Origin: Gammaproteobacteria bacterium
GTDB lineage: Bacteria > Pseudomonadota > Gammaproteobacteria > Pseudomonadales > Pseudohongiellaceae
Reading direction: 5' to 3'
Length of the DNA: 64,000 nucleotides
NCBI GenBank assembly: GCA_008081045.1
Contig: VMDC01000015.1
Location: forward strand, 124,001 to 188,000
Both the position numbers and the translations under genes were made by a program. Shown here piece after piece: positions 1 to 64,000 of this stretch (position 1 is the stretch's first letter; each line of letters starts with the position of its first letter). The notes beneath the pieces are model-generated. The model saw only the letters and a program-made list of their open reading frames with translations, searched no databases and had not been told where the DNA came from.

Positions 1-672
1 AAGTCACTCATCAATAAGGAAATACCAGCACTCCTGCTGGTAACACTGGCAACGGGTGCCATGCTGTCCGATCTGTATGTGGGATTTTTCGATGCCATTG
101 TACTGATGCTGATCACCGCCTACTTCGGTTACCGATTGTTTCGCAATCGCATGCGCCGGGAAGAAAGCGCAGTTCAGCAAGCTGAGGAATTGCCTAACTG
201 GCGAGCCGCGGCCTATCTGATTTTAGGTCTGGCCCTTCTTATCCTTAGCGCCGAAGCACTCGTTCAGGCCGCCAGCTCGATTGCGCTGAGGCTCGATGTC
301 TCTACTGCGGTTATCGGGCTCACCGTCATCGCGCTTGGGACAAGCCTGCCTGAATTGGCTGCATCTATCACCTGCGTACTGAAAGGACACCACGATCTTG
401 CCATCGGAAACATTGTAGGTTCCAATATTCTGAACTTGCTTGTTGTGCTGCCTTTCCCTGGGCTGCTTAGCCCGGGGAGCATTGAAAAAGAACTCTTTTA
501 CCGGGACTTTATCAGCGTACTGATCCTCACGCTTCTGCTGGCTTATTTCTGCTATCGTAGTGTCAAAGGCGACAGCAGGATCAGCAGATTCAGCGGGGCA
601 ATGTTCTTGTTAATTTACTGCGGCTGGTTTACCGTGATGATCCTTCAGGTTCAGCGTACCGCCGGTATCTAA
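1..672 (+). CDS. Calcium/sodium antiporter (YrbG/CaCA family), C-terminal part
   Basis: The frame is open from base 1, so the gene enters from the left and only the last ~223 residues are present. It shows the second alpha-repeat of the CaCA cation/calcium exchanger fold: GTSLPELAASI followed by GNIVGSNILNLLVVL, the paired motifs that form the ion site in YrbG-like K+-dependent or independent Na+/Ca2+ exchangers. Several hydrophobic membrane spans surround them. In many gammaproteobacteria yrbG sits immediately upstream of kdsD, as here (27-nt gap), which supports the call. The first ATG, at base 61, is internal and should not be read as the start. Ion specificity cannot be judged from this part. 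Confidence 0.9.
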   Translation, partial: KSLINKEIPALLLVTLATGAMLSDLYVGFFDAIVLMLITAYFGYRLFRNRMRREESAVQQAEELPNWRAAAYLILGLALLILSAEALVQAASSIALRLDVSTAVIGLTVIALGTSLPELAASITCVLKGHHDLAIGNIVGSNILNLLVVLPFPGLLSPGSIEKELFYRDFISVLILTLLLAYFCYRSVKGDSRISRFSGAMFLLIYCGWFTVMILQVQRTAGI

Positions 673-698
673 AATACCATAGGCGGTAAACCCACATT

Positions 699-1670
699 AT
701 GACCACAGACAACAAACTGCGCTCCAGCGCCCTTCGGACCATTGACATTGAGAGCCAGTCAATTCTGGAATTAAAAACTCGGATTGACTCTGCATTTGAG
801 GGCGCTTGTGAACTCATCATGGCCAGTCCGGGCCGGGTAGCAGTTCTGGGTATCGGCAAATCCGGACATGTCGGCCGGAAGATCGCAGCGACCCTGGCTA
901 GCACAGGCACACCCGCTGTGTTCGTTCATCCAGCGGAGGCGGGTCACGGAGATTTGGGAATGATCACCGAGCAAGACGTTGTGGTGGCAATCTCAAATTC
1001 CGGTACCACCGAAGAGATCATGACCCTTCTGCCCGTCCTGAAGCGCAAAGGTATTCCTTTGATTGCTCTCACCGGTGCAACAGAATCACTGCTGGCACAC
1101 GAATGTCGTTATGTCCTTGACGTTGGCGTAAAAGAGGAAGCCTGTCCGCTGGGGCTGGCACCCACTTCCAGCACAACAGCTGCTTTGGTGATGGGTGATG
1201 CGCTGGCAATGGCTCTTCTCGAAGCTCGGGGGTTCACGGAGGAAGATTTCGCCATTTCCCACCCCGGCGGAAGGCTGGGCAGGAAACTACTCGTTAAAGT
1301 AGAGGACATCATGCACAGCGGAGACTCAATACCCAGAGTCACTGCCCATACAAGCCTGGCTGACGCACTCGTTGAAATGAGCCGCAAGGGTTTCGGGATG
1401 ACTACCGTGGTAGAGGCGGAGGAAATTATCGGCGTCTTTACCGACGGAGATCTGCGGCGCTGCCTGGATGCAGGAAAGGATCTTCACACGACCAAAGTCG
1501 CCGATGTCATGTCGGCAAACTTCAAACACATTACCGCCAGCGCCCTCGCAGCAGAAGCTGCAAATATCATGCAAAAGTCTCAGGTCTATGTTCTTATAGT
1601 GACTGATTCAGGTCACAGACTCTCTGGCATTCTGAAAATGCACGATTTGCTACAAGCCAACGTTGTCTGA
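699..1670 (+). CDS. kdsD: D-arabinose 5-phosphate isomerase KdsD
   Basis: Converts ribulose 5-phosphate to arabinose 5-phosphate, the first step of Kdo synthesis for lipopolysaccharide. The 323-residue length is normal. An N-terminal SIS (sugar isomerase) domain has GIGKSGHVGRK at about 51-61, HPAEAGHGDLG at about 77-87 and a SNSGTTEE phosphosugar loop at about 99-106. Two CBS domains follow from about residue 205 (VEDIMHSGDSIP; VADVMSANFKH). It lies between a YrbG-like antiporter and kdsC, the conserved order. Cytoplasmic. Confidence 0.96.
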   Translation: MTTDNKLRSSALRTIDIESQSILELKTRIDSAFEGACELIMASPGRVAVLGIGKSGHVGRKIAATLASTGTPAVFVHPAEAGHGDLGMITEQDVVVAISNSGTTEEIMTLLPVLKRKGIPLIALTGATESLLAHECRYVLDVGVKEEACPLGLAPTSSTTAALVMGDALAMALLEARGFTEEDFAISHPGGRLGRKLLVKVEDIMHSGDSIPRVTAHTSLADALVEMSRKGFGMTTVVEAEEIIGVFTDGDLRRCLDAGKDLHTTKVADVMSANFKHITASALAAEAANIMQKSQVYVLIVTDSGHRLSGILKMHDLLQANVV

Positions 1671-1697
1671 CCCCACTTTTTCCCAAACCTGCCCCCC

Positions 1698-2228
1698 ATG
1701 AGATTTAATACAGAAGAAGACAAAATCCGAGCTCTCGCCTCCCAGATTTCAGTCTTATTACTGGACGTTGATGGAGTGCTCACAGACGGCAAGCTGCTGT
1801 TCTCGAGCTCAGGAGAAGAGCTCAAAGCTTTCTGCTCGCTTGATGGGCACGGCATCAAAATGCTGTTGAGAGCTGGCTTGCAGGTCGGCATCATCACCGG
1901 AAGGACTTCAACTATCGTGGAAAATCGTTGCCGGGATCTGGGCATCACACTGGTTCTTCAGGGGCAGGAAGACAAAGCTGCGGCTTTACAGTCGATTCTC
2001 ACCGCACAAAATGTCAGTCTTCAGCGGGTGGCATATGTCGGAGACGATCTTCCGGACTGGCCGGTTCTGGAGCAGGTGGGTTTGAGTTTCTCAGTGCCCT
2101 CGGGACACCCGTTTGTGACCAAGCGCGTGGCTGCCGTTGCTGACTTTCCCGCAGGCGGAGGGGCCGTCAGAGAGATCTGCGACTTTCTGCTTGAGGCGCA
2201 AGGAAGCGAGGCAGACTATCTCGCCTGA
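1698..2228 (+). CDS. kdsC: 3-deoxy-D-manno-octulosonate 8-phosphate phosphatase KdsC
   Basis: Removes phosphate from Kdo 8-phosphate, the last step before CMP-Kdo activation. It is a HAD-superfamily C0-type hydrolase of 176 residues without a cap domain. The nucleophile motif is DVDGVLTDG, with D23 and D25. The later motifs are IITGRTS and the KAAALQSIL / YVGDDLPDWPVL acid pair. The start follows kdsD by 27 nt; no clear ribosome site precedes it (the leader is C-rich), so the start is taken from family length. Confidence 0.95.
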   Translation: MRFNTEEDKIRALASQISVLLLDVDGVLTDGKLLFSSSGEELKAFCSLDGHGIKMLLRAGLQVGIITGRTSTIVENRCRDLGITLVLQGQEDKAAALQSILTAQNVSLQRVAYVGDDLPDWPVLEQVGLSFSVPSGHPFVTKRVAAVADFPAGGGAVREICDFLLEAQGSEADYLA

Positions 2229-2299
2229 AATTCTTCCCCCGCGGCACGAGTTCCATCTAGGCGTTTCAAGTCCGTTTCGTGATAACCTAGCCATCTCGA

Positions 2300-2923
2300 A
2301 TGACGATGACGCGAGCTATGCACAGACCTTTAACCTACCTGACGACTATCGGCGTAGTCAGCGTGCTCTGCTATTTCTTTCTCGATCTGTCTCAGACCGG
2401 GGAGGAAACTGGGGAGGACAGCGCTGCAACAGAGCTCGCGTTTGATGGTTACAGTGAAGGAATCAATACCGTTTTTTACAATGAAAATGGCGACGTGGAT
2501 TACACGCTCCGTGCTACCAGGCAATTTCACCTGAAAGACCAGTCCGCCCTTCTTGAGAAACCGCTTGTCCGCTTTTTTGAGAACGGAGTATCTACCTGGA
2601 ATATCGTTGCCGAATCGGGCCTCGTTGGCGGCAATACTGAAGCCTCAGCAAGGCTGATGGAATCGATCCGGCTCTCCGGGGACGTCGAAGTCCACCGCCT
2701 AGATGACTATGGCAACTCTACTGTCCTGTCAACCCAACTTCTTGACATAGACCCTAACCGGGAGATTCTGGAAACCCAAGACCCAGTACAAATGGTAACA
2801 GCCAGCATAACCCATGCAGGACAGGGAATGTTCGCTGACTTAAACCGTGATGAAATTCAATTTCATTCCAATAACTCCGGTCACTATGAGTCACAGGGAA
2901 ATCATGCTGACACCGAACAATAG
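2300..2923 (+). CDS. lptC: LPS export ABC transporter periplasmic protein LptC
   Basis: Bitopic inner-membrane component of the Lpt bridge that receives LPS from LptB2FG and passes it to LptA. One N-terminal membrane span (about residues 12-30) is followed by a periplasmic beta-jellyroll: VFYNENGDVDYTLRATRQFHL, then a strand region with ENGVSTWNIVAESG and a late STQLLDIDPNREIL segment typical of LptC. The 207 residues are slightly longer than E. coli LptC (191). Two near starts (2300, 2306) are possible. Its 3' end overlaps lptA by about 20 nt, suggesting coupled translation. Confidence 0.9.
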   Translation: MTMTRAMHRPLTYLTTIGVVSVLCYFFLDLSQTGEETGEDSAATELAFDGYSEGINTVFYNENGDVDYTLRATRQFHLKDQSALLEKPLVRFFENGVSTWNIVAESGLVGGNTEASARLMESIRLSGDVEVHRLDDYGNSTVLSTQLLDIDPNREILETQDPVQMVTASITHAGQGMFADLNRDEIQFHSNNSGHYESQGNHADTEQ

Positions 2924-3431
2924 TCTCGCACCCAAGCTGTTGTATTCACTCTTCTCGGCCATGGTTTTCCTCCCCGGAATACTGATGGCAGCCCAAAGCC
3001 AGAGCCCGGTCAACTGGAGCGCCGATGGCGAGTTGCTCGTCACTGTTGAGAACAACCGCCGTATTCTCAGGATGCAAGATAATGTCAGAATCTCCCAGGA
3101 CGGTATCGATATTTCCGGTAATTCGGCCATTTTCGAATACACGCTCGACACCCAGGAACTGTTGCGAGTTACCGTGCTTGGCACACCGGTCAACTATACG
3201 CAGACAAGTGAAAGCGGCGCTGAGCCGGTGACAGGGAACAGCGACACCCTTATCTTTTATGATGACGAATTGACTGAGGACACGATCATCGAAATGATCG
3301 GTAATGCATTCATAAAATCGCCAAGTTCTACCATGAACTGCGCCTCAATTATCTACATCACCGAGCAAGACTTGATAAGAGAAGCGGTGGGTCCCTGCCA
3401 AGGAGCACTGACCTCTCAGAATGGCATGTAA
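2904..3431 (+). CDS. lptA: LPS transport periplasmic protein LptA
   Basis: Periplasmic OstA-like protein that polymerises into the bridge carrying LPS between LptC and LptD. Hydrophobic residues 11-27 ending before AAQSQSPVNW look like a cleavable signal peptide. The body has the OstA repeat pattern (NNRRILRMQDNVRISQDG, SAIFEYTLDTQELLRVTV, IEMIGNAFIKS). Three in-frame ATGs exist (2847, 2886, 2904). The last is preferred: it has an AGGGA element 5 nt upstream and gives a normal signal peptide; the longer forms would put a hydrophilic tail before it. It sits 6 nt before lptB. Confidence 0.88.
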   Translation: MLTPNNSLAPKLLYSLFSAMVFLPGILMAAQSQSPVNWSADGELLVTVENNRRILRMQDNVRISQDGIDISGNSAIFEYTLDTQELLRVTVLGTPVNYTQTSESGAEPVTGNSDTLIFYDDELTEDTIIEMIGNAFIKSPSSTMNCASIIYITEQDLIREAVGPCQGALTSQNGM

Positions 3432-3437
3432 CCCCTC

Positions 3438-4157
3438 ATGTTAAGCGCGCAAAACCTTGCAAAAAACTTCAAAGGTCGAGATGTTGTCAAGGATGTCTCT
3501 ATCGAGATCTGCCAGAGCCAGATCGTTGGCTTGCTCGGTCCGAATGGCGCCGGAAAAACAACTTGTTTTTACATGATCGTTGGTCTGATCCAAGCGGACA
3601 GCGGCAGGGTCCTGCTCGACCAGAAGGACATGACCCAACTTCCGATACACGATCGAGCCCGGCATGGGCTGTCGTATCTCCCACAGGAATCCTCGATTTT
3701 TCGTAATCTGACCGTCGAAGAAAACGTCCTGGCGATTTTACAGGCTCGACAGGAACTCAGCCGGGAACAAACGGAGGAAAAACTTGAACAGTTGCTTGAA
3801 GAATTCAGCATCGAACATATCAGACACAGCAAAGGCATGAGTTTGTCAGGCGGCGAGCGCAGACGCACTGAGATTGCCAGAACACTTGCCACAGACCCGA
3901 AGTTCATTCTGCTGGATGAGCCATTCGCCGGTGTTGATCCGATCTCAGTGAGCGACATCAAGACCATCATCAACCAGCTGAAAGACCGGGGCATTGGTAT
4001 CCTGCTTACTGACCATAATGTACGGGAAACACTCGATATTTGTGAAAAGGCCTACATTGTGAGTGAAGGTCATGTCATAGCTGACGGGGACGCTGATGCA
4101 ATTCTGAGCAACGAAAAAGTCAGAAGTGTCTACCTGGGTTCGCAATTCAAGATTTAG
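3438..4157 (+). CDS. lptB: LPS export ABC transporter ATP-binding protein LptB
   Basis: Cytoplasmic ATPase of the LptB2FG complex that extracts LPS from the inner membrane. The 239-residue length is standard. Walker A is GPNGAGKTT (34-42), the signature is LSGGE (136-140), Walker B is ILLDEP (D160/E161), followed by the switch histidine in LTDHNVRET. The start ATG lies 6 nt after the lptA stop, so lptC-lptA-lptB read as one unit; lptF/G are not in this window. Confidence 0.97.
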
Positions 4158-4256
4158 CTCATCCCGACCCTCTTTCCGACATGCTCCCGACTTCGGCGGA
4201 GTAACCCCCTGCTCTGACCCTGCATACTTTATTTGCGTGGCGAGCTATGCAAGACA

Positions 4257-4270
4257 GGCACGGTTCTTGC
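4257..4270 (+). promoter_or_regulatory. Putative sigma-54 (-24/-12) promoter element upstream of rpoN
   Basis: GGCACG-GTTC-TTGC fits the sigma-54 consensus TGGCACG-N4-TTGC, with the invariant GG (4257-4258) and GC (4269-4270) ten bases apart. It lies 83 nt before the rpoN start codon in the only sizeable gap of this operon. A sigma-70-like -10 (TATACT, 4271-4276) follows it directly, so sigma-54 holoenzyme bound here could compete with a housekeeping promoter. That reading is inference; the sequence match is direct. Confidence 0.6.
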
Positions 4271-4352
4271 TATACTCTTCAGCCTAGAAAAAATTGCAAT
4301 CGTTGATCGCAAATCTCACTCCTGCCGAGCAGCGACGAACGCAGTGTAGCTC

Positions 4353-5849
4353 ATGAAACTATCGCTTCAACTCAAGTTAGGCCAGCAACTGGCGATGACG
4401 CCACAGTTGCAGCAAGCGATTAAATTACTTCAGCTGTCGACTCTCGATCTGCAACAAGAGATTCATCAGGCGCTTGAGTCCAATCCCATGCTGGAACTGA
4501 TTGAGGGTATAGAGGACGACGAGAATTCTGCCAAAGAAACTGACACAGACAGCGAGCCCGCCTCTCAGACAGCAGACAGCCCAGACAGCAATACCCTGGA
4601 CAATCCGGAAGAAGATTACTGGCAGAACGAGATTCCGAAAGACCTGGAGGTAGACAGTAATTGGGATGATATCTACACCAATTCACCGCCCCCGAGCCAG
4701 AATTTTGAGGCGGACGACTTTGATTTTGAATCCCGCAACTCGGTAGAGGAGACGCTCCAGGATCACCTGCTCTGGCAGCTGAACCTGACGCCAATGTCAG
4801 AATCTGACGAAGCCATCGCGATGGCGATTATAGACGCCATAGATCCCAATGGCTGGCTTACGGTCGATCTCGAATCCATACTGGCCGGATTCGACCCCGC
4901 ACTGGAAATAGAGCTTGATGAAGTGGTGGCGGTTCTGCACCGCATTCAGCAATTTGACCCCATCGGAGTCGGATACCGGAACCTTTCTGAATGTCTGCTG
5001 ATTCAGCTCAACCACTTGGGGGAAAACCATCCGCCCAAACTCATCGAAAACGCCAAACTGATCGTTCGTGACTATATCGAGCTGCTTGGACATCGCGACT
5101 ATGCCCTGTTGATGCGAAAGACGAAGCTCAAAGAGGCGGAGCTCGCAGAGACCATTACCGTGATCGAGAGTCTTGATCCGAGACCCGGCGCGAACATCGC
5201 CCCGCCATCCACCAACTATGTGGTACCCGATGTCATCGTCACCAAAGATGCCGAGTCAGGCAAGTGGAAAGTAGAACTGAATCCTGAAACAGCACCAAGA
5301 ATACGCATAAACAGCAGCTATGCCTCGCTGGTTAAACGCGCGGATACGAGTTCTGACAACAACTTCCTGCGCGATAATTTACAGGAAGCGCGCTGGTTTT
5401 TGAAAAGCCTGCAGAGCCGGAATGAAACCTTGATGAAAGTGGCGACTCGCATAGTCGAGCATCAGAGAGGATTTCTAGAATATGGTGATGAGGCCATGAA
5501 ACCGTTGGTATTGCACGACATTGCCGAGGCCGTAAGCATGCATGAATCGACAATATCTCGGGTCACGACGCAAAAATATATGCACACGCCGAGAGGGATT
5601 TTCGAGCTAAAATATTTCTTCTCAAGCCACGTCTCTACCAAAGGCGGTGGCGAATGCTCCTCAACCGCTATTCGAGCAATCATCAAAAAGCTCATTGCTG
5701 CCGAAAATGCGCGAAAACCACTGAGTGACAGCAAAATCACGGAACTGCTGGAAGAAAAAGGTATCAACGTGGCACGGCGCACGATTGCCAAATATCGTGA
5801 ATCACTGTCTATTCCTCCGTCCAACGAGAGAAAAAGACTTTCAAGCTGA
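4353..5849 (+). CDS. rpoN: RNA polymerase sigma-54 factor RpoN
   Basis: Alternative sigma factor that recognises GG/GC (-24/-12) promoters and needs an AAA+ activator such as CbrB in this window. The 498 residues show the three regions: a glutamine-rich region I ([19 protein letters not shown]), an acidic linker (about 52-110) and the core plus DNA-binding part. The RpoN box [10 protein letters not shown] lies at 474-483, 15 residues from the end. The helix-turn-helix ([23 protein letters not shown]) is intact. Genes downstream are ptsN, rapZ and ptsO; the usual hpf is missing. Confidence 0.98.
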
Positions 5850-5899
5850 AAACGCCTGTTTCCACAAGTCAACACCCGGTCAATTCAAACACTAAGAAC

Positions 5900-6349
5900 A
5901 TGCAACTTGAAGACATACTTATATCCGAGCGTTGCTTCTGCAAAGTTCCCTGGCGCAGCAAGCGGCGAATCCTCACGAACATCAGTGAGTTGATCAGCGA
6001 TCAATTCGAAGGACTCGAGCCTGAGCCAATGTACGACTCGCTTATGGCCAGAGAACAACTGGGTAGCACCGGTCTTGGCAACGGCATTGCGATTCCGCAT
6101 TGCCGTGTAGCAAATTGCACCGAAATTATAGGATCACTGATAACGCTGGAAGAGCCGACAGAATACGATGCCATTGACGGAAAACCGGTAGACATACTTT
6201 TTGTCCTTATCGTTCCGGAGCAGAAGTCAGACGAACACGTAACCGCACTCGCAAAGCTCGCAGAGCTGCTGAGTGATCAGGATCTGTGTTTTACCTTACG
6301 ACAAACACTTAGCGACGAAGATCTGTACAACATTGCCATAACTTACTAG
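5900..6349 (+). CDS. ptsN: Nitrogen-PTS EIIA component PtsN (EIIANtr)
   Basis: Regulatory phosphoacceptor at the end of the PTSNtr chain, linking nitrogen and carbon state to potassium uptake and other targets. It has 149 residues with the EIIA fold; the phosphorylated histidine is H67 in GNGIAIPHCRV, matching His73 of E. coli PtsN. It follows rpoN by 50 nt, whereas most gammaproteobacteria have hpf in between. The leader has no strong Shine-Dalgarno, so translation may depend on the upstream message. Confidence 0.95.
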   Translation: MQLEDILISERCFCKVPWRSKRRILTNISELISDQFEGLEPEPMYDSLMAREQLGSTGLGNGIAIPHCRVANCTEIIGSLITLEEPTEYDAIDGKPVDILFVLIVPEQKSDEHVTALAKLAELLSDQDLCFTLRQTLSDEDLYNIAITY

Positions 6350-6381
6350 CCAAACAATATTGATCAACTGAAATTACCCCG

Positions 6382-7239
6382 ATGCAGCTCACGATAATCA
6401 GCGGTAGATCCGGCTCAGGCAAAAGCACCGTTCTCCACGTGCTCGAAGATCACGGGTACTATTGCATCGATAACCTTCCGGCGAGTTTGCTGCCAGCATT
6501 AGCGAACCGCATCAGCGCAGATGACAATGATCTGCCTCTGGTGGCCGTTTCTATCGACGCCCGAAATGTCTCTGAAGATCTGGAGAAGGTCCCTGAAATA
6601 CTCCAAAAGCTGAAAAATACCCAGATATCAACGCAAATTTTATTTCTGGATGCCAACAGCCAGACATTGTTGCGCAGGTTCAATGAAAGCCGCCGCAAGC
6701 ATCCTCTGTCTACCGAAACGATTGGTCTCAGGGAAGCAATCAACATCGAATCAGATCTGCTTGAGCACATTTCTCTGCTGGCAAGCCTGACCATCGACAC
6801 CAGCAATATGTCATTACAAACCCTTCGACAGACTGTGAAAGAGCAGTTTTTAGGAAACCAGAGCAGCGCCACAGCTCTGCTGTTCCAATCCTTTGGCTTT
6901 AAACATGGCGTCCCTGTGGATGCGGACATTGTTTACGACGTCCGCTGCTTGCCTAACCCGTACTGGGATGCCTCGCTGAGATCGTTAACGGGCCTCGATA
7001 AGCCAGTTGCCGATTTTCTTGGCGCTGATACCGAAGTCACGGAGATGCTTGCGGATATTTCTAGTTTCCTCGTTAAATGGTTACCCAACTTTGAAGCGAA
7101 CAACCGTAGCTACATCACCATAGCCGTGGGCTGCACCGGCGGTCAGCACAGATCAGTGTATTTATGCGAGCGCCTTTCACAGGCATTCGCTGAAAAACTC
7201 ACCAATGTACAGGTAAGACACCGCGAACTGGGAAAGTGA
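6382..7239 (+). CDS. rapZ: RNase adapter protein RapZ
   Basis: Nucleotide-binding adapter; in enterobacteria it presents the GlmZ sRNA to RNase E and so tunes glucosamine-6-phosphate synthase. The 285 residues match the family. Walker A is GRSGSGKST (8-16); the C-terminal RNA-binding part has AVGCTGGQHRSVYL and the VRHRELGK tail. It lies between ptsN and ptsO, its conserved place. Whether a GlmZ-type sRNA exists in this organism cannot be seen here. Confidence 0.96.
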   Translation: MQLTIISGRSGSGKSTVLHVLEDHGYYCIDNLPASLLPALANRISADDNDLPLVAVSIDARNVSEDLEKVPEILQKLKNTQISTQILFLDANSQTLLRRFNESRRKHPLSTETIGLREAINIESDLLEHISLLASLTIDTSNMSLQTLRQTVKEQFLGNQSSATALLFQSFGFKHGVPVDADIVYDVRCLPNPYWDASLRSLTGLDKPVADFLGADTEVTEMLADISSFLVKWLPNFEANNRSYITIAVGCTGGQHRSVYLCERLSQAFAEKLTNVQVRHRELGK

Positions 7240-7246
7240 GCCCTCT

Positions 7247-7513
7247 ATGCCCGAAACGAAAGTGACCATCATTAACAAAGCAGGACTGCACGCCAGGGCC
7301 GCTGCCAAACTGGCCAATGTTTGCTCTGGGTTCGCAAGCGACATTCAGATCGGTCATGAAAAAAAGGTTGACGGAAAGAGTATCCTGTCGCTGATGATGT
7401 TGGCCGCGGTGAAGGGCACCACACTGACCGTTCAGGCAGACGGTCCAGACCAGCAGGAAGCTCTGAAAGCGGTTGCCGACCTGGTCAACGAGCGATTCGG
7501 TGAGACTGAGTAA
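7247..7513 (+). CDS. ptsO: HPr-like phosphocarrier of the nitrogen PTS (NPr)
   Basis: Carries phosphate from EINtr (PtsP, not in the window) to PtsN. It has 88 residues with the HPr fold and the phosphohistidine H15 in KAGLHARAAAKL. The regulatory-serine region reads VDGKSILSLMMLAA. It starts 7 nt after rapZ, so ptsN-rapZ-ptsO are probably one transcript. No enzyme IIB/IIC sugar permease genes are nearby, which fits a purely regulatory PTS. Confidence 0.95.
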   Translation: MPETKVTIINKAGLHARAAAKLANVCSGFASDIQIGHEKKVDGKSILSLMMLAAVKGTTLTVQADGPDQQEALKAVADLVNERFGETE

Positions 7514-7599
7514 TTCGGCTCTGGGAAAGGTGCCTTTTTTCTCGCACCAATTCTAAAAACTGTGAAATAGCGGTAGTATTACCCGCACTGGAACCGATC

Positions 7600-7684
7600 C
7601 ATCGTGGTTCAGTCATCACCTGATCAGGTGATGAACCCGCAAAATCTAGATCAGAATCTGGGCAGGGCCACCTGATGGTCCGTG
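7600..7684 (+). promoter_or_regulatory. Structured 5' leader of mgtE (two hairpins and a mini-ORF)
   Basis: A perfect 22-base palindrome at 7613-7634 can form a 9-bp hairpin with a GATC loop, and flanking GGT/ACC bases extend it after a bulge. A second hairpin (7665-7681, GGGCCA/TGGTCC arms) ends just before the ribosome site GGAG at 7684-7687. A 14-codon reading frame starts inside the first hairpin (ATG 7631) and stops in the loop of the second (TGA 7673-7675). The layout resembles attenuator-type control of Mg2+ transporters, but it matches no riboswitch class I can recognise. Confidence 0.45.
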
Positions 7685-7693
7685 GAGTGAGAC

Positions 7694-9052
7694 ATGCCCC
7701 AGCTCAAAGAATCGCAATTCCAAAAAGATCATGTGCATGAGCTGAATCAAGCGATCGACAGCGGATCGCTCTACCAGGTTCGGCAGATGATCAAAACCCT
7801 GCCTACGGCGGGAATTGCGCACCTTCTTGAATCGTCACCGCCAAAAACCCGACGAGTACTCTGGCAACTCATCGACAAGGATTCGGAAGGTGAGGTCATC
7901 CAGTACCTTCATGAAGATCTGCAGAATGACATACTGAGCGAACTAAACGCAGAAGAGGTCGCCCAGCTCACCGAGGGGCTGGAAGATGACGACCTAGCCG
8001 ACATCCTGCAGCAGCTTCCCCAGCAGCTCGCAACTGAAGTCCTGCAGGCAATGGACCAGCAAGATCGACAGCGCGTTGAGACTATTCTTTCATACGACGA
8101 GGACACCGCAGGCGGCCTGATGAGCCTGGACACCATAACGGTGAGGCGAAATCACACTGTTGAACTGGTTCTACGCTATCTACGGCGACACGACTCGATT
8201 CCAGAAATGACTGACAATATCTTGGTGGTCAATCGGGAAGATGAATTTCTGGGAATTCTCCCCCTGCGTGAAATTTTGGTATCAGATCCGAATACCTCGG
8301 TCAGGGATGTCATGCATTCTGAGGTCGAGGCGATACCGGTCGACATGGAGGCCACTCAGGTTGCGCAATTGTTCGAACAGCATGATTGGGTTTCAGCACC
8401 CGTCGTTGGCCATGACGGTAAGTTGCTGGGAAGGATCACAATTGACGATGTGGTAGATGTAATCCGGGACAGCAGTGAGCATTCCCTGATGAGTATGGCC
8501 GGCCTGGACGAAGAGGATGACACCTTCGCACCTGTGGTGAAAACAGCCAGAAGGCGCGCCTTATGGCTCGGTGTAAATCTGTTCACCGCGGTTCTTGCCT
8601 CGCTGGTTATTTTCCTTTTTCAGGACACGCTTGATCAGGTCGTCTACCTGGCGGTACTCATGCCCATCGTCGCAAATATGGGCGGAGTCGCCGGAACACA
8701 GACATTAACTCTGGTGATCCGCGGGTTGGCACTTGGACACATCAGCTCCGCAAATTCTCGCTGGCTTCTGGCGAGAGAACTGGGCGTTGCAGGGATAAAC
8801 GGCGCGTTGTGGGCGCTGGTTATCTCAGTGGTCGCTTTCCTCTGGTATCAGGACTTACAGCTGAGCTACATCATTGCCGCAGCCATGATGATCAATCTGG
8901 TCACTGCGGCACTGGCTGGCGCTTATTTGCCTCTTATACTGAAACGACTGGATATTGACCCAGCCCTGGCGGGTTCGGTGGCATTAACTACAGTCACTGA
9001 CACTATCGGATTCTTCGCATTCCTGGGCCTCGCCCAGAGCTTCTATCTGTGA
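7694..9052 (+). CDS. mgtE: Magnesium transporter MgtE
   Basis: Mg2+ channel of the inner membrane, gated by cytosolic Mg2+. The 452 residues are in standard order. The N-terminal superhelical domain (about 1-130) contains acidic repeats such as LTEGLEDDDLADILQQLP. Two CBS domains follow (VRDVMHSEVEAIPVD; FEQHDWVSAPVVGHDGKLLGRIT), then the plug helix and five C-terminal membrane spans with PIVANMGGVAGTQTLTLVIRG, the pore signature. A good ribosome site (GGAG, 6-nt gap) fixes the start. Follows ptsO after a structured 180-nt gap. Confidence 0.96.
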   Translation: MPQLKESQFQKDHVHELNQAIDSGSLYQVRQMIKTLPTAGIAHLLESSPPKTRRVLWQLIDKDSEGEVIQYLHEDLQNDILSELNAEEVAQLTEGLEDDDLADILQQLPQQLATEVLQAMDQQDRQRVETILSYDEDTAGGLMSLDTITVRRNHTVELVLRYLRRHDSIPEMTDNILVVNREDEFLGILPLREILVSDPNTSVRDVMHSEVEAIPVDMEATQVAQLFEQHDWVSAPVVGHDGKLLGRITIDDVVDVIRDSSEHSLMSMAGLDEEDDTFAPVVKTARRRALWLGVNLFTAVLASLVIFLFQDTLDQVVYLAVLMPIVANMGGVAGTQTLTLVIRGLALGHISSANSRWLLARELGVAGINGALWALVISVVAFLWYQDLQLSYIIAAAMMINLVTAALAGAYLPLILKRLDIDPALAGSVALTTVTDTIGFFAFLGLAQSFYL

Positions 9053-9055
9053 ATC

Positions 9056-9553
9056 ATGATCGATAACGACACACACCAGAAAGCCGGGCCGAGCAAATCA
9101 GAGCTCAAACGGACCGCGCACGCTCAACAGGCACTGGGGGAAAGACTGGCCCGACTGGCCACGAGACAACTCAGGGCACTCGAACTTCCGGAAGCACTAC
9201 TTGAGGCGATTGAGGAATTCCATCGTCTGCCGAAGAGTCACCTTGCCCGCCGCCGGCAATTGCAATTTATCGGAAGACTGATGCGAGACATTGATCAACC
9301 GGCTATTGAGAAGCAACTTCAGGCTCTGGAGGCGCCCGCCCCATCTCAGCCAGAACTTACCCAGGCGGAAATCTGGACAGAAAACGTGTTAAGAGAAGGC
9401 GCATCCGTCGTTGAATCCCTCCTGCATCTGGCCCCTGCCCTTGACCGACAGAAACTCAGGCAACTGCAGCGCAAGGCCAGCAAAGCCAAGGAAACTGGCG
9501 AACTGAACAAAATACGGCAGCAACTGCATGCTTATATCTCAGAGTATCTGTGA
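9056..9553 (+). CDS. yjgA: Ribosome-associated protein YjgA/DarP (DUF615)
   Basis: The 165-residue protein fits the DUF615 family throughout: SKSELKRTAHAQQALGERL near the N-terminus, then LPKSHLARRRQLQFIGRLMRD and a basic C-terminus. E. coli YjgA/DarP associates with late 50S assembly intermediates. It starts 3 nt after the mgtE stop, implying cotranscription; in enterobacteria it neighbours pmbA instead. Cytoplasmic. Confidence 0.9.
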   Translation: MIDNDTHQKAGPSKSELKRTAHAQQALGERLARLATRQLRALELPEALLEAIEEFHRLPKSHLARRRQLQFIGRLMRDIDQPAIEKQLQALEAPAPSQPELTQAEIWTENVLREGASVVESLLHLAPALDRQKLRQLQRKASKAKETGELNKIRQQLHAYISEYL

Positions 9554-9720
9554 GTCCGTTAAACATCGGTCTTGCTGGCCCGTTCTGTGAGGAAGGTGGT
9601 ACCATCCGGCGAAGAAGCAGACGCTTCGCTCTAGCCGATTGACACTCTGGAGACCTATTTTAGCCAGCTGTGTCACCAGGCTCTGTTCCCGACGCGGAAC
9701 GATCTGCGCACCCTGAGCAC

Positions 9721-9740
9721 AAACAATAACAACAAGGTGG
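9721..9740 (+). promoter_or_regulatory. A-rich (CA) motif overlapping the ribosome site of the SSS symporter genes
   Basis: AAACAATAACAACAA (9721-9735) runs straight into the Shine-Dalgarno AAGGTGG (9734-9740), 5 nt before the ATG at 9746. It satisfies the AANAANAA pattern bound by Hfq with Crc at catabolite-repressed mRNAs in Pseudomonas. The upstream 160 bases hold no gene; a small inverted repeat (GCGAAG/CTTCGC near 9610-9632) is the only other structure. Repression is inferred by analogy. Confidence 0.6.
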
Positions 9741-9745
9741 TCTCA

Positions 9746-10039
9746 ATGTCCGACAAGAATGCTCTCGAGTACTGGAAATCTAACATCAGAATCGTCTTGT
9801 CTCTGCTGGTAGTCTGGTTCTTTATCTCTTTCGGGTGCGGCATCCTGCTGGTGGACACTTTAGATGAGATCCGGATTGGCGGCTTCAAATTGGGATTCTG
9901 GATTGCGCAGCAGGGCGCGATCTTTGTCTTTGTCATTCTTGTCTATGTGTACATCTACCTGATGGATAAACTCGACGACGCTTATAATCTGAATCAAGAT
10001 GAGGACAAAACCGCCGAACCCGGGGAGGAAGCGCAATGA
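9746..10039 (+). CDS. DUF4212 small subunit of a sodium/solute symporter
   Basis: The 97-residue membrane protein has two hydrophobic spans (about 16-40 and 48-75), an intervening DEIRIGGFKLGFWIAQQG segment typical of DUF4212, and an acidic tail. Such proteins always precede an SSS-family permease, here overlapped by 4 nt. The start is ATG 9746: it has AAGGTGG 5 nt upstream, while the upstream GTG (9737) lies inside that ribosome site. Its exact role in the symporter complex is not established. Confidence 0.9.
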   Translation: MSDKNALEYWKSNIRIVLSLLVVWFFISFGCGILLVDTLDEIRIGGFKLGFWIAQQGAIFVFVILVYVYIYLMDKLDDAYNLNQDEDKTAEPGEEAQ

Positions 10040-11724
10040 GCGTACAGATCTGGACGTTTATTTTTGTCTTTCTGACATTCGGGCTGTATATCGGCATAGC
10101 AGTCTGGTCCCGAGCCGGTTCGACCAGTGATTTCTACGTCGCAGGCGGCGGTGTACCCCCATTGGCTAATGGCATGGCAACCGCTGCAGACTGGATGTCC
10201 GCAGCCTCTTTTATTTCCATGGCCGGGCTGATTTCCTTTCTTGGCAGAGACGGCACGTTTTACCTGATGGGCTGGACAGGTGGGTATGTCTTGCTCGCCC
10301 TGCTGCTCGCACCCTATCTCAGGAAATTTGGCAAATTCACTGTCCCTGACTTCATAGGGGATCGTTACTATTCAAGAACGGCTAGACTGATCGCGGTTTT
10401 CTGCGCCATTTCGGTGTCATTTGTCTACGTGTGCGGCCAGATGCAGGGGGCCGGAATCGTCTTCTCAAGGTTTCTTGAGGTCGACATCACCACAGGCGTC
10501 ATCATCGGCATGGCAATCGTTTTCTTCTACGCTGTTCTCGGAGGAATGAAGGGGATTACTTACACTCAGGTAGCGCAATACTGCGTACTGATCTTCGCGT
10601 TCATGGTGCCGGCAATTTTTATTTCCATCCTTATGACGGGCATTCCCATTCCACAAATAGGATTCGGTGCCGAATTGACAGAGGCTTTTGGTGGTGGCTA
10701 CTTGCTGGACAGACTGGACGGCCTGAGTCAGGAACTGGGCTTCGCCGTCTACACGGAGGGTCAACGCAGTACGCAGGATGTGTTCTTTATCACTGCCGCG
10801 CTGATGTTCGGCACCGCCGGCTTACCGCATGTAATCATCCGCTTCTTTACCGTGCCTAATGTCCGAGACGCGCGAAGGTCAGCAGGTTTTGCGCTTATTT
10901 TCATCGCGATTCTCTACACGACTGCGCCCGCTGTTGCTGCATTTGCTCGTACCAACTTAATCAACACCGTTAACAATGCAGAATACACAGCTATGCCGGA
11001 GTGGTTCAGCAAATGGGAGACCACCAACCTGATCTCATTCAACGACAAGAATGGTGACGGCCGCATTCAGTACGTCGGAGATCCCGAGACAAATGAACTC
11101 GAAGTAAATCGGGATATCATGGTGCTGGCCAACCCTGAAATCGCGAACTTGCCGAACTGGGTCGTGGCGTTGGTAGCGGCAGGAGCGCTAGCTGCTGCGC
11201 TGTCCACCGCAGCCGGATTGCTCTTGGTGATCTCAACATCTGTGGCTCATGACTTGATGAAGCGCAGCTTCATGCCAGACATCTCGGAAAAGCAGGAGCT
11301 GCTCTATGCCCGTATGGCAATATTTATTGCGGTGCTGGTCGCCGGCTATGTGGGGATCAATCCGCCCGCCTATGTCGCCCAGGTGGTGGCCTACGCATTC
11401 GGGCTGGCTGCCGCGTCATTTTTTCCAGCGATTGTCCTGGGTATTTTCCAGAAAAGTATGAACAAACAGGGGGCCATTGCCGGCATGATAGCCGGTTTTC
11501 TGTTCACTGCCGGATATATCATTTACTTTAAGAGCCTGAACCCCGCAATGGATAATGCACAGGGCTGGCTGCTGGGAATCTCACCGGAGGGTATCGGCAC
11601 GTTCGGAACTCTGATCAATCTCGCAGTCGCCGGGCTGGTGGCCTCCTTCACACCGGAGCCGCCCGAAGACGTGCAGGCCATCGTTGAAGAAATCAGACTT
11701 CCCGGAGAAGCCATCAAGCGCTAA
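10036..11724 (+). CDS. Sodium:solute symporter, VC_2705/ActP-like, large subunit
   Basis: Inner-membrane Na+-coupled permease of the SSS family, 562 residues, about 13 spans. Visible signatures include FYVAGGGVPPLANGMATAADWMSAASFIS, the GGMKGITYTQVAQY segment and GTAGLPHVIIRFFTVPNVRDARRS. The subgroup paired with DUF4212 is usually linked with acetate or other short carboxylates; acs lies 23 kb downstream in this window. An EF-hand-like loop NDKNGDGRIQYVGD sits in an extracytoplasmic segment near residue 338. Substrate is not proven. Expression may be set by the A-rich motif before the small subunit. Confidence 0.9.
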   Translation: MSVQIWTFIFVFLTFGLYIGIAVWSRAGSTSDFYVAGGGVPPLANGMATAADWMSAASFISMAGLISFLGRDGTFYLMGWTGGYVLLALLLAPYLRKFGKFTVPDFIGDRYYSRTARLIAVFCAISVSFVYVCGQMQGAGIVFSRFLEVDITTGVIIGMAIVFFYAVLGGMKGITYTQVAQYCVLIFAFMVPAIFISILMTGIPIPQIGFGAELTEAFGGGYLLDRLDGLSQELGFAVYTEGQRSTQDVFFITAALMFGTAGLPHVIIRFFTVPNVRDARRSAGFALIFIAILYTTAPAVAAFARTNLINTVNNAEYTAMPEWFSKWETTNLISFNDKNGDGRIQYVGDPETNELEVNRDIMVLANPEIANLPNWVVALVAAGALAAALSTAAGLLLVISTSVAHDLMKRSFMPDISEKQELLYARMAIFIAVLVAGYVGINPPAYVAQVVAYAFGLAAASFFPAIVLGIFQKSMNKQGAIAGMIAGFLFTAGYIIYFKSLNPAMDNAQGWLLGISPEGIGTFGTLINLAVAGLVASFTPEPPEDVQAIVEEIRLPGEAIKR

Positions 11725-11741
11725 TCGCTCAGCAAGCAGCT

Positions 11742-13400
11742 TCAGCTTCTGTTCGTTCGCTCCCAGTACTCTGCCACCGTGGATTTCATTTCCTTGTGCA
11801 TCAGCAAAATACCGACCAGATTCGGCACGGTCATCAGCACAATGGTGATTAGGGAGATGTTCCAGACAATCGTTGTGTCTGCAAGCGCAGCGGTGAAAAA
11901 TCCGAGCACATAGACAATCCGATAAGGCAGAACGGATCTCGTTCCGAACAGATAGGTCATGGCGCGATCCCCATAGTAGGACCAGGCAATCGCTGTGGAA
12001 AACGCAAACAACATCAATCCAATGGAGACGATGTATTGGCCATATTGTCCAAACAGACCCTTGGTGAATGCCTGAGTGGTGAGCGGCACTGAATGCAGAA
12101 GCGAATTTCCGGTGACAACGACAGTCAAATCCTCCAGCTGCCCATCAACCACATTCAGGGTGCCGGTGATAAGCTCACCTTCACGGGAGTAACGTGTATT
12201 CTCTGCCAGTGAACGGGCAGCAATCAGCGTGAACGCCTCGTTGTTCTGAGGCACACCATTGCTCAGTTCAATTTGACCGCTATAACTTCGGGTATCGGAT
12301 TCTTCGCCACTCAGGTAGGAGAATAAGCTGGCGACATCATCGGCGTCAGCCTCAGTATAGGTGCCGGCAACAAAGCTCATGTCTGCCCGCTGAAATTCGT
12401 TCTCGAACTTCTCCATCCAGACACCGGAAGAGAGAATCACCAATCCGGTAATCGTGCAAATCACGATCGTGTCAATAAACGGCTCAAGAATGGACACCAT
12501 GCCCTCATCCGCAGGCTCATCAGTGCGCGCTGCGGCATGTGCAATCGGGGCTGACCCTTGACCCGCCTCATTGGAATACAGCCCGCGATTTACACCCCGG
12601 TCGAATGCATACGCAAATGACGCACCGAGGAACCCGCCTGCAGCGGCTGAGCCGGAAAAGGCATTACTGAAAATTGATAAGAATGAAGGAATGATGTTGC
12701 CGATGTTCGGGATGATGACGGCAAATGCTCCGATCAGATAAATCATTGCCATTGTGGGCACGATCGCTGCAGCCACCTTCGCGATACGGGTTATCCCGCC
12801 AATGATTACCAGAGCGAGAAGAACTGAAAGTACGCTGGCCGTAATGAGGGGATCGAGATCAAACGTGCTCTCCAGCCCTGAAGCAATACTGTTGATCTGC
12901 GGAAGATTGCCTGTTCCGAATGAACTCAATACCGTGGCAACAGCGAACACAACCGCTAACCACTTCGCATTGAGACCCTTCTCCATGTAATACATGGGGC
13001 CGCCAGCCATTGTGCCGTCTGCAGTTTCATTCCTGTACTTGTGCGACAGTGTGACCTCGACGAATTTGCTGGTCATCCCAAAGAAAGCGGTCATCCACAT
13101 CCAGAACAAGGCGGCGGGACCGCCAAGGTGCAAAGCAAGAGCTACGCCGCCGATGTTGCCGGTACCCACGGTGCCCGAGAGCGCGGTTGCGAGGGCTTGG
13201 AAGTGGGAGGTGTCGCCCTTCGCCCCTTCCTTGTCGAATTTTCCCGAGGTGACACCGATCGCATGCCTGAAGTAACGAATCTGCGGGAACCCGAGGTATA
13301 ACGTGAAAAAGATACCGGTTGCCAGCAAAAACGTCGGGAACCAGATCGCGCTGCCCAGGAAACCATCGATATAGATTAAAAAGTCATTCACTGCGTCCAC
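11742..13400 (-). CDS. Alanine/glycine:cation symporter (AGCS family)
   Basis: Na+-coupled amino-acid permease of 552 residues. Family motifs include [35 protein letters not shown] and [17 protein letters not shown]. An insert of roughly 100 residues (about 345-445, rich in polar and acidic residues) interrupts the membrane core before the last spans; similar inserts occur in marine AGCS proteins. The start is GTG 13400, with AGGGGAC upstream. Converges on the SSS operon with only 17 nt between stops. A CA motif precedes the ribosome site. Confidence 0.9.
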
Positions 13401-13404
13401 GAAA

Positions 13405-13426
13405 GTCCCCTGTCGTTTTTATTGTT
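13405..13426 (-). promoter_or_regulatory. A-rich (CA) motif next to the ribosome site of the AGCS symporter
   Basis: On the minus strand AACAATAAAAA (13426-13416) is followed after 4 nt by the Shine-Dalgarno AGGGGAC (13411-13405) and then GTG at 13400. This is the position where Hfq/Crc blocks ribosome entry on Pseudomonas amino-acid transporter mRNAs. Function here is inference. Confidence 0.55.
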
Positions 13427-13507
13427 GAATCAAAGCTGCTGATAACAGGCTGCTTTGGCGCTTGTGATTACGCTGCAGCCACTCCCGGCTCAGTCTTCTG
13501 TGTCCTG

Positions 13508-14347
13508 TCAGTCATCGCTGATCGAAATTTTTGGCGCTTCTGCCCGAAGCGCGGCGACGTGCGCTGCGGCAGAACCCACGTTTTCAGCAAGCTCTGCATA
13601 GGCCCTGGCAACTGCCGAGCCTGTAACCGATGCTACCACAGGATCACCGCTGTCGGTTTGTTCTCTGATTTGAATGTCAAGCGGGAGTCTTCCGATGACT
13701 TCTCCACCGTATTCCGCTGCCAGTCGACTGCCTCCTTCAGAACCGAAGATCGCCTCGCTGTGCCCGCACTGCGAGCAGACATGCATCGCCATATTCTCAA
13801 CAATGCCTAGAATGGGGACGCCAACCTTCTGAAACATCTCGATGCCTTTTCGGGCGTCGGCCAGGGCCACATCCTGCGGTGTCGTGACGATGACCGCGCC
13901 AGTTACCTCTACAGACTGAGCCAGACTCAGTTGTATATCGCCTGTGCCGGGCGGCATATCAACAATCAGAAAATCCAGCTCAGACCAGGCCGTATCTGTG
14001 AGAATCTGATTGAACGCCGAAATCACCATAGGGGCGCGCCATACCATTGCAGCCTTGGCATCCACCAGCACTCCTATCGAGATACATTCAACTCCATGTG
14101 CTTCGATAGGCACCAGCAGCCGTTGATCCCGGACTTCAGGGCGGGTCCCGGGGGCGATACCCATCATCAAGGGGATACTGGGTCCATAAATATCAGCGTC
14201 AAGCAACCCAACGCTGCAGCCCAGTTGCCGCAGAGCAACCGCAAGATTGACCGCGGTAGTCGATTTTCCAACACCGCCCTTACCTGATGCGACACAGACA
14301 ATGTGCTTGATTTGCGGAAGCTTTTTCACCAATGGTCCTTTTGTCAA
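13508..14347 (-). CDS. mrp: Mrp/ApbC-type iron-sulfur carrier ATPase, short form
   Basis: Cytoplasmic P-loop NTPase that binds and passes on Fe-S clusters. It has the deviant Walker A SGKGGVGKSTTA (21-32), a Walker B LDADIYGPSIP, FLIVDMPPGTGD, and the CxxC pair in HVCSQCGHSEAIFG that holds a bridging cluster in the dimer. At 279 residues it lacks the N-terminal MIP18/DUF59 domain (about 90 residues) present in E. coli Mrp; the upstream DNA does not encode it. Divergent from the next gene by about 100 nt. Confidence 0.9.
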   Translation of the reverse strand: MTKGPLVKKLPQIKHIVCVASGKGGVGKSTTAVNLAVALRQLGCSVGLLDADIYGPSIPLMMGIAPGTRPEVRDQRLLVPIEAHGVECISIGVLVDAKAAMVWRAPMVISAFNQILTDTAWSELDFLIVDMPPGTGDIQLSLAQSVEVTGAVIVTTPQDVALADARKGIEMFQKVGVPILGIVENMAMHVCSQCGHSEAIFGSEGGSRLAAEYGGEVIGRLPLDIQIREQTDSGDPVVASVTGSAVARAYAELAENVGSAAAHVAALRAEAPKISISDD

Positions 14348-14451
14348 TAAAACGGAGACTGCAAATCAGCCTCGCGAGAATTATCAGTGATTAACCGCGA
14401 AAAATAAAATAGTCATGACAGGAAGTGATCAGGCTCGATAGAATCAACCGA

Positions 14452-14982
14452 ATGAGATCACTGAGCTTTCTGCTGATTCTTTTCGCAGCACCCGCGTTTT
14501 CAGCGGAATTTGGAAATGAGGGCGAGCTGAAATTTGCGTTCTATTCTGCTGCATGGGGCGAAAATACGGATGACGGATTACGTCTGGTGGTGAGTAATAA
14601 GAGCAGCAAAGGTGTGGTGCTGGAGGAGGTCAAATTCCTCAAAACACCAGAAACTGCAGATGACGATATCCGCCTCAAGGTCGGGCTTGCTGTCCCTGCA
14701 GGACGCTTCGCTGAGGCCGAGTTCCGCTATACAGATCTGCTTTCGGACAATGAGTGCATCCAGCGCACGATGGACAGCAACTGGAGACTGGTAGAGGTGT
14801 CCAACTACACGCTCAATCCGTCGGTCAGAAACCTGATCATAGAGAACACCGATTCTTTCAGAATCTACCAGTGTGTTGAAACAATCCGAACGCGTTGGCG
14901 GGAGACGTCGGGAGACTCTCGTGGCGTGAGCAGAACCGAAGAGGGCTGGATACTGTACCACTTCGAGACGAGGCAAGACTGA
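14452..14982 (+). CDS. Exported protein of unknown function
   Basis: I do not recognise this 176-residue protein. It opens with a clean signal peptide, MRSLSFLLILFAAPAFSAEF, cleaved probably after FSA. The mature part is beta-rich, with GLRLVVSNKSSKGVVLEEVKF, two cysteines far apart (NECIQ and YQCVE) that may bridge in the periplasm, and no enzymatic motif I can see. A GTG at 14425 would add nine residues before the signal peptide; the ATG at 14452 gives the better signal. The gene ends just before a strong bidirectional terminator. Confidence 0.7.
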   Translation: MRSLSFLLILFAAPAFSAEFGNEGELKFAFYSAAWGENTDDGLRLVVSNKSSKGVVLEEVKFLKTPETADDDIRLKVGLAVPAGRFAEAEFRYTDLLSDNECIQRTMDSNWRLVEVSNYTLNPSVRNLIIENTDSFRIYQCVETIRTRWRETSGDSRGVSRTEEGWILYHFETRQD

Positions 14983-14991
14983 GTTTGGAGG

Positions 14992-15025
14992 AAAAAACAA
15001 GGGGGCTTGCGCCCCCTTGTTTTTT
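14992..15025. terminator. Strong bidirectional Rho-independent terminator
   Basis: Nine-base-pair perfect stem CAAGGGGGC / GCCCCCTTG (14998-15006, 15011-15019) with a TTGC loop, flanked by six A on the left and six T on the right, so it works in both directions. It lies between the convergent exported-protein gene and the membrane pyrophosphatase gene. Confidence 0.93.
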
Positions 15026-15077
15026 CAAGAACTGTTGCCCTACACGCTACAACTGATCGCTTGGGCCCTGGCTGTGA

Positions 15078-17207
15078 TTAGCCGAGCAGTATACCGCCGT
15101 ATTGCACAAAGAAAGGCGCGAAGACCAGACTCAGAATCGCTGACAGCTTAATCAGGATGTTGAGCGATGGTCCGGATGTGTCTTTGAGAGGATCACCCAC
15201 AGTGTCTCCGACCACAGCAGCTTTGTGCTCTTCCGAACCCTTACCACCGTGGTTGCCCGCTTCGATATACTTTTTGGCGTTGTCCCACGCACCGCCGCTA
15301 TTCGAAGCTGAGATCGCCAGAACGCCACCCACAACCAGAGAACCGGCCAGAATTCCGGCCACAGCCTCAACGCCAAACAGGAAGCCTGCAACAAGAGGAG
15401 AACCCATGATCAGCACGCCGGGCGCAATCATCTCCTTCAGGGCGGCGTTGGTCGAGATCGCCACACACTGCGCATAGTCGGGCGTACCCGTACCTTCCAT
15501 AATGCCCGGGATTTCGCGGAATTGGCGGCGCACTTCTTCAATCATCTCAAACGCAGCGTCACCCACTGAACGCATGGTCATCGCCATGAACAGGAAAGGC
15601 AAAACCGCACCGACGAATACGCTTGTATAGACCAGCGGATCAAGGAGACTCATGGTAATCGGCTCGCCCTGGAGGTTTGATGCCGCTGTAATAAAAGCGG
15701 CAAACAAGGCCAGTGAAGTGAGTATGGCCGCGCCGATGGCAAATCCCTTCCCTATCGCCGCTGTAGTGTTGCCTGCTGAGTCCAGAATATCGGTGCGCTC
15801 TCTGACCGCGCTCTCAAGGCCAACCATCTCGGCGATCCCACCGGCATTGTCAGCGACCGGGCCATAAGCATCGATCATCAAGGCAATCACCAGCGTACCC
15901 AACATCCCCAGAGAGGCAATCGCCACACCATACATGCCGGCAAGCCCCCAGGAAATGAAGATACTGGCCGCGATGCAGAGGTACGGATAGACCGTACTCT
16001 TATAACCCAGCGACAAGCCGAAAATGATGTTGGTGGCCACACCTGTCTCACAGGATCCGGCCAGCTCCTGTACCGGCTTGTAATTGTCCGAGGTGTAGTA
16101 ATCCGTCAGCAGACCGACCGCCAGCCCGGCAATGAGTCCAGACAGAAAACACCAGTAAACACCCATATTGGTGTACTGCTCACCGTTGAGCTCAAAAAAT
16201 TCAGGCACCAAGGCCATGGTGAAGAAGAACATCACTATCGCCATCAGGACACTGGAGATAATCAACAGCTTCCGCAGTGCGGGGGCAACATCTTCTTCAG
16301 TCTTGACGCCAATGAGCAGTTTTGTCACCAAACTCACCGGAATTCCAACAGCCGTGATCAGAATCGGATACAGCAGCGCATTGGGATCGGCGGCAAAGAC
16401 CACGGCACTGATTACCATCGCTGCGCAGGTAGACTCAGCGCAGGAACCAAACAGGTCAGCACCCATGCCGGCAACGTCTCCGACGTTATCACCCACATTG
16501 TCGGCAATCACGGCAGGGTTGCGGGGATCGTCTTCGGGAATGCCCTTCTCAACCTTACCGACCAGATCAGCACCGACGTCAGCGGCTTTGGTGAAGATAC
16601 CTCCACCAACCCGCGCGAACAGCGCAATGGTCGAGCCGCCAAGGCCAAAGCCCGCAATAACTTCCATCAGAATGTGGTTATTTTCAGGCCCCAATCCCGA
16701 CAGCAGGGAGCTCATCACCACGTAGATAATCACCAGTCCGAGCGCGGCGAGGCCCACCAGCGCGAAACCCATTACGGCGCCCGCGTTGATCGCCATGTCG
16801 AACGCTTCGGAGATATTCTTTTTGGCAGCAACGGTTGTTCGTGCATTGCCTTGTGTGGCGACCATCATGCCGATATAGCCGGACGCAATTGAGATTGCTG
16901 CCCCGAACAGAAACGCGATCGCGGTATAGATACCCTCGCGGTAATCTGGCGTGTGGGAGTCGTCAATCAAGATGGCAATAATTGCGGCAAACACCACCAT
17001 AAAGATCGCAAGGAACTTATATTCCTGCTTTAGAAAGGCCATGGCACCATCAGCGATTGCACCATGGATGAATCTGAGGCGCTCGCCATCCTTCTCATCC
17101 AGGCCCGCATCCACTGGCACAGATGTGACCTTTCGCATGTAATAGAATGCGATTCCCAAGCCCAGTAGCGACAGCACCGTGGTGACTGTTATCGTGATCC
17201 CCGACAT
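15078..17207 (-). CDS. hppA: K+-dependent membrane-bound ion-translocating pyrophosphatase
   Basis: Couples PPi hydrolysis to pumping H+ and/or Na+ across the inner membrane. The 709 residues span about 16 helices. The PPi/Mg2+ site is visible as [18 protein letters not shown] and [16 protein letters not shown], with a second acidic set in DNAGGIAEM and [15 protein letters not shown]. The segment [10 protein letters not shown] has alanine where K+-independent enzymes have lysine, marking the K+-dependent subfamily. Whether it pumps Na+ or H+ cannot be decided by eye. Its message ends at the bidirectional terminator. Confidence 0.96.
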
Positions 17208-17363
17208 CTACGTGTCTCTCCCCGTTTTAGTAGAAAAATCAAAGGCGCGAACTGTACCACAACGCTGGTGACAAACAAAGGCTGCAAGTCGCGCCAGGGC
17301 TGGTAATTCGGGCTTCAGTAATGGGTCGTCTGCACACCGGTCGGGCGCAGATTTGACGATCAT

Positions 17364-17531
17364 CTATCGAGACTTTTTGCGGCTTCGCTTTTGCTTGTTT
17401 TTGGACACTTTGGGTTTGGATTCGCCCCTGGCCTCCCGGAAGGCCTGCCTCAGGGCATCGATACGAGCTTCTTTTCGCTTTTCAACATGAGACGATTTGC
17501 GGGTTTGGAAGTCCAGGACGTTATCTTCCAT
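17364..17531 (-). CDS. Small basic protein of unknown function (55 residues)
   Basis: An ORF starting MEDNVLDFQTRKSSHVEKRK begins 12 nt after the stop of the coiled-coil lipoprotein gene on the same strand. It encodes an acidic start, a charged amphipathic helix (about 15-36) and an extremely basic tail (KNKQKRSRKKSR). No signal peptide or membrane span. The tail suggests binding to nucleic acid, ribosome or another acidic partner. No clear ribosome site; translation may be coupled to the upstream gene. Family not recognised. Confidence 0.55.
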   Translation of the reverse strand: MEDNVLDFQTRKSSHVEKRKEARIDALRQAFREARGESKPKVSKNKQKRSRKKSR

Positions 17532-17543
17532 CAGCTAAAAGAC

Positions 17544-18191
17544 TCAGAGTCCCCGCGCCCGCTCGACAAGCTCATCCTTCCGCGCTTCCAACTCCGCGAT
17601 CAGGTCTTTGGACAGCGGTTCAATCGTGCTACCGGACTCATCGGTCAGCTCGTATTTTGCGACCTCAGCAGTCAATGCCGCCAGCAGTTCTTCGGCCGCT
17701 GCTATCGCTTGCTGCATGATCAGCGCTTGCTCAGAATCTGAATCAAGCTCGGCCTGAATATCAGCAATCTGCTGCTCGAGTGCTGCAATCCGGTCCATTT
17801 TTTCTTGCCGCTCAGCGCGGGCCGCTGCTACTGCAGCCCGGCGCTCGCGCTCGGCGCGTTCCGCCTGCTCACGGGCCAACCGTTGGACCTCGGCACGGGC
17901 TTCTGCTTCCGCTGCCTGTCTTTCCTGCGCCAGACGACGACGCTCCCTTTCCTCGGCTTCTGCCAGTCGCCGACGCTCCTCAGCCTCTGCCCGTTGCCTC
18001 TCGATCTCGGCAGCCTCCCTTGCTGCTGCCTGCTCAGCCGCCATATTTGCCACTTCGGCCTCAGCGACCGCTGCTTCGCGTGCCGACTGCGAGCTGCAGG
18101 CAGCAAGCACTGACAGTAAGACTCCGAAAACTAAGGGGCGCCCGGGAGCCTGGCGACTTAGACCTGAACCGCTCTTTTGACTTCTGTCCAT
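17544..18191 (-). CDS. Coiled-coil lipoprotein of unknown function
   Basis: 215 residues. After a basic start, the hydrophobic stretch VFGVLLSVLAAC ends in a lipobox (cysteine at about 32), so the protein should be lipidated and anchored. Residues about 38-135 are an almost unbroken run of A, E and R heptads predicting a long single helix or coiled coil, followed by a second coil (KMDRIAALEQQIADIQAELD). This low-complexity composition makes similarity searches unreliable. It may be a periplasmic spacer. Followed directly by the small basic ORF. The 275-nt gap to the divergent gene at 18467 is AT-rich and likely holds both promoters. Confidence 0.75.
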   Translation of the reverse strand: MDRSQKSGSGLSRQAPGRPLVFGVLLSVLAACSSQSAREAAVAEAEVANMAAEQAAAREAAEIERQRAEAEERRRLAEAEERERRRLAQERQAAEAEARAEVQRLAREQAERAERERRAAVAAARAERQEKMDRIAALEQQIADIQAELDSDSEQALIMQQAIAAAEELLAALTAEVAKYELTDESGSTIEPLSKDLIAELEARKDELVERARGL

Positions 18192-18466
18192 TCACCACTC
18201 CTTGCTCTGAATCTTTGCTGATCTGAGTTATTCGAGGGAACCGCTTGATGTATGAGACCAGATACTAACGCCATGCTGCGGATTTATGAATTTTTTACTG
18301 AATAAAATTTTTAGATTCCAGAGATTTTTGCCAGTTTTCTTTCGAAAAATGCCCCCAGAGACAGTAAACTGACCGCTCTGAACGTCACACCCCGACATCG
18401 GCAGAAACCCAGCTGCCCAAGGTTCTCAGGATTAATCCCACAGTGTATTCCGGGATGTAGTCAAAA

Positions 18467-19789
18467 ATGGCAAAACTCACCGCCCTTCGCATGGCTCTGA
18501 TGCCCCCCCTGGTCTTGTTGATCAGTCTGCCGGTCGTACTGCTACTCCTTGCAATTGACTCTGAGCCCTCCTTGACACCCATGCCAGCGCTGTCTCCTTC
18601 TGAATTCAGTCAGCTCGAGGAAATTTTGCTGGAGAACGCACCTGCGTCGACCTCCCGCGCCAGCCAAAAATTAATCACCTTGGATACCGAAGAACTTAAC
18701 CTACTGCTGCGCTACAGCGCACAGTTGCTGACAGCTTCGCATCCATGGGCTGCCCGGATGGAGTTGTCCAATGAACAACTCCACGTAAATGCGAACATCG
18801 GTCTGATTGACTTGCCAACCCGTTTTTTCCTCAATATCGAGAGCACTCTGGGACTCGACCAAGGGCGCTTGAAGCTCCAGCAACTTACGCTGGGCAAACT
18901 GTCGGTGCCAGCGGGCCTGCTCGATCCGTTCCTGCATCTCGTGGTTACAAATCTTATGGTTGCCAATCCGGCCATAACAGGACTGGCAGAACTCACCGAT
19001 CAGGTCAGTAACTTGCAAATTTCACCCGCGGCAGTGAGCTTTGACATTCAGTGGCAGCCGGAGCTGATTGCCGAGCTAAGCAACCAGATTCAGCAACTGT
19101 TCGTGTCTGACGACGACCGCAGACGCATTGCTTACTACCACACCCAGATTAGCAACACTGTCGCAGCCGTTCCGACTGGCATTCGCGCAGTGCCGCTGCA
19201 CACCCTGCTGATTCCGCTGTTCTCCGCGGTCAGGGAAGAAAGCGCCGTGTCCAGCAACCCTGTCGCAGAAAATCGAGCCGCTTTTCAGGCGCTCTCCATT
19301 TACTTAAACGGAGAGGACATCGCTTCCACAACGGGCATTAGCCACGCCCAGGAACTGGCAAACCCAAGACCGGTAGAGGTGCGCCTGCAGCAACGTGAAG
19401 ACCTGGCCCAGCACGTTGCAAGCATCGCCGCCATTTCTTCTGCGGCCGGCGCGGAATTGGCACAACTGCTCTCAACCACCAAGGAAGCCTACGATGCCCG
19501 GTACCGCACGGGCTTCAGTTTTTCTGATTTGACCGCGAATTCTGTCGGGGTCGCTCTGGCAGAATTCGCGACGAAGAGTGACGAATCCGCATTGGAATTT
19601 CAGCGCCGGGTTATTGCCCTTTCAGACGACACCGAATACATGCCTGTCGTGGGAAATAACCGGGATGGCATGACCGAAGCCGCTTTTTCAGATCAGTACC
19701 GAGACCGCAGCAGCACTGAATTTGCACAACGCTTACGTGAAATTCAGACGATGATTGCCGAGCGCCCGTTTTTTGCCAATCAGCAATAA
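18467..19789 (+). CDS. Membrane-anchored protein of unknown function
   Basis: 440 residues; one N-terminal membrane span (LMPPLVLLISLPVVLLLLAI, about 11-30) and a large, probably periplasmic remainder. The first half looks like a beta-structured lipid- or ligand-binding module (VNANIGLIDLPTRFFLNIES, LKLQQLTLGKLSVPAGLL); the second half is mostly helical. No catalytic motif recognised. It is followed 12 nt later by a small DksA-type gene, so the two may be cotranscribed. The ATG follows a weak leader. Confidence 0.75.
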   Translation: MAKLTALRMALMPPLVLLISLPVVLLLLAIDSEPSLTPMPALSPSEFSQLEEILLENAPASTSRASQKLITLDTEELNLLLRYSAQLLTASHPWAARMELSNEQLHVNANIGLIDLPTRFFLNIESTLGLDQGRLKLQQLTLGKLSVPAGLLDPFLHLVVTNLMVANPAITGLAELTDQVSNLQISPAAVSFDIQWQPELIAELSNQIQQLFVSDDDRRRIAYYHTQISNTVAAVPTGIRAVPLHTLLIPLFSAVREESAVSSNPVAENRAAFQALSIYLNGEDIASTTGISHAQELANPRPVEVRLQQREDLAQHVASIAAISSAAGAELAQLLSTTKEAYDARYRTGFSFSDLTANSVGVALAEFATKSDESALEFQRRVIALSDDTEYMPVVGNNRDGMTEAAFSDQYRDRSSTEFAQRLREIQTMIAERPFFANQQ

Positions 19790-19801
19790 GTAGACTATTA
19801 A

Positions 19802-20170
19802 ATGCCGGCCGAAGCAGAACTCACATCAGCACAAGTCAAAGAACTGTTCGACTTATTGTCGAGCAAACGGGAAATGCTTGAATCACAGCTCAGCGAATCT
19901 CGCGACGCCCTGAAACCCGTCGCACTCGATCAAACCCTGCAGGGCAGAGTCTCAAGAATGGATGCAATGCAGCAACAAGGAGTCGCCGCTTCAGCCCATA
20001 AACACACATCGACCACCCTGCAAAAAGTGGCGAGCGCGCTCAAACGCTTTGAGACGCAAGAGTTTGGCTATTGCCGCAAATGCGAGGAACCCATCGGATA
20101 CGGAAGACTTAGGGCGCAGCCTGAATCGGCCCTTTGCCTGAGCTGCCAATCTTCGCTGGACAACCAGTGA
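19802..20170 (+). CDS. Small TraR/DksA-family zinc-finger protein
   Basis: 122 residues. Helical N-terminus, a basic middle, and a C4 zinc finger CRKC...CLSC near the end (YCRKCEEPIGYGRLRAQPES then ALCLSC). Shorter than DksA (compare the full dksA at 24195) and lacking its long acidic-tipped coiled coil, so it is more like TraR/YbiI relatives that bind RNA polymerase's secondary channel. Target not known. Confidence 0.88.
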   Translation: MPAEAELTSAQVKELFDLLSSKREMLESQLSESRDALKPVALDQTLQGRVSRMDAMQQQGVAASAHKHTSTTLQKVASALKRFETQEFGYCRKCEEPIGYGRLRAQPESALCLSCQSSLDNQ

Positions 20171-20258
20171 ATGGGAACTTCCAATACCGGCAATGCTGTT
20201 GTATAAACCGCGGGCAATTTAACCACACAGTACTTTTTTAATCAGAGCCAAAGCCGCT

Positions 20259-21488
20259 ATGCCAAAAAAAGGCTTTTTCACCACGAACCTACATTCTGAT
20301 CGCGAAGACTCTCCGGAGCATGGTGTCCTTCATAAAGCCATCCATCCATCGGTTGCCTACGGTTATGAGGATGCGCGCCATCTGGCCGAGGTGTTTCAGG
20401 GCAAACGTGATGGATACAACTACGGTCGGCAGTTGAATCCCACTGTGACGGCGCTTCAGAAGCGCATCACAAAAATGGAGCACGGCAGAGCCAGCGTTGC
20501 GTTCGCTACCGGAATGGCAGCGATTGCCTCGACGATGCTTACCCTTTTGAAATCGGGGGACCACCTTATCGCAAGCGCCTTTTTGTTCGGCAATACGAAC
20601 AGCTTCCTCAATACCCTGGAACGATTTGGCATTGAGATCAGTTTTGTCGATGCCACTGATGCGTCAAATGTGGCCGCCGCTGTAAAAGACAATACCCGAA
20701 TCGTGTTTGTCGAAACTATCGCGAACCCGGCAACTCAGGTTGCAGACCTTGAAGCCATCGGAAAGCTCTGCAGCAGTCACTCCATCCTGTATGTGGTAGA
20801 TAACACAATGACCTCGCCGCATCTCTTTCTCCCGCGCTCGGTGAACGCGGGTTTATCCGTTAATGCGCTGACCAAATACATCGGGGGGCATGGCAATGCG
20901 CTCGGGGGCATCGTTACGGACACGGGCTGCTTCAACTGGGAAAGCTACCCCAACATCCTCGACACCTATAAATCCGATGATTACTCGATGTGGGGTATCA
21001 CGCAGATCAAGAAAAAAGGGCTGCGAGATATGGGCGGTACGCTCGGTCCAGAAGCAGCTCATCACCTGGCCGTGGGATCTGAAACGCTCCCGCTACGGCT
21101 GGACCGGGCGTGCGACAATGCACTGGCGCTTGCAGAATTTTGTGAATCGCACCCGGGAATTAAAAAAACCTTCTACCCCGGACTCAATTCCCACCCTCAA
21201 CACCAGAGAGCGGCGAATCTGTTCAGGAAATACGGGGCAATTTTCTCAGTAGAACTGGCCGACGAACTGGATTGTTTCGAATTTCTCAACCGCATGAATA
21301 CCGTTGTATCTTCCAGCAATTTGGGAGACAACCGCAGCCTGGGCATTCCCGTTGCACACACCATATTTCACGAAATGGGAGCTGAACGCAGGGCGACGAT
21401 GGGTATTCCTGATTCGATGGTCAGGTTTTCAGTAGGTCTCGAAGAGCTTGAAGACTTGATGCACGATTTTGAAGAGGCCCTCGCCTGA
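20259..21488 (+). CDS. Cystathionine gamma-synthase-family PLP enzyme
   Basis: 409 residues of the Cys/Met metabolism PLP family (fold type I). Visible parts are the cofactor-binding YNYGRQLNPT, FATGMAAIASTML, VVDNTMTSPHLFLP, the Schiff-base lysine in SVNALTKYIGGHGNALGG and a C-terminal MVRFSVGLEELEDL. Catalyses trans-sulfuration, sulfhydrylation or gamma-lyase chemistry on homoserine or cysteine derivatives; substrate cannot be assigned from sequence alone. Its stop overlaps the start of a Rieske protein gene (TGATG), so the two are coupled. Confidence 0.88.
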   Translation: MPKKGFFTTNLHSDREDSPEHGVLHKAIHPSVAYGYEDARHLAEVFQGKRDGYNYGRQLNPTVTALQKRITKMEHGRASVAFATGMAAIASTMLTLLKSGDHLIASAFLFGNTNSFLNTLERFGIEISFVDATDASNVAAAVKDNTRIVFVETIANPATQVADLEAIGKLCSSHSILYVVDNTMTSPHLFLPRSVNAGLSVNALTKYIGGHGNALGGIVTDTGCFNWESYPNILDTYKSDDYSMWGITQIKKKGLRDMGGTLGPEAAHHLAVGSETLPLRLDRACDNALALAEFCESHPGIKKTFYPGLNSHPQHQRAANLFRKYGAIFSVELADELDCFEFLNRMNTVVSSSNLGDNRSLGIPVAHTIFHEMGAERRATMGIPDSMVRFSVGLEELEDLMHDFEEALA

Positions 21489-21832
21489 TGATCACCTTGT
21501 GCAGAACAGAGGAGATCGGGGAAGGCACCTCGAAAGGATTCGAGGTCAATGGCACGTTTCTGTTTGCTGTAAAGAAGGACGAACAGCTGCATCTCTACTA
21601 CAACCGCTGCCCACACCTTGGAACCCCGCTGGAGTGGGAAGAGGATCGATTTCTGGATGACGATGGCGCCCTCATCCGCTGTGCTACCCACGGCGCACTG
21701 TTTGAGATCGGCAATGGACAATGTCTGGTTGGCCCCTGCAAGGGCAAGGCCCTGCATGCCATTGAATTCCAGATCCAGGAAGGCACTGTAATGATTGAAG
21801 AATCGAGCCTGAAGCAGCCAATGGCCTTCTAG
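21488..21832 (+). CDS. Rieske-type [2Fe-2S] protein
   Basis: 114 residues, soluble, no signal peptide. The cluster ligands fit the Rieske pattern: C41-P-H43 in CPHLGTPLEW and C65/H68 in CATHGALF, 21 residues between the pairs. Likely a Rieske ferredoxin that passes electrons or senses redox state. Translationally coupled to the preceding PLP-enzyme gene, an unusual pairing whose meaning is unclear. Ends 11 nt before the convergent sfsA. Confidence 0.9.
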   Translation: MITLCRTEEIGEGTSKGFEVNGTFLFAVKKDEQLHLYYNRCPHLGTPLEWEEDRFLDDDGALIRCATHGALFEIGNGQCLVGPCKGKALHAIEFQIQEGTVMIEESSLKQPMAF

Positions 21833-21842
21833 CCCGGCAAGC

Positions 21843-22568
21843 TCAATTCTCTAAAATGACCGGCAGAGCCCTATCAAGCTCGACCTGCGATAACTCCAGT
21901 TCAAAGCGGGCCGCATAAGCCAGGATCTCGACACCCTCTGCCGCCCCCTTTCGCAGTAGCGCGCCATAAACCGGATCTATCTGATCTGCCGGCATGAGTC
22001 TCTCGATGCCTGAATGCTGGACACAGAACAACAACACGGCGCGATATCCGAGTTGACGTACCAGCATGAGCTCTTCAAGGTGCTTCTGACCCCGGACCGT
22101 CACCGCATCCGGAAACAGACCTACCCCATCCTGTGACAGCAAGCTGACGTTTTTCACCTCGACATAACAATCCGGTAACTCGTTTTCATGCTCAGACAAA
22201 TAAAAATCGATTCGACTGTTCTGATCACCGTAGCGCATCTCGCTTATCAGTTTTCCGTATCCGGACAAACCTGCAATCCGGCCAGACAGAATCGCTTCGC
22301 GGGCCAACTGGTTGGATAGCCCCGTGTGGATGCCAATGATGTTTTGTTGAGTATCCTCGGTGAAATACCAGGTACACGGGTATTTTCTTTTTGGATTCCC
22401 GGAGTCCGAGTACCAGACCCGATTACCCGGATACAGGCAGTTTTTCATTGAACCCGTGTTCGGGCAATGCAGCGTGATCGAAGACGTATCAGGCAATTCA
22501 ACGTCAGCGAGAAACCTTTTATAGCGCTTGATCAGCCGGGCAGGCTGTAGAGGCGGCTCGATAATCAC
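21843..22568 (-). CDS. sfsA: SfsA family protein
   Basis: 241 residues matching sugar fermentation stimulation protein A throughout: an OB-like N-terminus ([14 protein letters not shown]), [12 protein letters not shown], and the nuclease-like C-terminal half with [10 protein letters not shown] and [10 protein letters not shown], whose D/E-x-K residues resemble a PD-(D/E)XK site. Proposed roles are DNA binding or nuclease; the function is unsettled. Overlaps the upstream aminotransferase gene by 4 nt (ATGA), so it is cotranscribed with it, a common pairing. Confidence 0.93.
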
Positions 22569-23731
22569 CCCTGCAAGGCCCGACGCAGGCGCTCAACGCC
22601 CAGCGCCAGATCATCCATGCTGGTCGTAAAAGCAAATCGAACGAATTGCCGCGCCTTGAAGTCGCCGAAATCGGTACCCGGCGTTATTGCAACGCCATGG
22701 TTTTCCAGCATGTCATGGCAAAACTGCTCTGAATTCTCGGAAAAAGCGGAAATGTCAGCATAAACGTAAAAGGCACCCTGCACTTCTTCCGCGAGGACGA
22801 ATCCGATCTCCCGAAGCGAGGCACAGAGAAAATCGCGGCGCTCGCGAAAGTTCTGTCGTCTTTGCTCCAGGATCAGGCGGGTTGCCTCCGTAAATCCGGC
22901 AAGTGCTGCGTGCTGTGCGATGGAGGAAGGAGAAATATAAAAATTCTGAGCAAGTATGCTGGCCTTGTCGACGGCATAGTCTGGTACAACAATCCAACCC
23001 AGCCGCCAGCCGGTCATGCCAAAATATTTGGAAAAGCTGTTTACCACAAAAGCCGAGTCGTCGATCTCCAGCACGCTGGGCAGGTCATCAACGTAGTGAA
23101 GGCCGTGATAGATCTCATCAACCAGAAGATGAAACGATTTATCCGTGCACCAGCTGCTGATATCGGTCAGAGCCTTGCGATCGAGGACCGATCCTGTGGG
23201 GTTGCTCGGAGATGCCAACCAGACTCCACAGGTGTTCGAATCCGCAGCGCCTTCGAGCTGCTGCACCGTTGGCTGAAAATTTTGCGACCTGTCAACAGGA
23301 ACCAACTGAGGACTGGCATTCATCAACTGGATAAAATTTCGCACACAGGGATAAGCAGGGTCAGTAATCAGCACCCCGTCACCGTCCCCGACAAGAAGAT
23401 TGGCCAAGAGGCTCAGGCCGCCACTGGCACCGGGCGTGACAAGAATCCTTTCTTTGTCCACCGTGACGCCATAACGCTCCAAATAATGACCCGCCAGAGC
23501 GTGCCTGAGCTCATCGATACCCACCGCTGCCGTGTAGTGCGTAAAGCCGTCGTCGAGTGCGTTTTTCGCCGCCTCGATAATCGGGGTTGCCGTATTAAAA
23601 TCTGGCTCCCCAACCTCCATGTGAACTATTTTCCTGCCCTCGGCCTCCAGCGCTGCCGCGCGATGCATGACAGTCATGACCCGAAATGGATTGATTTTCT
23701 CCAGTTCCTTGAACTTGGCGGGCTGATACAT
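22565..23731 (-). CDS. Class I/II pyridoxal-phosphate aminotransferase
   Basis: 388 residues from the ATG at 23731, fold type I. Visible are [27 protein letters not shown], the [11 protein letters not shown] asparagine loop, [11 protein letters not shown], the PLP lysine in [17 protein letters not shown] and a C-terminal [15 protein letters not shown]. Amino donor and acceptor cannot be assigned. Start uncertain: a GTG at 23749 or a longer reading from 23812 are also open, but 23731 matches family N-termini best. Coupled to sfsA. Confidence 0.88.
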
Positions 23732-24194
23732 ATCCGGTGTTAGGTTCACAATGTTTCTTTGCCGAAATAACCAGTTAAACTGCGTTGTCACTGCGAGGCA
23801 GGGTGAATGCAATTGGTGTGGCGTGGATTATAGAGTAAAGCATTCATATCAAGTAGGTGGCACGCTGAAAAAGCCCGCAGAATGGCGACTTATCCCGTTT
23901 AGTCCCTGCAGGTTTCTGCGACCAGTTGAAGGGGGATTTTTTTATAGCATCACCCTAAATAATCTGGTAGTTTACGCAGCTTTCTGAAATTTGGGGCATC
24001 CCTGCGGCACACTTTCCTGCAAAGGACACTGGTGACTCGAGGATGCAACTCGAGCCGGCTGAGACGGAAAATCGCGACAAGTCTTCCCCTCCCGGCTTGA
24101 TCTGATGCAGATCAGACATGGGCAAACAGGCCCCGTTTTACAAGACTTCCAATCAGTTACCTCAAGCGGAAGAATCCGCGAAGCGACGGAGATT
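23732..24194 (+). other. Gene-free leader region upstream of dksA
   Basis: 463 bases between the divergent aminotransferase gene and dksA. No convincing gene. It holds small inverted repeats, for example TCTGAT-GCAG-ATCAGA (about 24101-24116) and CTCGAG repeated on either side of GATGCAA (about 24036-24054), plus a T-rich stretch near 23937. Promoters in both directions presumably lie here, but I could not fix a -10/-35 pair with confidence. Confidence 0.5.
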
Positions 24195-24638
24195 ATGACC
24201 GGTACTCGAAGCTCCAACTCACAACCCGTGTTGAAAAATTTCGTTCCGTACAAGCCAAAAAAAGGCGAGGAGTACATGAACGAGAAGCAGCGTGAGCATT
24301 TCAAGCAGATATTACTTGATTGGCGCGAGCAGCTCATGCAAGAGGTCGACAGAACCGTGCACCACATGCAGGATGATGCCGCAAATTACCCTGATCCGGC
24401 AGACCGCGCGACCCAGGAAGAAGAATTTAGCCTTGAGTTGCGAACCCGGGATCGGGAGAGAAAGCTGATCAAGAAAATCGACAACACCATAGAAGCCATC
24501 GTTCAGGACGACTATGGGTTCTGCGAATCTTGCGGCATCGAAATTGGCATTCGTCGGCTTGAGGCCCGTCCTACAGCCGATAAATGCATTGACTGTAAAA
24601 CACTGGACGAAATCAAAGAGAAACAGTTGGGTAGTTAA
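24195..24638 (+). CDS. dksA: RNA polymerase-binding transcription factor DksA
   Basis: 147 residues, close to E. coli DksA (151). Acts in the secondary channel of RNA polymerase with ppGpp. Conserved parts: KPGEEYMNE-like [13 protein letters not shown], the coiled-coil tip region [17 protein letters not shown], and the zinc finger CESCG...CIDC near the end. The longer reading from 24105 adds 30 unrelated residues; ATG 24195 with GGAG just upstream fits the family. Followed by gluQ, as in pseudomonads and enterobacteria. Confidence 0.95.
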
Positions 24639-24736
24639 CGCCCGGAGCGTCGACCATCTGGACATAACCTCCCCAATTCGGCTCTCTCTCCGTACACTGA
24701 CGCGGCTCCTTGCACCAAGCGGGCCGCGGCGCCTCG

Positions 24737-25630
24737 ATGGATCAGAGATCAGTGATCAATCACCGATACGTCGGGCGTTTCGCCCCCTCACCGACAGGCC
24801 CACTGCACTTTGGCTCTCTGGTAACCGCGCTGGCCAGTTATCTCGATGCCAGGGCACATGGTGGTAAGTGGCTGGTTCGCGTTGAAGATCTTGACCCGCC
24901 AAGGGAAATCACAGGATCATCGACGCTCATTCTAGAGCAATTGCGAGCCCTTGGGATGGACTGGGACGGGGACGTCCTGTATCAGAGCACACGCTTAAGC
25001 GCCTATGAAAGCATTCTAGAACAGCTTGAAGACCAGAAAATTTGCTTTCGCTGCGATTGCAGCCGGCAGCGTGTCAGCGGCTTGGAAGGCATCTACGACG
25101 GCCGCTGTCGTAGCAGGGGGCTCACCTCCGCCCAGGGGCTAGCCATCAGGCTAAAAATCAGACCGGAAACTGTCCGTTTCACCGACACGATTCAGGGTGA
25201 CTACGCCCAGAATCTGGAGCACGAAGTTGGCGATTTCATTCTTCGGAGAAAGGACGGTCTATTCGCCTATCAACTGGCGGTGGTTGCTGATGACGCCGAG
25301 CAGGGAATCACCCACATTGTGAGAGGTTACGACTTACTGAGCTCAACCCCGAGACAGATTTATTTGCAGCAGCTACTCGGCTTGCCAACACCCAGCTACG
25401 CGCACATCCCAATCATTGTTAATGCACTCGGACAAAAACTCAGCAAGCAGCATTTTGCCGAGCCAATCGACCTCAAAAACGCCTCTTCATTACTGTTCTC
25501 TGCGTTGCAGTTTCTTGGCATGACACCTCCGCCCTCCCTGACTGGAGCCGTTCCTGTCTCTCTGGTGACATGGGGCGCCGAGCACTGGGATATACAGCGC
25601 GTGCCCAAGTTGGCTAAGATGACCCAATAG
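24737..25630 (+). CDS. gluQ: Glutamyl-Q tRNA(Asp) synthetase
   Basis: Glutamylates the queuosine base of tRNA-Asp. A GluRS catalytic-domain paralog of 297 residues that lacks the anticodon-binding C-terminus. The HIGH-type motif is APSPTGPLHFGSL, a zinc site is CFRCDCS...RCRS, and the KMSKS-type motif reads QKLSKQHF. A TTG at 24710 would add nine residues; ATG 24737 is preferred. The dksA-gluQ pair is conserved. Its stop is 20 nt before the small cbrX ORF. Confidence 0.94.
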   Translation: MDQRSVINHRYVGRFAPSPTGPLHFGSLVTALASYLDARAHGGKWLVRVEDLDPPREITGSSTLILEQLRALGMDWDGDVLYQSTRLSAYESILEQLEDQKICFRCDCSRQRVSGLEGIYDGRCRSRGLTSAQGLAIRLKIRPETVRFTDTIQGDYAQNLEHEVGDFILRRKDGLFAYQLAVVADDAEQGITHIVRGYDLLSSTPRQIYLQQLLGLPTPSYAHIPIIVNALGQKLSKQHFAEPIDLKNASSLLFSALQFLGMTPPPSLTGAVPVSLVTWGAEHWDIQRVPKLAKMTQ

Positions 25631-25650
25631 TCGGTCGCCGAGAAGAACCC

Positions 25651-25827
25651 GTGTACATACCACGCACTATACTGATTCTTATCGTAGTCATTTACCTGCT
25701 ATTTCTCGTTAGCGTTGACTGGATCAACCAGCCCTCCGGGGCCTGGTACCGGCCGTTTTTCCTCGGCCTGCTCATTATTCTCGTAGCAAGCTGGGCTCAC
25801 AGAGGCAGGGACAGCGATGAGCCTTGA
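25651..25827 (+). CDS. cbrX: CbrX-like small membrane protein
   Basis: 58-residue ORF from a GTG start, with AGAAG about 6 nt upstream. Two hydrophobic spans (TILILIVVIYLLFLVSV and FFLGLLIILVASW) separated by DWINQPSGAWYRP, ending in a charged tail. It overlaps the cbrA start by 11 nt. In pseudomonads a hydrophobic ORF of this size and place, cbrX, precedes and is coupled to cbrA. Same-sized, same-placed, same hydropathy; residue identity was not checked. Function unknown; may tune cbrA translation. Confidence 0.75.
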   Translation: MYIPRTILILIVVIYLLFLVSVDWINQPSGAWYRPFFLGLLIILVASWAHRGRDSDEP

Positions 25828-28738
25828 TCTGAGCACCCTGTTCATTCTGGGAAGCAGCTACCTGCTGCTGCTTTTTGGTGTTGCCTACATCACAGATCGT
25901 GGCTGGATTCCCACTTCTATCGTACAGTCGCCGGTTGTATATGTGCTGGCTCTGGGTGTGTTCGCAAGCATCTGGGCGTATTACACGTCAATTGGTAATG
26001 CACTTGAAAGCGGTTATGGATATCTGGCCAACTCCATCGGCATTTCCCTTGCTTTTTTGTTTTCGCCCCTGCTCTTAAAACCTCTCCTGGAGCTGTCGCG
26101 AACCTACCAATTGAGTTCCCTTGCCGACCTGGTGGCTTTCAGGTACCAGTCACCCTGGGCAGGAACCGTGGCCACCATCGTGATTTTGGTCGGGGTCACG
26201 CCCCTGCTTGCCTTGCAGATCCGTGCTGTGGCCGATACGGCAAATCTTCTGACGGAAGAATCCAGCGAAGTCCTCGTGGCCGCAGGCTTCTGCGTCCTGA
26301 TCACCTTATTCGCGATTCTGTTCGGCACGTCCCGCCGCGCCGGTCGCACCCGCCACGATGGTCTGGTTATGGCTATCGCCTTCGAATCTTTGGCCAAACT
26401 TGCGGCCTACCTCGCGGTGGGGGTGTTCGCAGTCTACGGGGCTTTTGGAGGACTCGACGGAATCGACCTGTGGCTTCAGTCCCGACCGGATCTGGTTTCG
26501 GGACTGAAGGAAACAGATTATTTCAGCTCATTCCATGTTTCAGCGCTGTTGTTTTTTACTGCCGCCGTTGCCATGCCCCACATGTTCTACATGACTTTCA
26601 ACGAAAGTAACGGACAGGCCTCTCTGACCTTTGCCAGCTGGGCATTACCTCTCTACTTTCTTTTAATCAGCCTCCCCGTTCTGCCAATTCTGTGGGCCGG
26701 CATTCAGTCCGGAAGCGACGTGCAGGTAGAATATTTCCCGGTGATCATCGGCGCTGCCTATGACTATCCGATGCTGACGCTCGTTGGCTATCTGGGCGGG
26801 CTCTCTGCCGCCAGCGGCCTGATTATCGTCATCACTCTGGCATTGTCGAATATGTGCCTGAACCACCTGATTCTGCCCGTCACCCAACCATCGGCGAAAC
26901 AGGATATTTACAGATGGCTGGCTTGGCACCGGCGGGTACTCACGACAGCACTCATATGGGCTGGCTTCCTGGTGCACTACCTGTCTGAAAACACCACCAG
27001 TGTCCAGGCGATAGGTACCGTAGCCTTCTCAGCCGGCCTGCAATTCCTGCCCGGCATAGTCGCCATTTTGTATTGGCCTCAGGGCAACAAAAAGGGGTTT
27101 CTGGCTGGCCTGCTGAGCGGCGTTGCCATCTGGCTCGGATTTCTACTGATTCCCCTTTTCGGCGATGATCCGACGATTACTCTGACGTCCATTAACTGGA
27201 GCAGCATCGCTGCACTGTCCCTGATGGTCAACGCAGCACTCTTCATCGGAATTTCCCTGACCACTACCACGACAGATAAAGAAAGGAATTCTGCTGATAT
27301 CTGCGCCCTCGACACCATCCGTCGCCGAATCCGCAGCGGACTGGTCGCAAAATCTCCCGAGGAGTTCGTGCGATCCCTGAGCAAACCGCTTGGTCAGGAA
27401 GCCGCTAACCGGGAAGTCAATCAAGCACTGAAAGATCTCAAAATTCGTTACGACGACAATCGTCCCTCGTCGCTTCGCTTGCTGCGTGGGCGCCTCGAAG
27501 CAAATCTTTCCGGGCTGCTAGGTCCCTCTATAGCTGGGGACATCATCGACAGCTACCTGCCCTTTAGCATCGTCGCCAGACACGGCAGCACAGACCTTAA
27601 TGTCATTGAGAGCAGAATCGAGTCTTACCGCAGTAATTTATCGGGCATGGCTGCTGATCTGGACAATCTTCGGCGATATCACAGGCAGGTTTTACTGGAA
27701 CTTCCCCTCGGAGTTTGCTCACTGAGCACCGAAGACGAGATTGTCATGTGGAATCAGGCGTTGACGGAGATAACCGGAATTGATGCCGGTGAAGCCGTCG
27801 GATCGCAGCTACAGGATCTGCCAAATCCCTGGTACGAGCTTCTCCATCAGTTCCTCAGAGAGGATGAGCACCATACCTATAAGAATAATTTTCAGCTCAA
27901 TGGCCAGAAAAAATCTGTCAATCTGCATAAAGCTTACATCGATCAGTCAGATCCCAGAGAACTGAATCATGAAGGGGTTATCCTGCTCATCGAAGACATT
28001 TCCGAAACTGAGATACTCGAGGCAGGCCTGACCCATAGCGAGCGTCTGGCTTCAATTGGCAGGCTTGCTGCTGGGGTAGCCCATGAAATAGGAAACCCGA
28101 TCACTGGCATTGCCTGCCTCGCTCAAACCATCCGGGATGAATATCAAGGCAAGGAACTGGGACAGCTTGCAACCCAGATCATTGAACAAACCGACCGGAC
28201 GTCAAAGATTCTTCAGTCACTGGTAAACTTTGCGCATGCGGGCGCGAGTTTGGGAAGCTATGAGAAGCAAGTCGTCAATGTACGCCAGTGCATGCAGGAA
28301 ACCTTGACCTTGATCTCTCTTGACAAAAAGAGCAAGGAAATCCGGATCAGCACGCAATGCGATGAAAGCCTGAATATTCTCGGTGACGCGCAAAAACTGC
28401 TGCAGGTTATGGTGAACCTTGTGAACAACGCACGCGATGCCAGCGCGGCAGGCAGCGAAGTGCTGATGGCAGCCCATCAAGCTGACGATCAGATTAAGAT
28501 CACCGTTACCGACAATGGTATAGGCATCCCCGAAGCAATCAGGGACCGGGTTTTCGATCCATTCTTCACTACCAAAGAAGCCGGCGAAGGCACTGGACTC
28601 GGACTTTCCATGGTATTCAGCATAGTTGAGGATTTGGGCGGAGATATTGATATACTGAGCCCGTGTAATAAAAATCATGGCACCGGCACTCAGGTCATAC
28701 TGACCTTTTCCGGATATTTTGGCGCCTCTGAAGCATGA
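25817..28738 (+). CDS. cbrA: Sensor histidine kinase CbrA with SSS-transporter domain
   Basis: 973 residues. Residues about 1-490 are a sodium:solute symporter-like membrane domain with roughly 13 spans; then a linker (about 500-600), a PAS domain ([18 protein letters not shown]) and the kinase core. The phosphorylated histidine is H756 in [17 protein letters not shown]-site motifs are [16 protein letters not shown] and [16 protein letters not shown]. In Pseudomonas CbrA senses carbon/nitrogen balance, transports histidine and phosphorylates CbrB. Downstream by 62 nt is its partner, and the local order dksA-gluQ-cbrX-cbrA-cbrB supports orthology. Confidence 0.92.
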
Positions 28739-28800
28739 AGCCTCTGTAGCATGAAATAGGCGCCGCGCTCAGGTTTTGGGTTAATTGAACACTAATAAAG

Positions 28801-30183
28801 ATGATGTCGATGAATCAAATTCTTGTCGTAGAGGATGAAGCAGTCATTCGGGCTGCCTTGAGACGTCTTCTGGAGAGGCATGAATACAGGGTGAGCGAAG
28901 CCGGATCGGTTAAAGAGTCGCTGGAAAAATACGACATAGACGCATTCGACGTCATCATCAGCGATTTACGACTGCCGGGCGCCCCCGGCACCGATTTGAT
29001 CAAAGCGACCTCAACGCCGGTTTTGATCATGACCAGCTACTCGAGCATTAAGTCAGCAATCGACTCGATGAAGATGGGTGCGGTCGATTATATTGCCAAG
29101 CCGTTCGAGCATAATGAGATCATTGAAGCTGTCGCCAAAATAATTCGCGAAAATCCGAGCCAGCGACAAGTAAACGCCGCAGACAGCGAAGATGAGTGCG
29201 CGCCAATAACCGGCATGATCGGAAGCTGTTCGCAGATGCAAGAGCTGTTTCGACGCATCCGAAAAGTCGCTCAAACGAACTCTACGGTGCTTATCAATGG
29301 CGAATCAGGCACTGGCAAAGAACTGGTCGCCCGGGGAATTCATGATTTGAGTAATCGGGAGGGCCAGGAAATGATCTCGGTAAACTGTGCTGCCATCCCT
29401 GAGAACCTGATTGAATCGGAGCTTTTCGGTCACGAAAAAGGCGCATTCACCGGCGCCACAGCCACGAGAACAGGACTAGTAGAAGCCGCGAACGGAGGCA
29501 CCCTATTCCTCGATGAAATCGGCGAACTTCCTCTTGAAGCTCAGGCTCGACTGCTTCGGGTTTTGCAGGAAAACGAAATTCGCAAAGTCGGTTCGGTACA
29601 GTCAAGAAAGGTTGATGTACGTCTCGTCGCAGCAACCCACAGAGATCTGAAACAGCTGGTAGAAGACGGGCTGTTCAGAGAAGATCTCTTCTACAGAATC
29701 AACGTCATGACCTTACTGATTCCTCCCCTGAGAGAACGCGGAAGTGACGTTCTACAACTCGCCGATGCGATCCTGCAACGAACCTGCCGCCGGCTGAAGG
29801 CGCCGACTATGGTGTTCAGTGAAGGCGCAAGTCAGTCCATCGCGACCTACACCTGGCCAGGCAATGTGCGGGAACTGGAGAATGCGATCGAGCGAGCAGT
29901 GGTTCTCGCTGAGAGCGCTGAGATCGGCGAGGAATTGCTGGCAATCGACATGGATTCGCAGCCAGAGCTCCAACGTATGGACCACTCAGCACCAGCTCAA
30001 TCGCAGTCCGTAGAACCGATCGAAGAATTGTCACTCGAAGATTACTTCCAGCGATTCGTGCTGGAACATCAAGACACCATGAATGAAACACAACTTGCCG
30101 GAAAATTAGGAATTAGCCGAAAGTGTCTGTGGGAACGCCGCCAGCGATTCGGCATTCCCAGGAAGAAGAAAACGGCGGGGTAA
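28801..30183 (+). CDS. cbrB: Sigma-54-dependent response regulator CbrB
   Basis: 460 residues in NtrC order: receiver domain with phospho-aspartate D55 in IISDLRLPG and the lysine in YIAKPF; AAA+ domain with Walker A GESGTGKE (167-174) and the sigma-54 contact loop GAFTGA (214-219); and a C-terminal Fis-type helix-turn-helix ([20 protein letters not shown]). Activates sigma-54 promoters, in Pseudomonas chiefly crcZ. Start could be ATG 28801 or 28810. Immediately downstream lies a sigma-54 promoter and sRNA candidate. Confidence 0.95.
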
Positions 30184-30224
30184 AGCGCGGGGTAAAGCCG
30201 TCGCTCTAGTCCGGGCTGGAAGAC

Positions 30225-30288
30225 ATTACCCGACTGGGAAATGTTACCGATACCCATTTACCCACCAATTTTGGGTGATTTCGTAACG
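30225..30288 (+). promoter_or_regulatory. Candidate CbrB upstream activating sites
   Basis: Repeated TTAC/GTAA elements lie 75-140 bases before the sigma-54 promoter: ATTACC (30225-30230), TGTTAC (30242-30247) and, inverted, GTAACG (30283-30288). NtrC-type activators bind such dyads at this distance, and TGTTAC/GTAACA half-sites have been reported for CbrB in pseudomonads. Spacing between halves is wider here than a simple dyad, so the assignment is tentative. Confidence 0.4.
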
Positions 30289-30360
30289 AATTCCGCCATA
30301 ACCGAGTTTTATCCAGGTCATCGCAGAGTTAGCTTGCTGATTTTATTTACTATTTCCTTC

Positions 30361-30376
30361 TTGGCATGTAACGTGC
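30361..30376 (+). promoter_or_regulatory. Sigma-54 (-24/-12) promoter of the CrcZ-like sRNA
   Basis: TTGGCATGTAACGTGC carries GG at 30363-30364 and GC at 30375-30376, ten bases apart, within TTGGCA-N6-GTGC. This matches the -24/-12 pattern well (TGGCAC-N5-TTGC). A start about 12 bases after the GC would fall near 30388, just before the first A-rich cluster. It is the expected kind of promoter for a CbrB target. Confidence 0.72.
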
Positions 30377-30387
30377 AGATTGATAGC

Positions 30388-30657
30388 TGACAATAACAAT
30401 AAATAACAATAATAAGCCCTAAAAATAACAAAAATCGCATTACTAAGTTTCGAACTAAGGTTAGTGCTTAAATAAGAATAAGGTAGGGTTTGCAAGTCTA
30501 CACGCGGCGGATTGTCGCCGGGCTGCATCATAACCGCCTGAAGAAAATTGGCAGAGCACTTTGCTCAGCTGTGGAATAACAATAACAATCAGATTGCTAA
30601 CAGCAATAATAACAATAACAGATTCCTTCCAACGGGGAGGCGCGAGTCGCCTCCCCT
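30388..30657 (+). ncRNA. crcZ: CrcZ-like small RNA candidate (Hfq/Crc titrating RNA)
   Basis: The stretch between cbrB and pcnB has no gene. Five A-rich clusters fit or approach AANAANAA: 30390-30415 (many overlapping copies), 30421-30434, 30469-30482, 30575-30589 and 30604-30620. Between them are a hairpin at 30505-30520 (CGGCG/CGCCG), and at 30634-30656 a perfect 9-bp stem GGGGAGGCG/CGCCTCCCC that may end the transcript, though no T-run follows. Position, sigma-54 promoter and motif content match Pseudomonas CrcZ, an RNA that sequesters Hfq and relieves catabolite repression. Predicted length about 270 nt against roughly 370-410 nt in pseudomonads. Ends are estimates. Confidence 0.72.
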
Positions 30658-30823
30658 GAACGTTCCAGCATTCCTCTGCCACTCATCCCTTGCACCACTA
30701 CACCGAGCATCCACAGTGAATCCGCGGTATCATGACTGACATCTTCGGTTTCTGATGCCAAGCAGGCTCGAGCATTGCAGTTTTATCAATCCCCACCCAG
30801 TACCACCGTGCCAGCGAATCCCC

Positions 30824-32173
30824 ATGCCTGAGTTAGCAGAACTGCCGGGCATCGAAAGCGCACGGATTATTCCCCGCGAGGAGCACTCCATATCTCGCAA
30901 GGATATTTCGCCGCATGCCCTGAAAGTGTTATCCCGTCTTGCCGCCTCAGGCTTCTATGGATTTCTTGTCGGAGGAGGCGTTCGCGATTTGCTCCTTGGC
31001 GAAAAGCCGAAGGATTTTGATGTAGCCACCGACGCAACCCCCGAAGAAGTCCGTCAATTATTTCGTAATTCACGAATTATCGGCCGTCGCTTCCGAATTG
31101 TGCATGTACGTTTTGGCCGGGAAATCATCGAAGTCACGACTTTCAGAGGAGCGCCAGAGAAGCAACTCACTGTAGATGAGAAATCGACACGACGAAGTCT
31201 GAAGCATGTGGATGCCGCTCAGAATGAAGACGGTTTAATGGTCAGGGACAACGTCTATGGTCAAATCGACGAAGATGCCAGGCGCCGAGACTTTACCATC
31301 AACGCACTGTATTACACGACGGACGGTTTCAAGCTGCTCGATTTCTGCAACGCCCTGTCTGACTTAAAGACACATCAGATCAGAATGATCGGAGATCCTC
31401 AGGAGCGATACCGGGAAGATCCGGTCCGAATGCTCAGAGCCCTCAGATTTTCGGCAAAGCTGGGTTTTGAAATTTCCGATGAAACCGCAGCTCCTGTCGA
31501 ATCGCTCTCTGAGCTGCTGGGCGGTATCTCCCCTGCACGCCTGTTCGATGAGTTAATAAAGCTATTTTCCACCGGCTACAGTCAAAGCGCATATCAATTG
31601 TTGCGCAATAGCGGCCTGAAACACGCACTGCTCGCCCCCACTTTCGAAGCGCTTGAACACTGCCAGCCCGAGGAAGCAAGATTACTCGAATTGGCTTTCA
31701 GCAACACCGATGCAAGAATTGCGCTGGAGAAGTCAGTGACACCCTATTTCCTCTTTGCGGCGCTTCTCTGGCCGCCCCTGCGATTGAGCATGCGGCAGGC
31801 CGACTGCGGATCGCTCGACTCCAGCCCCCAGTTTCTGCGACTGGCCAGCCAGACCCTCGCCGAACAAAATCAGTTCACCTCGATACCCAAGCGGATCAGC
31901 TATGCCTGTCGGGAAATCTGGGAATTGCAAGGCCGACTTACAACGCGGACCCGGCAAACAGTTGACACGACACTCAACCATCCTCGTTTTCGAGCAGCCT
32001 ATGACTTTCTGCTGCTTCGCGAAGCAGCGGGGGAAGCACTGGGAGACAGTGGAGAGTGGTGGACGGTTTACCAATTCGGAGATGACATACAAAAGCAGGA
32101 ATTGATTGAAGGCTTACCTAAAACCAGAAGAAGGCGCCGACGCAAGCGACGCCCCGCAGGAAGCAATCCATGA
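30824..32173 (+). CDS. pcnB: Poly(A) polymerase I PcnB
   Basis: Adds poly(A) tails to RNA 3' ends, promoting decay. 449 residues from ATG 30824. The nucleotidyltransferase signature GFLVGGGVRDLLLGEKPKDFDVAT includes the catalytic DxD pair (DFD); RIIGRRFRIVHVRFG and RRRDFTINALYY follow, and the tail KTRRRRRRKRRP is strongly basic. An upstream ATG (30755) would add 23 residues rich in proline and cysteine; the shorter form fits better. Overlaps the next gene by 4 nt. The RNA-control neighbours (sRNA candidate upstream) are conserved in pseudomonads. Confidence 0.93.
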   Translation: MPELAELPGIESARIIPREEHSISRKDISPHALKVLSRLAASGFYGFLVGGGVRDLLLGEKPKDFDVATDATPEEVRQLFRNSRIIGRRFRIVHVRFGREIIEVTTFRGAPEKQLTVDEKSTRRSLKHVDAAQNEDGLMVRDNVYGQIDEDARRRDFTINALYYTTDGFKLLDFCNALSDLKTHQIRMIGDPQERYREDPVRMLRALRFSAKLGFEISDETAAPVESLSELLGGISPARLFDELIKLFSTGYSQSAYQLLRNSGLKHALLAPTFEALEHCQPEEARLLELAFSNTDARIALEKSVTPYFLFAALLWPPLRLSMRQADCGSLDSSPQFLRLASQTLAEQNQFTSIPKRISYACREIWELQGRLTTRTRQTVDTTLNHPRFRAAYDFLLLREAAGEALGDSGEWWTVYQFGDDIQKQELIEGLPKTRRRRRRKRRPAGSNP

Positions 32174-32838
32174 GCAGCGGCCTGCAGGACCTGAAACAGG
32201 CACCCCGATTCATCGCAGTCGAAGGGCCCATCGGTGTTGGCAAGACCAGTTTGACCAAGCGCCTGGCTGAAACCTTCAACTATGAACTTCTGCTCGAAAA
32301 TGCTGAAGAAAATCCGTTTCTCGACCGCTTCTATCAGAATCCAAGACAGCATGCCTTGGCCACGCAATTGTTTTTCCTGTTCCAGCGAGCTCAACAAATC
32401 GCGGATTCGCGACAAAGTGATTTATTTGAACCTGTCCGTGTCTCAGACTTCCTGATTGACAAGGACAGGCTGTTTGCAGAATTGAATCTGGAAAAAGACG
32501 AATACGAGTTGTACCACAAGGTTTATCAACATCTTGTCATTGACGCACCCAAACCAGATCTTGTGATCTATCTTCAGGCACCGACAGAAGTCCTGCTGCA
32601 GAGAATTCAGAAACGGGGAATCCCCTCAGAGCAGATGATAGAGTCCGAGTATCTGAACCAGTTGAACCGGGCCTACACGGAGTTTTTTCACTACTATTCG
32701 GATTCCAAATTGCTGATAGTTAATAGCGCGGAGATTGACCTCGTCGCTAATGACGAGGACTACGAGCAACTGGTAACATACATCCTGTCTTTGCCAAACG
32801 GCACACACTATTTCAATCCGAAACCGACTTTGTTGTAG
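32170..32838 (+). CDS. Deoxynucleoside kinase family protein
   Basis: 222 residues. P-loop GPIGVGKTSL near residue 19-28, LLENAEENPFLDRFY, then FLFQRAQQIADS, the DRL motif in IDKDRLFAELNL and the LID arginines (LLQRIQKRG) place it with dNK/deoxyguanosine kinase-like salvage enzymes. It holds the position of folK in the pseudomonad pcnB-folK-panB order; folK itself is absent here. Substrate base not assignable. Start overlaps the pcnB stop (ATGA). Confidence 0.88.
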   Translation: MSSGLQDLKQAPRFIAVEGPIGVGKTSLTKRLAETFNYELLLENAEENPFLDRFYQNPRQHALATQLFFLFQRAQQIADSRQSDLFEPVRVSDFLIDKDRLFAELNLEKDEYELYHKVYQHLVIDAPKPDLVIYLQAPTEVLLQRIQKRGIPSEQMIESEYLNQLNRAYTEFFHYYSDSKLLIVNSAEIDLVANDEDYEQLVTYILSLPNGTHYFNPKPTLL

Positions 32839-32935
32839 AAAAGTTTGCCACACGGATTCCCGGAACCTGGCACCTTAGACCGCCACCCTTCCCATTTATT
32901 GCATCTCGCTTCACTTTCAAGGGCTTTAGGATCCT

Positions 32936-33748
32936 ATGAGTACGCAAACTCAAAACAAGCATGTCACCTTGACAACACTGCAAAAAATCAAAGAAGCCGG
33001 CCAGAAATTCGCGTGCCTGACGGCATACGATGCCTGCTTTGCCGATATTGCCAGTAGCGCGGGCGTGGAGGTTCTTCTCGTTGGCGATTCGCTGGGGATG
33101 GTACTTCAGGGCCACGACAGCACTTTACCAGTCACCATGGCGGATATGGTGTATCACGTGGCCTGCGTGAAACGGGGCAATAAAGGCGCGCTAATCATGG
33201 CTGATCTGCCCTTTATGAGTTATGCCTCTGAGAGTCAGACTCTTGAAAATGCAGCGTCTCTGATGAGGGCCGGCGCCCAGATTGTGAAGCTTGAGGGAGG
33301 CGCCTGGATTGCGAATACGACAAGGCTTCTGGCCGAACGCGGCATTCCCGTTTGCGCACACATGGGGCTAACCCCCCAGTCTGTCAATCGGATTGGCGGT
33401 TTTCACGTTCAGGGCAGAGATACGGAACAGGCCCAGGTCATCCTCGAAGAAGCTTTATTACTGCAGGAATCAGGTGCCAATATTCTGTTGCTGGAGTGCG
33501 TCCCCCGAACACTGGCAAAGACCATCACTGATTCTCTGGAGATTCCGGTGATCGGAATCGGAGCAGGTCCTGATACCACTGCGCAGATCATGGTGCTTCA
33601 TGACGTACTCGGCGTCTCTCCGATCACACCAAAATTCGTGAAAAATTTTCTCGCGGGTAATATCAATGGAATACCGGGCGCGATAGAGAGCTATGTCAGT
33701 GCGGTAAAGGAAAAGGCCTTTCCGGCCGCAGAACATTGTTTCGATTAA
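32936..33748 (+). CDS. panB: 3-methyl-2-oxobutanoate hydroxymethyltransferase PanB
   Basis: Makes ketopantoate from alpha-ketoisovalerate using 5,10-methylene-THF, the first committed step of pantothenate synthesis. 270 residues, TIM-barrel class. Signatures: [30 protein letters not shown], the Mg2+ ligands in GDS and DLPFMSY, KLEGG, and [15 protein letters not shown]. Followed 16 nt later by panC. Confidence 0.96.
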
Positions 33749-33764
33749 TTCTGCGCCACACACT

Positions 33765-34613
33765 ATGTTAACCGTCAAGACAAAATCGGCTTTACGCCAG
33801 GCGCTGCATGAGGCACGACTTGCCGGCCACTCAATTGGGTTAGTCCCTACCATGGGCAATCTTCACGACGGTCACCTGCAGCTTGTCAGGGCTGCGGCGG
33901 CTGACTGTCAGTACACCGTAGCAAGCATTTTCGTCAATCCGCTTCAGTTCGACAAAAACGAAGATCTTAACAACTATCCCCGAAGTCTGGAGTCCGACAA
34001 GGGTTTGCTGGCCGAAGCAGGCTGTGATTTGCTGTTCGCGCCCGATAACGCGGAGATGTATGGCACCCCTGCCTCGATGAAAACTCACATCGTCGTCTCA
34101 GGCCTCACACAGAACCACTGCGGCAAAACAAGGCCGGGGCATTTTGAGGGTGTCGCAACCGTAGTAACGAAGTTATTTAATCTGATTTCGCCTGACCAGG
34201 CCTATTTTGGTCTCAAAGACTACCAACAATACCGGGTGATCGAACAATTGATCGTTGACCTTGACTTTGACATTAAGCTCAATGGCCTGCCAACCGCTCG
34301 CGAAAATTCCGGCCTGGCGCTTAGCTCCAGGAACAGCAGACTTACGTCAGGGCAGCGCCGGTTAGCTCCAGCGCTGTATCAACAGTTACAACAAACCGCC
34401 GAATTGATCCGGCGAGGCAATCAAGATCTCCGCCGGCTTGAGAGCGAGGCCAGCCAGTCCCTCGCTGCCTGCGGGCTCAAACCGGATTATTTCAACATTT
34501 GCCATGCCAGAAGTCTCAAGATGGCCTGTCAGCATGACAAAGATCTCGTGATTCTCGCTGCGGTATTCGCAGGTGATGTCCGCCTTATCGACAACGTGTC
34601 CCTGACGATTTAA
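33765..34613 (+). CDS. panC: Pantothenate synthetase PanC
   Basis: Joins pantoate and beta-alanine with ATP to give pantothenate. 282 residues of the cytidylyltransferase-like fold: VPTMGNLHDGHLQLV carries the HxGH motif, FVNPLQFDKNEDL and FGLKDYQQYRVI bind substrate, and SGLALSSRNSRL holds the KMSKS-like loop. panB-panC is the common pantothenate pair. The aspartate decarboxylase panD is not in view. Confidence 0.96.
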   Translation: MLTVKTKSALRQALHEARLAGHSIGLVPTMGNLHDGHLQLVRAAAADCQYTVASIFVNPLQFDKNEDLNNYPRSLESDKGLLAEAGCDLLFAPDNAEMYGTPASMKTHIVVSGLTQNHCGKTRPGHFEGVATVVTKLFNLISPDQAYFGLKDYQQYRVIEQLIVDLDFDIKLNGLPTARENSGLALSSRNSRLTSGQRRLAPALYQQLQQTAELIRRGNQDLRRLESEASQSLAACGLKPDYFNICHARSLKMACQHDKDLVILAAVFAGDVRLIDNVSLTI

Positions 34614-34796
34614 TCAGGTTTATCCGGCGAGCACAGGACTGAAGTCAACCGGTCGGCTGTTTGTTGAGGCACTACGACCTTTAGGGCATACTGAAAACTC
34701 ACTCCTAAAACCGCCACGTGCCCCGGGTTCTGTAAGCACGAGACTTTATCGGGTGGTTGCGACTTGGTTTAAATACGGACCTTCCGAGAGAACAGC

Positions 34797-36734
34797 ATGT
34801 CAGAAGAAAAAACCTATCCGGTATCAGAAACCGCGGCGTCTCAGAGTCATCTCTCTGCCTCTCAGTATAATGAGATGTATCAGAAATCCATCGATGATGC
34901 CGAAACTTTCTGGGCAGAGCAGGCCAGCGAGTTTCTCACTGTGTTTGAAACCTGGGATCAGGTCAGCTCCAGCGATTTCACCACCGCCACTGCGACCTGG
35001 TTCCGCGGCGCGAAACTTAATGCCAGCTATAACTGTATTGACAGACACCTGGAAAAACGTGGCGACCAAACCGCAATAATCTGGGAAGGCGATGAGCCAG
35101 ATCAGGATCTCAAAATAAACTACCGGGATCTGCATGAGGCTGTATGCCGCCTGTCAAACGCTCTTAAGGCTCGAGGCGTAAGGAAAGGCGACAGGGTTTG
35201 TATTTACATGCCCATGATTCCGGAAGCGGCCTATGCGATGCTCGCCTGCGCCAGAATCGGAGCGGTTCATTCAGTGGTATTCGGAGGTTTCTCGCCCGAA
35301 TCCATCAAAGATCGTATTCTGGATTCGGATTGCCAGACCGTCATCACCGCTGATGAAGGTGTGCGCGGAGGCAGAATTATTCCGCTCAAAGCAAACGTTG
35401 ATACGGCCCTGGATGAATGCCCCAACGTCCACTCGGTGTTTGTGGTCAGGCGAACCGGCGCGGAAATCTCCTGGACTGAAGGTCGTGACGTGGATTACCG
35501 GCAAGCCGTTTCTCTCGCGAGTGCCGAATGCGCACCAGAAATCATGGATGCTGAAGATCCTCTGTTTATTCTTTACACGTCAGGATCCACAGGTAAGCCA
35601 AAAGGCGTGATGCACACCACGGCAGGCTACCTGCTCGGCGCCGCGATGACACATAAGTATGTTTTCGATTATCACGAAAACGACATTTACTGGTGTACTG
35701 CAGACGTCGGCTGGGTCACGGGCCATTCCTACATTGTCTACGGACCGCTGGCAAATGGCGCCACGACTCTGATGTTCGAAGGAGTGCCGACCTATCCGGA
35801 CAATTCACGGTTCTGGCAAGTCGTGGACAAACATCAGGTCAATATTTTCTACACCGCACCGACAGCCATCAGAGCATTAATGGCTGCGGGCAACCAACCG
35901 GTCAGCAGCACTTCCCGCACTTCGTTACGCATTCTGGGATCCGTTGGAGAGCCAATAAACCCAGAAGCCTGGGAATGGTATTACTCAGTCGTTGGGGACT
36001 CGCGTTGCCCGATTGTAGACACCTGGTGGCAAACTGAAACCGGCGCGATCATGATTACCCCCTTACCGGGAGTAACAGACCTCAAGCCCGGCTCCGCAAC
36101 AAAACCTTTTTTTGGCGTTAAGCTCGCCCTGCTGGATGCCGACGGAAACGAGCTTGATGGCCCGGCTGAGGGCAATCTGGTGATTTCGCAAAGCTGGCCG
36201 AGCCAGATTCGCTCCGTATTTGGCGACCATGAACGCTGCATCAATACCTACTTCTCGGCCTATCCGGGCTTTTATCTGACAGGAGACAGCGCCAGACGAG
36301 ATGGAGACGGATACTATTGGGTAACAGGCCGGGTGGACGATGTCATTAACGTATCCGGCCACCGACTGGGTACGGCGGAAATAGAAAGTGCGCTGGTGCT
36401 CCATGATGCAGTTGCGGAGGCTGCCGTTGTCGGCTATCCCCATGACATTAAGGGTCAGGGTATCTATGCCTACGTCACACTGATGACAGGTACCGAACCG
36501 AGCGGCACGCTCAGTCAGGAGTTGACCCAATTCGTTGCCGGTGAAATCGGATCTTTCGCCAAACCAGAAATCATTCAGTTCGCGCCGGGACTCCCAAAGA
36601 CCCGCTCCGGAAAGATCATGCGACGCATCCTGAGAAAGATCGCTGCGAACGAACTTGATAATCTGGGAGACACTTCGACTCTGGCTGATCCGGCGGTAGT
36701 CCAGCAGCTGATAGACAATCGAGCAAATAGATAG
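34797..36734 (+). CDS. acs: Acetyl-coenzyme A synthetase
   Basis: Activates acetate to acetyl-CoA through acetyl-AMP. 645 residues (E. coli 652). ATP/AMP loop [47 protein letters not shown], the hinge [14 protein letters not shown], and the catalytic, acetylatable lysine in [17 protein letters not shown] near the end. Its place after panC resembles the pseudomonad acsA locus (there pgi lies between). The 183-nt leader holds no A-rich motif at the ribosome site. Confidence 0.96.
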
Positions 36735-36911
36735 AGCCCTGGCTACTCCGTTTGGGCCGTTGCCACAACTGGCGGCTCAAGCATTCAATTGAAAACGGCG
36801 CATGCTACGTCTGCCTGAATGGGCCAGACTCATGACCGGGTAATGTTGTTGAGCTGCCAACTGGCTCATGCCAGAATTCCACCTTCGTTACACGCCTGAG
36901 ATCATAACGCT

Positions 36912-38228
36912 TTGTCAGAGCGCACATCTTCTGCCGCGATGCTGCCGGCCAAAAAAATTTTACGCAGCCTCGCAGGCCTGTTTCCCCTGACCGCACAAGG
37001 CCTGTTGACTCTGATGGTATCCGCTTGGGCACTGCGCACTTTTGGTTACGGCTCGATGGATCTTGTGGTCTTTGCACTGACCATATCCGCCCTCGCCATC
37101 CTTATCAGCTGTTTGTTTTGTACCATTGGCTTCGGATTGTTAATGCAGCGACAGATCCGCCGGGAAATAGCCAGATCCGGCGCTCCTGACAAGGTGGAGA
37201 TCGAAGTAGGCTATCCCAATGAAACCGGTTTCAGCATACCGGCAACAACATTTCCCCCTCTGGTCACACTAAGCTGGAAAATCATCTTTCCTGATGCCAT
37301 CGAAACCCGTAACCGCTTAGGAGAGCACAAGCGGCTCTATGAAGAAGCCCTTCCGAGGAAACGCTGCCTGACTGACGAGTTGATCAGGGAATTCTCGGTG
37401 CGGGATGTCCTGGGACTGTGTCAGTTTTCCTGGCAAACAGGCCAAAAAGTACGATGTCAGGCCCTGCCGCAACTCGATGCCATCAAACAGCTACCTCTGT
37501 TGCGCTCTTTAACCGCAGAAGATGGCATACCAAACCCAAGCGGCCAGCCAGAGGGTGACCGGATGGAAATTAGGCCTTATGCGCCGGGAGATTCAGTTAA
37601 GAACATCATGTGGAAGGTTTATGCAAGAAGCCGACAGCTCAACGTAAGACTGCCCGAGCACAGCGTCTTTCAGAGCAAGAGAACACTTGCCTTTCTCCTT
37701 ACCAGTGAAAACGACGAAGCCGCAGCTGCTGTTGCAAGAGTTGCGCTACAAAGCGGCGCTTTGGGCGAAGACTGGGCTTTTGGTGCAGATGGCTACGAAA
37801 AACCAATTTCAGACTATGCCGAGGCACTGTCAGCTATTGCCGGGTCGAGAGGGCTGAAACAGCCTCATGCCTATGGGTTGGATCGGTTTCTCGACCAGAC
37901 GGGCAGTAACCAACCTGCCCACTGCATTGTATTTGCAGCGGCGGCACCTCATGTCAATCTGCAGAATCTCCGTAAAACGTTTGCGACCCATCCCGGACAG
38001 TGTTCCCTGATTCTGGCCACTGACAGCCTGCAGGAAAGGCAGGAGCCACCGTGGTGGCAGGCGCTTATGCTACGCAGGAAAATCTTATCCGAACCCACCT
38101 CTCAGAAACCTGGCTACCGAGCGGAACTCCTCGATTTATTGACCGAAATTGGTCAGCAAGTAGAATCCACTGTGGTTATTGATCGTGAAACCGGGTTGGG
38201 CTTCGACAGGTTTCTTCGCAAGGTCTGA
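36912..38228 (+). CDS. DUF58 domain protein with N-terminal membrane anchor
   Basis: 438 residues. Two membrane spans (about 25-75), then a soluble part with the DUF58 core EIRPYAPGDSVKNIMWKVYARSRQL near residues 217-241. DUF58 proteins work with MoxR AAA+ ATPases and transglutaminases, both of which follow. The TTG start at 36912 is uncertain; ATG 36939 is the next choice. Overlaps the transglutaminase gene by one base. Confidence 0.85.
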   Translation: MSERTSSAAMLPAKKILRSLAGLFPLTAQGLLTLMVSAWALRTFGYGSMDLVVFALTISALAILISCLFCTIGFGLLMQRQIRREIARSGAPDKVEIEVGYPNETGFSIPATTFPPLVTLSWKIIFPDAIETRNRLGEHKRLYEEALPRKRCLTDELIREFSVRDVLGLCQFSWQTGQKVRCQALPQLDAIKQLPLLRSLTAEDGIPNPSGQPEGDRMEIRPYAPGDSVKNIMWKVYARSRQLNVRLPEHSVFQSKRTLAFLLTSENDEAAAAVARVALQSGALGEDWAFGADGYEKPISDYAEALSAIAGSRGLKQPHAYGLDRFLDQTGSNQPAHCIVFAAAAPHVNLQNLRKTFATHPGQCSLILATDSLQERQEPPWWQALMLRRKILSEPTSQKPGYRAELLDLLTEIGQQVESTVVIDRETGLGFDRFLRKV

Positions 38229-40372
38229 TGTCAATGCATATTCCAGCATCAAGCTATACTACTCAGCGCATACCGGGCGTGCTGCGCGCTGTCATCATTG
38301 CCAGTGCGTTCTGGGCGCTGAGTCTTAGCCTGACTATCGAAAGTGGCTCTGTCAGCGCTGTTGTCGGCTGTCTCATCGCCTGTTTGTTAACTGATCGGTG
38401 GATCAACGCCGGGCCTCTGGATCAGATTCGGCTCTCGTCGGTTGTGCTGACGGCCCTGTGTTTTATCGCGTTAACTTATTGGCTGGCGGGTCTGATTGTA
38501 AAGTCTGAATTGATGTCTTCTCTGCTGACGCCCATCGGCGCATTTAATACCGCTGAAGCGCTGTTGTGGTTCGGGTTTAGCTGCATGATGTCGATCCTGC
38601 TTCGTAGCCTAGCTCTCAGGACCCGGATTGGTGGTGTTCTGGAGATTATTTTTGTCGCCGCGGCATTTATCATCACGCTGTCCGCCCACCGCAACGGCAT
38701 GATTCATCGGCCCTTTTTCATCGGCGATTACGCCCTGATACGGGGCATCGATCCGGCGACTATTCTCATGGGAATCGGCTGCTTTGCAGTGATAGCGATG
38801 TCGGCTCTGCTGATGGCCGAGAACGACCAGAGGAGACTGCCTTATCATTTCGTAATCATCGCCCTGCTCTGCTCTTCTCTGGCTGGCTATGTCCAATTGT
38901 TCGGGCTGCCGACCCCGGGCATCACTGATGACATGGGCCTGACCGGTCAGGAGCTGTCAGGCAACAGCAGGCAGCGCGAAAATCCTTTCAGGGACGGTGA
39001 AAATACTGCAGAAGATAAGCAAGCTCCGGTCGCAGTTGTTGTTTTTCGGGATGATTATGAACCACTAAATGGCTCTTACTACTTCAGAGAATCAGCCTAC
39101 TCGCAATTTAACGGAGTCATGCTTGATTACAGCTCCAGGGATGATATGGATCTGGACTTGATTTCCACATTCACAAATACCGAGGTGTCCGCGACATTGT
39201 TGCCTGAAGCAGAAGAACATCACAAGGAAGTAAAAACCACCGTCGGCATGTTGATTCCGCATCGTAATCCTTTTGGCCTTGAAAGCCCTGTGACTTACTC
39301 CAGCACAACCAATCCGAATGCTTCACGCTTCAAAAGGACCTATGACACGGTTTCCTGGGCGCCAACTTACAATTTTGAGTTCCTGCTTGGACGGGAAACC
39401 GGAAATGAAAACTGGTCAGATGCGGTTCGGTCAGAATATCTGCAGCTACCCGATGATTCACGTTATCAAGAGCTGGCGGAATCAATCGTTGCCGAGCTTA
39501 AACCGGAATATGCCAGTGATCCATTTGCCAAAGCCTGGGCAATTAAGGCTTATCTGGACCAAAATGGCATCTACAGCCTGAAGAACGATCACGCTTATGA
39601 GAAAGACCCCGCTGCATCATTTCTGTTCGGTGATCTGACTGGCTACTGCATGCACTTTTCGTTCGCAGCGACTTATCTGTATCGGAGTCTTGGGATTCCC
39701 GCCAGAGTCGGCATTGGATACTCCGTGCCTGCTTCAAATCGTGCTGGAGGATCTGCCCTGCTAATCCAGGCTGTGCACGGACATGCCTGGCCAGAAATCT
39801 ATTTTAAGGATATCGGTTGGGTGATTGTTGATCCTGCCCCACAGCAAACGCTTGTCGATATGTCGACCGACCCACAAAATGAATTGCAGCAGCTGCTGGG
39901 GGACATGCTCAGGGACGACACCTCTTACGCGGAGTTTATGGAGTCTCAACAAGCAGAGCTGATTGATATCAGGACGCTCGTGAATGGGATCGCTGCCATC
40001 GCAGCGGCGCTTCTGTGCCTGGGATACGTAGTCCGCGCGTATCGTTCTTTAGTGCCAAGGTTTTGCAGTGCCGAACAACAGGACCAGCTAGCCTATCGGG
40101 CAATATTAGATCAACTGGCAGCAGTCGGTATGACTCGCCGCTATGGCGAAAGTCGAGAGCACTTTGCCGCCCGGGCGGCAAACACCTTCCCTACCATTCA
40201 ATCTGCTACTGCGTCCCATCTGTCATGCTCTTTGGGCGCAGCTCGGCAGATCAGCAGTGTTGACTGGAACCGATTCCGGCGCGCTCTGGCACAGGAAGTT
40301 AGCGAAAACGTGCCTACCTGGCGGCGGGTCCTGGCCTTCATCAACCCGTATTCCTGGGCATTCACCCGCTGA
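38228..40372 (+). CDS. Membrane transglutaminase-like protease (TgpA family)
   Basis: 714 residues. Five or six N-terminal spans (about 10-225), a large periplasmic domain, and a transglutaminase core with the papain-like triad: C474 in GYCMHFSFAATYLYRSLGIPAR, H519 in HGHAWPEIYF and D535 in WVIVDPAP. A further span and a DUF4129-like C-terminus (TRRYGESREHFAARA) follow. Pseudomonas TgpA, of this architecture, is needed for viability. Lies between DUF58 and MoxR genes. Substrate is unknown. Confidence 0.88.
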   Translation: MSMHIPASSYTTQRIPGVLRAVIIASAFWALSLSLTIESGSVSAVVGCLIACLLTDRWINAGPLDQIRLSSVVLTALCFIALTYWLAGLIVKSELMSSLLTPIGAFNTAEALLWFGFSCMMSILLRSLALRTRIGGVLEIIFVAAAFIITLSAHRNGMIHRPFFIGDYALIRGIDPATILMGIGCFAVIAMSALLMAENDQRRLPYHFVIIALLCSSLAGYVQLFGLPTPGITDDMGLTGQELSGNSRQRENPFRDGENTAEDKQAPVAVVVFRDDYEPLNGSYYFRESAYSQFNGVMLDYSSRDDMDLDLISTFTNTEVSATLLPEAEEHHKEVKTTVGMLIPHRNPFGLESPVTYSSTTNPNASRFKRTYDTVSWAPTYNFEFLLGRETGNENWSDAVRSEYLQLPDDSRYQELAESIVAELKPEYASDPFAKAWAIKAYLDQNGIYSLKNDHAYEKDPAASFLFGDLTGYCMHFSFAATYLYRSLGIPARVGIGYSVPASNRAGGSALLIQAVHGHAWPEIYFKDIGWVIVDPAPQQTLVDMSTDPQNELQQLLGDMLRDDTSYAEFMESQQAELIDIRTLVNGIAAIAAALLCLGYVVRAYRSLVPRFCSAEQQDQLAYRAILDQLAAVGMTRRYGESREHFAARAANTFPTIQSATASHLSCSLGAARQISSVDWNRFRRALAQEVSENVPTWRRVLAFINPYSWAFTR

Positions 40373-40414
40373 GTGCAGACTCTCTGACGATCTTCAAATA
40401 TTTTGGATTTAACT

Positions 40415-41470
40415 ATGTCCCAAGAATTGCCTGCAGACTCCAAAACTGATTCACACGCAGACGACAGTGCCAGCCAGCCAGCAGACGATCAGAATCTGCA
40501 ACAGGCTATCTCGGTACTGCACACGCTGGCAGGCTCAGTCAAAAAGCAGGTACTCGGCAGAGATGATGTGATTGATCTGGCGGTCATCGCTCTGATTGCC
40601 GGTGGCCATGTTCTGCTGGAAGATTTTCCGGGATCTGGGAAAACCACCTTGGCCAAAGCCTTGGGCGAAGCCATCAAATCGGAGGAGAGCGCGGAAGGGC
40701 AAGCATTTGCCGCATTCAGAAGAATACAATTTACACCTGACCTGCTGCCCTCAGACGTTACCGGTGCGCCTGTGTTTGACTCGAATTCCAACGCTTTTCA
40801 CTTTCGCCCTGGCCCGCTCTTCGCCCATATCGTCTTGGCAGACGAGATAAACCGGACTTCGCCAAAAGTCCAGTCGGCGATGTTGGAAGCCATGGGCGAA
40901 AAGCAGATTACCGTTGACAACACAACTTACCAGCTGGATGAGTTGTTCTTTGTCATAGCGACACAAAATCCCTTTGACATGGTGGGCACCTATCCGCTGC
41001 CAACACCCCAGCTTGATCGCTTCCTGTTTAAAATCACCATGGAGCACATCGACCGTGACTCCGAATTGAATGTGCTTGAAACCTATATTGATCGCAGGGA
41101 TCACAAACTGACCAGCGAATTTGTTACCCGGCAGCAAGTGCTTTGTGCCCGACAGGCCATTGAAAATCAGGTCCACATTCACTCTGCGATCAAGGCTTGC
41201 CTGGTGGACATCTCAAGAAATCTGAGAGGTGATGACAGAGTTCTGCAAGGTAACTCTACGCGCAGTCTGGTGCTCATGTTACCGGCGCTACAGGTTGCTG
41301 CTGCTCTGCAAAGCAGAAATTTTGTCAGCGCAGACGACATTGAATTGCTCCTGCCGAAGGTGTTAGGGCACCGAGTCGAACTGGCTCCGGGAGTAACAGA
41401 CAAAGCCAAAGTCTTCAGTGATTGTATGCAGGCCCCGATGGAACAACTTGCGCGCAGCACTTTACTCTGA
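40415..41470 (+). CDS. MoxR-family AAA+ ATPase
   Basis: 351 residues from ATG 40415 (a TTG at 40403 is also open). Walker A is FPGSGKTTLAKAL, Walker B LADEINRTSPKVQSAMLEAMGEKQ, sensor 1 FFVIATQNPFDMVGTYPLPTPQLDRF and a C-terminal VLMLPALQVAAALQSR helical lid: the RavA/MoxR signature set. MoxR ATPases act as chaperones for nearby VWA or DUF58 partners. Here it is third in the operon, whereas MoxR usually comes first. Its stop overlaps the next start (TGATG). Confidence 0.92.
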   Translation: MSQELPADSKTDSHADDSASQPADDQNLQQAISVLHTLAGSVKKQVLGRDDVIDLAVIALIAGGHVLLEDFPGSGKTTLAKALGEAIKSEESAEGQAFAAFRRIQFTPDLLPSDVTGAPVFDSNSNAFHFRPGPLFAHIVLADEINRTSPKVQSAMLEAMGEKQITVDNTTYQLDELFFVIATQNPFDMVGTYPLPTPQLDRFLFKITMEHIDRDSELNVLETYIDRRDHKLTSEFVTRQQVLCARQAIENQVHIHSAIKACLVDISRNLRGDDRVLQGNSTRSLVLMLPALQVAAALQSRNFVSADDIELLLPKVLGHRVELAPGVTDKAKVFSDCMQAPMEQLARSTLL

Positions 41471-43506
41471 TGCCTACAAAGCAGTCCCTCCAAACCTGCC
41501 TGGCACTGTGTTTCTGGTGCGCCGCTCTATCGGTCTCCGCACAGGATGACTCAGAATTTGAAGCACTTTCCGCAGCCCTGCAGCAACCCCCCTGCTTTGG
41601 CTTTACCGATGTCGGCGATTCCCGGGCACTGGAAATCTGCGATGCGCTCAATCTCCGGGAAAACGTAAAAGCAAGAGAGCTCAGCGAGCAATGGGTTCGC
41701 GCAGAACCGGACTCTCCCGCTGCCCAATTTGCACTTTCCGAGGTGCTCTTAACCATTGAGGGCAATATGCCGAGGGCGCTGTATCATCTGCATCGAGCCG
41801 AGCAACTGATGCCCTATCAAACACTCGAGCAATCACTGGAATCGGGCAATCTACAATGGCACTACCTGACACTCACCCAATTAAGCTATGTGCACCAATT
41901 GATGGGGGAGCAGGTCATCTCGCTTGAGTATCTGGAGCAGTTGGAGGCTGTCTACGGCCAGGATGTCGAATCCTTCAGGGGCTGGCCGCTGATCAAGCTC
42001 AAGCAGTATGAGGCAGCCCGCAACAGTGCCAGGAAAGTGCTTGAGAACGACGCAGACCCCAGAGCACGCGCGAGAGCCTGGAATACCATTTGCGCAGCAG
42101 ACCTGGCTAGCCTGACACCCGTGAGTTCACCGAGCGCTTGTGAGCGCGCCATTAATGAGGAAAACCCTCTCGAGCTGTCCTCCAGCGATACCGATACGGT
42201 GTATCTGACGAATGCCTCTGAGGTCGCTCTCAGTCTTCTGGAAATCGAACAGGCTGAAGACTACCTCAGCAGGGCAGCACGGTATCTCAATCCCGACAGC
42301 GTTGCAGACCCCTGGATCTACACCCTGTATCTCACCCTTAATCAGGGCCGGTTTGAAGAAGCGCACAGCGCCCTCGAACGAATGCTGATCTGGCGCGAGC
42401 AGCAAGAACCCATCGTCAGCGTAATGAACAGAGCTGAACATTTTTTGGTCAGCGCCAACTTTCTCATGGTGGCAGGCTACGCAGATGACGCGATCAAGCT
42501 GTCTCAAACCGCAATGAATCAACCCGATCGGAACGGTTCATACAGCGCTGATGAAGCGCAGAAGGATGCCTATGCCGCTCTCGTTAATATGCATGCCAGT
42601 CGGGTCCAGCTTGAGATTGAAAAGGAAAACAGTATTGGTCTGAGCTGGGCAGAAATGGCGGCGCAGGGCGCAAAGAGACTTGGTCTACGCCTGCAGGCCT
42701 GGCGTGCTGAGCGACGCGCTGCCTCTCTGTTTGCAGACTTCGAGGTATTGCAAAGCAGGGTAAGGCCCTACGCACCGTTGGACGTTCATATTCCGGAGTG
42801 GCTGGAGCCGGAACTCGTCGCGGTAATTGGTACCGGCATTATGACCGAAGTGCTGGATCAGGCGTTGGAGAACGGAGCGTTTCAGCTCAATGACAGTTAC
42901 TATCAGAGCTATAAAGCCGAAATTATGTATCTGAACAAAAACTTCGAGGCTGCTGCGACGGCTGCCGCGACAGCCCTCGCCGGACTTCCTCAACAGGAAG
43001 TACTTCTTAAGGCGCGCCTTTCAGCGCGCCTTGGGGAATCACTCTGGCAGATGGGAGATTTTTCAGAAGCAAACCATTACTTCGCCTCCGCCCTCCGAAC
43101 GGACCCGAGCGTCATGCGAAGACTTCAAACCAGCCTGCCCGTGGACATTGTGTCTGATAATTCGCCACTGGCTGAATCAGTCAGAAAAATGATGGCTGAA
43201 TCACCACGTTTCAGAGCTGGACAGTCCGGTCTGACACTCAGTATCTCTTCAAGCCCGGAGCCCCTGATTTGCCTGAGAACCCGCCTGGGTGAAGCGATTT
43301 CATGTGCCAGTCAGTCAGTCGACTCACAGCAAGATCTTCGATCATTCTCCGCTGAGATTGCCCGGAACTTCCATAAACAAACATTTGGTATCGGAATTGA
43401 ACTCAGTCAAGCCGAGCGAACCATACTGATGGGCTCGAACGTTATACTGAGCGCGCAAAGAAGTTCGAACAGGCAGAATAACGGAGAGGTTTTCCTCAAG
43501 CGTTAG
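41470..43506 (+). CDS. Exported helical-repeat (TPR-like) protein
   Basis: 678 residues. A signal peptide (CLALCFWCAALSVSAQD) precedes a long array of helix pairs with TPR-like spacing (for example ARELSEQWVRAEPDSPAAQFALSEVL; LSARLGESLWQMGDFSEANHYFASAL). No catalytic motif seen. Start ATG 41470 overlaps the MoxR stop and gives the signal peptide; an earlier ATG (41422) reads through MoxR's end and is rejected. May be a periplasmic scaffold for the MoxR/DUF58/transglutaminase group. Ends inside a short tandem repeat. Confidence 0.75.
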   Translation: MPTKQSLQTCLALCFWCAALSVSAQDDSEFEALSAALQQPPCFGFTDVGDSRALEICDALNLRENVKARELSEQWVRAEPDSPAAQFALSEVLLTIEGNMPRALYHLHRAEQLMPYQTLEQSLESGNLQWHYLTLTQLSYVHQLMGEQVISLEYLEQLEAVYGQDVESFRGWPLIKLKQYEAARNSARKVLENDADPRARARAWNTICAADLASLTPVSSPSACERAINEENPLELSSSDTDTVYLTNASEVALSLLEIEQAEDYLSRAARYLNPDSVADPWIYTLYLTLNQGRFEEAHSALERMLIWREQQEPIVSVMNRAEHFLVSANFLMVAGYADDAIKLSQTAMNQPDRNGSYSADEAQKDAYAALVNMHASRVQLEIEKENSIGLSWAEMAAQGAKRLGLRLQAWRAERRAASLFADFEVLQSRVRPYAPLDVHIPEWLEPELVAVIGTGIMTEVLDQALENGAFQLNDSYYQSYKAEIMYLNKNFEAAATAAATALAGLPQQEVLLKARLSARLGESLWQMGDFSEANHYFASALRTDPSVMRRLQTSLPVDIVSDNSPLAESVRKMMAESPRFRAGQSGLTLSISSSPEPLICLRTRLGEAISCASQSVDSQQDLRSFSAEIARNFHKQTFGIGIELSQAERTILMGSNVILSAQRSSNRQNNGEVFLKR

Positions 43507-43528
43507 GTGTTAGGCGTTAGGCGTTAGG
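43501..43528 (+). repeat. Heptanucleotide tandem repeat at a stop codon
   Basis: Four 7-base units: CGTTAGG, TGTTAGG, CGTTAGG, CGTTAGG. The stop TAG of the preceding gene (43504-43506) lies in the first unit. Since 7 is not a multiple of 3, the four TAGs fall in all three frames, so any frame is closed here. A variable-number repeat is possible. Confidence 0.85.
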
Positions 43529-43588
43529 CCCAGAATACCAACTCTCCTGAGCAGATATCACCCAATTAACCGGAACCGATTAATTACT

Positions 43589-44785
43589 TTGTCCAGCCCT
43601 ACTGTATTGACCAAGAAACTGATTGTTCTGCTTGCTGTGGCCTCCGCTTTAGGACCCACCGCCATGCAAATTCTGCTGCCGGCCCTGCCGGTTATTCAGG
43701 ATACCTTTACCGTCAGCACCGAGATTGCCCAGCTGACTCTCAGTCTCTCCATGCTGGCCATCGCGCTGGGAACGCTTTACTACGGGCCACTTTCTGATAA
43801 GTACGGCCGCAAGCCGGTGATGTTGATCGGCCTGTGCATTACCTTTGCAGGGTCTCTGGCCTGTTTGTTCGCAGACAGTATCGAATTTCTAATCTTGGGA
43901 AGGTTTGTTCAGGCGTTTGGTGGCGCCGTGGGACTGGTACTGGCTCGCGCCATGGTTCGCGACGTCTATGAAGCGAATGATGCCGCCAGAGTCATAGCCA
44001 CTCTCGTTATGGTGATGGTCGTCATTCCAATGCTCTCACCCGCCATAGGGGGAGAGCTGATGGCAAGATTTGGCTGGCAATCGGTCTTCTCGGTTGTGGC
44101 GTGCTTCAGCGTGGTCCTGTTTGTCGTCATGCTTTATCTGCTGCCCGAAACTTTAAAAGAGTCGGTTCCTTTTGAAGGGCTCTCTGCGATGCTGTCAACA
44201 TACGGACTGCTGCTGCAGTCCGTTACTTTCAGGAGCTACGCCCTTTGTGTTGCTTTCGTCTCTGTCGTTTTTTTCAGCTTTATTGCTGCAGCGCCAGAGA
44301 TAATGGTGAGTGCATTTAATCGCCCTCCCACCGACTATGGCTACTATTTCATAATGATCCCGCTGGGGTTTATGGGAGGAAACTATGCCACCAGAGTGCT
44401 GAACCAGCGATTCAGCATCAATCAGCTGATCAGCCTTGGGGGCAGCATTGCATTACTCGGCATCAGTGCTGCGCTTGCTTTTCAGATGCTGGGGAGCGGC
44501 CACCCTCTGGCTCTTTTCGTGCCTGTCGCCATCGCTGTCTTCGGCAACGGGATTACCCTCCCCAACGCTCAGGCAGCGGCAATCAATGAATTTCCTCAAT
44601 ACGCCGGTAGCGCGTCAGGCCTGACCGGCTTCATGCAAATGGCGCTTTCAGCTGTTGCTGCCCAGGCGGTGGCCTGGATCTACAATGGAACCGCATTTCC
44701 CCTGTTGTTGATGATGCTCTGCGCGTCGGCATTGTCTTTGGGGTTGTTCCATTTCGGCATTAAAAGCCAGCTCAGACCGGTCTGA
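43589..44785 (+). CDS. MFS drug-efflux transporter, Bcr/CflA type
   Basis: 398 residues, 12 spans. MFS motif A between spans 2 and 3 is GPLSDKYGRKPVMLIG and the Bcr/CflA-like LGRFVQAFGGAVGLVLARAMVRDVYE follows. Likely a drug/H+ antiporter of low specificity; substrates unknown. Starts with TTG (43589) or TTG 43607; no strong ribosome site. Ends back to back with selA (TGATCA holds both stops), so the two genes converge without any gap. Confidence 0.88.
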   Translation: MSSPTVLTKKLIVLLAVASALGPTAMQILLPALPVIQDTFTVSTEIAQLTLSLSMLAIALGTLYYGPLSDKYGRKPVMLIGLCITFAGSLACLFADSIEFLILGRFVQAFGGAVGLVLARAMVRDVYEANDAARVIATLVMVMVVIPMLSPAIGGELMARFGWQSVFSVVACFSVVLFVVMLYLLPETLKESVPFEGLSAMLSTYGLLLQSVTFRSYALCVAFVSVVFFSFIAAAPEIMVSAFNRPPTDYGYYFIMIPLGFMGGNYATRVLNQRFSINQLISLGGSIALLGISAALAFQMLGSGHPLALFVPVAIAVFGNGITLPNAQAAAINEFPQYAGSASGLTGFMQMALSAVAAQAVAWIYNGTAFPLLLMMLCASALSLGLFHFGIKSQLRPV

Positions 44786-46216
44786 TCAGTGTACATTCAG
44801 CGCTGAAAGCTGGTCGACGAATTCATGCTCATCACGCAAACAGCGCATGTCAAGAAGATACCTCCCATCGCTTATCCGGCCAACGACGGGACGGGGAAGC
44901 ATTCTGAACTGACGCGCAAGATTCAGCAGAGCAGCATCTCTCTGCCCTCTTTCCGCTATCGGATCAACGCAAAGTGCAAAGCTGTCAAGAAGATCCATTG
45001 GCAGCGAGCCGGAGCCAATCTGGCTTTTGCAGGGCACCACGTCGACCGTTGCTCTTCCAGCCACCCGGTCCGACAACAGCGGCAGCAATCGTCGGCAGAC
45101 AGTTTCTATCTCATTGGCCGGGCGGGTGAGGTCGCGTAGCAAAGGTAAGCGGCTCTTCAGCAGGTCTGGCTGCCGGTAAAGTTCAAGGACAGCGACCAGT
45201 GCCGCCATGGTGATCTTATCAATGCGCAGCGCCCTCTTGAGCGGGTTACTCTTTAATTTTTCGATAAGATCCTTGCGGCCGGCAACAATTCCCGACTGAG
45301 GACCACCAAGCAATTTATCACCACTGAAGGTGACCAGGTCGGCTCCTGCTGCGAGCGTGCCGGCCACGGTAGGCTCTTTCGGTAACCCATACTGCGTAAG
45401 CTCGATCAGGGTTCCACTACCCAGATCAGAGACAAAGGGAATACCTGATGCCACCGCCAGTTTCGACAATGCCGCGTCCGCCACATCTGCGGTAAATCCC
45501 TGAATCTGATAGTTGCTTGCATGCACTCGCATGATCATTGCGGCCTTTTCATCAATTGCCTTCTCGTAGTCCGCAAGGTGTGTTCGGTTTGTTGTCCCCA
45601 CTTCGCGCAAGCAGCAACTGGCGCTTTCCATGACATCTGGGATTCGGAACGCCCCTCCAATTTCAACCAGCTCTCCTCGCGAAATGACGACGTTCTGACC
45701 TTTCGCAAGAGAATTAAGAACCAGCATCACCGCTGCTGCATTATTGTTGACCACCGTCGCTGCCTCAGCTCCGGTCAAGTCAGCAAGCAGCATTTCGAGA
45801 TGTGCATCTCGGTCACCTCGGCGGCCAGACTCCAGATCATATTCGATATTGACATCACCCAAGGCAGCGACTTCCATGGCCGCAACCGCTTCGACGGGCA
45901 ACCGGGCTCTCCCCAGATTGGTATGGATCACCGTGCCCGTGAGATTGAAAACTGCTTTTAATGTACCTGGAGATCGATCCGCAAGAGAGACGATAATTTT
46001 CTGACAGATTTCCTTTTGTACATCAGACTCCATCACCCAGGCGATGGTCTCAGGGTCATTCAGTGCGATTCGAGAGCGCAACTGTTCTACCTGATTCCGC
46101 GCCTCTTGCTTTACAACTGCAAGCTCTGCGACTGATGTGAAACCGGAAAGCTCTTCGCGATTGAGCAGCTTTTCGATAGCAGGTAGCGCTCTGTATGCGT
46201 CAGATTGCCGCGACAT
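44786..46216 (-). CDS. selA: L-seryl-tRNA(Sec) selenium transferase SelA
   Basis: PLP enzyme that converts Ser-tRNA(Sec) to Sec-tRNA(Sec) with selenophosphate. 476 residues from ATG 46216 (upstream AAAGGAAAC). Visible: an N-terminal helical domain, IHTNLGRARLP, NNNAAAVMLVLN, and the PLP lysine K301 in FSGDKLLGGPQSG (E. coli K295). Alternative start 46246 adds ten residues. Together with selB (53136) and tRNA-Sec (61738) it makes the Sec machinery of this region; selD is not here. Confidence 0.95.
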   Translation of the reverse strand: MSRQSDAYRALPAIEKLLNREELSGFTSVAELAVVKQEARNQVEQLRSRIALNDPETIAWVMESDVQKEICQKIIVSLADRSPGTLKAVFNLTGTVIHTNLGRARLPVEAVAAMEVAALGDVNIEYDLESGRRGDRDAHLEMLLADLTGAEAATVVNNNAAAVMLVLNSLAKGQNVVISRGELVEIGGAFRIPDVMESASCCLREVGTTNRTHLADYEKAIDEKAAMIMRVHASNYQIQGFTADVADAALSKLAVASGIPFVSDLGSGTLIELTQYGLPKEPTVAGTLAAGADLVTFSGDKLLGGPQSGIVAGRKDLIEKLKSNPLKRALRIDKITMAALVAVLELYRQPDLLKSRLPLLRDLTRPANEIETVCRRLLPLLSDRVAGRATVDVVPCKSQIGSGSLPMDLLDSFALCVDPIAERGQRDAALLNLARQFRMLPRPVVGRISDGRYLLDMRCLRDEHEFVDQLSALNVH

Positions 46217-46347
46217 TGATCGTTTCCTTTGCCTCGTGATGGGCAAGTTTACCGCGAGTTTCGGTTACTCGGAGTCAGGTCTGGCTTGCAGTGAAAATGA
46301 CGATGGTACTACACTGCCTCTGCGATTTCTCAGTCAATACAGGATTA

Positions 46348-47298
46348 ATGCCACGCATGGCAGCGCAGGACCACGTAATCATTGTTAACCCATTCCATCC
46401 GGAGACGCTGGAGCGATTAGATTCAGCCTATCAGACTCATCATCTCTGGAAACTCGAGCGCCCTGAGCAGGAAAAACTGCTCAAATCTCTGGAGGGCCAA
46501 TGCCGGGTTGCTGCCAGTGCCTCCTGGAACTGCGATCCGGTTGTATACCGGCTAAAGTCACTCAAGCTCATCGCCGCCTTCGGGGTCGGGGTGGACGGGA
46601 TTGATTTTGAAACGACCCGCAATTTGAAAATTCGCGTAACCAACACACCCGGTGTGCTCGACGACGGGGTAGCAGATTTGGCAATGGCGCTCATTCTCGC
46701 CACGATGCGCGACCTTATCAGAGCCGACAGTTTCAGCAGAGACAATCTATGGAAAGATGGACCTTTCCCTTTTGGTACTTCTATGACGGGCAAAACCCTC
46801 GGCATTGCAGGGCTGGGAAGAATCGGCTCTGCCATCGCTTCGCGGGCCGAGCCTTTCAAGGTCAATATTGCTTACCACAATCGCAAGCCTAAGCAGGTCC
46901 CCTATACATTTTGTCAGAGTCTGGAAGACCTTGCCGAAATCTCCGACATCCTTGTGTCCGTCTTACCAGGCGGGGCCGAAACCGATAATCTGATCAATGC
47001 AAACGTCCTGAAAAAACTCGGACCGTCAGGGGTTTTTATCAATGTCGGACGAGGAAATTCAGTTGACGATGAGGCACTTATTGAAGCTCTGAGGTCTGGC
47101 GCAGTCCGGGCAGCTGGGCTTGATGTTTATAAAAATGAGCCTCAAATTCCAGACGCTTATCAAACCTTGGAAAATGTAATTTTGCTGCCGCATATTGGCA
47201 GCGCTACAGTAGAGACCCGGCGAGCGATGGGAAATCTCGTTTTTGACAACATCCGGGCCTTTTTGGAACACGACACGCTCGTCTCTGAAGTGATGTAA
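46348..47298 (+). CDS. D-isomer-specific 2-hydroxyacid dehydrogenase
   Basis: 316 residues from ATG 46348 (a second ATG nine bases on is possible; an upstream ATG at 46291 gives an unlikely cysteine-rich extension). NAD(P)-binding GLGRIG with NRKP after strand beta-B (typical of NADPH-preferring glyoxylate/hydroxypyruvate reductases). Catalytic R in INVGRGNSVDD, E in YKNEP, H in LPHIGSATVETR. Substrate likely glyoxylate, hydroxypyruvate or a related 2-oxo acid. Divergent from selA by 131 nt. Confidence 0.9.
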   Translation: MPRMAAQDHVIIVNPFHPETLERLDSAYQTHHLWKLERPEQEKLLKSLEGQCRVAASASWNCDPVVYRLKSLKLIAAFGVGVDGIDFETTRNLKIRVTNTPGVLDDGVADLAMALILATMRDLIRADSFSRDNLWKDGPFPFGTSMTGKTLGIAGLGRIGSAIASRAEPFKVNIAYHNRKPKQVPYTFCQSLEDLAEISDILVSVLPGGAETDNLINANVLKKLGPSGVFINVGRGNSVDDEALIEALRSGAVRAAGLDVYKNEPQIPDAYQTLENVILLPHIGSATVETRRAMGNLVFDNIRAFLEHDTLVSEVM

Positions 47299-47305
47299 TT
47301 AACTA

Positions 47306-47503
47306 ATGATTCCACAGAGCCTAGAAAAATCTTTCTGTCCCTACTGCGGCGAACCGATAGAATTGCTTATCGATACGTCTATTACCGAACAGGAATATGT
47401 CGAAGATTGCGAGGTATGCTGCAGGCCGATGGTGGTAAGTTGCACCGTAACACAAGGGTTTTCTGATGAGGCGCTCGTGTCGGTCCGCAGGGAAGACGAC
47501 TAG
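47306..47503 (+). CDS. CPXCG-type cysteine-rich small protein
   Basis: 65 residues. Two cysteine pairs, FCPYCGEPI and DCEVCCRPM, form a zinc-ribbon typical of the Cys_rich_CPXG family common in gammaproteobacteria. Role unknown. Starts 7 nt after the dehydrogenase stop, so the two are likely cotranscribed. Confidence 0.88.
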   Translation: MIPQSLEKSFCPYCGEPIELLIDTSITEQEYVEDCEVCCRPMVVSCTVTQGFSDEALVSVRREDD

Positions 47504-48072
47504 CTAGTCGAGCAAGTGAAAATAGATGTATCTCGCATCATTGTCGTACATCACCCGAAAGTCCCCTACTAGACTGCTGTCTCTGAGATCAATTTCAATA
47601 AACATGCCCTTTTAATGAGAAACAGCAAAACAAAGAGTATGGAAAGATTCCTGAATATGGTCAATCCCGAAATCTTATATGAGGGCGAACCAAACCAAAT
47701 GTCAGGACAAAAAACGCATCAAATGATTGAGATCAGTCACTCGACGAGATGGAGCATTATTCTGAATACCCCGAAATACATACAGGAATTTTATCAACGA
47801 AAGAGACGTTCTGCGCTTCATGAAAAGCAGCAGCTAGTCAAAATTTCCAGAGCTTAGGTATTTAGGCATACTCCACCTTTGTGTGAGCATATTCGCGATG
47901 ATGCCCTCGCAGGAAGTTGGCAGCGAGCAAAAATTTAAGCCATTTATCACAACGTATTCTGATACATTTCACGAACATAAATCGCATCAAGATAAAGGTA
48001 TGATGGTAGAATGCGAACTTGATTGGGTGGGCTCGACGCGTACCCGTATTTATTACACGCAAGAAGAATACT
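47504..48072. other. AT-richer stretch without a confident gene
   Basis: 569 bases noticeably richer in A+T than the flanks. Candidates: an 80-codon ORF (47615-47857, MRNSKTKSMERFLNMVNPEI...), with no ribosome site and an unconvincing composition; and on the minus strand a 33-codon ORF (47605-47504, MFIEIDLRDSSLVGDF...) that looks protein-like (acidic, aromatic) but also lacks a good ribosome site. Neither is recognised. The ORF from 47883 runs into ppdK in another frame. The region may carry the ppdK promoter. Confidence 0.4.
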
Positions 48073-50820
48073 ATGGCACCGGTGACAAGCAAGAGAATGG
48101 GCAAGAAAAACGCTCAAGTGGAACAAAGCAAATTCGTTTTTGAATTCGGCACCAAGACCGACGGAAATGCGACGATGCGAGAATTGCTGGGAGGCAAGGG
48201 AGCAAATCTGGCAGAAATGGCTTCCATAGGACTTCCGGTGCCACCGGGATTCACTATCAGCACTGAAGTCTGCACCTATTTCTACGAGCACGACCGAAAA
48301 TATCCAAAAACACTTGCTACCGATGTGAGAAAGGCAATCGCATCGGTGGAATCTCAGTTAAACAAAAACTTCGGAGCAAGGAAAAATCCTCTGCTGGTTT
48401 CGGTCCGATCTGGCGCCAGAGATTCCATGCCGGGCATGATGGATACCATTCTTAACCTGGGACTCAATGACGAGACAGTCGAGGGCCTCACGGAAGTTTC
48501 CGGAAATTCCCGTTTCGCCTGGGACTGCTATCGGCGCTTCATACAGATGTATGGCGATGTGGTCATGGGAGTGCAGGCGCGAAACGAGGAAGAAGAAGAT
48601 CCATTCCATCATGTGCTTGAAAAGCTCAAGGAGCGAGCTGGCGTTTCCGTAGACTCAGATTTGACGACCAGGGATCTCAAGGAACTGGTTAAACGCTACA
48701 AAGCGCTGATTCTCAAGCGAACGCGCTCTGCATTTCCTCAGGATGTCAACGAACAACTTTGGGGAGCGATTGGTGCAGTATTCGGATCCTGGAAGAATGA
48801 GCGGGCAATCCTATACCGTCAGCAGTACGGGATTCCCGCAGAATGGGGAACTGCAGTCAATGTGCAAGCCATGGTCTTCGGAAACGCAGGCGAAACCAGT
48901 GCGACTGGTGTGGCTTTCACCCGGGATCCGGCAAATGGAGAAAAAGTTTTCTACGGGGAATACCTGATCAATGCTCAGGGAGAAGATGTGGTGGCCGGCG
49001 TGAGGACGCCACAGCCAATCTCGCACATGGCGATTTCGATGCCAAAAAGCTTTCGGAATCTTGAGCAGGTCAGAACCAAATTAGAGCGCCACTTCAAGGA
49101 CATGCAGGACTTTGAATTCACTATTGAGAACGGACGCTTATTCATCCTGCAAACCCGAAACGGCAAGCGAACAGGCCTGGCAGCGGTTAGAATCGCGGTA
49201 GAAATGCAGCGCGAGCGCCTAATGAATCAAAAAGACGCTTTGCTCAAAATTCCAGCAGAATCGATCGATTCCCTTCTGGTTCCGGTCTTCGACCCCAAGG
49301 CACTAAAAGCCGCGACTGTCATCGCTCGGGGCTTGCCCGCCGGGCCAGGCGCCGCCACTGGCCGAATCGCATTTACCGCTGCAACCGCTGAAATTGAGAC
49401 CCGCAAAGGCAATAAAGTGGTGCTGTGCCGAACAGAAACGTCACCGGACGATTTAAAAGGCATGTTGCACTCACAGGGCATCCTAACGTCAAGAGGCGGC
49501 GTATCCTCTCACGCCGCTCTGGTTGCCCGGCAGTTGGGGAAGGTATGTGTTTGTGGCGCGGCCGAAATCTCAATTAACTACGAAAAGCGCACCCTCACTG
49601 CCGGTAAAGTAGTCCTCAGCGAAGGTGACTATATCTCCATTGACGGCAGCACCGGAGCCATCTACAAGGGCATGATTGAAAGCGCCGACTCTGAGGTAAA
49701 ACGGGTTCTGGATGGAACGATGCGCGCTCACAAAAGCTACACTTACGAATTATTCCAGACGGTGATGCAGTGGTCAGACAAATTCCGGACGCTTAAGATC
49801 AGGACTAATGCAGATACCCCGAGCATGGCCAAAAATGCTGTCGCCTTCGGCGCGGAAGGTATCGGGCTATGCCGCACGGAACACATGTTTTTTGATGGCG
49901 ATCGCATTGACTATATGCGCCAGATGATACTGGCGGTGGACGAAGTTCAGCGGAGGGCAGCGCTCAAAAAATTGCTACCCTTTCAACGGAAAGACTTCGT
50001 AGGGCTGTTCAAAGCAATGAACGGACGGCCAGTTACAATCCGACTGCTCGATCCGCCACTTCATGAGTTCCTGCCACATGACGACGTGGTGCGGCGCCAG
50101 CTCGCTGAAAAACTGGGCGTACCCTTTGATTTTGTAATCGAACGGATCAAAGCGCTTCACGAGGAAAACCCGATGCTCGGTTGTCGCGGATGCCGGCTTG
50201 GTATTCTTCATCCCGAGATAACGGAAATGCAGACCCGCGCGATTTTTGAAGCGGCCGCACAGGTTCTTAAAAGCAAAACCAAGGTCAAAGTGAACCCTGA
50301 AATAATGATCCCACTCGTAGGATTCAGAGAAGAACTTGCTGACCAGCTTCGAACCGTGCACCGGGTTGCTAAAGAGGTCATGAAAGCACGAAAGGTAAAA
50401 ATCAACTATCTGGTGGGAACGATGATCGAAGTGCCACGTGCGGCAATCACTGCCGATCAAATAGCTGAAGAAGCTGACTTTTTCAGTTTCGGCACCAATG
50501 ACTTAACGCAGACGACGCTTGGGCTATCCCGAGACGACATGGGGCTGTTTTACGACGAATACCAACGAAAAGAGATTTACAATCAAAACCCTTTTGCCAG
50601 TCTTGATCAATCCGGTGTAGGAAAACTCATGCAACAGGCTGTCGCCAGCGGCAGGACAACGCGGGCAGATCTCAAGCTTGGCATTTGCGGCGAACATGCA
50701 GGAGATCCGTCATCAATTGATTTTTGCCATAGATTGGGATTGAACTATGTCAGTTGCTCGCCCCCAAGGGTACCGGTCGCCCGACTTGCAGCGGCGCAAG
50801 CCCAGTTAAAAAACAGCTGA
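48073..50820 (+). CDS. ppdK: Pyruvate, phosphate dikinase
   Basis: Interconverts pyruvate + ATP + Pi and PEP + AMP + PPi; produces or uses PPi, which ties it to the membrane pyrophosphatase of this window. 915 residues from ATG 48073 (AGAAG upstream; ATG 48097 also possible). N-terminal ATP-grasp with [20 protein letters not shown], swivelling domain with the phosphohistidine H480 in [14 protein letters not shown]-terminal TIM barrel with the catalytic cysteine C872 in [12 protein letters not shown]. Unusually, the regulatory position two residues before the histidine is serine (S478), not the near-universal threonine. Confidence 0.94.
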
Positions 50821-51275
50821 GGCAGCAAACTATCCTCCGGAGTCTGGACTTAAGTTGTATTGGGCAGTTCATTCGAGCTAGCTACCGGGGTCGCTCACTG
50901 TAGGGGATTATCAGCAACCACCGGGACCAGGCCCATCCTGAGCAAGCTTTGCATGCACCCGAGGAGTCAGCTCTTTCAGTTATTTCGAGCAAGGCCCCTT
51001 GCTGGCGCTGCGTCAACCTTCAACACGGCGGAACGCTTTCTTCCTGCTCTATCCAGACCGATGGCAACGGGCCTTTGACGTGAATGCCACCCTATGAGCG
51101 AACCTTTCCGCTTCCAGTCTGACCAAGCAGAAACGAACCCCTCTATGCCAGCCCTCTCGCTCGCGTAATTTGCTGCACTCTGAAGCAAAAACAGCGGAAT
51201 TACGCCAGCGCTGTCTGAACCGCGGTTTATCTGCTGGGCGATAATCTGCTAAGCTCAAGTCAGTTTCAGTGCTTC
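50821..51275 (+). other. Gene-free interval upstream of lactate permease
   Basis: About 450 bases between ppdK and the lactate permease leader. Only short, overlapping ORFs on both strands without ribosome sites; no RNA gene or repeat recognised. Presumably holds the permease promoter. Confidence 0.5.
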
Positions 51276-51300
51276 AACAAAAAAAATTACAGCGGCGGAA
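51276..51300 (+). promoter_or_regulatory. A-rich motif before the ribosome site of lactate permease
   Basis: AACAAAAAAAA (51276-51286) fits AANAANAA and ends 9 bases before the purine-rich CGGAA (51296-51300) that serves the ATG at 51308. Weaker in pattern than the SSS and AGCS cases because it is mostly a run of A, but positioned as expected for Hfq/Crc repression. Confidence 0.45.
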
Positions 51301-51307
51301 ATTTGCC

Positions 51308-53089
51308 ATGAGCACCAGTGTCCTAGCCCTTCTTTCACTGCTACCGATCATTTCAGTTGCCATTTTCCTGGTCATACTCAGATGGCCTGCCAGCAGGGCA
51401 ATGCCGATTGCTTACGTCGTCGCCGCTGGCCTGGCCTTCTTTATCTGGGAGGTTTCGGGCACAAAGATAATGGCAGCAAGCGTTAACGGCCTCATTGTGG
51501 CCGGAACCCTGATCTACATTATCTTCGGCGCCATTTTGCTGCTTAATACACTGCAGCAAAGCGGCGCGATTGCCACTATCCGCCAGGGGTTTTCTGACAT
51601 CACCCCGGACCGCCGCATTCAGGTCATCATCATTGCCTGGCTTTTCGGCTCTTTTATTGAGGGATCCGCAGGATTTGGCACACCCGCAGCGGTCGCGGTG
51701 CCGCTCATGGTCGGCCTCGGTTTTCCGGCCATGGCAGCGGTTGTGGCGGGCATGATCATTCAAAGCACGCCGGTGTCATTCGGAGCGATGGGCACCCCTA
51801 TCTTGGTGGGGGTAAGCACCGGGCTGTCGGCAGATCCTGACATGTCTGCCTATGCAGCAACGCGCGGGTTCAGTGAGTTCGAGCCATTTCTTGAATTCAT
51901 CGCAGCCAAGGTCGCCTTGATGCACGCGCTGGCGGGGACATTCATTCCTCTACTGGTTACTTCCGTGATGACACGATTTTTTGGCGCCAGCAGATCATTC
52001 GCTGAAGGCTTTCAGGTCTGGCAGTTTGCCCTGTTCGCCGCTTTTGCGATGACAATTCCCTATCTGCTGGTAGCCACCTATCTCGGCCCGGAGTTTCCCT
52101 CCATGTTTGGCGGCATGATCGGGCTCGCCATTGTAGTCAGCGCCGCTAAAGCGGGATTCCTCATGCCTGACAAATCCGAAGCATGGGATTTCGAATCACC
52201 AGAGCAATGGGAGAAAGAATGGAGCGGCGAGCATCAGAGCAAAGTTGAGCCGCAATCAAAAAGCATGGGCTTAATTACGGCGTGGTCGCCCTATGTTTTT
52301 GTGGCGGGACTGCTCGTACTGACGAGACTCAGGGCCCTGAATCTGGAAACCTTTCTGCGTGCTGACCATCCCTTAATCACTTGGAGCTGGCCAGAGATTT
52401 TCGGCAGTGACATTTCTGCCTCGTTCCAGCCGCTGTGGTCTCCCGGTACCATTTTCATCCTGGTCAGCCTGATCACAATCGGTCTGCACAGGCTCAGCGC
52501 CGCCGAGTATCAACGGGCGCTTTCTAACTCCCTGAAGACGCTGCTGCCGGCCTCGACGGCGCTCGTTTTTACCGTGCCGATGGTCCAAGTTTTTTTAAAC
52601 AGCAGTGGTGGAGCGGCGGGCTATGAACAAATGCCGCTCGCTCTAGCTGAGGGAGTCGCGAATCTGGCCGGTTCAGCCTGGCCGTTCTTTGCAACCTTTA
52701 TCGGCGGGCTAGGCGCTTTCGTAGCCGGCAGCAATACCGTCAGCAATATGATGTTCTCTCTTTTCCAGTTCGGGGTCGGCGAGCGTATCCTGGTTGATCC
52801 AACCTGGATCGTGGCACTGCAGGCAGTTGGTGGCGCTTCAGGCAACATCATATGTGTCCACAACGTAGTCGCCGCCTCTGCTGTTGCCGGACTGATCGGT
52901 AAAGAAGGTGCAGTGATCAGAAAAACTCTTCTGCCGTTCTTTTACTATGCACTGATGACAGGTTCAATCGGCTACGGGATTGTCAATCTCAATCAGGGCC
53001 TGTTAAATCCCGGATTTGCGATTGCAACGATGATTGTGTTTGTCTTTATCTATTACATCGTCAAATACAACCGCGCCCGTCCCGATTGA
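51308..53089 (+). CDS. lctP: L-lactate permease family transporter
   Basis: 593 residues, about 13 spans; member of the LctP family that imports lactate or glycolate with H+. Motifs: [61 protein letters not shown] and [15 protein letters not shown]. The loop at about 285-335 is long and charged. ATG 51308 is taken because GCGGAAA lies upstream; the earlier start (51269) would be preceded by the A-rich leader itself. Downstream is selB. Confidence 0.9.
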
Positions 53090-53135
53090 ACAGGCATCAG
53101 ATCAGATCTGCTGAACCACAATCAATGTCCAGTGC

Positions 53136-55109
53136 ATGAGCGACGCGCCTCCTCAAACTTATCCCAGTGATTCCAGACAGCTGATCGTTGCTACCGCCGG
53201 TCATGTCGACCACGGCAAGTCCGCGCTGGTCAGGCAGCTCACCGGGACAGAGACAGACACGCTGCAGGCAGAAAAAGAGCGGGGGCTGACCATCAATCTC
53301 GGCTACGCCTATCATCACTTCAGGACTGAGGGCGAGCCTGCCGGAGTGCCAATCACGCTGGGATTCGTCGATGTTCCCGGACACACCGATTTCATCCACA
53401 ATATGCTGGCCGGCGTCAGCAGCGTCGACTCAGCACTACTGGTGGTTGCTGCAGATGACGGCATCATGCCGCAAACCCGCGAGCACCTCGCAATCCTGAG
53501 CCTCTTAGGCATCAAGCAGCTGATCGTTGCAATTTCCAAAATCGACAAGGTTGACGAATCCAGAGCAGTGGAAGTTGAGCAGCAGCTCAGTGAACTGCTG
53601 GCCACATCCGGATTTTCTGCCCCTGATTTTTTCCCGCTCAGCAATGTCAGCGGTGAAGGTGTCCCTGAGCTTAAAACCCATCTAATGGCGCTGGCAGCGG
53701 AAAAGCTGAGCCTCGAAATGGAGCCATCTGATCAGGAAGCCCGCTTTCTCATCGATCGGAGTTTCAGCGTCAAGGGTATTGGCACAGTGGTGACAGGTTG
53801 CCTGCGTTCAGGCCAGATGAGCACCGGAGATCAGCTTGTACAGGGTCTCAGTGGTGATGTCGCGCGGGTGCGCAGCATTCGTCTGGATCGGGACACCATA
53901 CAAACGCTGCACGCAGGCCAGAGAGCCGCACTCAACATCAATCTTGACCAGACCAGCGTCAAACGAGGCGATTGGTTGCTGGCCAGTCCAATCCATCACA
54001 CCGTCAGGCGTTTTGATTGCCGCATTCAGGCAGCAGAGCTTCCGCATCGATTCAAACCGAGCGCCCAATATCACCTCTATCACGGTTGCGGCCACCATCT
54101 CGTCAACATCCGAGTTCTGGACCCTGATCAGGGTTTTTGTCAGATTCTGAGCTCAACACCGCTGTCTCTGGCGTATGGTGACCGTTTCATTATCCGGGAT
54201 CCGGCAGCGGCGACAACGCTTGCCGGAGGACATGTGATAGATCTGTTCGTGCCCAGACGTGGCAGAGCAACTGAAGCACGGCTCGATGCGCTCGCTGCGG
54301 CAGACCATTCAGCTCAAATCGCGATGAAAAAATCACTCGACATATCCCCGCTCGGTGTCAATCTTGAGCAGTTTCGTCTCAATCATGCGCTGAGGCAGGA
54401 TTCATTGGAAAAGCTCTGCGCCGTCATTAATCCACCACCGATCAGTTTAAAGGCGAACGACAACCACGGAGGTTATTGCCTGTCTCAGGAGCATTATCAA
54501 CACTGGTGTGACCGTACACGCCTCTTGCTGACCGACTTCCACAGAGAAAGCCCGAGTGAGGGGGGCATTGCAGAATCTGCTCTGTCAAATCAGCTCAACT
54601 TTCCGGGCGCTCACAAGATACTCAGTCAGATGCTTGAGTTAATGTGCTCGAGCGGTCTTATTAGCCGTAACGGAACCCTGTTTCATCTACCCGGTCATCA
54701 GGCACAGCTCAATCGGGAGCAGCGCGAATTTCAGGAAAAGATTCAGCCGCTGCTGAAAGAAGCTGGTAAGGTGCCGCCCAGAACCCGAGAATTGGTGGAG
54801 ATGACGGGCATCCCGTTGAAAGCAATGCAAAGAATTTTAAAAGAGGCCGGCAGGTCAGGGAGCGTCATACAGGTTGCGGACAATCGCCATTACTTGCCCG
54901 AGACGATCTCAGAACTCGCCTCTTTTACTGAGGCGCTGGCAAATCAGGATGAAGAGGGTGCTTTCACAGTGATCGCGTTCAGAGATGCTTCCGGCATTGG
55001 AAGAAACCTCTGCATTGAAATTCTGGAATACTTTGACGCCAAGGGCTTTACCCGAAGAGAAGGCAATAGCCGTCTGATTCGCACCCAAAAAGAGAACATT
55101 TTTGGCTGA
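53136..55109 (+). CDS. selB: Selenocysteine-specific elongation factor SelB
   Basis: Delivers Sec-tRNA(Sec) to the ribosome at UGA codons next to a SECIS hairpin. 657 residues. EF-Tu-like GTPase: G1 AGHVDHGKSALV (21-32), switch II DVPGHTDF, VVAADDGIMPQTREHL, then EF-Tu domains 2-3 and C-terminal winged helices (ILSQMLELMCSSGLISRNG; RELVEMTGIPLKAMQRIL; NLCIEILEYFDAKGFTRREG) that bind the mRNA hairpin. Slightly longer than E. coli SelB (614). Separate from selA by 7 kb. Confidence 0.95.
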   Translation: MSDAPPQTYPSDSRQLIVATAGHVDHGKSALVRQLTGTETDTLQAEKERGLTINLGYAYHHFRTEGEPAGVPITLGFVDVPGHTDFIHNMLAGVSSVDSALLVVAADDGIMPQTREHLAILSLLGIKQLIVAISKIDKVDESRAVEVEQQLSELLATSGFSAPDFFPLSNVSGEGVPELKTHLMALAAEKLSLEMEPSDQEARFLIDRSFSVKGIGTVVTGCLRSGQMSTGDQLVQGLSGDVARVRSIRLDRDTIQTLHAGQRAALNINLDQTSVKRGDWLLASPIHHTVRRFDCRIQAAELPHRFKPSAQYHLYHGCGHHLVNIRVLDPDQGFCQILSSTPLSLAYGDRFIIRDPAAATTLAGGHVIDLFVPRRGRATEARLDALAAADHSAQIAMKKSLDISPLGVNLEQFRLNHALRQDSLEKLCAVINPPPISLKANDNHGGYCLSQEHYQHWCDRTRLLLTDFHRESPSEGGIAESALSNQLNFPGAHKILSQMLELMCSSGLISRNGTLFHLPGHQAQLNREQREFQEKIQPLLKEAGKVPPRTRELVEMTGIPLKAMQRILKEAGRSGSVIQVADNRHYLPETISELASFTEALANQDEEGAFTVIAFRDASGIGRNLCIEILEYFDAKGFTRREGNSRLIRTQKENIFG

Positions 55110-55200
55110 GAGACAGTGTTCCCCGCGGGCTTTTATTCGCAGGCCATGATTGCGCAGCGGATGCGCTAGCCGCCGCGCCCTCTGCTGCCCGGCGCCCCGC

Positions 55201-56460
55201 TTAACTCAAGCCATGAAGCCTGACTGGCAGGTGGGTGTAGCCTTTCACAAAGCTGGAGTACACCCTTTCTGGCTGCCCGACAACCTCAACCATGTCGAAG
55301 CGCTGCATGATCTCTTCCCACAGTATGCGCAGCTGCATCTCAGCCAGACGGTTGCCCATACAGCGATGAAGACCAAAGCCAAAGGATAAGTGCTGACGCG
55401 CCTTGTCCCGGTCAATGAGAAATTCATCCGCTCTGTCTATTACCTCGCTGTCCCGGTTGCCTGACGCGTACCACATCACCACTTTATCGCCGGCCTTGAT
55501 CTGCTTGCCGCCCAGTTCTGTATCGACCAGAGCGGTGCGCCGCATGTAGGCAAGCGGAGTCTGCCAGCGGATGATTTCAGAAACCATATTGGGAATGATG
55601 CTGCGATCGGCGCGCAGCTTGTCATACTCTGCCGGATTTTCATTGAGCGCCAGTACGCCACCGGAGATTGAATTTCTGGTGGTATCGTTACCCCCTACAA
55701 TCAGCAGGATGATATTGCCCAGGTACTCCATAGGCGGCATGTTCTGAGTGGCCTCACCATGCGCCAGCATGGAAACGAGGTCATTCCCCGGCTCGGCGTT
55801 TACGCGCTCGTTCCATAAACCGGTGAATACCTGCAAACACTCTTCCATCGCAGCCCAGCGTTCCTCGTTAGAAGACACGACGCCTGCCCCCGGAATCGCC
55901 GTGGCGGCATCGGACCAGAACGTCAATTTGTGCCGGCTCTCGAACGGGAAGTCGAACAGCGTCGCCAGCATCTGTGTTGTGAGCTCAATGGAAACCTCCT
56001 TAACCCAATCAAACTCTGTTTCAAGAGGCAATTCATCGAGGATGTTGCAGACCCTCTGACGGATAAGATGCTCAAGACGCTTGAGATTGGCAGGCGCGAC
56101 TACCGGCTGCGCGATTCGCCGCTGCTCATCATGTTTCGGCGGATCCATAGAAATAAAGCTTGGCAGCGTATATTCATCATACGTATCCACAATGCCGATA
56201 GTCGGTTCTGAAGAGAAAATTTCAGGGGAGGTATCAACCTGCATGATGTCTTTGTACTTGGTGATGGACCAGTAAGGTCCGACCGCCGACTCGGCACAGT
56301 AGTGCACAGGATCTTCAAGACGCAGGCGTTCCATAAAAGGCAGAAACTCATTGGCCTGCCAGATTCCGGGATGCGACAGATCGATTTTTTCAATCGGCAT
56401 GGTCCAGGGGTCTTTCCCCACCATGCTCCATTTACTCTGATCGGCAGAAGCGTCAGTCAT
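55201..56460 (-). CDS. Cytochrome P450, CYP153 alkane hydroxylase type
   Basis: Soluble P450; CYP153 enzymes hydroxylate the terminal carbon of alkanes, fatty acids or similar chains. 419 residues from ATG 56460. Conserved: I-helix LLIVGGNDTTRNSISGG, EIIRWQTPLAYMRRTAL (ExxR with the CYP153 segment), KAGDKVVMWYASGNRD, the heme ligand C367 in FGFGLHRCMGNRLAEMQ, and a C-terminal SSFVKGYTHLPVRL. Its ferredoxin gene lies 40 nt upstream; a ferredoxin reductase, usually the third gene, is missing. Confidence 0.92.
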   Translation of the reverse strand: MTDASADQSKWSMVGKDPWTMPIEKIDLSHPGIWQANEFLPFMERLRLEDPVHYCAESAVGPYWSITKYKDIMQVDTSPEIFSSEPTIGIVDTYDEYTLPSFISMDPPKHDEQRRIAQPVVAPANLKRLEHLIRQRVCNILDELPLETEFDWVKEVSIELTTQMLATLFDFPFESRHKLTFWSDAATAIPGAGVVSSNEERWAAMEECLQVFTGLWNERVNAEPGNDLVSMLAHGEATQNMPPMEYLGNIILLIVGGNDTTRNSISGGVLALNENPAEYDKLRADRSIIPNMVSEIIRWQTPLAYMRRTALVDTELGGKQIKAGDKVVMWYASGNRDSEVIDRADEFLIDRDKARQHLSFGFGLHRCMGNRLAEMQLRILWEEIMQRFDMVEVVGQPERVYSSFVKGYTHLPVRLHGLS

Positions 56461-56500
56461 CGTGTTTACCCTCAATTTCCTGTGTGATGCAATTTTTGGC

Positions 56501-56821
56501 TCAGAATTGAAACTCGGGCATCGTCACAACCAACCCGTCTAAGTCTTCGGTCACCTGAATCTGACAGGAGAGCCGGGAATTGTCTTTTCGGTCAGTACTG
56601 AGACTGAGCATCGCCTCTTCTGTCGGGTTGATTTCGCCAGTTCTCTCAAGCCATTCCTGATCAACATAAACATGGCAGGTTGCGCAGGAGCAGGCGCCGC
56701 CGCAGTCAGCATCTATACCCGGCACGCCATTGCTGACTGCTGCAACCATGACGGAGGCGCCGGGGTTGGTTTCAACATCGTGTTCCTGACCGGAATGCTC
56801 AATGAATTTAATTTTCACCAT
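56501..56821 (-). CDS. [2Fe-2S] ferredoxin, electron donor to CYP153
   Basis: 106 residues from ATG 56821; adrenodoxin/putidaredoxin type. Cluster ligands C40, C46, C49 in DADCGGACSCATCHVYV and C86 in RLSCQIQV (C44 is extra). The ending LDGLVVTMPEFQF is typical of such P450 ferredoxins. First gene of the pair with the P450. An upstream start (56902) adds 27 residues that do not look like ferredoxin. Confidence 0.93.
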   Translation of the reverse strand: MVKIKFIEHSGQEHDVETNPGASVMVAAVSNGVPGIDADCGGACSCATCHVYVDQEWLERTGEINPTEEAMLSLSTDRKDNSRLSCQIQVTEDLDGLVVTMPEFQF

Positions 56822-57234
56822 AAGACGGGGTTCCCTTAATCTCGAGCGCGCTACGATACCAAGATGTGCGACGCAACAAAAGTGAAGACCACTCTGCCGC
56901 ATACAGACCAGTCATTTTTCGCCACTCTGAAACAGTGCACTCAGGAAGCCGTGCTCAGCACCATGAATTTTCTGCCCTGAACGCCCGCAACTGCTCAAGT
57001 CACCTGATCAAAATTGTCAACTATTTCAGCTCTGTAACAACAGAGTAAAATAACCACACAAACAAACGAACCAGTGCTGGCGCTACAGGAAGTGGAGTGA
57101 TTTAATACGCGCCATAACAAGACTGGATCGGTTTCTCCATGACGAAATCCATCAGCACATCGCTCGGTTTTTTGTGCGCTGACGCGCCCGCAGACCGCTT
57201 AGCCAATAGCCGTACAGCCACACACGCCTAGCCT
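56822..57234. other. Divergent promoter region of ferredoxin-CYP153 and phosphate permease
   Basis: 413 bases without a convincing gene. One clear inverted repeat, CTCTGT-AACA-ACAGAG (57030-57045), about 210 bases before the ferredoxin start and 190 before the phosphate-permease start, could be an operator. No AraC- or LuxR-type regulator gene is adjacent, unlike many CYP153 loci. Confidence 0.45.
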
Positions 57235-58509
57235 ATGTCGGAAATTCTTGCCCAGCATGGCACCTTACTGCTCATACTTGCCTGTGTGTTCGGCTTTTTC
57301 ATGGCGTATGGCGTCGGCGCCAACGATGTAGCAAACGCGATGGGCACGTCGGTGGGCGCTCGGGCGATCACCATCAAGCAGGCCATCATCATTGCGATGG
57401 TGTTCGAGTTCGCAGGCGCCTACCTGGCAGGAGGTGAAGTCACCTCAACGATCCGAAGCGGCATCATTGACGCAGATACCGCAGGTTTTGACACGAATCC
57501 GGAACTGCTCGTTTACGGCATGCTGTCCTCCCTGTTGGCAGCCGGTGTATGGCTGCTGATCGCCTCCTGGAAAGGTTGGCCGGTATCTACTACCCACTCA
57601 ATCATTGGAGCAATTATCGGCTTTGCCGTAGCTGGCGTGTCTGTCGACTCCGTGATGTGGGGGCAGGTGCTGTCGATCGTCGCAAGCTGGGTAATCTCTC
57701 CGGTATTCTCCGGAACGATTGCCTTCGGCTTGTTTCTCAGCGTCCAGCATCTGGTGCTTGATACCGATGATCCTTTTGGCAACGCCAAACGGTATATCCC
57801 GGGCTACATTTTTCTGGTGGGTTTCGTGATTGCCATGGTGACGCTGATCAAGGGCTTGCGTCATGTGGGCCTGGAAGTCAGCTATGAAGAAGCCGCACTT
57901 TACGCCATGGGCGTCGGACTGCTCACGATGGCCATTGGCTTTCTTGCGATTCGCAACATCAGACCTGAAGAAGCCGGAAGCGCCGAAGACCGCACGGCGG
58001 GCCTCGAGCGCCTGTTTGGCGTGCTCATGATATTCACCGCCTGCTCGATGGCGTTCGCCCATGGCTCGAACGATGTCGCCAATGCCATTGGCCCTCTGGC
58101 GGCGGTGAACGGGGTTGTGCAGAACGGTGGCGCCTTCGCCGCCCAATCCGAACTGCCGGTATGGATTCTTCTGCTCGGCGGAGGCGGCATTGTAGTGGGG
58201 CTTGCGACTCTGGGGTACCGGGTCATCGCGACGATCGGTCGGAACATCACAGAACTGACTCCCAGTCGCGGGTTTGCTGCAGAACTGGCGGCTGCAACAA
58301 CAGTGGTGATCGCCTCAGGCACCGGGATTCCCGTCTCCACCACTCACACGCTCGTCGGTGCCGTGTTGGGCGTCGGCCTGGCTCGGGGCGTCGGCGCCCT
58401 TAACTTGAAGGTAGTCGGAAAGATCTTCCTCTCCTGGATCGTGACCCTGCCCGTGGGCGCGCTACTGTCGATCGTCTTCTTCTTTTTATTCAGGGCTATT
58501 CTCGGCTAA
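57235..58509 (+). CDS. Inorganic phosphate transporter, Pit family
   Basis: Inner-membrane carrier for metal-phosphate with H+ or Na+. 424 residues, about 10-12 spans, with the duplicated PHO4 signature: GANDVANAMGTSVGA near residue 28 and GSNDVANAIGPLAAV near 281; a second pair is STTHSIIGAIIG and STTHTLVGAVLG. Pairing a low-affinity phosphate carrier with pyrophosphatase and PPDK is plausible but not required. Divergent from the ferredoxin/P450 pair. Confidence 0.93.
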   Translation: MSEILAQHGTLLLILACVFGFFMAYGVGANDVANAMGTSVGARAITIKQAIIIAMVFEFAGAYLAGGEVTSTIRSGIIDADTAGFDTNPELLVYGMLSSLLAAGVWLLIASWKGWPVSTTHSIIGAIIGFAVAGVSVDSVMWGQVLSIVASWVISPVFSGTIAFGLFLSVQHLVLDTDDPFGNAKRYIPGYIFLVGFVIAMVTLIKGLRHVGLEVSYEEAALYAMGVGLLTMAIGFLAIRNIRPEEAGSAEDRTAGLERLFGVLMIFTACSMAFAHGSNDVANAIGPLAAVNGVVQNGGAFAAQSELPVWILLLGGGGIVVGLATLGYRVIATIGRNITELTPSRGFAAELAAATTVVIASGTGIPVSTTHTLVGAVLGVGLARGVGALNLKVVGKIFLSWIVTLPVGALLSIVFFFLFRAILG

Positions 58510-58569
58510 GCTCAGCAATCAGAACCACTGACGAACTGCTAGGCAAACCTGCCTCTATCCTCTCAGAAA

Positions 58570-59808
58570 ATGCCAATCGTCAAGTCACAGACCCCTTCCT
58601 ACCAAGCAGTGCTCATCAGCGCGTGCCTGCTGTTGGTGCTGTCCTTTGGCTATCGGGCGGGCTTTGGTCTGTTTATGGTGCCGATATCAGAGGCCAGAGA
58701 ATGGGGACGGGATGTCTTTGGCCTCGCGCTCGCTGTTCAGAACCTGTCCTGGGGCGTGTGTGCAATTCTGGCCGGGGCACTGGCTGATAAATACGGTAAC
58801 CTGCGCGTGCTTCTCGGCGGTGTGGCGCTCTATGCAATCGGTATGCTTGGCATGTCCCTGTCAAGCACAGAAACGCAGATTGTCAGCACCGCCGGACTGC
58901 TCGTCGGAGCCGGTATCGCAGGCACTTCTTTCGGCATCGTCCTGCCATCGATTGCCCGGGCCGTGCCCGAGGAAAAACGTGCCCGCGCCCTCGGTATTGG
59001 CACTGCCGCCGGCAGTTTCGGGCAGTTTCTGGTGGTGCCTGTCATTGCATCGGTGGTGGATGTGGTCGGTTGGATGCACGCCTTGCAGTATCTCGGACTT
59101 AGCGCTTTTTTGATGGCGCTCCTCTGCATTCCCCTGTCTAAATTCGGCGGGGCGAATGACACTTCGGGAGCAGAGTCCGACGCGTCAATGAGCCTGAAAA
59201 ACGTCGCTCTGCAAGCTTGTTCGATTAAATCCTACCGCCTGTTGGTGTTCGGCTTTTTTGTCTGCGGATTCCACGTTGCTTTCATCACAGTGCACATGCC
59301 CGGCTATGTTGTCGATCTGGGCTTTGATCCGCAAATTGGTGCCTGGAGCATCAGTCTCATTGGCCTTTGTAATGTGATCGGAGCCTACTACGCCGGCGTG
59401 TTGAGCGGCACGCACTCCATGCGGGGCCTGCTTACCGTGATTTATCTCGGGCGGGTGGTGGCAATCACGGTATTTTTGGCTATGCCAGTTTCAATTTTAA
59501 GCATCATGGTGTTCAGCGCCGGCATGGGATTTTTGTGGCTGGCGACGGTTCCACCCACCTCCGGGCTGGTCGCACTGTTTTTTGGCACCCGCTATATGTC
59601 CTTTCTCTACGGCATTGTGTTCCTGAGCCATCAGCTCGGAAGCTTCAGCGGGGTCTGGCTTGGCGCCTGGCTGTATGAACAGTACGGGACTTATAATGGA
59701 ATCTGGTATGCCGGTATCTTCCTCGGTATCGTCGCAGCTCTGCTGCACTGGCCCATCGAGGAGAAGGATTATTCAGAGAGCCTGCTCGGCACTGCCCGAA
59801 CGGCTTAA
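58570..59808 (+). CDS. MFS transporter of unknown substrate
   Basis: 412 residues, 12 spans. MFS motif A is GALADKYGNLRVLLGG; the N-terminal RAGFGLFMVPISEARGW-like segment (RAGFGLFMVPISEAREWG) resembles OFA/monocarboxylate-type carriers. No binding residues recognised. Ends 10 nt before the amidase gene. Confidence 0.85.
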   Translation: MPIVKSQTPSYQAVLISACLLLVLSFGYRAGFGLFMVPISEAREWGRDVFGLALAVQNLSWGVCAILAGALADKYGNLRVLLGGVALYAIGMLGMSLSSTETQIVSTAGLLVGAGIAGTSFGIVLPSIARAVPEEKRARALGIGTAAGSFGQFLVVPVIASVVDVVGWMHALQYLGLSAFLMALLCIPLSKFGGANDTSGAESDASMSLKNVALQACSIKSYRLLVFGFFVCGFHVAFITVHMPGYVVDLGFDPQIGAWSISLIGLCNVIGAYYAGVLSGTHSMRGLLTVIYLGRVVAITVFLAMPVSILSIMVFSAGMGFLWLATVPPTSGLVALFFGTRYMSFLYGIVFLSHQLGSFSGVWLGAWLYEQYGTYNGIWYAGIFLGIVAALLHWPIEEKDYSESLLGTARTA

Positions 59809-59818
59809 GAGTTTAACG

Positions 59819-60754
59819 ATGACACTACGAATTGTCAGAAACGTGAGTCTCTCGCGGCGGAGTCGGCCGATGTCCGGTCGAATGAGTCGGGCGGTCATAG
59901 CCTGTACCTGCGCCATTCTGGCTGCCTGCAGCAACGTCGTTGTCAGTCCTTCAGCCAATTACAACAGCCGGGTCGACTATCTGGTTATCCACGCTACTTC
60001 TGAGGACTTTGCCGAGTCCCTGAGGCTGTTAACTCAACCTACCGCGAATCCGGTGAGTTCACATTATCTCGTGCCTGCTCCGTTCGATCCCACTTACCCC
60101 CGAAACGACCTGAGGGTGTATCAGCTGGTTCCTGAGCTCGACAGAGCCTGGCATGCAGGCGTCAGCTACTGGGCAGGTGAGAGTGCACTGAACGACAGAT
60201 CCATCGGTGTTGAGGTGGTCAATGAATTCAAATGCACCGGGACAAGCAACCCGATTGAAGAAACCGCACCGGAGGACTTTGAGTGCGAGTTTCCGAGCTA
60301 TGATGACGATCAGATTGCGCTGCTCATTGAACTCCTCTCGGAAATCCTGGACAGATTCCCGTCCATCGACCCTATCGACGTGGTGGGTCACTCAGACATT
60401 GCAATACTGAGGAAATCTGACCCGGGACCCCGGTTCCCCTGGCAGCAACTCCATGAAGCGGGCATCGGCGCCTGGTACGAGCCAGACACCAAAGCCAAAT
60501 ATGAACAGCGCTTTTCCAGCGAGCCGCCGTCTCTGCAAACCGTTCAGAACGCGCTCAATCGTCTCGGCTACCAGGTCGAATCGTCTGGCAATTATGACCG
60601 TGCAACGCAGTACGCCATGCGCGCCATGCAATTGCACTTTCGTCCGGGCGATTTCTCCGGAACAGTGGATGTCGAATCCATGGCTATCATCTGGGCGTTG
60701 CTGGAAAGATACAGACCGACAGAGCTTGATGACCTGCAGGCCGGCAGCGCCTGA
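59819..60754 (+). CDS. Lipoprotein N-acetylmuramoyl-L-alanine amidase (AmiD/AmpD family)
   Basis: Zn2+ amidase that cleaves muropeptides or peptidoglycan from the outer-membrane side. 311 residues from ATG 59819; ATG 59870, also with GGAG upstream, gives a more usual signal (CAILAAC lipobox at cysteine 20). Amidase_2 core: YLVIHATSEDF, SSHYLVP, RAWHAG, RSIGVEVVNEF and the zinc/catalytic VVGHSDI...KSDPGPRFPW. A C-terminal peptidoglycan-binding module (LQTVQNALNRLGYQVESSG) follows. E. coli AmiD has the same plan. The zinc ligands appear present. Confidence 0.87.
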   Translation: MTLRIVRNVSLSRRSRPMSGRMSRAVIACTCAILAACSNVVVSPSANYNSRVDYLVIHATSEDFAESLRLLTQPTANPVSSHYLVPAPFDPTYPRNDLRVYQLVPELDRAWHAGVSYWAGESALNDRSIGVEVVNEFKCTGTSNPIEETAPEDFECEFPSYDDDQIALLIELLSEILDRFPSIDPIDVVGHSDIAILRKSDPGPRFPWQQLHEAGIGAWYEPDTKAKYEQRFSSEPPSLQTVQNALNRLGYQVESSGNYDRATQYAMRAMQLHFRPGDFSGTVDVESMAIIWALLERYRPTELDDLQAGSA

Positions 60755-60781
60755 ACAAGAACCGGTCTGTGGCTGATGGCT

Positions 60782-61534
60782 TTACTCGACAGGCATGGGC
60801 AACAGCAATTCCGTGCCAATCGGCCGCTGAACATCGAAGGCTTTCAGCGTCATAGCCACGAAGTTGTAGTAGCCAATCAAACCGACGATATCCATCAGAC
60901 CCTCGCTTCCGAACTGCTCAATGGCCTGCGCGTACGTGTCTGCACTGACCTTTTCCTCACTCACCAGTTCCCGGGTGAATTGAATGAGCAGTCTTTCCGT
61001 CGGTCCCAGCCCTGCGATTGCAGGCAGCCCCGAAAGATCCCGGCGGTATTTGATCAGCTCGATGATTTCCTGCTCAAGACCGGCGGCCTGAGCAAGCGGC
61101 TCATGAGCAGACCACTCATACTGATGATCAATTTCGCGTGCTGTAGATAGAATAATCAGCTCGGTCAATCGCTGATCCTTCGTCGTTCCATATCTCACAC
61201 GCTGGCGAACGTCGAATATCGCTTCTGCCAGCACCGGGCTGTGCAACCACATCGCGACAGGTCCTCTCGGCCCATTTTCATAGCCGGTTCCCGGACGCAC
61301 ATAGGTGTCATAGGCCTGCTGGCCAACGGCATCAAGCGCGTCCCGATTCACCTGGGGCAACCTTGCCATGGTTTCCGGAAGTATGTCCTCCGGCACGCGA
61401 TCAGCCGTTTGCAACCCCTGAGGCAGATAGTTCTCCGGCTGCGCTGAAAGCGACGATGAGGCTGCCAGCGCAGAGAAGCAGAACCCGGTAAGGAATCGTT
61501 TGACAACGAGTGGAACGACAGAATAGTGACGCAT
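60782..61534 (-). CDS. Exported carboxymuconolactone decarboxylase-family protein
   Basis: 250 residues from ATG 61534 (GAGGG upstream). A signal-like start (FLTGFCFSALAASSSLSAQ) is followed by one AhpD/CMD domain: LTELIILSTAREIDHQYEWSAHEPLAQAAG. It lacks the CxxC of AhpD peroxidases and has instead the E-x-x-x-H pattern of the decarboxylase-like branch. Reaction unknown; secretion of such a protein is common in marine gammaproteobacteria but unexplained. Confidence 0.85.
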   Translation of the reverse strand: MRHYSVVPLVVKRFLTGFCFSALAASSSLSAQPENYLPQGLQTADRVPEDILPETMARLPQVNRDALDAVGQQAYDTYVRPGTGYENGPRGPVAMWLHSPVLAEAIFDVRQRVRYGTTKDQRLTELIILSTAREIDHQYEWSAHEPLAQAAGLEQEIIELIKYRRDLSGLPAIAGLGPTERLLIQFTRELVSEEKVSADTYAQAIEQFGSEGLMDIVGLIGYYNFVAMTLKAFDVQRPIGTELLLPMPVE

Positions 61535-61702
61535 GGAATACACCCTCTTTGGCTTGAGTGATCGATAATAACAAATCAGCGGGCCTGCTTTGGAATTCCC
61601 ATCAAAGCAATATGTTATGGGCAGCCTGCCTAGCTTTTTCCAACAGTGCACTGAAGACGCACAAGGTCGCTAAAGCACTTTGTTTGTAGGATTTTTCTGT
61701 TT

Positions 61703-61727
61703 GAGAAGACGCTGACGGACGTCAGCG
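61703..61727 (-). terminator. Hairpin downstream of tRNA-Sec
   Basis: CGCTGAC-GTCC-GTCAGCG on the minus strand (61727-61710), 7 bp with a 4-base loop, followed by TCTTCTC. The U-tract is interrupted, so its efficiency is doubtful. It begins 10 nt past the tRNA's CCA. Confidence 0.5.
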
Positions 61728-61737
61728 GAAGGGGTAG

Positions 61738-61833
61738 TGGCGGAAGAGGCAGGAGTCGAACCCACCAAGCCTGCTATAAACAGACTTCACCGGGTTTGAA
61801 GTCCGGGCACCCCACCGGGGATGATACTCTTCC
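61738..61833 (-). tRNA. selC: tRNA-Sec (anticodon TCA)
   Basis: On the minus strand 96 bases from GGAAGAG to TTCCGCCA, with encoded CCA, anticodon TCA in GGACTTCAAACC and a long variable arm (GGTGAAGTCTGTTTATAGCAGGCTT). The 5' arm GGAAGAG pairs with CTCTTCC, and a T-stem of six pairs (two wobbles) makes 13 pairs in total across the acceptor-T stack, the bacterial Sec pattern. Anticodon stem CCGGA/CCCGG ends in an A.C mismatch. Partners selA and selB are in the window. Confidence 0.95.
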
Positions 61834-61890
61834 GGCACGAAGTGTATCACAGGCCTGACCACGCTGTGGAGTCACATGGCGCGACAGGGG

Positions 61891-62706
61891 TCAGCGGTCC
61901 AGCGAATTCAAGCTCCAGTCATAGCGGCTGAAACGGATGCGCGTCTGGCCCGACATCAGCGCTGCCTTCTGCGCCTCCGAAAGTCCCAGGGCCTCGCCAT
62001 ATTCGGCCAGAAATGTCGGGAGAGACGCATATCCACCCCAGCCATCCTGAAAGTCCTCCCGGTACCAGCGGAAAATGGGGGACACATAGAGATCATCCTG
62101 AATCGCATAATTTCTTGACCGGTCTGTTAAAAACAGACGGGTGTTTCTGTCCAGCTGTTCATCCAGTGTTGCTCCGATGTAGGCGCGGTCTGCAAGCGCC
62201 GGGCAACCGACTGCCGCACAGTTCACAGCGAAGTGTATGCGGGGCTCACGAAAGCGGTCCCAACCGCGAATCATGTCGTGCTCCAGCGTATCAAGGGACA
62301 TCTTCCGCCCGAACAGCTCCACCCTCCTGAGACGCCACGCCGCACCCGGCAGAAATCCAATGTCCCGAATTGACTCAATCCCGGGATAGTGTTCAAGAAT
62401 CAGGTCAATCGTCCAGGCATTGTAGGCATTAATCAGAAAGGCCAGCTGCTCAGCCACGGGCCAGCGATCAAAATCGACTCTGGTCACTGAAGCCAATTGA
62501 CCAAGATAGGCTGCCAGCTTCTGCCGGGCTTCCGCGAAACCCTCATAATCCACCCGGCTTGCAGTGTCGTCAGCCGACAAGTGCACAAACCGGGTCAACA
62601 GCCCGTCCCAGATTTCATGAGAAAAACCGGCGTCAGCCTCTGCTGCCCCGGTTATCACAACCGACAAAAGCAGGCTTAGCAACAATACACGTTGAATATT
62701 TTTCAT
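61891..62706 (-). CDS. Exported DUF547 protein
   Basis: 271 residues from ATG 62706. Signal peptide (VLLLSLLLSVVITGAAEA). DUF547 core: LAFLINAYNAWTIDLILEHYPGIESIRDIG, LEHDMIRG, and HFAVNCAAVGCPAL with two cysteines. A thiol or metal site is suggested by these motifs, but no activity is known. A longer start (62769) would precede the signal with 21 odd residues. Confidence 0.88.
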   Translation of the reverse strand: MKNIQRVLLLSLLLSVVITGAAEADAGFSHEIWDGLLTRFVHLSADDTASRVDYEGFAEARQKLAAYLGQLASVTRVDFDRWPVAEQLAFLINAYNAWTIDLILEHYPGIESIRDIGFLPGAAWRLRRVELFGRKMSLDTLEHDMIRGWDRFREPRIHFAVNCAAVGCPALADRAYIGATLDEQLDRNTRLFLTDRSRNYAIQDDLYVSPIFRWYREDFQDGWGGYASLPTFLAEYGEALGLSEAQKAALMSGQTRIRFSRYDWSLNSLDR

Positions 62707-62940
62707 AGCTTTGGATAGGGAAAAACGCACGTCAACCGAATCAACGTCCGTCTCAGCTCCCCGGTTCAATACCTATCCAGTGATACTAAAATGAAGTATT
62801 CTCTGCCGCTGTCAATTTACTCGGCCCGAAGCCCGCCCGGATAACAAAACACGCAGTGCCACCGGGCCCTGAGTCTCCGGTGAAAACGCCTTTCCCGGAC
62901 CCATAATCGCAACACGGAGCACTGCAAAGAAGGAGAACGG

Positions 62941-64000
62941 ATGCAACACGCTGAAATTACAGGTTGGGGTAAATGTGTTCCACCTGCGGTCCTGAGCAAC
63001 GATGATCTGGCTACATTTATGGAGACATCGGACGAGTGGATCACGTCCAGGACCGGCATCAAAGAACGGCGCATCTGTCACTGCAATTTTTCAGACATGG
63101 CTCTGGTCGCCGCCCGTCGTGCACTGGCAGCGGCCGACCTCGATGCCAGCGAACTTGATCTGATCCTGCTGGGCAGCCTGACCAACGATTCCATGTGTCC
63201 CAACACTGCCTCTCTGGTTGCGGATGCACTCGGTGCAAGAAACGCCGCGGCACTGGATATCAACTCCGCCTGCACCGGCTTCCTGTATGGCCTGCATATC
63301 GGCACAAATCTGATCCGCACAGGTGCCCATCAAAAAGTGCTCGTCATTGGGGGCGAGTTTATTTCCCACTACATGAACTGGGCACGGCGGGACGTAGCCG
63401 TGCTGTTCGGCGATGCCTGCGGCGCAGTGATACTGGAAGCGTCCGATCAGCCCGTGGGCCTCATCTCCGCCAAAATCGGCTGTGAGGCAGACGCAAAATA
63501 TGCCATTCAGATCACCAATCTGGGCTCTGCCTACTCGCGACTGTCGACTGATTTCCTCTACACAGGCTGGAACTTTGAAGGTCAGGAGGTGTTCAAACGG
63601 GCCGTGAAAAGCATGGCACAGGCGTGCGCTGATGTCCTTGAAGAGTCCGGTGTGAGCGTTGAGGATGTCAATCTGGTGGTTCCGCATCAGGCGAACAAGC
63701 GGATTCTGGACGCACTGGCGAAACGCGTCGGGGTTGATGAGAGTAAAGTTTTCGTAAACGTGCATAAGTACGGCAATACTTCTGCCGGCACCATCCCGGT
63801 AGGGCTGACTGAGGCGCTTGAAGAGGGGCGTGTGGCGCCGGGTGACTATATCCTGTCCGCGACTTTCGGCGCGGGACTGACCTGGGGCGCCGGGCTGATT
63901 CGCTGGGGAGAGCGGGTTCAGCCGCTTGCCAACTCTGATGCCGAACTGCCTCCCTGCGACAAAACCGCGTTGGAAATACTGGAGCCGCACATCAAGCGCT
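62941..64000 (+). CDS. Beta-ketoacyl-ACP synthase III-like protein (FabH family), 3' end missing
   Basis: The frame runs off the right edge; 353 codons are present. Strong ribosome site AAGGAG 5 nt before ATG. Thiolase fold with the FabH triad C111 in NSACTGFLYGL, H249 in VVPHQANKRI and N279 in YGNTSAGTIPV; EWITSRTGIKERRI near the N-terminus. It condenses an acyl-CoA with malonyl-ACP in fatty-acid or related synthesis. Already past the usual FabH length (about 317), so it has a C-terminal extension or is a relative. No DUF or second KAS domain is visible. Confidence 0.92.
   Translation, partial: MQHAEITGWGKCVPPAVLSNDDLATFMETSDEWITSRTGIKERRICHCNFSDMALVAARRALAAADLDASELDLILLGSLTNDSMCPNTASLVADALGARNAAALDINSACTGFLYGLHIGTNLIRTGAHQKVLVIGGEFISHYMNWARRDVAVLFGDACGAVILEASDQPVGLISAKIGCEADAKYAIQITNLGSAYSRLSTDFLYTGWNFEGQEVFKRAVKSMAQACADVLEESGVSVEDVNLVVPHQANKRILDALAKRVGVDESKVFVNVHKYGNTSAGTIPVGLTEALEEGRVAPGDYILSATFGAGLTWGAGLIRWGERVQPLANSDAELPPCDKTALEILEPHIKR

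Follow-up and report, generated by a model that had tools for sequence, protein, structure and literature searches.

Genes and features of the locus

The window, a stretch of 64,000 nucleotides (G000:C2:124001-188000) from the 2.75-Mb genome of a marine relative of Pseudohongiella, carries a cbrA-like sensor kinase gene, cbrB, and pcnB one after another on the + strand (Table 1). The cbrA-cbrB order was seen in relatives too. CbrB of the window is 64 to 66% identical to Pseudomonas CbrB, and the closest named records among the best 80 loci of a CbrB search were uncultured Pseudohongiella, with CbrB proteins 98 to 99% identical. The ORF coordinates leave 640 bases without a gene from the cbrB stop (30183) to the pcnB ATG (30824; an alternative in-frame start is at 30755), as a first-pass annotation of this DNA had described. 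In Pseudomonas, the small RNA CrcZ lies between cbrB and pcnB, is activated by CbrB with RpoN, and soaks up Hfq through A-rich motifs, which turns on the use of poorer carbon sources. The first-pass annotation had proposed an equivalent RNA here, in a lineage probably outside Pseudomonas, and the RNA predicted in the present analysis lies on the same strand as both genes, in the place of CrcZ. At gathering thresholds, an Rfam search of the window returned only tRNA-Sec and nothing at the cbrB-pcnB interval. This selenocysteine tRNA is found at 61742-61833 on the - strand (66.6 bits).

Table 1. Coordinates of genes and predicted features in the window
Feature	Position	Strand	Basis or remark
rpoN (sigma-54), DNA-binding domain	5361..5837	+	PF04552, E 1.2e-70; G000:C2:129361-129837, placed by offset
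Predicted Hfq site AACAATAACAACAA	9722..9735	+	Ahead of the ATG (9746) of a DUF4212 protein
A-rich leader, sodium:alanine symporter	13400..13426	-	Before GTG start; ORF from 13400 down to 11745
cbrA-like sensor histidine kinase, 973 aa	25817..28738	+	Pfam HisKA and HATPase_c; N-terminal part without Pfam match
cbrB, sigma-54-dependent response regulator, 460 aa	28801..30183	+	GAFTGA, Walker A, receiver Asp
CbrB half-site F, TGTTAC	30242..30247	+	Motif match
CbrB half-site R, GTAACG	30283..30288	+	At the R2 position of Pseudomonas
Sigma-54 -24/-12 promoter TGGCATGTAACGTGC	30362..30376	+	Pattern TGGCA-N7-TGC
Predicted CrcZ-type RNA, about 270 nt	30388..30664	+	Start about 12-13 nt downstream of the -12 element; end at the 3' hairpin or shortly beyond it
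(ARN)4 repeat 1	30392..30403	+	
(ARN)4 repeat 2	30405..30416	+	
(ARN)5 repeat 3	30421..30435	+	
Hairpin 1 (GCATTACTAAG...GTTAGTGC)	30437..30467	+	Single-sequence fold only
(ARN)4 repeat 4	30471..30482	+	
Structured middle domain	30490..30579	+	Covarying helices 1-3
(ARN)5 repeat 5	30575..30589	+	
(ARN)8 repeat 6	30599..30622	+	
3' GC hairpin, 9-bp stem	30634..30656 (30634-30642/30648-30656)	+	Presumed terminator or stable 3' end
pcnB, poly(A) polymerase	30824..32173	+	ORF and Pfam
A-rich leader, L-lactate permease gene	51276..51307	+	ATG 51308

Two sets of loci were used for comparison. The Pseudohongiellaceae-type set consists of the window, loci L001-L042 (whose records are entered as Pseudohongiella, as OM182, or just as Gammaproteobacteria, Proteobacteria, or Pseudomonadales), and further loci of the same genus, and the Pseudomonas-type set consists of L043-L080 (Pseudomonas and Stutzerimonas records plus the MAG L056). 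Eight of the 80 CbrB-search loci had no measurable spacer (L012, L014, L018, L020, L035, L038, L055, and L064); in L020, no pcnB motif was found within about 5 kb.

Promoter and CbrB half-sites

The -24/-12 element, first annotated at 30363-30376, was recovered at 30362-30376 with a pattern that has three further occurrences when both strands of the 64-kb window are scanned. It is followed closely by an A-rich 5' end, as in CrcZ. A strict test for a promoter plus A-rich motifs was passed by 31 of 37 Pseudohongiellaceae-type spacers, the window included, and by 36 of 36 Pseudomonas-type spacers. A promoter pattern with an A-rich motif no more than 26 bases downstream was matched by 97 loci (12 loci did not fit, and some genomes are counted twice); in 95 of the 97, the -12 element and the first A-rich motif are 12 to 18 bases apart.

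The TGTTAC/GTAACG repeats that had been pointed out upstream are present at 30242 and 30283. Half-sites F1, R1, and R2 for CbrB have been described for P. putida (PMC6296734). Among 30 Pseudohongiellaceae-type promoters, half-site F was found in 29, at about 119 bases before TTGGC, and half-site R in all 30, at about 78 bases before the promoter. The spacing between F and R was 40 to 41 in 27 of 29 cases (34 and 39 in the others), compared to 41 to 45 between F1 and R2 in Pseudomonas-type loci. A middle half-site, R1, was not recognizable in the promoter region of the window, where the F1 and R2 positions are kept.

Several loci depart from the common pattern. In L021, L028, L040, and L041, an altered CbrB GAFTGA motif (DAFTGA, GAFAGA, GAFVGA, GAFPGA) and a failed promoter test occurred together, and in L040 and L041 a TATAAT box is located just ahead of the A-rich start. 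L003 and L027 also have an altered GAFTGA motif, yet their promoter is canonical, and L023 and L026 failed the promoter test with GAFTGA unaltered. The -24/-12 elements of L023/L103 and L109 are degenerate although these RNA loci are otherwise conserved.

A-rich repeats and copy number

The predicted RNA has the 5' end ACAATAACAATAAATAAC. The motif AANAANAA occurs 16 times on the + strand of the interval and never on the - strand, compared to a mean of 0.46 and a maximum of 5 in 2,000 dinucleotide-preserving shuffles, none of which reached 16. The 16 copies form five clusters (30392-30415, 30421-30434, 30471-30481, 30575-30588, and 30605-30618), which agrees with the five A-rich clusters annotated earlier between 30390 and 30620. 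When counted as (ARN)n runs with n of at least 4, there are six in the window RNA, and mononucleotide shuffles had a mean of 0.38 and a maximum of 3. The predicted RNA (30388-30660) also folds better than shuffled versions (z -2.17; 5 of 200 shuffles were as good). Hairpin 1 is absent from the consensus structure described below and is shortened in L003 and L005.

A search of the genome with a covariance model, R1, built from 40 Pseudohongiellaceae-type RNAs only, found one copy of the RNA and no second, CrcY-like one. Second matches were seen in two other genomes. The one in G023 (L202, at the end of G023:C52) is partial and runs into the contig end, and it may reflect an assembly in which one locus was split or repeated; the one in G034 (L203) has no A-rich block by the pattern used.

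Conservation, covariation, and the 3' end

Alignment of the interval with relatives had been suggested together with the CrcZ proposal. In six close sequences, the promoter, the A-rich blocks, and the 3' hairpin are well conserved, and roughly 50 bases after the hairpin drift, which fits that proposal. Over a wider range, 40 Pseudohongiellaceae-type RNAs are alignable over their length; this set was reduced from 63 to 42 at under 95% identity and then to 40 by excluding L020 and the truncated L035. The RNAalifold consensus of these 40 RNAs contains 20 pairs in four helices, and 19 of the 20 pairs have changed on both sides. The covariation score of 0.517 was reached by none of 500 shuffles, and 91.2% of cells were paired compared to 79.3% in shuffles and 46 to 67% in slid versions; because the consensus structure was derived from the same alignment, the test is somewhat in its favor.

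The transcript had been expected to be shorter than its Pseudomonas counterpart, at about 270 nt, and the predicted lengths agree with this. Nearly all full-length Pseudohongiellaceae-type copies span about 239 to 282 nt when the A-rich start and a point just beyond the hairpin are taken as the ends, compared to about 356 to 398 nt in nearly all Pseudomonas-type copies.

The 9-bp GC stem annotated earlier at 30634-30656 was found. The same annotation had noted that the hairpin lacks a U-tract and had suggested that end formation may differ. The first part stands, and the second is not supported by this feature in itself. A run of at least four T's within 15 nt of the stem is missing in the window, but it is also missing in all 36 Pseudomonas-type copies and is present in only 4 of 62 Pseudohongiellaceae-type copies. 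This means that the absent U-tract is a poor argument for a difference in 3'-end formation. By a looser count, which misses T's paired inside the called stem, at least five T's in the first 9 nt past the stem were found in 13 of 36 Pseudomonas-type and 19 of 62 Pseudohongiellaceae-type copies; the window has three. The Rfam CrcZ consensus carries a U-rich tail further down, and the window does not. A clean U-tract is thus not the rule in Pseudomonas, and the 3' flank of the window is among the less T-rich ones. Further downstream, at about 30725-30735, a GGTATCAT box is conserved in close relatives, with one base changed in L004. It may be the -10 element of pcnB's own promoter.

Relationship to Pseudomonas CrcZ

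Rfam CrcZ (RF01675) was the top match of the segment 30100-30900, with model positions 1-398 aligned to 30390-30689 (24.1 bits, E 2.4e-4). This is far below the gathering score of 95 bits, and the RNA is therefore called CrcZ-type here and not a member of RF01675. An RF01675 search of the whole genome gave no match, and neither did any of its 14 controls.

The reverse search was more productive. Against the 38 Pseudomonas-type loci and the window (487 kb, both strands), R1 had 50 matches at E≤1. One is the window copy, and the other 49 fall in 36 of the 38 Pseudomonas-type loci. Within these 36 loci, 48 of the 49 matches are inside the measured cbrB-pcnB spacer, and the remaining one (L064) follows cbrB on a contig that ends ahead of pcnB. 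At E≤0.01, 18 of the 38 loci were matched, and several matches span only the 3' part or the 5' end. The number of (ARN)n runs with n of at least 4 per RNA is nearly the same in the two sets, averaging 5.5 in the Pseudohongiellaceae-type set (62 RNAs) and 5.6 in the Pseudomonas-type set (34 RNAs). P. aeruginosa CrcZ is a 407-nt RNA with six A-rich (ARN)n repeats and binds the distal face of Hfq (PMC4063720). By its place, promoter, 5' end, half-site positions, repeat number, hairpin, and the reciprocal covariance-model search, the interval RNA is homologous to Pseudomonas CrcZ, and the proposal of a CrcZ equivalent outside Pseudomonas is upheld.

Distribution through the order

Related genomes were searched across one order, taken to be Pseudomonadales in the GTDB sense because Crc of its family f21 is 85 to 88% identical to Crc of Pseudomonas capeferrum. 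R1 matched 51 of 390 genomes and 26 of 142 genera at E≤0.01. Twenty of these matches, mostly from the top of the match list, were fetched with their surroundings: 17 lie downstream of a cbrB match (in four of them, CbrB is only 36 to 50% identical), two, both from family f8, lie before pcnB without cbrB nearby, and one has neither neighbor. CbrB itself was detected at E≤1e-130 in 282 of the 390 genomes and 115 of the 142 genera, the weakest of which may be paralogues.

Independently of R1, 38 stretches downstream of cbrB, hand-chosen at one to five per family among the CbrB places listed and covering 27 families, were examined with a strict test (TGGC[AG]N7[TC]GC followed by at least two AAN-type octamers within about 125 bases). 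It was passed by 33 of the 38 stretches, representing 24 of the 27 families, and by 29 of the 30 in which pcnB was found. None of 38 reversed spacers passed, and 2 of 760 mononucleotide shuffles did. The misses were one truncated stretch from f2, one from f7, and three from f8. pcnB follows in 30 of these 38 stretches and in 18 of the 20 R1-match stretches. The arrangement cbrB-RNA-pcnB is thus widespread in the order (Pseudomonadales by the identification given above).

Family f8 shows a different layout. In L145 and L146, pcnB directly follows the RNA and its promoter, the stretch contains no cbrB, and both genomes carry a CbrB match elsewhere; in L171, L188, and L204, the stretches downstream of cbrB are without the RNA by the strict test.

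According to a 2022 review, the arrangement cbrA-cbrB-crcZ has been described in no genera other than Pseudomonas and Azotobacter and is unique to Pseudomonadaceae (PMC8871633). No report against this view was found in the open-licence literature, PMC5073097, PMC13022988, and PMC12802169 included, and among the literature matches listed none reported CbrB/CrcZ in Marinobacter, Halomonas, Alcanivorax, Cellvibrio, or Oceanospirillales. Transcripts of cbrA/cbrB have been reported in ocean water (PMC5073097).

Hfq, sigma-54, and the search for Crc

The genome had also been proposed for a check for hfq and crc, with different outcomes for the two genes. hfq is present once, as the only PF17209 match; its product is identical to P. 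aeruginosa Hfq at 62 of 75 aligned residues and keeps the distal-face residues Y25, K31, Q52, K56, and T61. The sigma-54 gene is in the window itself (Table 1). No crc was found: the only Exo_endo_phos (PF03372) protein of the genome (G000:C6:125764-126540) has an intact active site and is exonuclease III-like, 46 to 47% identical to Pseudomonas Crc and 60 to 66% identical to the best 29 exonucleases from outside the order. With a genome completeness of 96.2%, a crc gene may have been missed.

Crc is described as lacking key catalytic residues (PMC6422490). At eight inspected active-site positions, the window genome's protein reads NEYDNDDH, all intact and matching those 29 exonucleases; Pseudomonas Crc reads NDLSYDQH or similar. 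In a tree of 71 proteins, the best-scoring loci (30 or fewer from each) of three exonuclease/Crc searches, 21 degenerate proteins (families f2, f8, f21, f27, f35, f37, and f38 and two named Pseudomonas) are split from this protein by one branch with 100/100 support, although the bootstrap is not fully settled. The 14 Crc-like matches in 13 further related genomes all have an intact active site. Of the Crc contact positions taken from PMC9890229, most differ in the exonuclease III-like protein (K77 is L, R90-Y91 is TE, E193 is L, and R230 is S). A basic RRKRRE stretch is common to this protein and the RNA-binding patch of Crc. The idea that the exonuclease keeps the Crc RNA patch was dropped, as the patch is variable among close relatives and present outside the order. 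Judged by these residues, the only Crc-like protein of the genome is an ordinary exonuclease III.

Candidate targets

Outside the RNA, the window has three places that match the pattern AAYAAHAAHAA, one of them through two overlapping matches, and each is 18 to 32 bases before a called start (Table 1). The shorter AAYAAHAA, searched in the 30 bases before the starts of 379 genes (459 kb), gave 14 sense and 0 antisense matches in 8 genes and ranked first of 42 letter arrangements (mean, 3.95). However, three of the 20 fetched stretches had been preselected over known pattern matches. Without these three, 9 matches remained, still first of 42; without them and the window, there were 4 (mean, 2.19), fifth of 42. 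In E. coli, the same method gave 4 sense and 4 antisense matches, with AAYAAHAA also first. In the whole genome, AAYAAHAAHAAHAA had 7 matches, three of them in the RNA, compared to 5 for the reversed pattern. The enrichment of AAN motifs at starts is not robust over the wider sample. Other genes bearing the motif encode a TonB receptor, a thiolase, an amidase, a urate-oxidase N-terminal-like protein, an APH-family enzyme, a cupin, and a metallo-beta-lactamase-fold protein; the ten motif-bearing genes were annotated without random genes for comparison.

Discussion

Like CrcZ of Pseudomonas, the window RNA lies between cbrB and pcnB behind a sigma-54 promoter with half-sites F and R2, begins with an A-rich 5' end, carries six ARN repeats, and has a 3' GC hairpin without a clean U-tract. 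It differs in being shorter (about 270 nt versus about 356 to 398), in its middle domain, in the missing R1 half-site, in a score far below the Rfam threshold, and in belonging to a genome where Crc was not found. The shared features, together with the conserved and covarying structure and the presence of hfq and rpoN, make it likely that the interval encodes a CbrB/sigma-54-driven decoy RNA for Hfq that works without Crc. We infer that the RNA is transcribed in dependence on CbrB, that it binds Hfq, and that it affects carbon use through its targets. Phosphorylated CbrB would bind half-sites F and R, and together with RNA polymerase carrying sigma-54 it would start transcription at about 30388. 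The six (ARN)n repeats would lie on mostly unpaired stretches between hairpins, and the RNA would end at the GC hairpin. By binding the distal face of Hfq, it would take Hfq off the A-rich translation starts of transport and catabolic mRNAs, for which the lactate permease, the alanine symporter, and the DUF4212 protein are candidates in the window, and the freed genes would be translated once the preferred carbon runs out. Because Crc was not found in the genome, the RNA would, unlike in Pseudomonas, titrate Hfq alone. The first-pass annotation had spoken of soaking up Hfq(-Crc); the Hfq part of this wording can be kept, and the bracketed Crc should be removed.

A different partner would be involved if the lone exonuclease III-like protein were a two-job enzyme serving as both nuclease and Crc, so that the RNA would act on an Hfq-Crc complex. 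Its 46 to 47% identity to Pseudomonas Crc and its RRKRRE stretch point in this direction. However, it groups with the intact exonucleases of other orders, apart from nuclease-dead Crc (100/100), the basic stretch is not kept in close relatives and also occurs outside the order, and the other contacts at positions 77, 90-91, 193, and 230 differ, all of which make a two-job nuclease unlikely.

Two other explanations concern the RNA itself. It could be mainly the 5' leader of pcnB, with read-through placing poly(A) polymerase under the control of Hfq. pcnB is indeed the next gene in most stretches (30 of 38 and 18 of 20), the hairpin has no clean U-tract, and family f8 keeps the RNA ahead of pcnB with its cbrB located elsewhere. 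We nevertheless regard a pcnB leader as quite improbable, as the conserved block ends with the covarying hairpin, conservation among the six close sequences is poor over roughly the next 50 bases, the conserved GGTATCAT box further down is possibly pcnB's own -10, and Pseudomonas CrcZ at the equivalent place is a separate 407-nt RNA (PMC4063720). Poorer still are the prospects that the RNA is mainly a small mRNA, or has both jobs, by virtue of a 29-codon ORF with a TTG start at 30490-30579. Its stop is kept in six close sequences (the window and L001-L005), where the synonymous share of codon differences is 0.41, a value reached by 15 of 2,000 column shuffles, and AAGG is found 6 nt upstream. 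But the ORF is broken in L088 by a one-base deletion, has no counterpart in the other loci translated, and coincides with a covarying RNA domain. A small protein inside the RNA is therefore a weak candidate only, and a decoy RNA for Hfq remains the preferred reading.

Among known regulators, RsmY/RsmZ and CsrB titrate RsmA/CsrA through GGA motifs. They have been named as protein-titrating parallels of CrcZ (PMC4063720), and the decoy logic is common to them and the window RNA, but the protein is different and no homology is claimed. P. putida, A. vinelandii, and P. syringae have additional CrcZ-like RNAs, CrcY and CrcX (PMC8871633). These belong to the same CbrB-linked kind as the window RNA and act against Crc/Hfq, but in the window genome only one copy was found, at the crcZ place. 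In Acinetobacter baumannii, sRNA99 is reported to carry three AAN motifs, which are presumed to contact the distal face of Hfq (PMC12802169), and it resembles the window RNA in having such motifs.

The protein tree does not tell gain from loss, and so an origin of CrcZ before Crc and a loss of Crc in this lineage both stand. A broader view, which we consider about as likely as not, is that CbrAB-sigma-54-CrcZ is an order-wide, probably ancestral switch for Hfq titration in Pseudomonadales, to which Crc, derived from exonuclease III through loss of the active site, would be a later or separately lost add-on. Carbon catabolite repression in Pseudohongiellaceae would then depend on Hfq alone, and in some of their lineages the GAFTGA loop of CbrB and the crcZ promoter would have decayed in parallel, with the decoy RNA retained.

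The presence of the RNA in most sampled families, uncultured marine ones included, would make an order-wide carbon switch out of what had counted as a Pseudomonas speciality. Lineages that have the RNA and Hfq without Crc would serve as natural experiments on the contribution of Crc to repression by Hfq, and they bear on how a DNA-repair nuclease became a cofactor of RNA repression. The RNA described here also offers a shorter seed for the family listed in Rfam as a Pseudomonas sRNA.
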